Of a DNA stretch of 49,398 nt, positions 1 to 49,398 are shown in pieces. Origin of the DNA: Clostridiales bacterium. Its GTDB lineage: Bacteria > Bacillota > Clostridia > Christensenellales > CAG-314. The translations under genes were made by a program, and so were the position numbers. Numbering within the stretch: the first letter of the stretch is position 1; each line of letters starts with the position of its first letter. The stretch spans positions 1 through 49,398 of the forward strand of contig JAFLVL010000004.1 of the NCBI GenBank assembly GCA_022508325.1, written 5' to 3'. The notes under the pieces were generated by a model that made no database searches, was not told the origin of the DNA, and worked only from the letters and a program-made list of their open reading frames with translations.

Positions 1-49
1 GACCTTCGGGTTATGAGCCCGATGAGCTACCAGACTGCTCTACCCCGCG
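1..49 (-). tRNA. tRNA-fMet (CAU), 3' part cut by window edge
   Basis: Reverse complement CGCGGGGTAGAGCAGTCTGGTAGCTCATCGGGCTCATAACCCGAAGGTC; GGG/CCC anticodon stem with CAT anticodon, initiator-like CGCGGGG acceptor. Confidence 0.85.
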
Positions 50-283
50 ATATTTAATGCTTGCTTATAATACAGCATTTCGCTAGACTTGTCAAGGATT
101 TTGCGTTAATTGTAGCAAAAAGACAAAATTTACTGTTTTACGGCAAAATTCTGTCCCACACGAACTGGCGTCCGCTGGGAATGGAGAACACAATTTCGCG
201 GAACATATTTAGTTGCATTTCTACGCTACACATATTATAATGTATATCATAACTTTAGATTAAGTAAGTTTTAGGAGAAAGAA

Positions 284-943
284 ATGAAAGACGAGCCTAG
301 AGAACCGTTGAGTGTTGTCGCTGCGATAATAGTTACCATTGTATACGTTGCGGCTGCCGCGCTCTGCGTTTTGTGTTTAACGACGAATATAATCGCCGAG
401 CAGTTAGGCAACCTAATAACATCATTAGACGAAGCTTCTTTGCAGGCGCTTGTGAGACTTTACGGATATATGCTACTTGCGCTAATGCCGTCGGCTATCA
501 TATTTGTAGCCAACAAGGTGCCCTTTGAAATGACAACATTCACAAGAGTTTTGCTTTGGATTGTCGGCGTGCTCGGCATGGCAGGTCTAATCTGGTTGTT
601 CTTTAATATCTCCGCTCAACCCGAATATGCGGAACTGTTAGGCGACACATCTCACGACCTATACGGAATATTGTGGCTGCGCGTCTCCGCAATCGGTGCC
701 GCTTTGGGCGTAATTTCAATAAACGTAATGTCTAATTTTACCCCGAATTTCAATCCTAGCCATTGGTTGGGAAACTTTTGTGATGTGGTGTGGGAGTTCG
801 CGCAAGGACAAATCAGCTTTATTCTTTTTACACTTCTGATTTTTGTAACATTACCCTGGGCATTTTTGATACTGCCTATCGCAGGCATATACATTTTCGT
901 TCTGCTTACCACGTTGTATGCCTTGTGCGACTCGGGTGACTAA
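284..943 (+). CDS. hypothetical multi-pass membrane protein
   Basis: 219-aa ORF with several hydrophobic segments, preceded by aggagaaag RBS, followed by a hairpin terminator. Confidence 0.75.
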   Translation: MKDEPREPLSVVAAIIVTIVYVAAAALCVLCLTTNIIAEQLGNLITSLDEASLQALVRLYGYMLLALMPSAIIFVANKVPFEMTTFTRVLLWIVGVLGMAGLIWLFFNISAQPEYAELLGDTSHDLYGILWLRVSAIGAALGVISINVMSNFTPNFNPSHWLGNFCDVVWEFAQGQISFILFTLLIFVTLPWAFLILPIAGIYIFVLLTTLYALCDSGD

Positions 944-947
944 AACT

Positions 948-982
948 AAAAAAGCGAGTACTCAAAAAGTACTCGCTTTTTT
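948..982 (+). terminator. intrinsic terminator (bidirectional)
   Basis: AAAAAAGCGAGTACT-CAAAA-AGTACTCGCTTTTTT. Confidence 0.9.
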
Positions 983-995
983 CTTGCTCATTATT

Positions 996-1097
996 TTATA
1001 TTGATAGACCCTTGGCAAAACCTATAAGCTGTTTTTTATCTACCGCCGACATTCTCTTATACAAATTAAGTAGTTCTTCCTCATCCGAAGAAAGCGT
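996..1097 (-). pseudogene. C-terminal remnant of an XRE-type regulator (no start, truncated)
   Basis: Reverse strand reads ...TLSSDEEELLNLYKRMSAVDKKQLIGFAKGLSI*, resembling the C-terminal tail of clostridial XRE regulators; in-frame stop just upstream. Confidence 0.5.
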
Positions 1098-1126
1098 ACA
1101 GGAAGGTTGTCAAAGGAGAAAACATT

Positions 1127-1409
1127 ATGAAAGAAGAGAACAAAAAATGCTGGAGTTGTGGAAACTTTACCGCGTATTACACAAAAGGATTCTGCTGCCT
1201 TTTTAAAACCGACAATAGATTCTGCAGTAAGCAAAAGAAGGTTGTGGAAAAAAAGCGATAAATGTGAAAATTGGCATTGTTGTTCTATACCGAGAAGAAG
1301 ACGCGCCTATATTGCCGTCCATTCAATTCCCAAAATTTACCAGAAGATCGCCATCGTTGAAGAAATTTTGCATGAGGACGAAATAATAGCAAAACTACGA
1401 AACGAATAA
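1127..1409 (+). pseudogene. small Cys-rich protein gene with a frameshift in an A7 run
   Basis: ATG at 1127 (RBS aaaggag) reads MKEENKKCWSCGNFTAYYTKGFCCLFKTDNRFCSKQKKVVEKKR*; frame continues in the adjacent ORF as ..SDKCENWHCCSIPRRRRAYIAVHSIPKIYQKIAIVEEILHEDEIIAKLRNE*; dropping one A joins them. Confidence 0.6.
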
Positions 1410-1434
1410 ATCCAACGTCACCAACTTCCAAAAG

Positions 1435-1466
1435 CCTCAACTGACAGTTCGGTTGAGGTTTTTTTT
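1435..1466 (+). terminator. intrinsic terminator
   Basis: CCTCAAC...GTTGAGG followed by T8. Confidence 0.85.
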
Positions 1467-1509
1467 CGTGCAGCATTGAGAATTTCGTCGCTAAATGGCG
1501 CATTTTGTC

Positions 1510-1538
1510 TTGCTTTTAGGCGTAAAAAATTGTATAAT
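1510..1538 (+). promoter_or_regulatory. sigma-A-like promoter
   Basis: TTGCTT-17 nt-TATAAT upstream of the CDS at 1573. Confidence 0.6.
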
Positions 1539-1572
1539 ATTTTTTCATGAATTATATAAAGGAAGATAACAA

Positions 1573-3108
1573 ATGAAAATTGCACTGACAGGCGCAACCG
1601 GTAATATGGGTGTTCAAGCTGTACGCGAGCTTATAAAGCTGCCGGACACAGAGCTGAGAATGCTCGTATTCAAGGGCGAAAAGCGCATCCGCGAAATAAA
1701 AAGAATTTGCAAAATTGACAGAAACCGTATTGAATTCGTATACGGCGGACTAAACGACGCAGAGGCAGTAGCCCGACTTGTTCAGGACGTGGACTACGTT
1801 GTCAATATGGCGGCAGTCATCCCGCCCCACAGCGACCAACACCCCGAACGTGCCATTGACTGCAATGAACGCGGCGTTGATACGCTGGTGTCGGCAATCG
1901 AGGCTCTTTCTCCGCAACCCAAGCTCATACATATATCTACAGTTGCACTCTACGGCAACCGCAACGAAAAGCACCTCTGGGGACGCGTGGGAGACCCATT
2001 GCTTATCAGTCCATTCGATATTTACTCCCTCACAAAATTGCGCGGCGAATTCCGCGTGTTGGAGAGCGAGATTCAATTCAAGACGGTACTGCGCCAAACG
2101 GCAATACTGCACAGCCACATGCTCAGCGACAACATGAGCGACGGACTCATGTTCCACACCTGTTTCAACGCACCGCTGGAGTGGGTCACAGCCGAAGATT
2201 CGGGTCTGCTCATCGCCAACATTATTAAACGCGACGCTGTAGATACAGGCGAGCTTCAAGAGACCTTTTGGAACAAGTGCTTCAACATTGGCGGAGGTCT
2301 CGTCAACTGCGTGACAGGCTACGAAGTGCTAAACGACGGATTTGAGATTATAGGCGGCACGGTAAAGGACTTCTTTGACCCCGATTTCAACGCGACGCGC
2401 AATTTCCACGGTGTATGGTTTGCCGACAGCAACGCGCTGAACGACCTATTCCACTACCAACGCCAAAGCACGGCAGACTTTTGGGCGCAATTCAAGCGTG
2501 AGCACGGCATATTGAAAGCGGGCAAAATCGTACCCAAAAAATGGTTGAAAAAGCTGGCTATAGAACGGTTATTCAAGAATAAGAATTCCGTTAGGTACTG
2601 GTACGACCACGCAGACGAGGCAAAATTGATTGCTTATTTCGGCGGCAAGCCGCAATACGAGGCGATTGGCAAGGATTGGTCGAAATTCACACTGCTACGC
2701 GAAAGCGCAGATTATAATACACTGTTAAACCGCGAAACCGCGCCGCTTGCAGACATTGGATACGACCCGACAAGACGCGTAACGCTTCAAGACCTGGCTA
2801 TTCTCGCGCAAAAGCACGGCGGAAAACTGCTGTCTATGCACGGCGGAGTAAACACCCGCTTGGAATGGGAAAACAGTGACGGAGTTCGTTTCACCGCAAA
2901 GGGCTACACCGTCATGTGCGGACATTGGATTAATCCCTGCTACGGCAAAAAGTACTATCCCGACTACCCCGAATACAGTTGGGACTTCGACCGCCTTGCA
3001 AAAAAGGACGCGCTTATCGGTCAGGTTTGGTACGACAGCCACGACCCGAACGAGGACAATTTCTATTATTACGGGGACAATTTCGAAGCTAAATACAGGA
3101 AAATATAA
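1573..3108 (+). CDS. NAD-dependent epimerase/dehydratase family protein
   Basis: N-terminal GATGNMGVQ Rossmann motif, SDR-like Y..TK (YSLTKLRGE); 511 aa. Confidence 0.85.
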   Translation: MKIALTGATGNMGVQAVRELIKLPDTELRMLVFKGEKRIREIKRICKIDRNRIEFVYGGLNDAEAVARLVQDVDYVVNMAAVIPPHSDQHPERAIDCNERGVDTLVSAIEALSPQPKLIHISTVALYGNRNEKHLWGRVGDPLLISPFDIYSLTKLRGEFRVLESEIQFKTVLRQTAILHSHMLSDNMSDGLMFHTCFNAPLEWVTAEDSGLLIANIIKRDAVDTGELQETFWNKCFNIGGGLVNCVTGYEVLNDGFEIIGGTVKDFFDPDFNATRNFHGVWFADSNALNDLFHYQRQSTADFWAQFKREHGILKAGKIVPKKWLKKLAIERLFKNKNSVRYWYDHADEAKLIAYFGGKPQYEAIGKDWSKFTLLRESADYNTLLNRETAPLADIGYDPTRRVTLQDLAILAQKHGGKLLSMHGGVNTRLEWENSDGVRFTAKGYTVMCGHWINPCYGKKYYPDYPEYSWDFDRLAKKDALIGQVWYDSHDPNEDNFYYYGDNFEAKYRKI

Positions 3109-3992
3109 TGAAAGTTGTAATATGTTACTTTTCGGGTACCGGCAATACGGCTAAAATTGTGGAAAAGTACCGCGAACAGTTGACACAGCATTGTGATACG
3201 GTAGAGACATACGCCATGGAAAAGCTGTTGTGTGACGGCATACCCGAAGAATTTCTAAATAATCTAAACGACGCCGATTTACTTGGAATAGGCTACCCTA
3301 TACATGCCTTCAACGCGCCGTCGATAGTGCTCAAATTTGTAAAGAGTCTGCCGAAAGCAACTGAAAAAAAGCGCGCGTTCATATTCAGCGCGTCGGGCGA
3401 ACCGTTGAAGTTAAACAATATCAGCTCACTCAAAACGTGTAAGCTACTCAAACGCCGCAATTACACTGTGACTAATGAATACCGTTACGTAATGCCCTAC
3501 AACATTATGTTCCGTCACAGCGACACGATGGCGTTCCGCATGTGGGACGCGGCGCAAAAAATGATACCGTTGGACGTTGCCGAAATAGTTGACGGCAGGG
3601 AAAAGCGCTTAAAACGCGTATTTTGCGGTAGCTTTATCGCGTGGGCTATGCGTTGCGAGCATTGGGGCGGACGGCTAAACGGACGAATGTATAAGGTGGA
3701 CGAAAAATGCGCGCAATGTCAAAAATGCGTAAACGTCTGCCCAACCAAAAACGTTACGTTAAAGGACGGAAAGATAAAATTCGGCAAAAACTGCCTAATG
3801 TGTCAGCGTTGTATTCAGCTCTGCCCGAAAGACGCAATCAAGATGGGCTTGTTCAACAAGTGGAAGGTCAACGGCGTATACAGCTTCACAGAGCCAACCG
3901 AGGCGCAAGAACAGAAATACAACAAAATGTTGACGAAATCGTACAAAAAATATTTTGAAGAATGCAATAACCGCATAGAAAAAGACGCATAA
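3108..3992 (+). CDS. EFR1-type flavodoxin/ferredoxin fusion protein
   Basis: Flavodoxin-like SGTGNTAKI N-terminus and two CxxCxxCxxxCP 4Fe-4S motifs. Confidence 0.85.
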   Translation: MKVVICYFSGTGNTAKIVEKYREQLTQHCDTVETYAMEKLLCDGIPEEFLNNLNDADLLGIGYPIHAFNAPSIVLKFVKSLPKATEKKRAFIFSASGEPLKLNNISSLKTCKLLKRRNYTVTNEYRYVMPYNIMFRHSDTMAFRMWDAAQKMIPLDVAEIVDGREKRLKRVFCGSFIAWAMRCEHWGGRLNGRMYKVDEKCAQCQKCVNVCPTKNVTLKDGKIKFGKNCLMCQRCIQLCPKDAIKMGLFNKWKVNGVYSFTEPTEAQEQKYNKMLTKSYKKYFEECNNRIEKDA

Positions 3993-4004
3993 ATGCGTCT
4001 TTTT
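3979..4004. terminator. bidirectional terminator between convergent genes
   Basis: AAAAAGACGCAT-AA-ATGCGTCTTTTT, stop codon of the upstream CDS in the hairpin. Confidence 0.85.
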
Positions 4005-4450
4005 TATTGTCTTTTAGATTTGAAATAATTTGTCAGTAGTTCGGAACACTCGGTTTCGAGGACGCCGCCGTGGAGGGTCAGCTCGTGGTTTAATGTGCGC
4101 CCAATCATCTCGGAAAGTGCGACACAGCCTTTGCCACTCAGGTCGAATGCGCCGAAATAGACGTTACTGATTCTCGCGTTGTAGCACGCGCCAAGACACA
4201 TTACGCATGGCTCCAATGTCACGTAGAGGTCGCAACCGGAAAGACGCCAGTCTCCGAGTTTCCTGCAGGCGCGCTCTATCGCCACGAGTTCGGCGTGTTC
4301 GACGGCGTTACGCGACGCGTTTCTCGTGTTGTGCGCGCGGGAAATAATCTCGCCGTTTCTCACCACCACGCAGCCGATAGGTACTTCGTCATTTTTGTAG
4401 GAAATTTGCGCTTGCTTCAACGCAAGTCTCATATAGTGTTCGTGTATCAT
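4004..4450 (-). CDS. tadA: tRNA-specific adenosine deaminase
   Basis: HAELVAIERA and PCVMCLGAC zinc motifs. Confidence 0.9.
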   Translation of the reverse strand: MIHEHYMRLALKQAQISYKNDEVPIGCVVVRNGEIISRAHNTRNASRNAVEHAELVAIERACRKLGDWRLSGCDLYVTLEPCVMCLGACYNARISNVYFGAFDLSGKGCVALSEMIGRTLNHELTLHGGVLETECSELLTNYFKSKRQ

Positions 4451-6186
4451 AATTTAATCTTGCTGTTTATTACGCGCATCATCTCAGCATCAACTTTGAG
4501 TACTCTACGGTCATAAGTCAACAAACCGTTAACCTCGTCCTCGACGTCACTCACCTGCGTATATACCGCGGCAGACAGTCCTTTGTCTATCTGCGCGATT
4601 ACGTCCCGCTCGTACAGCTCCTTGACACCTTGGTTGAAATCGTTGAGCGTCTCAAACTTCTTGTAGCTATACGTTGCCTCGGGGTTGAAGCTGTGCTCCC
4701 CGTCCTTGAAGCTGTAACCGCCGAATTCCGTCAGGCATACCGCCCTAAGTGTGCCCTTGGGTAGCTTCACCTTTTTGAAATAAACGTGTAGACTCTTGAT
4801 GTCTCCACCGCCTTGATCATGCCAACCGCTGGCTTGGTCAATTACGCGCGTTTTGTCGAGTGTACGCGTGTAGTCGGTCATTTTGTTGGCGTCAAACTGT
4901 CCCCAACCCTCGTTAAATATAACCCATGTAGCGATACTTACGCAGTTGTAGAGCTGGGCAATCATTTCGGTGTATTCGCGAACGAACATTTCCCTGCCAT
5001 CCTTATTGGTGCGAGAAAATCTGACATATTGGTTGTCTTTGATTTTGTTCACGCCGATAAATGGCAGATAGAGCGTTGTGAATTTGTTTTGACGGCTGCC
5101 ACCGCTGGGCATATCCTGCCAAACGAGCATACCGAGTCTGTCACAATGGTAGTACCAACGCATAGGCTCTACCTTGATATGCTTGCGTAGCATATTGAAG
5201 CCTAGCTCCTTCATAGTCTTGATGTCGTAGACCATCGCCTCGTCGCTCGGCGGGGTATACAGACCGTCGCTGTAATAGCCTTGGTCGAGCAAACCGTTGT
5301 GAAAATACGGTTTATTGTTGAGCATAAGACGACGGAAACCGCCGACCGTGTCAACGCTGAATTTACGCATACCGAAATAGCTCTCCACTTGGTCACGGCG
5401 AGAAATGAGCTTCAAACCGTACAAATGGGGATTTTCCGGCGACCAAAGAGTGAATTTGCCGTCGGGAAAACGTAGCGTCACTGACCCTACGCCGTCCGAC
5501 TTGACAATCTCTTCGCCACCGTCGGTCACAATCACCGTGAACGGCTCGTCGAATGTACAGTCTGCCTCCACCGTCACCGTTGCGTCGTCGATATTGGGCG
5601 TCACGCGAATACTCTTGATATATTGCGCGGGCACACTTTCAAGCCATACCGTCTGCCAAATACCGCTTTGTGGCGTATACCACATTCCGCCGCGACGCGT
5701 GGACTGTTTGCCCGCCGTATAGTAGCTTGTGTCCGTTAAATCGCGCACTTTCACCACCAATTCGTTGTCCTTTTCGAGGAGCGCAGGGGTAATATCCACG
5801 GAAAAAGCGTTATAGCCGCCCTCGTGGTGACATAAATGCTGTCCATTCACAAAAACGTCGCAAATGCTGTCTACTGCGCCGAAATTGAGCAATACTAAAT
5901 CCTTTACAAAACCCTTTTGCACAGTGAAAAACTTGCGATAAAACAAAAATTCCTTGGGTTTTAGCTGTCGATTTACGCCTGAAAGCGGACTTTCGGGAGA
6001 AAATGGCACCAAAATTTTGCCATCGTAATTAGTCGGCAAGTCGCCCTTCTTGGTTATTGCGTAATCCCAAAGTCCGTTGAGATTAACGTAACTTTTGCGC
6101 TCTAATTGCGGGCGCGGATACTCCTGCAAAGGTTTATCTGTAAGTTTTTCGCCCCATACGGTTGGCAAATCGCGCAATGTCATCAC
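4447..6186 (-). CDS. glycoside hydrolase family 2 protein
   Basis: GLWDYAI N-terminal sugar-binding domain, TIM barrel with FNEGWGQFD acid/base motif. Confidence 0.9.
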   Translation of the reverse strand: MMTLRDLPTVWGEKLTDKPLQEYPRPQLERKSYVNLNGLWDYAITKKGDLPTNYDGKILVPFSPESPLSGVNRQLKPKEFLFYRKFFTVQKGFVKDLVLLNFGAVDSICDVFVNGQHLCHHEGGYNAFSVDITPALLEKDNELVVKVRDLTDTSYYTAGKQSTRRGGMWYTPQSGIWQTVWLESVPAQYIKSIRVTPNIDDATVTVEADCTFDEPFTVIVTDGGEEIVKSDGVGSVTLRFPDGKFTLWSPENPHLYGLKLISRRDQVESYFGMRKFSVDTVGGFRRLMLNNKPYFHNGLLDQGYYSDGLYTPPSDEAMVYDIKTMKELGFNMLRKHIKVEPMRWYYHCDRLGMLVWQDMPSGGSRQNKFTTLYLPFIGVNKIKDNQYVRFSRTNKDGREMFVREYTEMIAQLYNCVSIATWVIFNEGWGQFDANKMTDYTRTLDKTRVIDQASGWHDQGGGDIKSLHVYFKKVKLPKGTLRAVCLTEFGGYSFKDGEHSFNPEATYSYKKFETLNDFNQGVKELYERDVIAQIDKGLSAAVYTQVSDVEDEVNGLLTYDRRVLKVDAEMMRVINSKIKL

Positions 6187-6665
6187 TTTTCTCCTTTCGA
6201 CGTTGAACCCAGTCCGCCGTTGCGTGTTTCAGTCGTGTCGTCGTCCTCCGTCAAGAGATACTGCACGAATATGCCCTGCGCAAAGGCAGAGCCTTGCTCG
6301 ATTTCTAACAGCTTGTCGCTCTCGTTGGTCATGCGAATGAAAATATGTCCTTCGTTGTCGCTGTCACTGTAATCGGCGTCGATTATGCCTACGGTATTGT
6401 TCAGACGCAATTTATATTTGAAGCCGAGACCGCTCCTTGGAAAAATCATCAGACACCAGCTATCGGGCATAAGCGCGCGAATGCCTGTCGCTACCGTCAC
6501 CGTTTGATTGGGTGCGACAGTAAGCTTTGTCGGCGCGAAGAAGTCGTAGCCCGCGCTTTTTGCCGTAGCGCGACGGGGCAGCTTGATTGCGTCGTATATT
6601 TCGCGCGAACCGTTTTCACTAAACGTAACGAAACTTACTTTTTCAAATTTTGCAGATTTTCTCAT
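6183..6665 (-). CDS. dUTP diphosphatase-like protein
   Basis: Trimeric dUTPase motifs AGYDFFAP, FPRSGLGFKY, NTVGIIDADYSD, QGIFVQY; start moved to MRKSAKF with aaagga RBS. Confidence 0.8.
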   Translation of the reverse strand: MRKSAKFEKVSFVTFSENGSREIYDAIKLPRRATAKSAGYDFFAPTKLTVAPNQTVTVATGIRALMPDSWCLMIFPRSGLGFKYKLRLNNTVGIIDADYSDSDNEGHIFIRMTNESDKLLEIEQGSAFAQGIFVQYLLTEDDDTTETRNGGLGSTSKGEK

Positions 6666-6785
6666 GTTTTTTCCTTTGAGTATCATTTTTTTATCGGTAT
6701 TCCGATAGGGCATTTATTAAAGGCGAGGGCGTTCGGGTGTGGCGCATAGCGCAGCTCCAAGTCCACACACGGAATGACCGAGCCG

Positions 6786-8609
6786 TTATTCTTGGTGCAG
6801 GTATTGATACAACTTCTCCGCAGTTGCGCGCGTCATACCTTTGACTTCGGCTAGCTCCTCTACCGTTGCCGCCTTCAAATTTTCCATCGACTTGAACTTG
6901 CGGTGTAATTCAATGCGCCGCTTCTCGCCTATGCCTTCGACGTCCTGCAAAACAGACTTAATACTATTCTTGTTGTGTAGCTTGCGGAAATAGGTTATAG
7001 CAAAGCGGTGGCTCTCGTCGCGAATGTTGATGAGCAAATTCAACGCGTAGCTATTGCGCGGCAAGAAGGTCGGTTCGTTAGTGCCCAGCTTATATACCAA
7101 TTCTTCGCGCTTGGCAAGAGACACAAGTTGAACCTCTACGCCGCATTCTTCCATTGCCTGACGCGCGTAGTCCAGCTGTCCCAGACCACCGTCCACGACG
7201 ATGAGGTCGGGGTTCTTGCCGAACACTCCGTCGTCGGCTTTCATGCGTTCGAAACGACGTGTTAATACCTCTTTCATACTGGCAAAATCGTTTGCGCCTT
7301 CGACGGTTTTTATGCGAAAACGGCGGTATTGTGAAGCGTCCTTTTGACCGTTGGTGAACACCACCATACTCGCCACCTTATCTACGCCCTGCACATTGCT
7401 TATGTCGTAACATTCTACGCGAGTTGGCAGTTTTTTCAACCCCAGTAGTTCTTTTAACTGCAAAACCGCGCCGTGAGTCGTGTTGTATTTCTTGTCAATC
7501 GCCGTCTGACTCTTGGTCAAATATTCTACGGCATTGCGATAAGCCATGTCTACGAGTCGTTTCTTATCCTGCTTTTGCGGGCAGAAAATTTGCGTCTTTA
7601 CGCCCGTTTTTTCCTGTATCAAAGCGCACAGCTCGTCGGCATCGGGCAAAGGCATATTGACGTAAATTTCTCCGCACAGCTTGACCATATCGCAGTACTC
7701 CGCAAGAAAACTGGACAGCGTCTGCGCCTCGTCTATACCGGCGTCAGACACGGCGTTGTTGTCGGAGAAAATTACTTTGCCACCGCGAATCATAGTGTGG
7801 TTGACGACGCAATTCTTGCCGTTAGACGCCACCGCGAACATATCGTAATCGACGAATTTGTTAAGCACCACTATGCGCTGTTGAGATATTTTGTCAATCA
7901 GTTGCAAGTACCGCTTGTAGGTCAGCGCTTGCTCGTACATCATCTTCTCCGACGCCGTCATCATCTTCCGGTCGAGAACTTGTCTCACCTCGCTATCGTC
8001 GCCGCTGAGGAATGCCACGGCGCGATTGACAATTTTGCGGTATTCTTCTTTGGTTACGTTGCCAATACAGGGTGCGCAACACTTGCCTATGTGATAATTG
8101 AGACACGGGCGAAAGTTTTTGGGCAATTTATTAAAATTATTGTTGCAGGTTACCGTAGGAAAACAGCTACCGAGAATATCAAGAAAGGACTTTGCGCCGC
8201 CCTGTGTTATAGGTCCGAAATACTTGAATTTGTCCTTTTGTAGCTTGCGAGTGGAGATAAATTTGGGGTAATCCGCCGATAAATCCACCTTTATATATGG
8301 GTATTGCTTGTCGTCCTTCAACAAAATGTTATAGGGCGGGGTGTGTTTCTTGATAAGAGTATTTTCCAGACTCAGCGCGTCCGTTTCGCTTGCCGTGATG
8401 ATATAGCGAAAGTCGGCGACGTGAGTGAGCATTGCCAGCACCTTCTCCGACTTATTCGTCGAGGCGTGAAAGTACTGACGAACGCGATTTTTGAGAATTT
8501 TTGCCTTGCCAACGTACAAAATATTGCCATCGGCGTCGTACATAATATACACGCCGGGTTCGTCCGGAAGATTTTTCAATTTTGTTTGCAAATCTACGTT
8601 GGGAATCAT
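6786..8609 (-). CDS. uvrC: excinuclease ABC subunit C
   Basis: GVYIMYDADGNILYVGKAK GIY-YIG domain, RVECYDISNVQG, C-terminal HhH; 607 aa. Confidence 0.97.
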   Translation of the reverse strand: MIPNVDLQTKLKNLPDEPGVYIMYDADGNILYVGKAKILKNRVRQYFHASTNKSEKVLAMLTHVADFRYIITASETDALSLENTLIKKHTPPYNILLKDDKQYPYIKVDLSADYPKFISTRKLQKDKFKYFGPITQGGAKSFLDILGSCFPTVTCNNNFNKLPKNFRPCLNYHIGKCCAPCIGNVTKEEYRKIVNRAVAFLSGDDSEVRQVLDRKMMTASEKMMYEQALTYKRYLQLIDKISQQRIVVLNKFVDYDMFAVASNGKNCVVNHTMIRGGKVIFSDNNAVSDAGIDEAQTLSSFLAEYCDMVKLCGEIYVNMPLPDADELCALIQEKTGVKTQIFCPQKQDKKRLVDMAYRNAVEYLTKSQTAIDKKYNTTHGAVLQLKELLGLKKLPTRVECYDISNVQGVDKVASMVVFTNGQKDASQYRRFRIKTVEGANDFASMKEVLTRRFERMKADDGVFGKNPDLIVVDGGLGQLDYARQAMEECGVEVQLVSLAKREELVYKLGTNEPTFLPRNSYALNLLINIRDESHRFAITYFRKLHNKNSIKSVLQDVEGIGEKRRIELHRKFKSMENLKAATVEELAEVKGMTRATAEKLYQYLHQE

Positions 8610-8644
8610 AGTTACATTATATCATAAAACAGAGACAAAAACAC

Positions 8645-8682
8645 AAAAAAGTGAAGTTTCGCACATCAAAACTTCACTTTTT
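8645..8682. terminator. bidirectional terminator
   Basis: AAAAAAGTGAAGTTT...AAACTTCACTTTTTT. Confidence 0.85.
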
Positions 8683-8699
8683 TAAGTTGTCTGATTGTT

Positions 8700-9458
8700 T
8701 TAGCCGATTTTCGGCGCGTTTCGCGCGTACGCTTGCAAAAGTCCGTTCAACGCAGTGTTCAGCTTGCGCTGTTGCTCCACACTGCGGTTACAGTCAAGTC
8801 CCTTTCCGCGAAGTAGTGCGGACGCCTCTCCGATTACCACGTCGGTGACTCCGTTTTTCTTGAGATTATTGAGCTTAGCGACCGTTTCTTCGATTATTGC
8901 GTCGTCACTTTTGGGTAGACTTGCCGCGCTGTTGAGTAGAGACACAAGCTTGCCGAAAATTTGCTTTGCGTAACGTTCGTTCTTGCGATTAATGGCTTTG
9001 TTGGCAACCATTATCAGACCGAAAGCCAGCCAAAACGCCACTTGATAGAGAATATAACCTATTTGAGCGTTAGTCAATGCGAAAACGGCAACGTAAAGCG
9101 AGCTTGCAACCGCCACAATTACTATTAGACACACGAGGTGAATTTTGCCACGCAAAGGCACAAATTCGAACACACTTGAGGGTTTTTCTGCGCCGCTATT
9201 GACGAAAGCGCGCCATTGACGGCGATATGTTTCGGGCAAAAGATTGGCGTACAGTCCTACTTTGTCGGGGTAAGACGCAATGATTCGCGAACAATAGGCG
9301 ATTTTTTTGTTTTGTCTGCGATAAACGTTGCTTGCCCAGTTGACTATGCCGAATAGAAAAAGCAAAGCCGCAATCGCGGGTAATACGTACAGACAGTAAT
9401 CGTTTAGAAAGTTGAGTACAACGTTAATATATTCCATAAAGACCTCCGTTTTGTTCAA
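8700..9458 (-). CDS. hypothetical membrane protein
   Basis: 252 aa with TM segments; terminator downstream, RBS-like agg upstream. Confidence 0.75.
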   Translation of the reverse strand: MNKTEVFMEYINVVLNFLNDYCLYVLPAIAALLFLFGIVNWASNVYRRQNKKIAYCSRIIASYPDKVGLYANLLPETYRRQWRAFVNSGAEKPSSVFEFVPLRGKIHLVCLIVIVAVASSLYVAVFALTNAQIGYILYQVAFWLAFGLIMVANKAINRKNERYAKQIFGKLVSLLNSAASLPKSDDAIIEETVAKLNNLKKNGVTDVVIGEASALLRGKGLDCNRSVEQQRKLNTALNGLLQAYARNAPKIG

Positions 9459-9480
9459 GTGTTGACAATTACAACACCGT

Positions 9481-10503
9481 TCAAACGGATGTATTGACTA
9501 TTTTTGAATAACTATTTTCAATTTCATTCACCACTTCGTCGAGGGCGTTGCGCGCCTCGGGAATGGGGTATATCTGATAAACGTGGTTCATGCCCCGCCC
9601 GACGGTGAATTTGACGTGGGCTTTTTCCTTCATCATCTCGTAAAGCTTACACAAGTCGGGGTAGAGAATTTCTCTATCGCCGCTGTACAAAATTATCTCG
9701 CCAAGCTTGTCCATAGCTCCGTATATGGGACTGATTCGCGGGTCTGTCAAACTCATATCTGCCGCCCACACCTTTGCCCAGATTCGCTCGGACGATGCGT
9801 TAATCAGCGGGTCGACCTTTTGATACTCTTCAATCTCGAGGTTAGACAGGGTTAAATCCACCCAAGGCGAGAAAAGTATTGTTTTACACGGTTGCTTATA
9901 ACCCAATTCGCCCCAATACTCCACTAGCGCCAAAGCCAAGCCGCCACCCGACGAATCGCCCATGAGCACTATCTCACCGTACTTGTCGCAAAGCTCCAAA
10001 TATAGCTTGGTCAACAGTTCAAACGCCTCGTTTGGTTGATGATTGGGAGCCTTTGGGTAAATGGGAACTATTACGTTGCCGACACGCGACGCCAGTTTGT
10101 TGATATATTTCCAATGGTAAATTCGCGGTTGCCGAACGTAGCCGCCGCCGTGTAGATAGACCACGGCTCTGTCTGTTCTGCCATTAATATTGACACACAC
10201 CACCGTCATGCCGTGATAGTCAACACTCTGTTGCTTGCGTGAACGCCCGCGCCTCGGCACAACGTAGGGTACGTCGTTTACAAGAGGCAAATATTTGATG
10301 TCGGCTGTCACTTGACTGTCACTCTTGTGGCGGACGGTCAAACGAAAGTAGAATGCAACCAGACTAGCCATCATCGAGCGGTGATACACCTTGCGCGACA
10401 CTATCGCAAGCGCGATTAAACAGATTGCCACAGCTCCCGCAACGGAGGACGATACGATTGCAAAAAGTCTCCATTTCATAAATTTTTTCCTTAGTTTTTC
10501 CAC
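9481..10503 (-). CDS. alpha/beta hydrolase (HSL/esterase type)
   Basis: HGGGYVRQP oxyanion motif, GDSSGGGLA nucleophile motif. Confidence 0.88.
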   Translation of the reverse strand: MEKLRKKFMKWRLFAIVSSSVAGAVAICLIALAIVSRKVYHRSMMASLVAFYFRLTVRHKSDSQVTADIKYLPLVNDVPYVVPRRGRSRKQQSVDYHGMTVVCVNINGRTDRAVVYLHGGGYVRQPRIYHWKYINKLASRVGNVIVPIYPKAPNHQPNEAFELLTKLYLELCDKYGEIVLMGDSSGGGLALALVEYWGELGYKQPCKTILFSPWVDLTLSNLEIEEYQKVDPLINASSERIWAKVWAADMSLTDPRISPIYGAMDKLGEIILYSGDREILYPDLCKLYEMMKEKAHVKFTVGRGMNHVYQIYPIPEARNALDEVVNEIENSYSKIVNTSV

Positions 10504-10550
10504 CTTGGGCGAGAAAAATCTTACTTTATTTGGAAAAGCTACGATTTTTG

Positions 10551-13500
10551 TTACATTTTGATAAGCTTGTTGTCCGCAATTGACAAAACGTAGGTTTCTA
10601 CGTCGGCAATACCCATTATGCGCTCAACTGCCAGCTTGTAGCTATTGAGCTGCATAGTGTAGCGCTCCTCCACCAGGTCACTGCGCGAAGTGTACTTGAA
10701 GTCAATCACCACTGCGCTGTCTTTCTTTATCACGAGCAGGTCAATCACACCCTGCAACATAACCTCGTCGTTAAAACGTTTGTCTTTGGCTACTTGACTG
10801 TACGGCGCGCTGAGCATGAAGGGAATTTCGTGGTACACCTTGCCACCGTCCAGCAACGCCAGTAGCTCCTGGTTATGCAACGTTTCGAACACCAAATCGA
10901 CGTCAATTTGCTCGGCAAATCTTTGTTCGACTTTTCCACTTGCCACCAGTTCGTCGAGAGTTTGCCGTATCTGCTCGACAGTCGCGTCATACGACACGTA
11001 TTGATACAGCTTGTGATACGCCGTTCCCACGAAATTGCGGTCATTATCGGCGCTCAACGTGAACTCCTCTCGCGGTTCGTCGGTCAAATCTATATACTCT
11101 TTATCGAGAGCCGAACTGACGATTTTAGACGGCATCTGCGTCTCATTCCTATATTGATAAACGTAGCTTAGCTGACGCTCGATAGAGGCGGCGTCCACCT
11201 TTGTTTTGTCGATTAATTCTACATTCTTTTCTTGCGGCGATTGTTCATCGAACGTAGGCGGAATGTTGATGTCCAGTCCTTTCACCTTGTCTGTGTCGCG
11301 AAGCTCCAGTACCGTTGGCAACAGCCAATCGAGGTGGGAAGATGCGCGGTTGGGCAAAGTGGGGAATGCTTTGAGATCTGCCTCACTTACGGTAGCCACG
11401 ATATTCAAAAGATACTTCGCGCGGGTCAACGCAACGTAGAGCAGACGCATTTCTTCCTCGCGTTGCTTGTTGTGATTGACCAGGCGCGCGGCGTAAAATT
11501 CCAGCGTTTCAGCTTTCTTCATATCGTCGAAATCGTAGTAGCGAGTGGCTAATCCCAAATCGCTATTTTGCTCTACTGCGTAGTAGTCGAATTTGATAGG
11601 TGACTCAACGCCCGCGACGAACACGATGGGGAATTCCAGACCTTTAGACGCGTGCATAGTCATGATTCTCACAGCGCCGCTTTGGCTCAGTCCTTCATCT
11701 GCGCGACTGTTCTCCGTCTCGTCGATATATGACAAAAATTTATCTATCGACTGCGCGTAACTTGCGCCATTGAGACTGTCGATAAATGCGTACAATTTTC
11801 TGATTCTGAGCGCGCCGTTGGGTAGTCCCTGAACGTACAAATGATAGTTGGTTTTTTGCAGAACACGCAATGAGACTTCGTCTACGCTTGCGCTCCTCGA
11901 ATAGAACCGCAAATCGTCCAAAAAGTTCAAAAACTGTCGAATTTTCCACCCCAGTTCGCGTTTTTTCTCACCCCAGGTGGAATTTTCGCCATTTTTTGCA
12001 TATTCCAGCAATCGCTTATAGAATGGAATGCGACCCTTTGTATCCAGGCGAATATTGCCCAACTCCGCTTCTGTGAATCCTCCCAATGGAGACAGACACG
12101 CGCCCACGATACTGACGTCGTTGTAGGGGTTGTCAAGCACTCTGAAAAGGTTGACCAAATCCTTGATTTCCTTGGTCGACAGACCGTCGGCGTTGAAGTT
12201 GGCAGTTGCGGGAATATTGTTTGCGACGATGGCGTTGTATACGTCCAATGCCTTGTCCTTCATGCCTCGCATAAGTATTACTATGTCTCCGTAATTTATA
12301 TGCTTGGTTACCTTTACTTTCTCGCCATGTTCGTTTTTTTCTTCGACGGTATACGCCTTGCCGACGTACTCTTTTATACGCCGCGCAATCAATTCGCCTT
12401 GGCTCATTTCGGCGGGTTTTTCGGGGGTGGCGGTTATGTCGTAAATGTCGTCAATCTGTCTCTGTTCGCTGTCATGAGTTACCAAAACATCTACCCTTGT
12501 AGAAGGCGTGGAAAGGGTCGGCTGAGTAGGACCTTTGAGCTGAGCAGTAACTCTGTAATCTACCTTGCCGAAGTCATTCGTCATCACACGATTGAACACG
12601 AAGTTTACAAAATCCAGTATCTCGGTATTGGTACGAAAGTTGTCGTTCAACTCCTCGACGCGTCCCTTGTCCGTAGCTTTGTAGTCGCTGTATTTGTCTG
12701 TGAATATCGACGGTTCGCAACCGCGGAATCCGTAAATGGACTGCTTGACGTCGCCCACCATAAACAGATTGTCGGGCGAAGAAATCGCCCTTACTATCGC
12801 CTCTTGAATGGGGTTTGTGTCTTGGTATTCGTCTACAAAAATATACCTATATCTACTGCGAATCTCCATGCGCGTAGCGTCGTCGTCAAGTAACTTCAAG
12901 CAGAGATGCTCCAAATCGTCATAGTCCACTCCACCGCGCTGTTTCTTCGCTTCGAAATACGCCTCGTCAAATCTCACAACAATCTCCGCCAGCTTGCCGG
13001 TATATGCCTGCGCGCGTCTGTTTTCCTCCCAGAGCGTCGACAGTGTTTCTCCGTTTTGAACACGAAACAGGGCTGCATACTTTCTCCTGTATTCCGTCAA
13101 CTTATCTCTTAGCTTTACGTACTGCGCGCGAATCTGTTCCTCAACTTCCGTCATGGGAACGGAATCGTCCTTTGGCGGCATGGTCTTAAATTTGTAATTG
13201 GTGAGACCGTGAATGGCGTCCTCCAAATTATCTAGCTTTATGTCGTTCAACACGTCGGCGTTATGCTCTAATACCGCCGTGATTTTCGTCAGCCCTTCGT
13301 CGCGACTGTTGTCGGCAAGCCGGACCAAATTTCGGTGATAGTACTTCACCATCTGTGACACGTCGTCAAGAATCGTCCTTATTATTGGGTTGTTCTCGCT
13401 GTAATTGAGAAAATTCTCTTTTTTCTCACCGTACCACTGCCCGAAATTCTCCAAACAGCGCGAGAATGAATACAGGCGCAGAATAATTTTTCTGAAGTTC

Positions 13501-13991
13501 TCCTCTTTCCTCTTGCTGGAGAAAATCTTGTAAACCTGCCTAAAAACCTCGTCGTCTTGCGAAAAATATTCCTGAAAAAGGGTGTCTAAAACGTTGCTTT
13601 TGATAGTAGACACGGTCGCGTCGTCCAGTATTGCAAAAGCAGGGTCAATATCCAGAACGTAAAAATAATTGCGCAAAAGCTCGCTGCAAAAAGAGTGCAA
13701 CGTGCAAATACTAGCCGAATCTATATTCTCCAATGCTTCCACAACGCGCGGATTATTGCGCTTTTTCGACAGTTTCTCCGCAAGGCGCGCCTTCATTTGG
13801 GCGGCGGCAAGGTTAGTGAAGGTCACTACTACCATTTCGTCGACCTTCTCTCCCTCTTCAATCAGCGCGGCTATTCGCTCAATCATTACGGTGGTTTTGC
13901 CCGTGCCTGCCGATGCGGAAACGAGCATATTTTTACCGCGAAAACTTATTACGTTTTGCTGCGATGGGGTGTATTTTACTTCATTACTCAT
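10551..13991 (-). CDS. addA: helicase-exonuclease AddAB subunit AddA
   Basis: ASAGTGKTTVMIERI Walker A, VDEYQDTNPIQ, C-terminal PD-(D/E)XK (VIDFKYT); 1146 aa. Confidence 0.95.
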   Translation of the reverse strand: MSNEVKYTPSQQNVISFRGKNMLVSASAGTGKTTVMIERIAALIEEGEKVDEMVVVTFTNLAAAQMKARLAEKLSKKRNNPRVVEALENIDSASICTLHSFCSELLRNYFYVLDIDPAFAILDDATVSTIKSNVLDTLFQEYFSQDDEVFRQVYKIFSSKRKEENFRKIILRLYSFSRCLENFGQWYGEKKENFLNYSENNPIIRTILDDVSQMVKYYHRNLVRLADNSRDEGLTKITAVLEHNADVLNDIKLDNLEDAIHGLTNYKFKTMPPKDDSVPMTEVEEQIRAQYVKLRDKLTEYRRKYAALFRVQNGETLSTLWEENRRAQAYTGKLAEIVVRFDEAYFEAKKQRGGVDYDDLEHLCLKLLDDDATRMEIRSRYRYIFVDEYQDTNPIQEAIVRAISSPDNLFMVGDVKQSIYGFRGCEPSIFTDKYSDYKATDKGRVEELNDNFRTNTEILDFVNFVFNRVMTNDFGKVDYRVTAQLKGPTQPTLSTPSTRVDVLVTHDSEQRQIDDIYDITATPEKPAEMSQGELIARRIKEYVGKAYTVEEKNEHGEKVKVTKHINYGDIVILMRGMKDKALDVYNAIVANNIPATANFNADGLSTKEIKDLVNLFRVLDNPYNDVSIVGACLSPLGGFTEAELGNIRLDTKGRIPFYKRLLEYAKNGENSTWGEKKRELGWKIRQFLNFLDDLRFYSRSASVDEVSLRVLQKTNYHLYVQGLPNGALRIRKLYAFIDSLNGASYAQSIDKFLSYIDETENSRADEGLSQSGAVRIMTMHASKGLEFPIVFVAGVESPIKFDYYAVEQNSDLGLATRYYDFDDMKKAETLEFYAARLVNHNKQREEEMRLLYVALTRAKYLLNIVATVSEADLKAFPTLPNRASSHLDWLLPTVLELRDTDKVKGLDINIPPTFDEQSPQEKNVELIDKTKVDAASIERQLSYVYQYRNETQMPSKIVSSALDKEYIDLTDEPREEFTLSADNDRNFVGTAYHKLYQYVSYDATVEQIRQTLDELVASGKVEQRFAEQIDVDLVFETLHNQELLALLDGGKVYHEIPFMLSAPYSQVAKDKRFNDEVMLQGVIDLLVIKKDSAVVIDFKYTSRSDLVEERYTMQLNSYKLAVERIMGIADVETYVLSIADNKLIKM

Positions 13992-16900
13992 TTTTTCACC
14001 GTTTTGTCTATCGTAGTCTTGTCAACGACAACGTTTTTCAAGTCTCGCGGTTCGTGTGTATACACGTCGCCGAAATCGCAAATCGAGCGGTAGTCGCAGA
14101 ACTCGCACATTTTCTCAAAGGGATTGACTGCCGCGTAGCCCTTATGCATTAGCTCTCCCGCGCGCGCAATGAGCTTGTATGCGTATTCCGTCTGGTTGTC
14201 AAATTGCTCCGCAGTCAACATTTTGTTATCTCTGTCCTGTTTGTGAACAGCATTGTCTTTTGTCAAACGCAAAGAAAGCTTCTCGCTCTTGCCGCTACTC
14301 CAAGAGGTATCTATTGCGCGAGCCACGTCGACGTCATCGAGCGTTCTACCGTTGTAGGTATAGACGACATTTTCGTTTAGGTCGGTAAAATTGTCGTGCA
14401 TATTGAAGTAATAGAACCCCGCGGGACGCATTTTGCCGTTGCCCGAGTCCAATTTGAGACTGTCCTTGACAGCCTTGACGTAGACAAGCAACTGCATTTT
14501 TTGTCCGTCGTAAAGGTACTTCTCGCTATAAGACGCCGCCTCCGCGCCACTCTTGTAGTCTACCACTATGAACAGGTTGTCCTTGGTTTTGTCCTTGGCA
14601 GGCAGTACGTCAACGCGATCGACTACGCCCTTCAAGTAGAACTCACCGCCGTCAAACGCTACGACTACGGCAGGCAGTGACTTGGCGTTTTCAGTTTCAT
14701 CTCCGTCGTCAATTTTTCCATCAGACGGACGGGTTTCACTGCCGAAATTTAATTCCGCGGCATAATTTTTGAACTCGGAATTGCGCAACTGTTGCTTGGT
14801 CACCTTGCACATACGCGCGGCTTCGGCTTTGAGCTGCATCAATACGCCTTCCATTTGACGGTCGGTTCTCATTCCCTTGTAGAAATCTTCCGAAAGAGCC
14901 TTTTCGAACCACTCGTACGCCTTCTCCCTAGTGTTAGCGTCATCCTCGTCCAAATCTATATTTTTCACATATTTTTCCAATACAAAGTGAAGAATCGTAC
15001 CCAAATCGGCAGATTTCAGCTCGGCAATAGGGCGCGGTTGCACGTTTAGCCCATAGTGAAAATAGAAACTGTACGGACACTTGAAAAACGTCGTCAACTG
15101 AGACACGCTGGTAGCGGATTTTTTTAGGTACAGCTCGCCGCCGCGTTCCACCATAACAGCCTTTCCGTCCTTATTAAAGGCGTATTTTTTCGCCTCGTTT
15201 TTGTATTTTTCACGCAAAAACTCGTATAAAGGCAGCGTTGCCGCCTGCTTGTCCTTTACGCGCCTGTCGTAGAGCACGAGCTTTTCTATCGCCTGTTTCT
15301 TGGTGTAAACGCCGTCATCCGTAACGCTAGACGGTCTCAACGGAGCGTTCCCGATTTGGAAAAGCTCGGCAAATTCTGCAATGAAGGGCGATGGCAAAAG
15401 ACTGTCTGCGCCGTCCGCCGTCGTGTAAGAAACGTATAGCTTTTCTGTTGGCTCCAATAGCAGTTGAAACAGACTGAACCGCTCGCGCTTGTTCTCAACT
15501 TGAATTCGAGGCTCGACGTTTATGCCCGCTCTGACCAACTCTTCTATATTTCTGTCTGAGAGTAGCTTGCAGTCATTTTTAACTATGGGCATCGCGCCTT
15601 GGTTTGCGCCCAGCAATGCCAGAAATTTAATATCGTGCTTGCGCGCCTTCGCCATGTTGGCAAATACCACGCAATCGTTGTAGACGGGAATGACGGAGAC
15701 TTTCACAGAAGCCACGCCTGCCGTAAACAGCTTAATAAATTCGTCCAGCTTGACGAATTTGTCCCCCATTACATTTGCCGCCTGCAATAACACGCTTTCC
15801 AGCTTTTCTTGAGCTTGCGAGGTCACTTTTGCCTCAAATTCCAACCCCATGTCGCGTTGTTGGGTAGCAAAACTTGCATTTTTATCAGCTAATTTGGCAT
15901 AATCGATCAGATTGCGAATAACCGTCAAATACTCGTTGACCGTCGCGCCGTCGGGGACATGGTTGCTCCTATACAGCTCGTAAAAACGCTGTCTGAACGC
16001 GTCCGCTTGCGAATAGAATGGCTCGTCCTTGCCGAGATTGAAGCCTTTATAGCTATAGTTTACGTTGTATTTCAAACAGTAATTTTCAAACAAAAACACG
16101 TCGTCAGAGGGCTTTTTCCCATCAAAATTGCCGCAAAAGAGGTAATTTTTGACAAAGGGCAGCACAAAAGACAGCTTGGCGTTGTTCCTGTACAGCGTCA
16201 GATAATCGATTACAAACCGCGCGTAGGGGTGGTCGGACAGAACGAACTGCCTATCGCAAAAATAAGGAATTTCAAACTGTGAAAAAACCATCGATATGGC
16301 GTTAGAATACTTATCAACGTCACTCGTCACCACGTAAACGTCCTTGAAGCGTCCTCCTGCGCGAACGTGCTTTTGAATTCGGCAAGCTAGCGCGTAAACC
16401 TCGTTGACGCGAGTCGAACCCTCGAAAATTTCCACGAAATCGCCACCTGGGGTGGGGATTTTGTCGTCGTAACGGTACAAATTCTCACCGATTTGCCTTG
16501 CGTATTCGTGAGGATAGTCCCTTTTACCCTTGACGGTATTTGGCGTCAGATTGTTGCGCTTACAAATATTTATAATTCCTTGATAAATGTCGTCAAGATA
16601 GAGGTGTCTGTCGCGCGCCCCATTGCCTACACAGCACGCCACCGTAACTCCACGACTTTTCAGCGCTAGTTGTTCAATGATAGAAAGCTCCTGCGCGGTG
16701 AAGTTGTCAAAGTCGTACAGATAGTAGTAGCCGTTCGCCGCTACGTCGGTCGTCGCAATCTCTTCACACAACAAATCCAGCTTGTCCGCCGAATCTATAA
16801 AACGACCCTCGGTATAGTCGCAATACGCCTGATAAAGCAACGCTATATCGCGAGCTTTGCCGGCAACGCTCTTGGGCAGCTCGGCTTTCATCAGGTCTTT

Positions 16901-17284
16901 GGGCGAGATTTTGCAATACTTCATCATAGAAATGACGTCGTACATATCTTCAACGAACCCGGGGGTTTCCACACCCTTGACGTAGCAGGTGAGATTGGCC
17001 TTATTCTCCTTGATTATCATGGAGAGAGCCATCACCCCAGCTTGCTTGGAGAGATAGTCGTATTTGGGTAAAATATCGGAGGCAAGTCTGCGGAAGGTCT
17101 TGACTTGCGCGTTGAAACTTCCGCCAATCGCTTTGAGCAAAGCGCGCTCTGCCTCAAGAGATGCGCGGTCGGGGACGATGACTGTGTGTGTTATCGACAG
17201 ATTAGTCTTATCCACCCTTTTTATCACGTCCATCACGTACTTCGCCGCATTCGCCATTGAATTGGATTCGTATATAGTAATCAT
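13988..17284 (-). CDS. addB: AddB-like nuclease subunit
   Basis: Overlaps addA by 4 nt; C-terminal PD-(D/E)XK (VVDYKSG) plus Cys cluster CEFCDYRSIC. Confidence 0.9.
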   Translation of the reverse strand: MITIYESNSMANAAKYVMDVIKRVDKTNLSITHTVIVPDRASLEAERALLKAIGGSFNAQVKTFRRLASDILPKYDYLSKQAGVMALSMIIKENKANLTCYVKGVETPGFVEDMYDVISMMKYCKISPKDLMKAELPKSVAGKARDIALLYQAYCDYTEGRFIDSADKLDLLCEEIATTDVAANGYYYLYDFDNFTAQELSIIEQLALKSRGVTVACCVGNGARDRHLYLDDIYQGIINICKRNNLTPNTVKGKRDYPHEYARQIGENLYRYDDKIPTPGGDFVEIFEGSTRVNEVYALACRIQKHVRAGGRFKDVYVVTSDVDKYSNAISMVFSQFEIPYFCDRQFVLSDHPYARFVIDYLTLYRNNAKLSFVLPFVKNYLFCGNFDGKKPSDDVFLFENYCLKYNVNYSYKGFNLGKDEPFYSQADAFRQRFYELYRSNHVPDGATVNEYLTVIRNLIDYAKLADKNASFATQQRDMGLEFEAKVTSQAQEKLESVLLQAANVMGDKFVKLDEFIKLFTAGVASVKVSVIPVYNDCVVFANMAKARKHDIKFLALLGANQGAMPIVKNDCKLLSDRNIEELVRAGINVEPRIQVENKRERFSLFQLLLEPTEKLYVSYTTADGADSLLPSPFIAEFAELFQIGNAPLRPSSVTDDGVYTKKQAIEKLVLYDRRVKDKQAATLPLYEFLREKYKNEAKKYAFNKDGKAVMVERGGELYLKKSATSVSQLTTFFKCPYSFYFHYGLNVQPRPIAELKSADLGTILHFVLEKYVKNIDLDEDDANTREKAYEWFEKALSEDFYKGMRTDRQMEGVLMQLKAEAARMCKVTKQQLRNSEFKNYAAELNFGSETRPSDGKIDDGDETENAKSLPAVVVAFDGGEFYLKGVVDRVDVLPAKDKTKDNLFIVVDYKSGAEAASYSEKYLYDGQKMQLLVYVKAVKDSLKLDSGNGKMRPAGFYYFNMHDNFTDLNENVVYTYNGRTLDDVDVARAIDTSWSSGKSEKLSLRLTKDNAVHKQDRDNKMLTAEQFDNQTEYAYKLIARAGELMHKGYAAVNPFEKMCEFCDYRSICDFGDVYTHEPRDLKNVVVDKTTIDKTVKK

Positions 17285-17390
17285 AAATTACATTATATCA
17301 TATATCGACAAAGAAAACTATAGTTTTTGTTATGAAGTTCGCCTCGGTTTAAACTATCGTCTCCTTATATCAGGGCTTTAGAAATAACAG

Positions 17391-17419
17391 TTGGCAACAT
17401 TGAATTAATGTGATATAAT
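17391..17419 (+). promoter_or_regulatory. sigma-A-like promoter
   Basis: TTGGCA-17 nt-TATAAT upstream of the CDS at 17472. Confidence 0.65.
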
Positions 17420-17471
17420 ATTCAATTAGTAAACATTATCTTCGCGAACGCGAATTTGTAACGGAGACAAT

Positions 17472-18638
17472 ATGAAAAAGAAAATTGCATTGCTACTACT
17501 TTTGATGTTAGCATTAACTACGGTTCTGGCGGCGTGTACCCAAGCCGAGGCAACCAAAATTGTTCCGCGGTGGGACGAGAAGATCGTCGAAACCTACGAA
17601 TATACCGTAACGTTAGCCGACTTTAACTTAACCGACGAGGGAAGTATAGGTAGTCCTCACTTCCGCACCTACGACAGCAATGATGGAACGTACTACAAGG
17701 ACTTCGACGTCCGCGCGGGCGAACCATTTGATGTTCAAGACGAAGTTTGTCCAACAGCCGTTAGCGGAACGCTCACCCTGACGATAAGCCACCCCGACGA
17801 CGAATACGACTTATTACGGACAAAACAGGAACTGAAACTTACCTACGACAACAAAGACGGTAACCTGATTGACAAAGCGGTTTTGGACGTACTGCAAAAG
17901 AAAGGTCTAGTCGTAGCAAACAGCGGCAACTCCATCACTCTCAAATCTACCACCGAAACAACTGTTGAATTCAGACACAAGGAAAACCAAGCCCCCAGAA
18001 AGTCAAGCACGAAGGTCGAAGGCTTCTATTTGGGCAAGGTTCATCAGGAAGTTTCCATCTACGAAGTTGAAACGGAATACACTTACGAAGGCAAAAACAC
18101 TATCGTCTCAACAACCCTCACGCAATACGACGAAACGATGGATACCGACAAAACAACGGAATTTGAAAATACGTTGAAGCGTCGCACTGAAGGCTCATTC
18201 ATCGACAGCAATCAACTGTTCACCTACGCACGTAGCCTCGACAAGTCGTCGACAAGTTTCCAGAACAGCCCCAGTGTCTCTGTATACAACCCATTTAATC
18301 AATCGATACAAACGGCAAACTTTGCATTCACCTATTCAAACAATGCTATATTGACAGACGCAACGCGCGGTGAGCTCTACACAAAGTTACCGACTCTTGG
18401 CATAATAGTTGACGGAATGGCATTCATGCTTCAGGAAAGTGTACCCAATTTGAAAGAGAAATTGCCAGACCGATTTGATAATTACGGTTACGGTCCTGAC
18501 AGCACGTACTACGGTCAAGTTGCGTACGCAAAGCACACACCGGTCCGTTTCCGCGCAGGTTACATTTCATACGAATTGACACACTACGAGGATGACATTT
18601 GGAACGCTCTGAAAGCCCTTGTAAGCAGCGAGAAATAG
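17472..18638 (+). CDS. predicted lipoprotein, function unknown
   Basis: Signal peptide with lipobox TVLAAC; 388 aa. Confidence 0.8.
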   Translation: MKKKIALLLLLMLALTTVLAACTQAEATKIVPRWDEKIVETYEYTVTLADFNLTDEGSIGSPHFRTYDSNDGTYYKDFDVRAGEPFDVQDEVCPTAVSGTLTLTISHPDDEYDLLRTKQELKLTYDNKDGNLIDKAVLDVLQKKGLVVANSGNSITLKSTTETTVEFRHKENQAPRKSSTKVEGFYLGKVHQEVSIYEVETEYTYEGKNTIVSTTLTQYDETMDTDKTTEFENTLKRRTEGSFIDSNQLFTYARSLDKSSTSFQNSPSVSVYNPFNQSIQTANFAFTYSNNAILTDATRGELYTKLPTLGIIVDGMAFMLQESVPNLKEKLPDRFDNYGYGPDSTYYGQVAYAKHTPVRFRAGYISYELTHYEDDIWNALKALVSSEK

Positions 18639-18668
18639 CAAGATTTTTCCACCCCATATCAAAATATT

Positions 18669-18702
18669 AAAAAAATGCCTCTTGTAAAAGAGGCATTTTT
18701 TT
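18669..18702. terminator. bidirectional terminator between convergent genes
   Basis: AAAAAAATGCCTCTT...AAGAGGCATTTTTTT. Confidence 0.9.
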
Positions 18703-18712
18703 GTTTACTTTG

Positions 18713-20686
18713 TTAATTTTGGGGATCTTTTGAACCGTCGTCGCCGATCGGGTTTTCTACGCCTTGCGACTCTTCTACGGGCGCGGTCGGCGTCTGATTT
18801 GTAGGTTCAACGCGTCTCGTATTTGAGTCCAATTCGCTCTCGCGTTGATCCATAAACGCTATGACTTCTTCTACCGATTTGCCCTGCATCAGCATGTCAA
18901 CTTCCTCGGTGTGAATGGTTTCTTTTTCCACCAGCACACGCGCCATATTGTGCAGTACGTTGATCTTTTCCGTAAGAATTTCCGTTGCGCGCTTGTGACA
19001 GTTCTCCACTATTGCGCGAACTTCTTCGTCGATGATATTGGCGATTTCATCGGAATAGCTCTTTTCCGTTTGATAATTTTTACCCACGAAGACTTCGCCT
19101 TCACTGCCATAGAACAACGGTCCTATGCGTTCGCTCATACCCCATTCGGTGACCATTCTATGAGCTCTTTCCGTCAGCTGTTTGATATCTCCGCTTGCGC
19201 CACTGCTGATATTTTTAATAATTAACTCTTCGGCAACTCTGCCGCCCAGCGTCATCGTAATATCGTCCAACAGCTGTTGTTTGGTGACGTGATTGTTGTC
19301 ATTCTCGGGGCGAGTCATCGTGTAGCCTGCCGCCATTCCGCGAGGAATAATCGTTACTTCGTGAACAGGATCGCAGTACTTCAAGCTGCAAGCAAGGATT
19401 GCGTGTCCCGATTCGTGGTATGCCGTGATTCGTTTGTCGGGTTCGGTCACAAGGCGGGATTTCTTCTGCGGTCCCATAATAACCTTATTTATACCCTCGT
19501 TGACATCCGCCATCGTGATTACGCGTCTACCTGCGCGAACCGCAAGTATTGCCGCTTCGTTCAAAAGGTTTTCAAGATCTGCGCCGGTAAAACCTGCCGT
19601 TATGCGAGCAACCGTACGGAAATTCACGTCTTGACCAATGGGCTTTTTGCGAGCGTGAACCTTCAAGATTGCCTCTCTGCCGCGCACGTCAGGACGATTG
19701 ACGTATATTTGCCTGTCAAAACGTCCGGGACGAAGCAAAGCAGGGTCGAGTATGTCCGCGCGGTTGGTTGCAGCCATAACAATTATGCTCGTGCTCGTCT
19801 CGAAACCGTCCATTTCCACAAGTAATTGGTTCAACGTTTGCTCTCTTTCGTCGTGTCCGCCGCCCAATCCTGCGCCGCGTTGACGTCCTACTGCGTCAAT
19901 TTCGTCTATGAAAATAATGCACGGCATGTTTTTCTTCGCCTGATCGAACAAATCGCGCACACGGCTTGCGCCGACACCTACGAACATTTCCACGAAGTCC
20001 GAACCGCTCATAGAGAAGAAGGGCACACCCGCCTCGCCTGCAACGGCTTTGGCGAAAAGCGTTTTACCTGTTCCCGGAGGACCCACGAGCAACACACCCT
20101 TGGGGATACGCGCGCCCATATCGTTGAATTTTTTCGGGTCTTTCAAGAAATCGATAATTTCTTGCAATTCTTCCTTTTCCTCTTCCGCTCCTGCGACGTC
20201 TGTGAAACGCACCTTAGAATTCTGCACTACGCGCGCCTTCGAGCGACCAAAATCAATATTTTGGTTGTTTTGACGGGCGATTTGACGGAACAGTATCACG
20301 CCCATCAATATCAGCAGTCCTATCCACAGCACCGGCACGATGTAGTCCGTCCAGCTAGTGGCGTTGGGGTCGGCTACGTAGTAGTTGTTTCCCTTGTTGA
20401 GCTCACTGCTGGGATTAGCCTCCAAATACTCTTGAATTGCGGCATCGAACTGCGCTCTGTCTACGACGACACAGGTGTCCTTGGCGCCGTTAGCGCGTAC
20501 GCCGGTAACCTTATAAATACTAAGCGTAACCTTCACGTACTCGCCGCTGTTCAGATTTTGCTTGAACTGATATTCGTTAATTTCCGAAGCGTTGTTGCCG
20601 AGGAATGCCCATAGCACAACAAAAATCACTATGACCAACGCGACGGCAATTATCGCATAAATTATACTTTTTCGTTTTTGATCCAA
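18713..20686 (-). CDS. ftsH: ATP-dependent zinc metalloprotease FtsH
   Basis: [27 protein letters not shown] motif; N-terminal TMs. Confidence 0.98.
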
Positions 20687-21281
20687 AATAGTTCTCCTTT
20701 ACACCCTGCCAAGTCGAGCCGCGGGGCCGACTTTGTAATTAGCCTTTGTTTGAAACAGCGCAACGGCAGAGAGTTCTGTCCGTGCGCATATTGATACGGA
20801 TTGTATTTTAACATATAATATTAACTATGTCAAATATTACTATACCACCTGTGCCACGCGTTGCCGCCACCGACGTGTGCCGCGCCATGTTCGTTCGCAA
20901 GATTTTGCGAAGCATAAAGTCTAGCTCAAAACCTTGCTTTCTACCTAGATAGAAGTTTCGCGAATTCAGCTGATATTAGGCCGAATTTTGTCGAAGGAAC
21001 AGACAATGCGATGAGGAAAATTTGTGCTTGAAAAATGCAAATTCGAGAGCAAGCTTACTGATAATTTTTTTCTTTTTCTTAGCGCAATTCTAAGTTGTAA
21101 TTCGTATACAAAACCAACTATTTCAATTGATTTTTTCCTACCCCATGTTGCATTTCTCAACAAAAATCGCCTAAAAACGCTGATTAATGTTATATTTATG
21201 CTATATTTGGTACAATTGCAAAAATTCCCACCCCATGTCGCGCTTTTATGGCAATTTTCTTAATTTTTTGCAAAAAGTAAT

Positions 21282-21836
21282 TTACGCCGACGTCGCGTCC
21301 AATATCGCATCTGCAATAAATTTTGCCACGCTACCAACCAGACGATCCTTGCTGGAATTGAGTGAATAGAAGTCTCCCATTCCCTTCTCTGCCACAATGC
21401 CGATTATTCCGACATCGCCCACCGACGGAAGGTTTTTGTTGGTGGCTGCGCCGGGTGCAATTCCACCATGGCAAATTTGCACCTTGCCAATCTGGTCGAT
21501 CGTTCCGACTGCCGCGTCCACCACAACTATTTTGCTGTTTGGGTGCAACGCCTTAATAAAGTTGTAGCTGTACAATAGATTCTCTGCAGTTATGTTTTGG
21601 TCTCGCAATCCGTAGACGAACGAGGCGCGCTCGAGGCTGTCGTTGAGCAACGTTCCCACGCGCGGACCCAGGCTGTCCGAGAAAACTTTTTCTGTTCCGA
21701 TACACATATAAACGGTCGGCTCATTTCCAATTTGATTTTTGATCGCGTCTGAAAGTCTCTGTTTGTCTTGCTGATTGTAAATACTTACCTCTAACATATT
21801 TTCCATTCTCCTTTTACTTTCCAAACAACTTAGCAC
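21282..21836 (-). CDS. yyaC: YyaC-type putative sporulation protein; likely start 21806 or 21797
   Basis: CIGTEKVFSDSLGPRVGTLL and VVDAAVGTIDQIGKVQICHGGIAPGAATNKNLPSVGD typical of YyaC. Confidence 0.8.
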   Translation of the reverse strand: MLSCLESKRRMENMLEVSIYNQQDKQRLSDAIKNQIGNEPTVYMCIGTEKVFSDSLGPRVGTLLNDSLERASFVYGLRDQNITAENLLYSYNFIKALHPNSKIVVVDAAVGTIDQIGKVQICHGGIAPGAATNKNLPSVGDVGIIGIVAEKGMGDFYSLNSSKDRLVGSVAKFIADAILDATSA

Positions 21837-22390
21837 CTTGTGCTTGCTCGTTTAAGTAACTCGTGCTCAAAGTCGTTCGTTATATGATATAGATAAGTTT
21901 TGCCATGACGCCAATTTTTATTTAATTATTTCAACTAACTTGCCGCGCTTTTCGTTTTATTTTGTCGAATCCGCTTCACTGCTATTTACTTACTTGCAGG
22001 ATTACAAAGCGACAATATTTTTTTATGCAATTACAAGTCGGCCTTACTGATAATTACTCAACACTCTGTTGTAGTAGCTAGCTTTCTAATCTCATATTTT
22101 CATAAAACTTCTTATTATACTCGAAATCATTTCGTGCTATTATATTCATTCAGTCACCGCAACCTTTTTTCGCATATAAAATATCAAAGTTTATTTTGCA
22201 GATGCTACGCCTCACGGTGACATGCAAAGTGCGGGATTTGTAGTAAAGTTATGTCAAAATGTCAAAAATACTTTATTTTTGTAAATAATTATGATATGAT
22301 AATATATATGTGGCTAATACTGTGCCATTTTGCATAATATTAAGTAAAAGGAGGACAATAGCGAACATCGTTCACTATTAAAAAAGGACC

Positions 22391-23110
22391 ATGATAGGAA
22401 CATTTATTGATGTCGGTTTCGCCGTTATACTCATTATAACTGTGCTGGTTGGACTTGCAGAAGGTTTTTCTAGGCAATTTTCTCGTCCGCTGTGCGGTTT
22501 GATAGCTATTTTCGGCGCAATCGGTTTGACAGCCTTTCTTTACACGATAATTTCACCGCTCAGCTTTTACACTGGTTTGGAGGCAAAAGCAACCGCTTTA
22601 TTTAGCGCAGATTTCTATTCGCAACAAGCATCAGACACCGACAGCTTGGCAGCGATCTTGTCCGGCGGCTATCTAAGAATACTTGCCAGCTCATCAGAAA
22701 TGATTTGGACGAAGATGCAAGCGATGAACGTCACCACTCTTGGAGATTATTTCGGCAAACTCCTAATCAAAGTTGCCGCACAATTCCTCATTTGGCTTGT
22801 GCTATATTTGGCAATAAAATATCTGTTGTTCGGAATCAAATACCTGATGACCAAGATTTCGCGCGTTGTAGTATTCAAGTCTATTGACAAAATCTTCGGT
22901 CTCGTTTGGTCGCTCGCGATAACCTATATTATCGTAATCAGCATTGTTCTGACAGCCGGCGAGCTCGTTTTGGGTCAGTTTTTCCCCGAAATAGGCAATA
23001 TGGTTGTAGAATACATTGCGCAAACCTCTGTTGTTAAATTCCTACACAACACAAACGTTATCGGCTCGTTCTTAGCAGATATTCTCGGTTGGTCGTTATT
23101 AGCCCTGTAG
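22391..23110 (+). CDS. CvpA-like membrane protein
   Basis: IDVGFAVILIITVLVGLAEGFSRQ start and several TMs. Confidence 0.65.
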   Translation: MIGTFIDVGFAVILIITVLVGLAEGFSRQFSRPLCGLIAIFGAIGLTAFLYTIISPLSFYTGLEAKATALFSADFYSQQASDTDSLAAILSGGYLRILASSSEMIWTKMQAMNVTTLGDYFGKLLIKVAAQFLIWLVLYLAIKYLLFGIKYLMTKISRVVVFKSIDKIFGLVWSLAITYIIVISIVLTAGELVLGQFFPEIGNMVVEYIAQTSVVKFLHNTNVIGSFLADILGWSLLAL

Positions 23111-23123
23111 TTTTATTTAATTC

Positions 23124-23153
23124 AGCCTGCGCATAAATCTGCGCAGGCTTTTT
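23124..23153 (+). terminator. intrinsic terminator
   Basis: AGCCTGCGCA-TAAATC-TGCGCAGGCTTTTT. Confidence 0.9.
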
Positions 23154-23680
23154 CTTACATAAAATAATTAATAGCCCCTTTTCGCATTCTCATTCGAGCT
23201 AATTCTCTAATACACTGTAATAACTCTAATACATTAATACACTGTACAATCACTAAACCAATCGAAAAAACATACAAGTCATAAAAAGACATCCGCCTCT
23301 AAAATAGACAAACTCTGCGTCTACTTTTTAGGCAGCGCGCAATTCACGCAAGCTGCGACAGCTTCATCACAGCTCATTAATTACTTAATTAAAGCAACAC
23401 TCGCCTTTTCTGCCATCGAAGCCCGAAGTCCATACGTTTCGCCTCTCACTCCTAATTATTAACATATTTTTTCAAAAAGCCAGAACGCCGTGCTGAAATT
23501 ACGCAACAATTCTGCGTAAAGTCCTACTTTAACCCAGTTTGAGCATTTATAGCACAATTTAACAAATGTTTAACGTATGCGGCCTAACACACATGGAAAC
23601 ATATAGATATCAGACCAATAAATTGCTTTCTGCGCACTCTTATAATTATAGACTCTTTCTTTCATATCCTTTTTTTTGTT

Positions 23681-23696
23681 TGTTTCACATGAAACA
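23681..23696. promoter_or_regulatory. parS site 1 (ParB binding)
   Basis: TGTTTCACATGAAACA, one mismatch to TGTTTCACGTGAAACA. Confidence 0.9.
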
Positions 23697-23885
23697 ACTC
23701 TCGACCGTTGCACATGTCACATAGACACTCTACAGTATTTTAAAACAATCGACCCAACGTCATCTAGCCCAGCTTACAAGTTCTGTCTACACATTCCTCT
23801 CGAAATCCACACTAAATATATATTACACAAACCGCATACAAATCCGTGTGTTCCTATTTTTTTATAGTAATTATCGCATAAATTA

Positions 23886-23901
23886 TGTTTCACGTGAAAC
23901 A
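23886..23901. promoter_or_regulatory. parS site 2
   Basis: TGTTTCACGTGAAACA, perfect consensus palindrome. Confidence 0.97.
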
Positions 23902-24199
23902 ACTCTTTAAACAAGAAAAGCACAAAACAGTTTCTCAGACAAAAACTGTCAATTTGGCAAAGCTTACCTTTCTAGAACCCGATCGCATAAGGGCCGCAAC
24001 AGCATATTGTGTTTTATTTCTTATATAAATGAATTACAGAATAGAATAAGCCACTGATAAGCAATCGCTGTCAGTCTTTCTTTGGAGCAAATATTCATCG
24101 GTTTTAATCGACAAAATCAAACTGAAGAGTGGCTTACGGACATCAAAACACCACAAATCGCCTTTAAACACTAAGCAAAAAGCGAACAGCAAAGATAAA

Positions 24200-24215
24200 T
24201 GTTTCACGTGAAACA
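24200..24215. promoter_or_regulatory. parS site 3
   Basis: TGTTTCACGTGAAACA, perfect consensus palindrome. Confidence 0.97.
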
Positions 24216-24339
24216 TATAAGGTCACGAGAAAGCTGGTACAAGCATTATGACCATAAATGGTGGGAAATTCGACAGAATCAACACGGCGTAAAATTCTCA
24301 AATAATATCAATGCAGCCAGACTTTAATTGATAATACAT

Positions 24340-24355
24340 TGTTTCACATGAAACA
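24340..24355. promoter_or_regulatory. parS site 4
   Basis: TGTTTCACATGAAACA, one mismatch to consensus. Confidence 0.9.
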
Positions 24356-25185
24356 ATCGTGTAAAAGAGGATGCGTCATGATTGAGACAAACACTAGAAG
24401 CACGTAAGGCAAAAAATAGTTAAATTACTTTTGTTACGAAAGGCAAACTATCTTATGAATAACGTCAAACAATGTGCCACAGAATTTCACAAATAAACCA
24501 GCAAAATACGCCGTTTAAAAGAAATTTAAGTGGTATTTCGAGCCTAAATAGACAATCATGTAGATAATTATGGTGATTTCAACGCGAAAAGCGTTGAAGA
24601 TTGTCTGTACTCAAACCACACCTCGCGCAGCTCGCATCTATATTGATTGTGGAGTCAATCGCTCAAAACTCAACACAATAGTAAGATATAAAGAAAAAAA
24701 AACGGTACATCAAATTAATCAGTAGCCTTCAGAAAGTTATTAGAAATAGTGGTAGGCAGAGATATTTGAAAACCGCACAATCCAGCAATGCAATTGGAGC
24801 CAAAGTTATCATTAACTCGCAATTAAACCAGCAAGACTCTTTGTAAAAAGTAATTTGATTCTTCGCCCCGCGGTAGTTCGTACAATCTGAAGGAAATGGA
24901 TCGAAAAAATAACCAGCCGAAAGGCTAAGTGCGGGTTATTGCAGCGAAGAAATTAGTGCTGCAACGTATTTTAGTTAATATAAAATCATTGACTTAAACA
25001 AATTATGAGCGAACGATGTTCGCTATTGAAAATCGCGGCAATAATGAATATCGCTTGTATTTAAACTTAAAAATGAGCAAATTGTCTCGCCATTACATTT
25101 TATTATCTCAGAATGTTATAAAAAATTGCCTCAATTTTTCAGAGTTAATTTGAATAATTCTGTTAGAATGGCTATTTTGACCAGC

Positions 25186-25235
25186 TTTTATAACATAATT
25201 ATTCGTGATTGAGCGCGAATAATTATGTTATAAAA
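25186..25235. repeat. long perfect inverted repeat (20-bp arms, 10-nt loop)
   Basis: TTTTATAACATAATTATTCG-TGATTGAGCG-CGAATAATTATGTTATAAAA. Confidence 0.95.
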
Positions 25236-26612
25236 TAAGTCAAATTTTTGAGCCGGCACGCCATCGGATTTCTAGTGAGAAAGCTCTACAGTCTAAACAA
25301 GCAAATCGCGCACAAATGAAAAAGTAGAAACGCCAAGTAAAAAAATTGAAACTAGAAGTAGATATTGAGATACAACAAAATTAGTGGAATCCTTCATGCA
25401 GAAAAGACATGTAACAAAACTGCAACATAAAGAGCAGAGGGAACCCCTTATCAAATTGCACGAACTCAGAGAGTCACATTGTGGAGCACATCACAATTCG
25501 AAAAGTGAATTGTAGCGTAATTCAGTATGCGAATCACCCCATTCTAGCTAGGTAGTTTCGAGGCTGACCACTAAAAAAAATTCCGAACTACATAGAGCGC
25601 GCCCCTAATCAACATTAGTGAGATTATTCCGAAAACACCACCAATACGAGATCTGCAAATAGTAGTGAGGACACACAACCCTCACTACATGCGAAATCGC
25701 AAATATATGTTATACTAGTGTTACTCTACTCACAGTAGAATGCAAGTTTAAACGCCCGAAAGCCCACAAAAAGACAGCCTAGCATCACTATATCATCAAA
25801 AAAATATTCCGACTGACATTTCCGACGTGTTAAGCAAGAAATGAGCACAAAATAAACAGTATTTAACGTCGCGAAAGCCTTGTCATTAGAAAGAACAAAT
25901 TGCATCTTGCTGTACTTCGTTAATTTTAAAAATTCATTTATGCATGATCTATTTATAGAGACATTTAATGATATTTTAGTTAGCGCGCAGCAAATTTGAA
26001 TAAACAGGTATGGCTGCAAAAGCCTAAAAAAATATGAAACAACCGAAGCGACTTTTTCAACAACAAAGTATACGTCAGGGCTTATGATAATTTATCGATT
26101 TTGTCCCCATTGAACGCCGTAACACCAAGAGTTGTGGGGAGCGAATTAGAGTTGTCACAGTTCTAATGATATGATTTGAAACGCAAAAATTGATATTTAC
26201 TTATAACCGCTAGAAACGCGAGAGTGGAGAGGACCAATAAGCTCGATAGAGGCATATGTTGTGAAGTCAAAGGTTAGCAAGGATGTAAACTTTTTAAGGA
26301 ACAAAACAAAAAATTGCATTGTGGTTCTAATAGAATCTAGCCGGCCAAGTGCCGAAGTAAAATAGCGACTTTTGTGCTTGTTCTTTTAGATATCTATACG
26401 CTTCACTTTTCGCCGTCAGAGTTCGAATTTAAGATTGATCATTTGGACAAATATTGCTAAAAAATTAGCGGCAAAATATTCCGTGGAGCGACAATAATGG
26501 GACACTAATTTTTAAAGCGCGCATTTGTTAAATGCAGTTCTACAAACCGCAGAATTTCGATTTTTATTAATGTCAAAAACTCGTAATTATAGCGCATTTT
26601 ATTCCATTTTTT

Positions 26613-26730
26613 GACATGGGGTGAGAAAAATCGAATTATTTTTGTCTAAAGCAACCAAAATAGTCAGATTTTTACAGTTTTCCTTAATTTATTTTATCGA
26701 AATTTGCCATTTTTCTCACCCCATATCGCG
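26613..26730. repeat. inverted pair of the dispersed ATGGGGTGAGAAAAA motif
   Basis: GACATGGGGTGAGAAAAAT ... ATTTTTCTCACCCCATATCGCG; 16-bp arms are exact reverse complements. Confidence 0.9.
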
Positions 26731-26859
26731 AAATTGCGTATTTATAAACGAAACAAAAAAAAGAAAAACTTAAACAAACTCTTGTTTTAGATTTTGAATA
26801 TAAGAATTGACTCGCTAATTGTTAGCATAACTTGACAGATTAGACACACACAAAAAATT

Positions 26860-27798
26860 TTATTTTCCTGAGTATTTTATAAGCATTTCAACGTTACTCT
26901 GTTCTAACAATTTTCTTGATATTGACTGTATTTCTCCTATTGACAATTCGAGTAAGTTCTTGCTTGTCATCTTTGCAAATTTCGCAACTATTCTATTTGC
27001 TGCAAGCGCATGTCCATTGATATCTTTGGAAACATCTGCCTCGTATATAAACTGCTCCAATAAGTTCCTCTCGATCGAATAGATTAGCTCGACGAGCTTT
27101 GCTCTATATTCTAAATCTGTCGGACTCATTTCGGGGTATACTGCCAGGTCTTTTGCGTGCTGCGCCTCGTGCTTCAATAACGAAACAGCAAAACTCTCAG
27201 CCGAGAAATCATACGAGGACTTAATGCAATTTATAACGCCGTCACCATCCGACTAACCGCTAGCGCCAAGCGCGCCAAATGAAATATAATCATACCAACC
27301 TTTCGAGACAAAACCGTCTAATAGTTTAACTGTGTATTCCTGACTTCCGTTGGGCAATTCCACACTGTAATGTTTCAGCTCGGCACTCCGCCATATATAG
27401 GGACCATAGTATCCGCTAGTCTTGCCGCCCAAATAGTGATATGAGCGACGCTCGAATGCTTCCGCAACACAACCATTCTCAATTTCGCATAATTTCACAT
27501 TCTCATCTTCTATTTCAAAAAACCGCACAAACCCTCTTCTCATCGTTTCTGCGGCTTGGTCGGCCTGAGTTTCAAAATAAAAAACGTCTCGGTAATATTT
27601 TTGATAAATTAACAAAATCTCGTTTAAATAATCATCTACGTCAAAAGTTAAATATTTTTCATTTTCGAATAGGTCTATGTATTTTTGACACAATTCCGTT
27701 TGTCCGCACTCGCGCAGATATGCAATCGCTCGTTTTAATTGCCCCTTTATAATATATCCATAATAAATATTTTCGTTGTATTGCTTTTTGCACGCCAT
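26860..27798 (-). pseudogene. HEAQH-motif (putative metallopeptidase-like) gene split by an in-frame TAG
   Basis: ORFs 27253..27798 and 26860..27177 share a frame; sequence between reads GASG*SDGDGVINCIKSSYDFSAESFAVSLLKHEAQHAKDL with the only stop TAG at 27253-27255. Confidence 0.75.
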
Positions 27799-28087
27799 AT
27801 TACACCTCCGTCCTAATTATACACGGTATTCTAGCATAGGTTACATTGAAAATTAATCCATTAGGATTATTTAAAAAGAGGCGCCGGCGATCACCTCAAC
27901 TGTTAGTTGGGCGGGAAATCGCCATTTAGTTGAGTTATTCACCACCAATTCGCCAAATCGTCGCTGTTTTTGTTGCCAAATTGAGCGTAGAATGGTATTG
28001 TACAAGAGGAGAGAAAAACACACGATACAATAGAAAGTATCAAGGCTCTTACTTTTTTGTACCAATAACAAAAAGGAGTAAAAGACA

Positions 28088-28576
28088 ATGCAAGAAACTT
28101 TTGGACAAAGATTGCAACGCCTGCGCAAAAACGCGGGATTTACGCAAGAAGAAGTAGCGACAAAACTCAATATAACAGGGCAAGCCGTATCCAAGTGGGA
28201 AAACGACGTGTCTGCGCCGGACATTTCGCTTTTAGTCGAGCTGTCGGACATTTTGAGCGTAAGCCTTGACGAATTGCTGGGTAAAGAGCGCGAGACGACG
28301 CTAGTTCCTAAAGAGCAACGCAAAAATATTGACAATATGTTTTTCCGCATCAAGGTTAATTCCAACGAAGGCGACAAAGTAAACGTAAATATTCCGTTGG
28401 CGCTTGCAAAAGTGTTTTTGGAGGCAGGAGAAGTCTCATTCCCACAGGTCAACGGTCAGGACGTTCTCAGTAAAATTGACTTTCGCAAACTGTTTGAACT
28501 GGTTGAGCAAGGCGTAGTGGGTAAGCTCGTCGATATTGAAAGTGAAGGCAATCTAGTGGAAATTTGGGTAGAGTAA
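28088..28576 (+). CDS. XRE-family HTH regulator with C-terminal SHOCT-like region
   Basis: FGQRLQRLRKNAGFTQEEVATKLNITGQAVSKWENDVSAPDISLL HTH; aaggag RBS. Confidence 0.9.
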   Translation: MQETFGQRLQRLRKNAGFTQEEVATKLNITGQAVSKWENDVSAPDISLLVELSDILSVSLDELLGKERETTLVPKEQRKNIDNMFFRIKVNSNEGDKVNVNIPLALAKVFLEAGEVSFPQVNGQDVLSKIDFRKLFELVEQGVVGKLVDIESEGNLVEIWVE

Positions 28577-28578
28577 TA

Positions 28579-28890
28579 ATGAAAATTCGCATAAAAGCAG
28601 ACAGACACAATATACATTTGTGGCTACCGACAAGTCTACTAAAAAGCCGCATTTGCTACCACATTTTGCAGAATGGGGTGAGAAAAAACGCGAAAAATGC
28701 AGAAATCTCGACACGCGAACAGGAGGAAAATGTCCCCAAACTGCCAACTCAACAAAAAACAGTCTGCATATCTCGCAAACAACAGTTGGATATGTACAAA
28801 GCCCTTAGACAAGTAATAAAAACACGCGGACACTTCAATATTGTGGAAGTGGAAAGCGCAGACGGTCAAAAAGTGCTCATTCGCGTATGA
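28579..28890 (+). CDS. small hypothetical protein cotranscribed with the HTH regulator
   Basis: MKIRIKADRHNIHLWLPTSLL...; start taken at the MKIRIKADRH Met (the ORF track opens 5 codons earlier at 28564); terminator follows. Confidence 0.7.
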   Translation: MKIRIKADRHNIHLWLPTSLLKSRICYHILQNGVRKNAKNAEISTREQEENVPKLPTQQKTVCISRKQQLDMYKALRQVIKTRGHFNIVEVESADGQKVLIRV

Positions 28891-28901
28891 GGTATTATTA
28901 G

Positions 28902-28944
28902 AAACGACCGGTACAAAATTGAGTACCAGTCGTTTGTCTTTTTT
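28902..28944 (+). terminator. intrinsic terminator
   Basis: AAACGACCGGTAC...GTACCAGTCGTTT then T-rich run. Confidence 0.85.
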
Positions 28945-28984
28945 GCAAGACGAATGTCGCAAATAGAGTTTGCAAAAAATCAAA

Positions 28985-29638
28985 TTAGAGTATGCCCTCC
29001 CACTCAGCCAAAAATTCCGTAACAAATGCTTGCATATACTCGTCACGCCGTTTGGCTATCTCTTTTGCCGTGGCAGTATTTAAAAGGTCCTTTAATAAAA
29101 ACAGTTTTTCATAGAAGTGATTGAGCGTAGTGGAAACGTGATTATGATATTGACTCTCACTCATATTCAATAGCGGTTTCACGTCGGGATCGTACATAGT
29201 TTGATTACGGTTGCCGCCGAACGCGAAGGTTCGGGCAATTCCTATCGCGCCTATTGCGTCCAGTCTGTCGGCGTCCTGTACACACTTTCCCTCAATCGTT
29301 CTCGGCGCGGTGGAGTCCGCCCCTCTGAAAGATACTTCACTGATTATTTCGCAAATCAATGCTATCTCATTTTCCGATACGCCGTGTTCGCGCAAAAAGC
29401 CAACTGCTCTGTCTTTATTGTCATGTGTTGCGGGCGACAGCTTGATATCGTCGACGTCGTGGAGTAGCGCCGCAAGTTGGACGATTAGCAAATACGCCCC
29501 TTCCTCTTCGGCGATTCTTGTTGCCATTTTGTACACGCGCAAAGTATGAAAAAAGTCATGCCCGCTGTAATCGTTTGCAAATACTTGTTTAACGTACGCG
29601 ATAGCGTCATTAATAATAGCATCCATAGGCTGCTCCAT
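28985..29638 (-). CDS. HD-domain phosphohydrolase
   Basis: HDFFHTLRVYKMA...LAALLHDVDD HD motifs; start taken at MEQPMDAI. Confidence 0.88.
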   Translation of the reverse strand: MEQPMDAIINDAIAYVKQVFANDYSGHDFFHTLRVYKMATRIAEEEGAYLLIVQLAALLHDVDDIKLSPATHDNKDRAVGFLREHGVSENEIALICEIISEVSFRGADSTAPRTIEGKCVQDADRLDAIGAIGIARTFAFGGNRNQTMYDPDVKPLLNMSESQYHNHVSTTLNHFYEKLFLLKDLLNTATAKEIAKRRDEYMQAFVTEFLAEWEGIL

Positions 29639-29649
29639 TAAATTGTATT

Positions 29650-30138
29650 TTATCTTGCTACAATCTCGTAGTGTATTCTTTGTCCTACATATTCGGGGCA
29701 AATCGTTTCTTCGCTCTTTTTTACAAACTGAAAGCCTGCGCTTTCATAAGTACGTTGCGCAGCAATCAAACGCTCATTTGTCCAAACAATTATCTTTCTT
29801 GCACCCTGCTCTTTTATGCGCCGAACTGCTTCTTGCATTTGTCGCTTTCCATAACCGTTACCCTTATATTTAGTTCCTATGCAATTATGCCCGACCTCTG
29901 CTAACTCAGGCAATTTCGTCGGGTTCCACGATACAAACCCTATCGGTTTTCCCTCCAAGACTGTCATAAATCCACTAAACTCGGCGATATGAGGATTATT
30001 ATAGAAGAAGTCGTCAAACTCCTGCCATTGACTTTGCCAAAATTCCTTAAATCTCGGCTCAAAAGAATAGCCATCTTTCAATAATGCCGCAAGCGTACCG
30101 CGAGGAAACTCTGTTATTTTTCTAAACTCAATATCCAT
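29650..30138 (-). CDS. GNAT-family N-acetyltransferase
   Basis: IGTKYKGNGYGKRQMQEAVRRI acetyl-CoA binding motif. Confidence 0.88.
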   Translation of the reverse strand: MDIEFRKITEFPRGTLAALLKDGYSFEPRFKEFWQSQWQEFDDFFYNNPHIAEFSGFMTVLEGKPIGFVSWNPTKLPELAEVGHNCIGTKYKGNGYGKRQMQEAVRRIKEQGARKIIVWTNERLIAAQRTYESAGFQFVKKSEETICPEYVGQRIHYEIVAR

Positions 30139-30273
30139 TGTTGCTCCGCTAAATTACTGTTTATCGTAGAAACATTTTAGCATAACGCAAAACAATTTGC
30201 AAGTTAAGATAAAACGCCAAGGACTCTAGTAATGCAAAGCGTTCGTTTGCATTTACCACAAATCTAAAACAAA

Positions 30274-30300
30274 ACCCCACCTTTTATTCAAAGATGGGGT
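30274..30300 (-). terminator. terminator downstream of parB
   Basis: Reverse strand ACCCCATCTTTGAATAAAAGGTGGGGTTTTGTTTT. Confidence 0.7.
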
Positions 30301-30359
30301 AATTTTGATAATATTATGAAATTAAGTAACTTTGCGCACGAACCTAATCGCCCCGCTGG

Positions 30360-31295
30360 CTAAGCGTCTTCGTCCTTCAAAAACTTCTCTTTCATCCAGT
30401 CTTCGACAAGGGAGCAGATACGGTCAAGGTCGTCAGCAGTGAAGTAGTCGATATATATTCTGCCTTTACGTCCGTTTCCCAGCGCAGAAACTTTGGTAGC
30501 GAAAGCGCGTTGCATGTTGGAAACGAGGCTTTTCAGTTCCTTACTCTCTTCAACAATCGGCCTTTCTTTTTTAGGCTTGGGGTTCAAAAACTCGCGTACG
30601 AGCTTCTCCATTTCGCGAACCGTCAGTTGATTGTCGCAACCCTTCAAAGCTAGTTGTAATTGGTGCACAGGTGGTACGACAACGAGAGTTCTGGCGTGTC
30701 CTGCGGACAGACGACCCTGTTCAATCAAGGAAATTACGTCGTCGGACAGCGTAAGCAGTCGTAGCGTGTTGGCTACGGCAGAGCGGCTCTTACCGATACG
30801 GTCTGCGGCAACCTCTTGCGTCATGTTAAATTCCGTCATCAGCGTCTTTATTGCGCGCGCTGCCTCAATAGGGGACAGGTCCTCGCGTTGCAGGTTCTCG
30901 ATTATGCTGATTTCCTTGATTTGTTGCGGCGTGTACTGGCGAATGATTGCAGGAATGTCGGTTTGACCTGCGATTTTGCTCGCGCGGAAACGACGTTCAC
31001 CGGCGATAATCATAAAGCGCTTGCCGATAGGGGTTACGACGATAGGTTGAATTACGCCGTGCACGCGAATACTTTCGGCTAACTCATTCAACGCTTCTTC
31101 GTCGAATTTTTTGCGCGGTTGTTCGCGGTTAGGGTCAATGTCAATGAGAGCCAGGCGTACAACATTGTCGCCGCTTGCGGTTTCTGCCGTTGCGTCTGTT
31201 GTGGGCGTGTTTTGTTGTTGCGGTTGCGTCAAATCATCAATGTCGTTCATGCCCATCAACGCCGCAAAACCTCTTCCTAATCCTTTGTTAGCCAT
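30360..31295 (-). CDS. parB: chromosome partitioning protein ParB (Spo0J)
   Basis: REQPRKKFDEEALNELAESIRVHGVIQPIVV, GERRFRA, HTH; follows parA. Confidence 0.97.
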   Translation of the reverse strand: MANKGLGRGFAALMGMNDIDDLTQPQQQNTPTTDATAETASGDNVVRLALIDIDPNREQPRKKFDEEALNELAESIRVHGVIQPIVVTPIGKRFMIIAGERRFRASKIAGQTDIPAIIRQYTPQQIKEISIIENLQREDLSPIEAARAIKTLMTEFNMTQEVAADRIGKSRSAVANTLRLLTLSDDVISLIEQGRLSAGHARTLVVVPPVHQLQLALKGCDNQLTVREMEKLVREFLNPKPKKERPIVEESKELKSLVSNMQRAFATKVSALGNGRKGRIYIDYFTADDLDRICSLVEDWMKEKFLKDEDA

Positions 31296-32064
31296 TGTTC
31301 GTCTCCTCTCTATCTAAAAATTGTTTCGCAAGCGCGCCATACGCCAATGCACCGTTGCATTTTGGCGCGTGCAACACGATTGGTATACCGTAGCTTGGGG
31401 ATTCCACTAGCTTGATATTGCGCGGCACAGGCACGGTGTAGATTTTGTCGCCGAAGTATTTGAACAGCTCTTCCGTCACTTGCTTTGACATTGTGGTGCG
31501 TATATCGTACATTGTCAACACTACGCCGTTGATATAAAGCGCTGGGTTCAAGCGTTGTTTGACGATTTTTATCGAGTTCATCAATTGACTCAAACCTTCC
31601 AACGCAAAGAATTCGCTCTGAATGGGAATGACTACGCTGGTGCTAGCCACGAGCGCGTTCAAAGTCAACAGTCCTAGGCTCGGGGGGCAGTCAATAAATA
31701 TATAGTCGTATTGGTCCTTCACCGGTTCAAGCGCGCGCTTCAATGCGCTCTCGCGAGCGGGCACAGACACCAAATCGACCTCGGCTGCGGCAAGGTCAAT
31801 GTTGGTGGGGATGATCCACAAATTATTGATAACCGTGGGCATAATGACGTCGGTTGCAGCGCAATCTCCCATGAGCATATCGTAGCAGTGGCGCTTCAAG
31901 GTATTCTTCTCAATGCCGTAACCGCTTGTCGCGTTGCCCTGCGGGTCGAAGTCCACAAGTAGAACCTTTCTACCTGCGTCAGCCACGTACGCAGCTAGGT
32001 TAATAGCAGTAGTGGTCTTGCCTACGCCGCCTTTTTGATTTGAAAATGCAATGATCTTTCCCAT
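31288..32064 (-). CDS. parA: chromosome partitioning ATPase ParA (Soj)
   Basis: MGKIIAFSNQKGGVGKTTTAINLAAY deviant Walker A. Confidence 0.97.
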   Translation of the reverse strand: MGKIIAFSNQKGGVGKTTTAINLAAYVADAGRKVLLVDFDPQGNATSGYGIEKNTLKRHCYDMLMGDCAATDVIMPTVINNLWIIPTNIDLAAAEVDLVSVPARESALKRALEPVKDQYDYIFIDCPPSLGLLTLNALVASTSVVIPIQSEFFALEGLSQLMNSIKIVKQRLNPALYINGVVLTMYDIRTTMSKQVTEELFKYFGDKIYTVPVPRNIKLVESPSYGIPIVLHAPKCNGALAYGALAKQFLDREETNNG

Positions 32065-32162
32065 AGAATCTCCGTGATTTACTATTCGTTTGTGTTGCGA
32101 TCAAATTTTTACTTATATATTGTAGCACAAGTTTCCAACTTTTTCAACAATATATTCGTTTT

Positions 32163-32192
32163 TGTGAAACAAATTATTTTATGTGTTTCACA
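32163..32192. promoter_or_regulatory. dyad of everted parS half-sites upstream of parA
   Basis: TGTGAAACA-N12-TGTTTCACA. Confidence 0.6.
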
Positions 32193-32249
32193 CACTTAAC
32201 CGGCATTAAAATCAAATTTACGCACGGCATTATTTTTACGAAAAGCGCG

Positions 32250-32383
32250 TTTTTTCCACCCCATATCACACGTTTTTCTCACCCATATCGCATTTTTCGG
32301 CGAATTAGCCCATAGAATTGGCATTTTAAGTGAATTTCGTCGCTTTTGTGCATTTTCCCTACCCCATGTCTATTTTTCGCACC
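32250..32383 (+). repeat. cluster of CACCCCATRTC dispersed motif copies
   Basis: TTTTTCCACCCCATATCACACG, TTTTTCTCACCCATATCGCATTTTT, TTTTCCCTACCCCATGTCTATTTTTCGCACCC. Confidence 0.85.
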
Positions 32384-32459
32384 CATTTGAATATTTTCGT
32401 ATCAAATCTGGCTTTTCTCGTTCGCGCTTATTTGGTTTCCGAGACACCGCGCCTAAAAC

Positions 32460-32488
32460 TTGCGCATTAATTTTGTCTATGATATAAT
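32460..32488 (+). promoter_or_regulatory. promoter of mnmE
   Basis: TTGCGC-17 nt-TATAAT. Confidence 0.5.
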
Positions 32489-32515
32489 AGTTTACACATC
32501 AGCGGAGAATTGAAT

Positions 32516-33814
32516 ATGAACAATACGATAGTGGCATTGTCTACGGCGAGAGGGCGCGCAGCCATTGCCGTAGTGCGCATGAGCGGCGACAACGCAATAG
32601 ACATAGCCAAGCAATTTTTTCATCCGTTCCCGACCACGCCCAACACGTTGAAAGTAGGGACGCTTCATACCGAGCATTTTGACGAGCACGCCATGTGCGT
32701 GTACTTCGCCGCGCCCCATTCCTACACGGGAGAAAACACGGTAGAGTTCCACTGTCATGGCGGTACGGCTGTAAGTCAGGCAGTTATCGAGCAGTGCCTA
32801 AACCACGGCGCGGTGATGGCGCAAAACGGCGAATTCAGCAAGCGCGCGTTTATCAACGGCAAACAAAACCTGACCAATGCCGAGGGCATTATCGAGATGA
32901 TTGAGGCAGAGACGGCATCTGCGGCAAAGGCAGGGGCGAACCTGTTGGAGAACAAGCTCGGCAAGCGTGTTATCGAGCTGCAAGACAAGCTTCTCGACAT
33001 AATCTCATCTTGCGAGGCGGCGTTGGATTACCCCGAAGAGGAGCTTGAATTACCCACCACAAAAACAGTGCAAGAGCAACTAACCCAAGTTAGAGCTACG
33101 CTCGACGCGCTTATTGCGACGTCAACACTGGGAAAGGTGGCAAAGTACGGCATCGACGTGGCAATAGTCGGCAAACCCAATGTAGGCAAATCCAGTCTTT
33201 TGAACGCTCTGTTGGGTACAGACAGGGCAATTGTGTCAGATATTCAGGGCACTACTCGCGATACGCTATCCGAAAGCGTGAACTATCGAGACATAAAATT
33301 CAACTTTATCGATACCGCGGGATTGCGCGAAACCCACGACCAAATCGAGGCGGAGGGCGTCAAACGCGCCAAAAAAGCCGCCGACTCTGCCGACGTGGTG
33401 TTGCACGTAACCGACGACCCGACTGACAAGTCCGTTTACCCTACTATTCGTCCTCAGATACGCATTTACAATAAGAGCGACCTGTTCAAGAACAAACCCT
33501 GTTGTGTTGACAGCATAGTCGTATCGGCAAAAAGCGGCGAAGTGGAAGAAATCAAGGCTTCGCTCTACGAAATGTTCAGCGCGGGAGAGATTGAGAATTC
33601 CGACCTGCTGATAACCAACGAACGCCATCTTTCTTATCTAAAAAAGACGCGGCAACAAATCGAGGAAGCCATTGCCGATAGCAACGTGGCAACCCTTGAT
33701 ATAGTTGCGAGTAGCGTACGAGCCGCGTGGGAAACATTAGGTGAGATCACGGGAACGAACGCGCAAGAGGACATAATAAATAGAATATATAGCAGATTCT
33801 GCCTGGGTAAATAG
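32516..33814 (+). CDS. mnmE: tRNA uridine-5-carboxymethylaminomethyl(34) synthesis GTPase MnmE
   Basis: GKPNVGKSSLLNALLGTDRAIVSDIQGTTRD G domain; C-terminal NRIYSRFCLGK. Confidence 0.98.
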   Translation: MNNTIVALSTARGRAAIAVVRMSGDNAIDIAKQFFHPFPTTPNTLKVGTLHTEHFDEHAMCVYFAAPHSYTGENTVEFHCHGGTAVSQAVIEQCLNHGAVMAQNGEFSKRAFINGKQNLTNAEGIIEMIEAETASAAKAGANLLENKLGKRVIELQDKLLDIISSCEAALDYPEEELELPTTKTVQEQLTQVRATLDALIATSTLGKVAKYGIDVAIVGKPNVGKSSLLNALLGTDRAIVSDIQGTTRDTLSESVNYRDIKFNFIDTAGLRETHDQIEAEGVKRAKKAADSADVVLHVTDDPTDKSVYPTIRPQIRIYNKSDLFKNKPCCVDSIVVSAKSGEVEEIKASLYEMFSAGEIENSDLLITNERHLSYLKKTRQQIEEAIADSNVATLDIVASSVRAAWETLGEITGTNAQEDIINRIYSRFCLGK

Positions 33815-33821
33815 TGAGATT

Positions 33822-33898
33822 GGCTTACGCCGGTGAAATTTGCCTTAGGCAAGTAAAATTCGACTGTCGTCGAGTAAAATTTCTCGCATTCGCTCGAA
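33822..33898 (+). repeat. array of mini-hairpins separated by GTRAAATTT spacers
   Basis: GGCTTACGCCG-gtgaaattt-GCCTTAGGCAA-gtaaaatt-CGACTGTCGTCGA-gtaaaattt-CTCGCATTCGCTCGAA. Confidence 0.75.
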
Positions 33899-33975
33899 GT
33901 TGCGATCAACATTTTTAGAGTAAAGTCGCCTTAACTTTACGCGTAAGCGTAACATTTCACTTCATATAGGAACTT

Positions 33976-35823
33976 ATGAAAAACTACGATATTATTGTTA
34001 TCGGCGCAGGACATGCGGGGTGTGAAGCCGCGCTAGCGTCCGCGCGTTTGGGGTGCTCGACACTTATGCTAGCCACCAATCTCGACACGGTGGCATTTCT
34101 TGCGTGCAATCCGAGCGTTGGCGGCACTGCAAAGGGGCAGATTGTCAAGGAAATTGACGCCTTAGGTGGCGAAATGGCTATAAACGCCGACAAAAGCCTT
34201 CTTCAAATGCGCATGTTGAACCGCGGCAAAGGTCCTGCGGTATATTCTCCGCGCGCGCAAGTCGACAAAAACGCCTACCACGTCAATATGAAACAGACGG
34301 TAGAGCACACACCCAATCTGTATCTCAGACAAGGTGAGGCAGTGGACGTCAGCGTCAACGACGACGGCAGTTTTGCCGTCAGGACGGCAGTGGAGCTCAC
34401 CTATCAAGCAAAAGCGGTGGTTTTGTGTTGCGGTGTATATCTCAATTCAAGAACAATCGTGGGCAAATGTGTCAAAAACAGCGGCCCCAACGGCTTTGCC
34501 AACGCAGAATTTTTAACGAACAGTCTCGTAAAGCTCGGTTTTTCTGTACAACGCTTTAAGACAGGCACGCCCGCAAGAGTTCGTCTTAATTCCATCGACC
34601 TAGACAAGACGGTAGAGCAATGCGGCGAAGAGGACGTTCGCCCATTCTCCTACCTTACTGACAGTATTCCCGCCACAAAGCGCAGTTGCTATCTGACATA
34701 TTCTACCGAAGAAACGAAACGGATAATTTTGGAAAACAAGCACCTTGCTCCTATCTATAACGGTAGCGTTTCGGGCGTCGGTCCTCGCTATTGCCCCAGC
34801 ATTGAGGACAAGGTGGTGCGCTTCGCAGATAAGGAAAGGCATCAAATTTTCTTAGAACCCGAGTCGGTGGATACCTGCGAATTCTACGTTCAAGGCGCGT
34901 CGTCGTCCATGCCCGCCGAAATTCAAGAGCAGATTTACAAGAGCATCGAAGGACTGGAAAACGTCGAGATTATGCGCGACGCCTACGCCATCGAATACGA
35001 CTGCATTGACGCAACACAGCTTGACGCAACGCTTATGGCGAAACATGTCAAGGGACTGTTCTTTGCAGGACAGATAAACGGCACTAGCGGCTATGAGGAA
35101 GCGGCAGGTCAGGGAATAGTTGCGGGTATCAACGCCGAACGTTTTGTCCACGGCAAATCGCCCTTCGTTCTGCGTCGCGACAACAGCTATATAGGCGTGC
35201 TGATTGACGACATTACGACTAAGCAAAATACCGAACCCTACCGCATGATGACCAGCCGCGCAGAACACCGTTTGGTACTTCGCCAGGACAACGCAGACCT
35301 ACGACTTTCGGACATGGGGTGGGAAATTGGGCTAGTTTCGCCCGAAAGATATGCAAAATTGCAACGAAAAAAGGCGCAAATTGCCGCAGCGGAAAAACAG
35401 CTTTCGAAGGTAGTCTCTCCCAAAATATACGGCAAGCTCTTTGAAGAAAAAGGCGAACCTATAACGGGCGCAGGGCTGACGGCGGACGAAATGCTACGCC
35501 GCGCTAATATCACCTGTAAGGACTTGCAGACTCTCGGTTTCTTCGAAGATATTGACGACGACGCGCTGTACGAGATTGAGATTGAGTGCAAGTACCGCGG
35601 TTACATTGAGAAGGAAAAGGAAGCGATAGCGCAGGCGAATAAGCTGGAAAATAAGCCCCTGCCCGACGACATAGACTACATGACTATCGACGGATTGCGT
35701 ATCGAGGCGCGACAAAAGCTTGACAAAATCCGTCCCAAGAACCTCGGACAAGCGGGACGAATTCTCGGCGTGTCACCTGCTGATATTCAAATACTGATTG
35801 TTTATTTGTCTACTAGAAAATGA
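33976..35823 (+). CDS. mnmG: tRNA uridine-5-carboxymethylaminomethyl(34) synthesis enzyme MnmG
   Basis: VIGAGHAGCEAALASARLG FAD motif; 615 aa. Confidence 0.98.
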   Translation: MKNYDIIVIGAGHAGCEAALASARLGCSTLMLATNLDTVAFLACNPSVGGTAKGQIVKEIDALGGEMAINADKSLLQMRMLNRGKGPAVYSPRAQVDKNAYHVNMKQTVEHTPNLYLRQGEAVDVSVNDDGSFAVRTAVELTYQAKAVVLCCGVYLNSRTIVGKCVKNSGPNGFANAEFLTNSLVKLGFSVQRFKTGTPARVRLNSIDLDKTVEQCGEEDVRPFSYLTDSIPATKRSCYLTYSTEETKRIILENKHLAPIYNGSVSGVGPRYCPSIEDKVVRFADKERHQIFLEPESVDTCEFYVQGASSSMPAEIQEQIYKSIEGLENVEIMRDAYAIEYDCIDATQLDATLMAKHVKGLFFAGQINGTSGYEEAAGQGIVAGINAERFVHGKSPFVLRRDNSYIGVLIDDITTKQNTEPYRMMTSRAEHRLVLRQDNADLRLSDMGWEIGLVSPERYAKLQRKKAQIAAAEKQLSKVVSPKIYGKLFEEKGEPITGAGLTADEMLRRANITCKDLQTLGFFEDIDDDALYEIEIECKYRGYIEKEKEAIAQANKLENKPLPDDIDYMTIDGLRIEARQKLDKIRPKNLGQAGRILGVSPADIQILIVYLSTRK

Positions 35824-36497
35824 TAAAATTTTTACAAGAACAAGCAAATATTACGCTGACGGACGAAATGCGGCAAAAGCTTGACTTTTACTGCAAATTT
35901 TTGCGTGAGGAGAATAACAAGTATAATTTGACTGCGATAACCGACGAAGGCGAGATCTGGATTAAGCATTTCGTTGACAGTATTCTCGGCAGTGTGGCAA
36001 TTCCCGAAAACGCTACTGTTTGCGACGTGGGCAGTGGCGCAGGATTTCCCTGTTTGCCTCTTGCAATCGTTCGTCCCGACGTTGCAGTAACGCTCGTTGA
36101 TAGTCTGGAAAAACGCATCAATTTTACTAGGTCTCTTTGTCAACAGATAAATCTCAAGGCTGACTTTTTCCACGAGCGCGCAGAGGATTTTTCTCGACCC
36201 CATTCGGAAAAATTCAACGTTGCCACCGCGCGCGCAGTTGCGCCGCTGAATATTTTGTTGGAATACACCGCGCAAATAGTGAAGGTCGGAGGAATTATCG
36301 TCGCATACAAGACAGATTTGAGTGAGCTTGAAATAGCGGCAAACGCCTGCAGACTACTAAACTTACAATTTGAGACGCATTACGACTTCGTTCTGCCTGA
36401 CGGTAGCAGGCGCGCTATATTAGTTTTCCGCAAAATCGCGCCCACTCCGAATAAGTACCCCCGCGGACAAAACAAACCTAGAAAACAACCACTGTAA
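35820..36497 (+). CDS. rsmG: 16S rRNA (guanine527-N7)-methyltransferase
   Basis: NLTAITDEGEIWIKHFVDS, VCDVGSGAGFPCLPLAI; overlaps mnmG by 4 nt. Confidence 0.95.
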   Translation: MIKFLQEQANITLTDEMRQKLDFYCKFLREENNKYNLTAITDEGEIWIKHFVDSILGSVAIPENATVCDVGSGAGFPCLPLAIVRPDVAVTLVDSLEKRINFTRSLCQQINLKADFFHERAEDFSRPHSEKFNVATARAVAPLNILLEYTAQIVKVGGIIVAYKTDLSELEIAANACRLLNLQFETHYDFVLPDGSRRAILVFRKIAPTPNKYPRGQNKPRKQPL

Positions 36498-36532
36498 AAA
36501 GAGCCTATGAGTGTTTCTCATAAGCTCTTTTA
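36496..36532. terminator. bidirectional terminator
   Basis: AAAAAGAGCCTATGAG...CTCATAAGCTCTTTT. Confidence 0.85.
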
Positions 36533-36593
36533 AATTATTATGTAATGTCAATTAATTACCTTTGAATACGAACCCTGACGCCCAGCTGGAAGG

Positions 36594-37187
36594 CTATCTT
36601 CTGCGCTTTTTATCGCTGCGATAGACGAAATTAAGTGTTTTGCGGGGCGCGTTGGGGCTATTCAGAATATTGTTTTGCTGAATGGGCGTGATTACAATGT
36701 GGCGCGCCGAGCCTTGCCCCTCGCTTTGGGTTGTTACGTGTTGGCTGTTTTGCAAAGCGGTGTGAATAACGCGTCTTTCGTAGGGGTTCATCGGTTCCAG
36801 CTTGTGCTCGCGACCTGTACGCTTGACCTTTAATTCGAGGTTGTGTGCGAGCTTTTGCAACGCCTTTTCGCGTTTTGCCCTGTACCCTTCTGCGTCGAGA
36901 TTGACGCGCTTAAATTCCGAGTGACCGCCGTTCAATATCAAACTGCAAAGATATTGTAATGCGTCCAAAGTTTCTCCGCGGTATCCGATGGCACCTGAAG
37001 CGTCGTCGCCGACAATGTTCAATGCGACTGCGTCGCCAACTTCATTTACCTCAACTTGGCAGGAAAGTCCCATTTTTGAAAGCAAATTTTGCAAAAAATC
37101 TTGCATTTTCTGTGGCTCTGAGAGCTCAACAACCGCAGTTTCGGTCACTTCGGTGACTTCAACTTCGGTATTTTTCTTTTTTCTCAT
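36594..37187 (-). CDS. jag: KH-R3H RNA-binding protein Jag/KhpB-like (short N-terminus)
   Basis: GAIGYRGETLDALQYL KH motif, R3H region MNPYERRVIHTALQ. Confidence 0.88.
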   Translation of the reverse strand: MRKKKNTEVEVTEVTETAVVELSEPQKMQDFLQNLLSKMGLSCQVEVNEVGDAVALNIVGDDASGAIGYRGETLDALQYLCSLILNGGHSEFKRVNLDAEGYRAKREKALQKLAHNLELKVKRTGREHKLEPMNPYERRVIHTALQNSQHVTTQSEGQGSARHIVITPIQQNNILNSPNAPRKTLNFVYRSDKKRRR

Positions 37188-37191
37188 ATCG

Positions 37192-38475
37192 TTACCTCAT
37201 ATAGCTTGCCTTGGAAGAATTGCTCTTTTGCTCTTCCTTGTCAAGCATTTTCAATACGAACTTTTCTACCGGTATGCGAAGAACTATGGTGGTAAGAATG
37301 GAGATAGTAGAGTTGACCACCATGTATATTGCGAACGCGCCGGTGTAGATAAAGCCGAAATATGCCATCATAAGCGGCATCAGTATCATTGTCATTTTGT
37401 TGGTTGCTGCTTGCTGTTGATTTTGCTGTACAGTCTCGCCCTTACGGTTCTTGCGCTCCAAGCGTTGCAAAATGAACTGAGAGGCGAACGACAAACCTAT
37501 AGACAGGAAGGGCAGAATCATCAAGCCGTTCCAGTTACCGTTGTTGCCGTAGCCGCCCATTGCAAGCACTGCGCCACGAATGGTATTGTAAGTTACCTCA
37601 ATACCTTTGTAGTCACTAACGTCTATTCCCGACGAAGAGAATCCGCCACCGGCGAACACGCCGCCGCTATACGGTTGCATAATGGTTGCCCATGTGTCGG
37701 GTTGCCAAACGTTCTGAATCCACAACCAGCTTTCGTGGTTGTTGACGTACCAATCCTGTACAGCCTCCAACGCTTTGCTCTCGTATTCCGAGCAGAGTGT
37801 CGGGTTTACCATTTTCGCGCCGCTTATAATATCCGTTTGCGCATTGAGTATGTTTTTGGTACTTTCGGATTTTTTCGCCTCTTCATACTTAATAAAGACG
37901 TTCTCGTATCCTTCCCTGCTCTCGATTTGCGTGATTAACTCGTCGTTTTCCATAATTTGCTCAACGAACGTATCGTGGTAAGTATACGACAGGCTCTGGA
38001 AGGACGTGATACTGGAGTAAGTGGAGTAGTTCCTGAGTCCGCCGAACACTATGAAGAATATGACCATCGAGATTATCATAGGCAAACACATAGAAGCCAT
38101 GGAGTAGCCCTGTTTTTTGTAGAGCTTTTGCTTTTCTTCGTTTGCGCGTTGAGTATTTGCGCCAAACCGCTTGTCGATAGCCTCTACGAGCGGTTGGATT
38201 CTTTGCATTTTCAGCGAGCTTTTGCGCGAAGAATAGCGTTGCCAGAAGTCCAAAGGCAACATGAGTATCTTCAAAAACACGGTGAAAACTACAACCGTCC
38301 AACCGTAATTGCCTATCCACTTGTGCATAACGTACACAAGCTTGCCGATAATCCCCAGATCGTCTTTGGAGTAGTCAAAAAAGTTAGCTGAGCTTCTGTT
38401 ACAGCTACTTAGCACTCCCAAGCACAACGCCGCAAGCGCAATAAGCAATACGACGCTAAGTATTCTTTTTTTCAT
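37192..38475 (-). CDS. yidC: membrane protein insertase YidC with enlarged insertion
   Basis: LSSC lipobox; YGWTVVVFTVFLKILMLPLD; PFLSIGLSFASQFI and TGAFAIYMVVNS TM segments. Confidence 0.92.
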   Translation of the reverse strand: MKKRILSVVLLIALAALCLGVLSSCNRSSANFFDYSKDDLGIIGKLVYVMHKWIGNYGWTVVVFTVFLKILMLPLDFWQRYSSRKSSLKMQRIQPLVEAIDKRFGANTQRANEEKQKLYKKQGYSMASMCLPMIISMVIFFIVFGGLRNYSTYSSITSFQSLSYTYHDTFVEQIMENDELITQIESREGYENVFIKYEEAKKSESTKNILNAQTDIISGAKMVNPTLCSEYESKALEAVQDWYVNNHESWLWIQNVWQPDTWATIMQPYSGGVFAGGGFSSSGIDVSDYKGIEVTYNTIRGAVLAMGGYGNNGNWNGLMILPFLSIGLSFASQFILQRLERKNRKGETVQQNQQQAATNKMTMILMPLMMAYFGFIYTGAFAIYMVVNSTISILTTIVLRIPVEKFVLKMLDKEEQKSNSSKASYMR

Positions 38476-38494
38476 TGTTTCTCCTGTTAACTAC

Positions 38495-38740
38495 CTATAC
38501 GTGCCACTTCGCGTTGCCTTTTAGGTTCATAGGCACCGGGTCGAAACCGCCCTTTCCCCAAGGCGCGCAACGGCAGAGTCGTTTGAGCGTCAGCCAACTG
38601 CCTGCAAAAAATCCGTGCTTTGTATACGCTTCCATGCTGTATACCGAGCAACTCGGGCTGTAAATACAGGTTTTGCCGCCCTTCCATTTGGAAACGGTGG
38701 CCTTGTATAGCTTAAGTAGGGCAATAGCCAAGTATTTCAT
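38495..38740 (-). CDS. yidD: membrane protein insertion efficiency factor YidD
   Basis: CIYSPSCSVYSMEAYTKHGFFAGSWLTLKRLCRCAPWGKGGFDPVP. Confidence 0.95.
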   Translation of the reverse strand: MKYLAIALLKLYKATVSKWKGGKTCIYSPSCSVYSMEAYTKHGFFAGSWLTLKRLCRCAPWGKGGFDPVPMNLKGNAKWHV

Positions 38741-39069
38741 TGCAACAGCCCCGCCTTTTCAAACAGCTTTTGAACGCTCGCCACAATCTCGTCGTATCGG
38801 TACTCCTCGTGACGCCGCGGAATAAAAACAGCGTTGAACCCCTCTTTTACGTTGGGCATAAGCGTAGATACCGCCGCTTTCAGCTGTCGCCTTATGCGAT
38901 TGCGCTGTACCGCCTTGCCATATTTTTTGCTGACGGAAAAGCCAACCTTGCTTTGCTTGTTGTTGCTTGCGCAGTAGAGCAATATGAAGTTTTTGTCTGC
39001 AACGCTTGACGCGTGTTTGTACACGTAGTTGTATTGGTAGTTTTTTTTAAGTCTGTAGATAGACTTCAA
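38737..39069 (-). CDS. rnpA: ribonuclease P protein component
   Basis: VGFSVSKKYGKAVQRNRIRRQLKAA RNR motif. Confidence 0.95.
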   Translation of the reverse strand: MKSIYRLKKNYQYNYVYKHASSVADKNFILLYCASNNKQSKVGFSVSKKYGKAVQRNRIRRQLKAAVSTLMPNVKEGFNAVFIPRRHEEYRYDEIVASVQKLFEKAGLLQ

Positions 39070-39081
39070 AGCGACGACCTG

Positions 39082-39216
39082 TTATGCGGACAGCTTATGA
39101 CGACCCTTGTTTCTGCGTCTGGCAAGTGTTCTTCTGCCACCGGTGGTCTTCATTCTTGCGCGGAATCCGTGTACCTTGCTTCTTTGTCTTTTCTTGGGTT
39201 GGTAAGTTCTTTTCAT
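39082..39216 (-). CDS. rpmH: 50S ribosomal protein L34 (absent from ORF track because of size)
   Basis: Reverse strand translates to [44 protein letters not shown]. Confidence 0.98.
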
Positions 39217-39459
39217 TTCGTTCTCCTTTTTGGGGTCGCGCCGCCACTGTCGTGGGGCATTGTTTTTGCGTGCAAAGTTATTTGCTTTTCATTGCTAATT
39301 ACGTATGCACAGCCTGCCTAAATGCGCGCATAATTCCCATAATAATATAATTAACTCGTATATTTTAACAAAGTATGGAAGTAAAGTCAAGTGTTTGGAG
39401 TTAGTCCGTCTAGCGCGCTAAATATTAGTTAAAATTGACGCTCCATTATTCGAAAACAC

Positions 39460-39570
39460 GACATGGGGTGGCGATTTTTGCAAATTTTGCTAATTATAAT
39501 ATTCGTATATCATAAGTGCGAGTTTTTTAGCAATTTTTGGCGAAAAATGCGATATGGGGTGAAAATTTTT
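39460..39570 (-). repeat. two copies of the dispersed GATATGGGGTG motif
   Basis: GACATGGGGTGGCGATTTTTG and AAAAATGCGATATGGGGTGAAAATTTTT, ~92 bp apart. Confidence 0.85.
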
Positions 39571-39625
39571 GATATTTTATTAGCAAAGAAATGTGGATTT
39601 TCAATTATTTATTTGCGACAAACCA

Positions 39626-39692
39626 TCGCTGTAAGGCGTATACGCTCCCAATAATAGCCCCACACGCGAGGTGGCGTCCGCGGCGAGCGGTA
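39626..39692 (+). repeat. GC-rich repeat family B copy 1
   Basis: TCGCTGTAAGGCGTATACGC...GAGGTGGCGTCCGCGGCGAGCGGTA. Confidence 0.7.
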
Positions 39693-39715
39693 CGAAAGCA
39701 TCAGCAATTTCGGTA

Positions 39716-39744
39716 TTGACATTAGCGTTTTTTCAATTTATAAT
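39716..39744 (+). promoter_or_regulatory. consensus sigma-A promoter of deoD
   Basis: TTGACA-17 nt-TATAAT. Confidence 0.85.
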
Positions 39745-39779
39745 TATGCTAACGAATATAAACACAAGGAGGCAATATT

Positions 39780-40484
39780 ATGCCAATACCTACCCCTCAC
39801 ATTTCAGCAAAAGAAGGCGATTTCGCTAAAACCGTGCTTATGCCGGGTGATCCGCTTCGCGCTAAGTACATTGCCGAGCATTATTTGACCGACGCAGTTC
39901 TCGTAAATAATGTGCGCGGCGTCCAAGGCTACACAGGCTACTACAACGGCAAACGCGTGTCCGTCATGGCTAGCGGAATGGGCATTCCTTCAATCGGAAT
40001 TTACAGCTATGAGCTGTTCAACTTCTACGGCGTGGAGAATATCATTCGCATAGGCTCCGCTGGCGCAATTCACCCCGATTTGAAGCTGAGAAACCTCGTT
40101 TTCGGTCAAGGCTCATGCACCAACAGCAACTACGCCGCTCAATTCGGTATGCCGGGTACCATCGCCCCCATTTGTTCGTTTGAACTGTTGGAAAAAGCCG
40201 TAAAAACCGCTAAAAAACTCAAATACACCTACAAAGTCGGCAATATTTTGGCTTCAGACACTTTCTATGATGACGGTGGCAGCTCGGCAGTTTGGAGCAA
40301 AATGGGAGTACTCGCTGTCGAAATGGAAAGCGCAGCCCTCTACCTCAACGCCGCTCGCGCAGGCAAGAACGCGCTCTGTATTTGCACAATCTCCGACCAT
40401 CTTCTGACAGGAGAAGAGCTCTCATCCGACGAAAGACAAAACTCTTTCAATGAAATGATGATTTTGGCATTAGAAATAGCATAG
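39780..40484 (+). CDS. deoD: purine-nucleoside phosphorylase
   Basis: MPTPHISA-like N-terminus, MPGDPLRAKYIAE, GMGIPSIGIYSYEL. Confidence 0.95.
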   Translation: MPIPTPHISAKEGDFAKTVLMPGDPLRAKYIAEHYLTDAVLVNNVRGVQGYTGYYNGKRVSVMASGMGIPSIGIYSYELFNFYGVENIIRIGSAGAIHPDLKLRNLVFGQGSCTNSNYAAQFGMPGTIAPICSFELLEKAVKTAKKLKYTYKVGNILASDTFYDDGGSSAVWSKMGVLAVEMESAALYLNAARAGKNALCICTISDHLLTGEELSSDERQNSFNEMMILALEIA

Positions 40485-40497
40485 TGTTTTTTTTGGG

Positions 40498-40542
40498 TCG
40501 CTCGCCACTCAGGCGACTAATTTCCACGCTTTACGGCGAGTA
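40498..40542 (-). repeat. repeat family B copy 2 (inverted, short)
   Basis: Reverse strand TCGCCGTAAAGCGTGGAAATTAGTCGCCTGAGTGGCGAGCG. Confidence 0.7.
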
Positions 40543-40650
40543 TAAATTACCGATAAATAAATTTCACCTCAAAGGTTTCGTAAAAAACGTTGCTTTTGGG
40601 GTTTTTATTTTGATTGACACTAACAATACTATAAATTCACTCCATTTGTA

Positions 40651-40679
40651 TTGCAATTTGTATAAAAATATTGTATAAT
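40651..40679 (+). promoter_or_regulatory. sigma-A-like promoter upstream of dnaN/DnaA boxes
   Basis: TTGCAA-17 nt-TATAAT. Confidence 0.65.
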
Positions 40680-40722
40680 TATTATAATTGCAGATAGTAC
40701 GCGTGGATTAGTTGACCGAAAA

Positions 40723-40789
40723 TCGCCGTACGGCGGAAGTATTTTCCTAATCGCCCAGCCGACGAGGCTGCCTCCGCGGCGAGCGGGAG
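40723..40789 (+). repeat. repeat family B copy 3
   Basis: TCGCCGTACGGCG...TAATCGCCCAGCCGACGAGGCTGCCTCCGCGGCGAGCG. Confidence 0.85.
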
Positions 40790-40791
40790 GC

Positions 40792-40844
40792 GAATCCACA
40801 AAAGATCCACATTTTCATGGGAAAACTTCCATGACTTATCCACA
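40792..40844 (+). promoter_or_regulatory. DnaA-box cluster (candidate oriC element)
   Basis: TTATCCACA at 40836-40844, GAATCCACA at 40792-40800, AGATCCACA at 40803-40811, all same orientation. Confidence 0.65.
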
Positions 40845-40872
40845 AGAATTATTTTAAACATAGCACAAAATG

Positions 40873-40899
40873 TTGGTGGTATGCCTGACATACCACCAA
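40873..40899 (+). repeat. perfect hairpin in dnaN leader
   Basis: TTGGTGGTATG-CCTGA-CATACCACCAA (11-bp stem, 5-nt loop, no T-run). Confidence 0.9.
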
Positions 40900-41015
40900 G
40901 ATATAGAAAACCACAAGGAAAAAACCACAAATTCACGTCGCCTAATACAAGTACTACTCAATAGAAGGGTAGTAGTTGTATGGGGCACGAGCAACAAATC
41001 AAAGGAGAATTTGGT

Positions 41016-42122
41016 ATGAAGATTATCGTAAACAGTCTGGATCTCAACGATGCAGTGACGAAGGTGTCTAAGGCTCTGTCTGTAAAAGACGTTGCACCTG
41101 TATTGGAATGCATCAAGATTACCGCTGACAACGACAAGCTGACGCTCTACGCTACGGACAAGGACCTTGCTATCGAGCGTACGATTGACGCGAACGTAAT
41201 AGTTGGCGGCGCGTTTCTCGTTCCGGGACGCATTTTCGGCGATTATATTCGCAATATTGCCGACAAAGGCAGCGATATCTCCCTTGAAATGGTGGACGAG
41301 AACCGCTTGCTAGTCAGTTCGCAGAGCAGCGAATGTAATATTGGCACTTTGGACGTAGAGGACTACCCCGAGATTGAGAGTATAAGCGGCAGCAATTACT
41401 TTGCAATTCAGGAGACCAACCTTCGTGAGATAATCTCTAACGTCATTTTCTCCGTAGCCACCGACGACAGCAGACCGATGCTACGCGGAGTGTACTTTGA
41501 GGCAAAGGATTACACTCTTTCGGCTGTTGCTACCGACGGATACCGCTTTGCAATGAGCAAAAAGGTGCTTGAAGAGCGCGTAGATGAGATTACTGCAACC
41601 ATTCCGTCAAGAAGTCTTTCCGAACTGTCTAAGCTACTCTCTGACTCGGACAATATTTTGAAGGTTTACATTGAGAATAACTACCTGCTCGTTTGCATGG
41701 AAGGTACAAAGCTGTTCACGCGACTGCTTGCAGGTTCGTACATAAAGTACGACAATATAGTTCCGAGAGAATTCCTGTCAACGTTACTTGTCAACAAAGA
41801 GACCTTTGAACGCGCGTTGAACACCGCTTCAATTATGTCGCGTAGCGAGAAGAATAACCTCGTCGTACTCGACATTGAAGAATACAACATGAACATTTCC
41901 TCGACAAGCCAATACGGTACGGCGAGAGAAAATATCACAATTTCCCTTTCAGGCAAGGACGTGCGTTGCGCGTACAACTCCAAGTACCTCAACGACTGCC
42001 TTAAGGTAATCAACGCCGAAACTATCAAGTTGGAATTTGCGCAACACAACAGCTGTGTAATCACCATCAAAGACAGCGACGAAGTGTTGTACTTCATTTT
42101 GCCTGTAAAACAAATTGTATAG
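41016..42122 (+). CDS. dnaN: DNA polymerase III subunit beta
   Basis: MKIIVNSLDLNDAVTKVSKALS...PMLRGVYFEA...ATDGYRFAMSK...ILPVKQIV; RBS aaaggag. Confidence 0.97.
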   Translation: MKIIVNSLDLNDAVTKVSKALSVKDVAPVLECIKITADNDKLTLYATDKDLAIERTIDANVIVGGAFLVPGRIFGDYIRNIADKGSDISLEMVDENRLLVSSQSSECNIGTLDVEDYPEIESISGSNYFAIQETNLREIISNVIFSVATDDSRPMLRGVYFEAKDYTLSAVATDGYRFAMSKKVLEERVDEITATIPSRSLSELSKLLSDSDNILKVYIENNYLLVCMEGTKLFTRLLAGSYIKYDNIVPREFLSTLLVNKETFERALNTASIMSRSEKNNLVVLDIEEYNMNISSTSQYGTARENITISLSGKDVRCAYNSKYLNDCLKVINAETIKLEFAQHNSCVITIKDSDEVLYFILPVKQIV

Positions 42123-42190
42123 CGGCTCGGGTATTCGTGTGTGCTTCGAGCTACGCTAGGCGCACCAGCCGAACACCCTCGCCTACATAA
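42123..42190 (+). repeat. post-stop repeat family A copy 1 (after dnaN)
   Basis: CGGCTCGGGTATTCGTGTG...CTTCGAGCTACGCTAGGCGCACCAGCCGAACACCCTCGCCTACAT. Confidence 0.85.
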
Positions 42191-42277
42191 GAATATGGCA
42201 GTAAGACAATTTGAGGTGTAATCAGCCGAATACCCACGACCCTGTCTCGCTACGCTCGTAATTTAAAAAAACATGAT

Positions 42278-42319
42278 AAAAAAACAACCTTGTATTTAAA
42301 ATTGCAGGGTTGTTTTTTT
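42278..42319. terminator. bidirectional terminator
   Basis: AAAAAAACAACCTTG...CAGGGTTGTTTTTTT. Confidence 0.8.
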
Positions 42320-42412
42320 CGTATTTATAAAATTACTTGCACTGATATAGTGAAAATATTATAAATTTTATAAAATATTTAATAGTTTTATAATCACTAG
42401 CATTCGCCGACA

Positions 42413-42470
42413 GGCGTATTGTTACACTTAGTCGCCTAGCCGACGAGGTAGTCCAAGCGGCGAGCGTATA
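42413..42470 (+). repeat. repeat family B copy 4
   Basis: TCGCCGACAGGCGTATTGTTACACTTAGTCGCCTAGCCGACGAGGTAGTCCAAGCGGCGAGCG. Confidence 0.85.
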
Positions 42471-42484
42471 ATAGTCTCTATCTA

Positions 42485-43081
42485 TTATTTGGAAATACTG
42501 ACAAGATGCAGTAGTGCCGTGCCTTGTTTCGCTCCGCAGAGAGGGCAGGTGTCCCAACACTCTTTGCCGACCGTGGTATGTCCGCAACCCGAGCAGGTCC
42601 AGACGACTTCTTTCTTTTTCTTGTATAGACTGCCGTCTTTCATTTGCTGATACAGCTCTTTGAATATTGCCTCATGCTGAATTTCCACCTTTGCCGTCAT
42701 GTCGAAGAGGTCGGCAATATCAGTAAAGCCCTCTTGGCGCGCTGTTTCCGCCGCAGGAATGTAGATTTCATGCGCTTCCACGTGTTCATCGTCGGCGGCG
42801 AATTTGAGATTGTCGAGGATTTCCCACTTTTCCTTGAATGGGAATCCGCCGGCTATATCAATGTTGTCGATAGGCTTTGTGGACGCCTTTTGCAGGAACG
42901 TGTAGAACATACGGGCGTGGTTGAATTCTTGATAGGCTATGCTGTCTACGATTTCCGCCATAGTCTTGTAGCCGTTGTAACGCATACCGTATTCCATAAA
43001 TTCGTATCGCGTGCGCGCCTGACACTCGGCGGCGAAGGCTTTTGCAAGGTTTAGATACGTTTGACTGTCTATAAGCTTCAT
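42485..43081 (-). CDS. rubrerythrin
   Basis: Ferritin-like domain and C-terminal rubredoxin-like WTCSGCGHTTVGKECWDTCPLCGA. Confidence 0.95.
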   Translation of the reverse strand: MKLIDSQTYLNLAKAFAAECQARTRYEFMEYGMRYNGYKTMAEIVDSIAYQEFNHARMFYTFLQKASTKPIDNIDIAGGFPFKEKWEILDNLKFAADDEHVEAHEIYIPAAETARQEGFTDIADLFDMTAKVEIQHEAIFKELYQQMKDGSLYKKKKEVVWTCSGCGHTTVGKECWDTCPLCGAKQGTALLHLVSISK

Positions 43082-43141
43082 ATAAAACTCCTTTTTTGCA
43101 AAATTATTGCCGCATTTGAGGTGTTTTATACTCTTTGTTCA

Positions 43142-43187
43142 CTAGCCGCGGTGGCGACTAGGGAGAGTTTTGCGCCTTACGGCTAGG
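43142..43187 (-). repeat. repeat family B copy 5 (inverted, short)
   Basis: Reverse strand CTAGCCGTAAGGCGCAAAACTCTCCCTAGTCGCCACCGCGGC. Confidence 0.65.
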
Positions 43188-43253
43188 TAGTATTTGACAG
43201 ATATTGTATATAATGATAGAATTAATCTACTTTAATATAGGAAATTACAAGCA

Positions 43254-44486
43254 ATGGAAAATAAACAAAAGAAAGACTTCAAAGAACGTTGCAAAGACCT
43301 GTGGAATTACTTTACTACCTACGAAAAAATTTGGTTTTTCAGTATACTCGTGCTGGCGATAGTGTTCTCCTTCATCTTTCCCGAGACGGACGACCCGACC
43401 TATACCGTAGCTATTGACCAAAGTACTTACGTTGCAAATGCAAGCGGCGAATATAACAGCATCTATTTCGGCGGCACTAACGGCGAATTTGTGCTTGTGG
43501 GGGTTACGGTAGGTGACAAAGAATACAGTTTGCTGGAAATCAGCGACTTTGCAGAATTTACCATTGATTCCGAAGAGCCTCAGACGCTATATTTGACGTT
43601 CAATGCTACCGACAAGGACGGAAACAAGTTTTGCTTCACTAAAGATAGCGCAATTTCCTTGGAATTTTACCAAGACAGTGACGGCGAAGATGACCAACTG
43701 TCCTTTACCGTTTGCAGAGGTGAAAAGTACAGCGGCGTAGACAAAGAGCAAAATCTGGTAACGGTCAAGGGTGTTGAGTTGATAGAAAACAAATACGACG
43801 GTTACGAAGTGGTGGAAAACGCGCAATACCCTGTTGCCGTGTGGATTATCACTGCGCTGTACCTTGCCGACGTAGTGCTGAACATTGCTTGCGAGCTACT
43901 TATATCAAAACAAAGCAAGTGGAACTTCATCGTTTCACTTGGTGTGGAAATTGTGGAAATTCTCGTCTGCATTCTATGCGCGTACAGGTTTGCTACTATG
44001 GCAGTCACATTGTTGTTCTGGATACCTTGCGATATTATCAGTTTCGTACTGTGGCACCGTCACCCCGACAGACAAAAGGAAGAGCTTACCGTCGTCAAAA
44101 AGCTCAACTGGTGGCAAGATATTCTAATTGTCGCGGGCATTGCGGTGTGGACTGTAGGTATTGGTTATCTCTTAACGCTCATCGAGGTTGAGGGCGGCAT
44201 ATTTGCCAACAACGTAATGCTCAAAAATATCGTGTGCTACATAGACGCTTGCGCGTCGGCTGTGGGCATAGCTAACGGTCTGTTGATACTTTTCCGCTAT
44301 CGCGAGCAATGGATTGCCTGGTATATCGTGGCAATTCTGGAAACGGTTATCAATATTATTGCAGGACAATGGGTGTTGCTGATACTCAAACTGGGCTACC
44401 TCACCAATACGACCTACGGCTATATAAAGTGGACGCAATACATTCGCCACCACAAAGAGGACTCGGGTATTCGTCTTGGTGTCTAG
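43254..44486 (+). CDS. membrane protein with nicotinamide-transporter (PnuC)-like C-terminal half
   Basis: Several TMs; WWQDILIVAGIAVWTVGIGYLL...ANGLLILFRYREQWIAWYIV...YGYIKW resembles PnuC. Confidence 0.6.
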   Translation: MENKQKKDFKERCKDLWNYFTTYEKIWFFSILVLAIVFSFIFPETDDPTYTVAIDQSTYVANASGEYNSIYFGGTNGEFVLVGVTVGDKEYSLLEISDFAEFTIDSEEPQTLYLTFNATDKDGNKFCFTKDSAISLEFYQDSDGEDDQLSFTVCRGEKYSGVDKEQNLVTVKGVELIENKYDGYEVVENAQYPVAVWIITALYLADVVLNIACELLISKQSKWNFIVSLGVEIVEILVCILCAYRFATMAVTLLFWIPCDIISFVLWHRHPDRQKEELTVVKKLNWWQDILIVAGIAVWTVGIGYLLTLIEVEGGIFANNVMLKNIVCYIDACASAVGIANGLLILFRYREQWIAWYIVAILETVINIIAGQWVLLILKLGYLTNTTYGYIKWTQYIRHHKEDSGIRLGV

Positions 44487-44540
44487 TGTTCACTTACGCT
44501 CTCAATGCCACCAATCCAAACACCCTCGCCCACATTAATA
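44461..44540 (+). repeat. repeat family A copy 2, overlapping the 3' end of the upstream CDS
   Basis: ACTCGGGTATTCGTCTTGGTGTCTAG...CCAAACACCCTCGCCCACAT. Confidence 0.75.
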
Positions 44541-44587
44541 TTGTCAAAGCTTTGAAATTTCAATTTCATGAGCTTAACAGAGGAAAT

Positions 44588-45346
44588 ATGAAAGAATTAT
44601 TGAATGCAGTGTACAAACGCAAATCTATGCGCAAATATAGCGGACGTTTGACCGAACAGGAACTTGCGCAAGTCAAGGACTATTTGCAACAGCTGAAGCC
44701 ACTCTGCCCCGAGATTAAGGTAGAATTCGAAGTCGTTCCCTGCAAGGACACCAACTGCAAGTTCAACGGCGAATATTGCCTGATAGTCTACAGCCAAGAG
44801 GGAAATTTGTGGCTTGCCAACATTGGCTATATGCTGGAGCAATGGGATTTGTACCTCGCGACGCTGAATATCGGCGTGTGCTGGTACGGCATGGGCAAAG
44901 TGGACGAAAATGAGAAAAACGGACTGAAATACGGAATTATGCTGTGCTTTGGCAAATGCGGCGAAGAAGATTTCCGCAAGGACGTCGGTGAATTCAACCG
45001 CAAGGACACCGATGATTTCTGGGCAATTGGCGACAGCGATAACGACGGTTTGCTTTTCGGCAAGGTGGGGCAGATTGTAAGACTTGCGCCGAGTGCGTGT
45101 AACAGTCAGCCTTGGCAAGTGGAGCAAGACGGTAATAGTCTAAGAGTGTACAGAGTAAAAGGCAACACTCCGGTGCTTTCGGGCATACTTTTCAAGCATT
45201 GGAACAAGGTTGACATTGGTATTTTCCTGACGTTTCTCGAAGTTGCGTTGGAAAGCGAGGGCTACACGTTCACGCGCGAGCTTCACTCAGACACCGACAG
45301 CAAAAAAAGAGTGCTCACGGCGACGTATTCACTTAATGTAGTTTGA
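44588..45346 (+). CDS. nitroreductase-family protein
   Basis: AVYKRKSMRKYSG N-terminus, LAPSACNSQPWQVE; start moved from ORF track to the RBS-associated ATG. Confidence 0.88.
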   Translation: MKELLNAVYKRKSMRKYSGRLTEQELAQVKDYLQQLKPLCPEIKVEFEVVPCKDTNCKFNGEYCLIVYSQEGNLWLANIGYMLEQWDLYLATLNIGVCWYGMGKVDENEKNGLKYGIMLCFGKCGEEDFRKDVGEFNRKDTDDFWAIGDSDNDGLLFGKVGQIVRLAPSACNSQPWQVEQDGNSLRVYRVKGNTPVLSGILFKHWNKVDIGIFLTFLEVALESEGYTFTRELHSDTDSKKRVLTATYSLNVV

Positions 45347-45364
45347 AAAATAAAAAGTAAAATT

Positions 45365-45389
45365 GGCAAGTAAAACAAAACTACTTGCC
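45365..45389. terminator. hairpin, probable terminator
   Basis: GGCAAGTA...TACTTGCC. Confidence 0.55.
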
Positions 45390-45457
45390 TCTATTTTATA
45401 TTACAAACATTTAATTGTTTGTTGCAAAATCGGCGCAAATTTGTTACAATTATACTT

Positions 45458-46825
45458 ATGTTGAAGATTAGCCAAATTTGGAAAAATATTTTGCTGGAAA
45501 CAGAGGCAAAAACCACGACGTTGGCGTACGATTTGTACATCAACACGTTGGAACCTATCGGCATTTACCACGATAGGCTGATTTTGCTTGCCGAGACGCG
45601 CGCGTTGAAGAATATCGTCAACAACAACTACAAGGACGTGCTTCGCGTCAGCGCCAAATCTGTATTTCCGTCCATTCTCGACGTGGAAGTCATAACAGAG
45701 GACGAATTGCCTCACGTGGGTAGCGTCGCACAAGAGGTGGATATCCCCGTCTCCAACAAATATATTGCGGAAACGGAAGACAAGGTCACCTTTGTGTCGC
45801 AATACACCTTCGAGAACTTCGTCGTCGGCAAATCCAACGATTACGCCGAGGCAGTAGCGCGTGCCGTTGCAGATAACCCGAGCGGCAAGTACAATCCCGT
45901 ATTTTTGTGGGGAGGCGTCGGCTTGGGCAAAACCCACCTGATGCACGCAATAGGCAACAGTTTACAGCGCAACTTTCCCGAAAAGAATATAATGTACGTC
46001 ACTTGCGAGCAATTCGTCAACGAGTTCATTGAGTCCATTGCCGACAACAAGAGTAACCCCAACGCAATGCGAAACTTCCGCACAAAGTACCGCAAGCTTG
46101 ACGTTTTCATGATGGACGACGTACAGTTCCTTGCCAATAAGGAAGGCGCGCAGGAAGAAATATTCAACACCTTCAACGAGCTGTATTTGGCAGACAAGCA
46201 GATAATTCTAAGCTCCGACCGCCCACCCAAGGAAATAAATATCGCAGAGCGTCTGAAAACGCGCTTTGCAACTGGCGTCATTGCCGACATCAAACCGCCC
46301 GATCTCGAAACGCGTATAGCAATTCTGCAAAAGAAGTGCAATTCCAAGGGTTACAACCTTACTATCAAGGTGCTGTCGCTGATTGCGGAGAAAATCACCA
46401 ACAACATTCGTGAAATGGAAGGTATGCTCAACCGCATTATCTCCTATTCCACCCTCGTTGGCGGCGACCCGAACGATATGGATATAGTAGCCGACGCATT
46501 GCGCGACTACGCCGACGCGTCAAATGACATTATCACCCTTGACCATATCGTTAAAGCCACTTGCGAATACTTCAACGTCAAAAAAGACGACCTGGTTGGC
46601 AAAAAGAAAAGCAAAGAAATCGTCATACCGCGCCAAATCTGTATTTATCTGATATGCGACATTTTGGGTACCAGCGTCCCCCTAGTTAAGATAGGCGAAT
46701 TCTTTGGCGGCAGAGACCACACGACCATAATGCACGCACGGGACAAAATTAGCGAAGAGTGCAAGACCAATGACGTCACCGCCGCGCAGGTGAAAGATAT
46801 TCGCGACAAGATTTATAATAGATAA
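45458..46825 (+). CDS. dnaA: chromosomal replication initiator protein DnaA
   Basis: FVVGKSNDYAEAVARAVADNPSGKYNPVFLWGGVGLGKTHLMHAIG; C-terminal FFGGRDHTTIMHARDKI. Confidence 0.98.
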   Translation: MLKISQIWKNILLETEAKTTTLAYDLYINTLEPIGIYHDRLILLAETRALKNIVNNNYKDVLRVSAKSVFPSILDVEVITEDELPHVGSVAQEVDIPVSNKYIAETEDKVTFVSQYTFENFVVGKSNDYAEAVARAVADNPSGKYNPVFLWGGVGLGKTHLMHAIGNSLQRNFPEKNIMYVTCEQFVNEFIESIADNKSNPNAMRNFRTKYRKLDVFMMDDVQFLANKEGAQEEIFNTFNELYLADKQIILSSDRPPKEINIAERLKTRFATGVIADIKPPDLETRIAILQKKCNSKGYNLTIKVLSLIAEKITNNIREMEGMLNRIISYSTLVGGDPNDMDIVADALRDYADASNDIITLDHIVKATCEYFNVKKDDLVGKKKSKEIVIPRQICIYLICDILGTSVPLVKIGEFFGGRDHTTIMHARDKISEECKTNDVTAAQVKDIRDKIYNR

Positions 46826-46916
46826 GGCTCGCGCATTCGGTTGAAAAAGGCTTCGGACGCAAAGGACGAAAGGCGCGTCCTGCAGAAAATTTTCAACCGA
46901 ACACACTCGCCTTTGG
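46826..46916 (+). repeat. repeat family A copy 3 (after dnaA), compound hairpin
   Basis: GGCTCGCGCATTCGGTTGAAAA...GGACGC...GCGTCC...TTTTCAACCGAACACACTCGCC. Confidence 0.8.
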
Positions 46917-46945
46917 TTATGGTTACCTCTAATATAGGACAAAAA

Positions 46946-47758
46946 ATGATTTATACGAAATTAAACGACGGCAGGAGTATGCCATTGCTCGGCTACGGCA
47001 CGTATAAGGTAGAGGGTGAAGTCGACCCCGAAAGGTGCGTTAGCGAGGCTCTCGAAGTTGGGTATCGCCTGATTGACACCGCAACGCTCTATCGCAACGA
47101 GGGCGAGATTGGCAGAGCGCTCAGCAAATGCGGCATAGCAAGAAACGAGTTGTTTATCACCACCAAACTGTGGACGGACGTAACCAACGAGGCGCAGGCA
47201 TTCGCATCGGCAGAAAGGTCGCTGAAACTGCTGAAATTGGACTACCTTGACTTGTTGCTCATACATTGGCCCACGGCGCATAGTGTAGAAGTGTATGAGG
47301 CAATGCTTAAAATGCGCGAGCAGGGGCTGGTGAAGTCTGTCGGCGTGTCCAACTTCAAAGAACACCATTTGGAGCAGGTTATTTTGGCAAGCGGAGTAAC
47401 GCCCGCGGTCAATCAAGTCGAGCTGCACCCGATTTTCCAACAAAAGGAGTTGAGGAGCTACTGCAATGGCAAAAATATTGTCGTTCAGGCTTGGTCCCCT
47501 CTTATGCGTAGCGTGGCGTTGAATCTAGATAATTTATCCGCAATTGCGGCAAAATATAACGTGACCGTGGCGCAGCTTATATTGCGTTGGGACGTTCAAA
47601 GCGGCATTTCTACTGTGCCCAAAACGACCAACAAGTCGCGCATGGTGGAAAATTTCAGTCTATTCGACTTTGAAATTTCGCCTGACGACATGCGTCAAAT
47701 TGAATTGCTAGACCAAAACGCGCGGCAATACCGCGACCCGGATAATCACGGCTTCTAA
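46946..47758 (+). CDS. aldo/keto reductase
   Basis: PLLGYGTYKVEG, DTATLYRNEGEIG, LLIHWPT, SVGVSNF, VNQVELHP; start moved to ATG at 46946. Confidence 0.95.
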   Translation: MIYTKLNDGRSMPLLGYGTYKVEGEVDPERCVSEALEVGYRLIDTATLYRNEGEIGRALSKCGIARNELFITTKLWTDVTNEAQAFASAERSLKLLKLDYLDLLLIHWPTAHSVEVYEAMLKMREQGLVKSVGVSNFKEHHLEQVILASGVTPAVNQVELHPIFQQKELRSYCNGKNIVVQAWSPLMRSVALNLDNLSAIAAKYNVTVAQLILRWDVQSGISTVPKTTNKSRMVENFSLFDFEISPDDMRQIELLDQNARQYRDPDNHGF

Positions 47759-47762
47759 GGTA

Positions 47763-47835
47763 CGGCTCGGGTATTCGTGTGAGGACTTCGAGCTGCGCTA
47801 TGCACCACACCCGGACACCCTCGCATGCATAGTTG
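47763..47835 (+). repeat. repeat family A copy 4
   Basis: CGGCTCGGGTATTCGTGTGAGGACTTCGAGCTGCGCTATGCACCACACCCGGACACCCTCGCATGCAT. Confidence 0.85.
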
Positions 47836-47875
47836 TAGTCAGGTATACAGCATTAAGTGATATTTGGAGGAAAAT

Positions 47876-48304
47876 ATGCAAAAGTGTACTAATTGTAATA
47901 GACCTATACCCGACGGCGCAAAATTCTGCGGACATTGCGGCAAAACCACTGGATTTGAACCCAACCAGCCGCAACAACCGCCTTTTGTGCAGTATCAGGT
48001 TCAGTCGTACACTCAATCCGCGCAACCTAGCGCAACGGACGCTGACGTCAAGCCAAAGGTCAAGCCTAATTGCGACTTGTCTGTTGCAGGCTTTGTCATG
48101 GCGTTGTTCAGTCCGTATCTTTGCGTAATCGCGTTTATTCTGAGTGCGGCAGCTCTTACCAAAAAGCAGGTTCGCAGAAGGCTCGCACTCGCAGGTCTAA
48201 TAATAAGCTTGATTGAGATTGCGCTTGTCGTCGCCGTGTACGTAGCGGTTTACGTTTTGCACGTAGACGTTATGCAGTATCTTCCATTTTTGCAGAAACA
48301 GTAG
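47876..48304 (+). CDS. zinc-ribbon membrane protein
   Basis: MQKCTNCNRPIPDGAKFCGHCG zinc ribbon followed by TM segments. Confidence 0.88.
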   Translation: MQKCTNCNRPIPDGAKFCGHCGKTTGFEPNQPQQPPFVQYQVQSYTQSAQPSATDADVKPKVKPNCDLSVAGFVMALFSPYLCVIAFILSAAALTKKQVRRRLALAGLIISLIEIALVVAVYVAVYVLHVDVMQYLPFLQKQ

Positions 48305-48307
48305 TGA

Positions 48308-48378
48308 CTCGGGTATTTGTGTTTGTGCTTAGAACTACGCTATGCGCCACACCCGAACACCTTCGTCTGCATAGGAAT
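48308..48378 (+). repeat. repeat family A copy 5
   Basis: GACTCGGGTATTTGTGTTTGTGCTTAGAACTACGCTATGCGCCACACCCGAACACCTTCGTCTGCAT. Confidence 0.85.
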
Positions 48379-48433
48379 TTGCCTCTAATATATTGAAACG
48401 AAGAATACAGTAGTTATACTAATGTAATTAAGT

Positions 48434-48467
48434 AAAAAACCTTACAGTTATTTTTGTAAGGTTTTTT
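48434..48467. terminator. bidirectional terminator
   Basis: AAAAAACCTTACA...TGTAAGGTTTTTTT. Confidence 0.85.
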
Positions 48468-48480
48468 TGATTTCATATAT

Positions 48481-49167
48481 TTATTTTTCGTCAGTTTCCG
48501 TACCGTTTTCTTCGCTTTCTGTTGACTCACCGTCGGATTTTTCACATTCTTCGCAGTTGTCTTGAAACGGTTGTTCGTAAATATCTGCCGACAGTTCGCG
48601 CTGTTCGGAGAGAGTTTTTGCCAGCTTCTCCGCTCGCTCGACGTTGGGCGTGTAGCGACTTTTCAGACGGCGAATCTCGAAGTTTATGGAATTGAAGGTC
48701 AGGTTAAGCGTATTTTTGAAACTGTCGGCAATGAGGCAACGCAGTTTGTCTATGGCAACGGACAGCTCGTTGCCCGCAACATCCACCTTCAAGGTGATGA
48801 CGAAGCCTTGCTTTTCGTCCAGGCGCATTTTGACGCGGCGCACACGAATGTTATTCACCTTTTTGTCGCAGCTACGCACGATATTGCGCACAACCTTGAC
48901 GTTGGCGCGGGTTGAGCTTTCGCTGTCGCAGAAGAGTAGCACTTGTCGTAGCGCCTCGTATTCCGAGAAATTGACGTAGATGATATACGCCGACAGAAGT
49001 CCGTAGGTTATGGCAAGAATTATCAGTAGCGTCACGAATACGCCATTATCGATGATGCCCTCGTTGTAGGGTATCACGCCTGTAATATACAGTAGTGTAG
49101 TCACTACGAATATCAGCGTAATGCAAATCTGCGCGACTATTGCAATTTTCTCCGTAATTTTTCGCAT
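48481..49167 (-). CDS. AmaP-like alkaline shock response membrane anchor protein
   Basis: Two N-terminal TMs then an Asp23-like domain; 228 aa. Confidence 0.5.
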   Translation of the reverse strand: MRKITEKIAIVAQICITLIFVVTTLLYITGVIPYNEGIIDNGVFVTLLIILAITYGLLSAYIIYVNFSEYEALRQVLLFCDSESSTRANVKVVRNIVRSCDKKVNNIRVRRVKMRLDEKQGFVITLKVDVAGNELSVAIDKLRCLIADSFKNTLNLTFNSINFEIRRLKSRYTPNVERAEKLAKTLSEQRELSADIYEQPFQDNCEECEKSDGESTESEENGTETDEK

Positions 49168-49282
49168 ATCTCAAACTCCCCTGTTTGTCATATTTCCGCA
49201 ACACAACTTGTGTGTAACAACGTTAGTATTTACAAAATACGAAAAAATACTATGAAAAGAGCGAACTTGTTAATTTGCAATA

Positions 49283-49318
49283 AAAAAGACTGCAAAAAAT
49301 CAATTTTACAGTCTTTTT
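49283..49318 (-). terminator. terminator downstream of tRNA-Pro
   Basis: AAAAAGACTG...CAGTCTTTTT. Confidence 0.8.
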
Positions 49319-49321
49319 GTG

Positions 49322-49396
49322 GTCTGAGTGACTGGACTTGAACCAGCGACCCCAAGACCCCCAGTCTTGTGCGCTACCAACTGCGCTACACCCAGA
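49322..49396 (-). tRNA. tRNA-Pro (GGG)
   Basis: Reverse strand TCTGGGTGTAGCGCAGTTGGTAGCGCACAAGACTGGGGGTCTTGGGGTCGCTGGTTCAAGTCCAGTCACTCAGA; anticodon loop CTGGGGG. Confidence 0.85.
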
Positions 49397-49398
49397 TA

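Follow-up and report, generated by a model that had tools for sequence, protein, structure and literature searches.

What occupies a stretch of DNA from which genes are missing, at a short distance from the genes of a chromosome partitioning system, and does it mark a centromere, a replication origin or both? The window, by which we mean the whole stretch of DNA that was analysed, is an entire contig of 49.4 kb from a MAG of 1.3 Mb that is 77% complete. Its host genus is Candidatus Fimimonas, a genus of gut Clostridia; NCBI places it under Myxococcaceae and some related MAGs are titled 'Corallococcus', while gene content and relatives are those of Clostridia. The comparison covered 25 genomes of the genus and 41 genomes of the family, apparently all or nearly all of them MAGs, and the relatives come mostly from gut samples. 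The desert and its left boundary are made up as follows.

22391..23110, plus strand: CvpA-like membrane protein (PF02674, E=1.5e-5, below the Pfam cut-off)
23111..26859, no strand: gene desert, very likely an intergenic centromere locus (ORF scan, AT-richness, Pfam on stop-to-stop frames, equivalent gap in relatives)
23124..23149, plus strand: intrinsic terminator of the CvpA-like gene at the left edge of the desert (10-pair stem and T tail)

Not a single ORF of at least 100 aa with an ATG, GTG or TTG start is found within 23111-26859, which bears out the initial annotation in its claim that the desert holds no credible CDS. The longest stop-to-stop frame in this interval is 121 aa in length, and the longer of these frames gave no credible Pfam match. 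The GC content of the desert is 0.33-0.37 as compared to about 0.45-0.50 for most of the flanking genes. At its right end (26606-26734) the desert has an imperfect 26-nt inverted repeat (85%), and the TTTTTCTCACCCC-like motifs found there recur in the gap between parA and mnmE at about 32250-32300.

A palindrome scan localized four parS sites in the left part of the desert, exactly where they had been reported earlier and with the inner pair perfect, and profile searches identified the partner genes.

23681..23696, plus strand: parS 1, TGTTTCACATGAAACA, one mismatch
23886..23901, plus strand: parS 2, perfect TGTTTCACGTGAAACA
24200..24215, plus strand: parS 3, perfect TGTTTCACGTGAAACA
24340..24355, plus strand: parS 4, TGTTTCACATGAAACA, one mismatch
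30360..31295, minus strand: parB, ParB/Spo0J/Noc family (TIGR00180, E=1.7e-53)
31288..32064, minus strand: parA, ParA/Soj (TIGR03453, E=4.1e-31, and NF041546, E=7e-30, both under the equivalog cut-offs; position adjoining parB)

The parS sites are well beyond chance expectation, with four observed against 0.44 expected at up to 3 mismatches and not one shuffle reaching four, and at up to 2 mismatches the assembly holds no other parS site. The parAB genes lie about 6 kb from the cluster, at 30.4-32.1 kb, as had been noted before. Upstream of parA, a 40-bp stretch (32139-32178) is kept in the contigs of nine relatives, mostly at about 86-92% identity, and may possibly be a promoter or operator of parA.

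The same arrangement is seen throughout the genus. We compared the parB regions of sister genera and of the 24 other genomes of the genus. Allowing up to 2 mismatches, parS-like sites number three to six in each of these 24, and they lie close to parB/yyaC where GC is low. With the host included, the parS cluster resides in an AT-rich, gene-poor gap in 25 of 25 genomes, and in most of them 1-5 kb around the cluster is without a 100-aa ORF; the measured gap is shorter in G001, G003, G005, G018 and G022, where 100-aa frames occur near the conserved element described below or contig ends are close. Poor assembly of the desert, or its absence from relatives, was thereby examined as well; the relatives carry the same locus and it is therefore not an assembly artefact. 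Judging from these genomes, the desert is a feature of the genus and not the scar of one genome. The origin region as a whole is repeatedly inverted within the genus, and G006 differs from G008 by an inversion about the parS locus, within 7 kb on either side of the element, in which parAB-mnmEG-rsmG and cvpA-yyaC-ftsH trade places.

These comparisons bear directly on the suggestion of the initial annotation that the desert consists of heavily decayed genes, the remains expected in a degenerating genome. The neighbouring gene at 26863-27798 (minus strand), a metallopeptidase-like frame with a HEAQH motif whose pieces have no Pfam match, is indeed broken by one in-frame TAG. However, decay in a single genome is unlikely because all 25 genomes have their parS cluster in such a gap; moreover, Pfam remnants are absent from the desert and similarity between species is limited to a single stretch of about 100 bp. 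We therefore regard decay as extremely improbable, and the desert, which is ordinary for a chromosomal ParABS centromere by every feature tested, as very likely such a centromere.

A cluster of parS sites close to parAB in 25 of 25 genomes agrees with the first half of the earlier designation of this locus as a centromere/origin region; the second half, the origin, is placed elsewhere by DnaA boxes and skew. The desert itself as oriC, with its conserved element, which carries an AT-rich sub-motif, as the core, was initially favoured by three observations. In two long contigs, from G006 and G007, both the long-range GC skew and the gene strand bias switch a few tens of kb or less from the desert; the pooled gene-orientation change point falls within 4 kb of the element; and the midpoint of the inversions that distinguish G006 from G007 is 0.3 kb away from the element. 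These measures, of which pooled orientation and some inversion midpoints favour the desert, are of lower resolution. The reported flip in gene-strand bias is thus real at the scale of tens of kb only, and finer tests move it out of the desert: the third-position skew, taken independently of strand, changes over about 15 kb away in the direction of dnaN, and within the desert skew shows no consistent origin-like sign change. The check on GC skew that had been proposed for an origin in the desert gave a cumulative minimum for the 49.4-kb window at about 40-43 kb instead. An orientation-consistency score over all gene clusters was 0.880 for DnaN and 0.821 for the element, in agreement with an origin outside the desert.

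The orthologue test was made possible by G005, G008 and G016, in which rearrangements alter the orientation of genes to the dnaN-yidC gap and not to the element. All ten such genes (rsmG, mnmG, mnmE, parA, parB, yyaC, ftsH, addB, addA and uvrC) show a reduced GC3 skew of the coding strand where they face the dnaN-yidC gap head-on, as forks from dnaN predict; few genomes are informative in this test, and genes that share a genome are not independent observations, yet the shift goes the same way throughout. DnaA boxes point the same way. A cluster of canonical DnaA boxes is present upstream of dnaN in 19 of 20 genomes, in the window at about 40.78-40.97 kb, and over the 20 genomes the region holds 22 exact boxes and 48 at up to 1 mismatch against 6.6±2.5 in shuffled sequence (at up to 1 mismatch), whereas around the desert element of 25 genomes no enrichment was found (5 boxes against 8.1 shuffled). 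A block of about 200 bp upstream of dnaN is also conserved, and trio-like ACTACTACC repeats lie within it (for the DnaA-trio consensus, see PMC5295017).

40775..40975, plus strand: probable oriC, with a DnaA box at 40836-40844 and the conserved region upstream of dnaN (DnaA boxes, conservation)

We place oriC at about 40.78-40.97 kb because third-position skew, orthologue skew and DnaA boxes agree, and it is highly probable that the origin lies here, upstream of dnaN, and not in the desert. The orthologue skew and the DnaA-box counts led us to discard the desert as oriC, which is now very improbable. The general expectation of parS sites near oriC is still borne out, since about 16 kb separate the desert from these DnaA boxes, which leaves it well within the ori domain. 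Our placement also corrects the origin call for the host genus, in which oriC goes with dnaN and dnaA is separated from its origin. In the present genome dnaA lies 3-5 kb further from oriC, and in G005 it is more than 20 kb from dnaN.

With the origin assigned to the dnaN region, one feature of the desert remained to be explained. The comparison with sister genomes for conserved blocks, proposed earlier, was carried out by searching the whole desert against the 25 genomes of the genus and returned essentially one short block, with between-species Blast coverage confined to 25119-25205 (21 contigs). No other part of the desert is conserved between species, and this block is the main feature of the locus, which the initial annotation overlooked.

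25104..25210, plus strand: parS-linked conserved non-coding element (76.9 bits, E=1.4e-21; present in 25/25 genomes of the genus and in 7 from other genera of the family)

Every one of the 25 genus genomes has one strong copy of the element, at 53-82 bits in nhmmer and at 62.7-88 bits under model R1, and seven family genomes from five other genera carry it at E<=1e-4, which brings the carriers to 32 genomes in six genera of one family. Such conservation makes it almost certain that the element is real and under selection, which we take to be strong and purifying. Its linkage to parS is equally constant: the nearest parS is 90-998 bp away in the genus and, in seven of seven carriers outside it, 63-1237 bp away on the 5' side of the element, so that the distance is always within 1.3 kb. 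In most genomes of the rabbit-gut subclade, parS flanks the element on both sides. The element stays with parS through rearrangement of its neighbours, with parAB elsewhere; in G016, for instance, it lies between addB and cvpA, and yyaC and ftsH separate it from parB. Apart from parAB, yyaC and the CvpA-like gene, no partner gene is consistently linked to the element. In a sample of 396 genomes of the order, the sole match outside the family was on a contig (G334:C51, 37-845), with parS 0.6 kb on the 5' side; the contig belongs to a MAG assigned to another family and is probably a contaminant. Weak matches in G028 and G036 were discarded as they are not near parS.

The anatomy of the element was derived from an alignment of 25 sequences over 115 columns (A1), of which few are gap columns. 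Four sub-motifs follow each other in the order CAGAATG, GTCGGAAATTTT, AAAATTCTGTTAGAACGGCTCTTTTAACCAG and TTTTATAACATAATTATTCG, and the linkers between them vary in sequence and are nearly fixed in length.

25109..25115, plus strand: sub-motif 1, CAGAATG (A1; mean information 1.6 bits per position)
25128..25139, plus strand: sub-motif 2, consensus GTCGGAAATTTT (A1 and per-position information)
25154..25185, plus strand: sub-motif 3, the core, consensus AAAATTCTGTTAGAACGGCTCTTTTAACCAGC (A1; secondary copies elsewhere in some genomes)
25186..25206, plus strand: sub-motif 4, AT-rich TTTTATAACATAATTATTCG (A1; conserved within the genus and absent from most matches in sister genera)
25186..25235, no strand: perfect 20-bp inverted repeat with a 10-nt loop, duplicating sub-motif 4 in the host genome (repeat scan)
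23501..23565, plus strand: weak match (16.5 bits, E about 0.01) that may be a second, degenerate copy of the core

Profile matches in the sister genera mostly stop short of sub-motif 4. The host genome has a further, weaker copy of the element on another contig (G000:C23:9365-9445, 36 bits). Over the 25 genomes the core pattern matches 61 times at up to 2 mismatches and the reversed pattern 8 times, and 25 of the 61 are the main element itself; several copies away from the locus lie just past gene ends or in convergent gaps. The core may have a wider role, since secondary copies occur away from parS in some species, and a site for an unrelated regulator is to be named among the alternatives for the element. 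Likenesses of the sub-motifs to the Spo0A box and to CodY, LexA, dif and Noc sites, judged by eye, were too weak to be retained. A viral source was likewise rejected, since exact 18-mer matches in IMG/VR fall only on the AT-rich tail and the best scores 12.9 bits.

The earlier hint that something is hidden in the desert is justified by the element, whereas its suggestion of an undetected ncRNA has no support from covariation, promoter or terminator. The element might act as a minus-strand promoter, for a small RNA or otherwise, that reads from an extended -10 (TATG-T-TATAAA) to which the highly conserved ATTATGTTATA fits, and a 6-bp inverted pair (CAGAAT/ATTCTG) does show a few compensatory changes. 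However, a -35 is not enriched (2.48 of 6 matches against 2.99±0.16 shuffled), a downstream terminator is absent in 24 of 25 genus genomes, and the extended -10 falls in the part that is missing from most sister-genus matches, while secondary core copies are frequently located at gene ends or in convergent gaps. The consensus fold of -1.3 kcal/mol with a covariation term of -0.04, and of -0.3 kcal/mol for the other strand, is negligible, and no Rfam family reaches its gathering score; matches to Rfam microRNAs arise because of the plain inverted repeat. With both folds and Rfam negative, we rejected a structured RNA gene, and the promoter remains an unlikely explanation.

It may also be asked if the element exerts remote control over replication initiation or the cell cycle in the manner of datA, DARS or crtS. 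It is origin-proximal, non-coding and conserved, and the dnaA/dnaN-mnmE region of some species holds additional copies of the core, all of which would suit such a role. Yet the element has no DnaA-box cluster, a second chromosome is not known here, and the element tightly tracks parS instead of oriC, its distance to the centre of the dnaN-yidC gap ranging from about 3 to 42 kb. We thus hold this role to be improbable.

Our preferred reading is that the desert is a ParABS centromere, that oriC lies elsewhere and that the element is a docking site working with ParB-parS, and we give this combination a probability of about 0.55. A docking site fits best because the motif spacing is nearly fixed, conservation is at the level of DNA with no RNA structure, and parS is constantly near; linkers of nearly fixed length and variable sequence suggest a protein-DNA complex in particular. 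ParB would load on the four parS sites and ParA would move the complex, both being encoded 6 kb away, while the element would dock a sequence-specific DNA-binding protein as a partner of the ParB-parS complex. The task of the docked protein might be, for example, anchoring of the origin region, loading or steering of SMC, or a limit on ParB sliding. Protein binding to the element and a role of the element in segregation are our best guess, and taken by itself the assignment of the element as a segregation-linked docking site is tentative, at somewhat less than even odds. It is rather unlikely, although worth considering, that chromosomal centromeres of this family are two-component, built of parS and a second obligatory cis-element, and that a proposed protein recognises the latter and links the ParB complex to anchoring, to the loading of SMC or to the control of replication. 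The persistence of the element beside parS through repeated rearrangement, in all carriers, is suggestive of a further centromere component, and the 107-bp element provides a ready probe for finding its putative binding protein.

In bacterial chromosomes, parS is generally regarded as the sole cis-acting sequence of the centromere. To our knowledge, no companion element at parS is known, and none appeared by title or abstract in the literature searched. Several copies of parS near oriC, normally inside the ori domain, are the usual arrangement (PMC7022226), and the locus resembles the Spo0J/parS centromere of the B. subtilis type in its 16-bp TGTTTCACGTGAAACA palindromes, several of them near oriC, in the nearby parAB and in the SMC-type chromosome organisation to be expected (PMC7022226). 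It differs in that the copies of the host are all in one AT-rich intergenic gap together with a conserved element of about 100 bp. With a bacterial oriC such as that of B. subtilis, with its DnaA boxes and DnaA-trios, the desert shares its non-coding, AT-rich and origin-proximal nature, but lacks DnaA-box enrichment, and the region upstream of dnaN is the one that fits. Like crtS of Vibrio cholerae and datA/DARS of E. coli, which are short conserved non-coding control sites apart from oriC, the element is a likeness in kind only, being linked to parS, devoid of DnaA boxes and of another sequence. The RacA-binding (ram) and Noc-binding sites of B. subtilis, compared here by description only, are likewise DNA sites of the origin region for anchoring or organising proteins. 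These sites, however, are short dispersed repeats, whereas the element is one long multi-part site beside parS.
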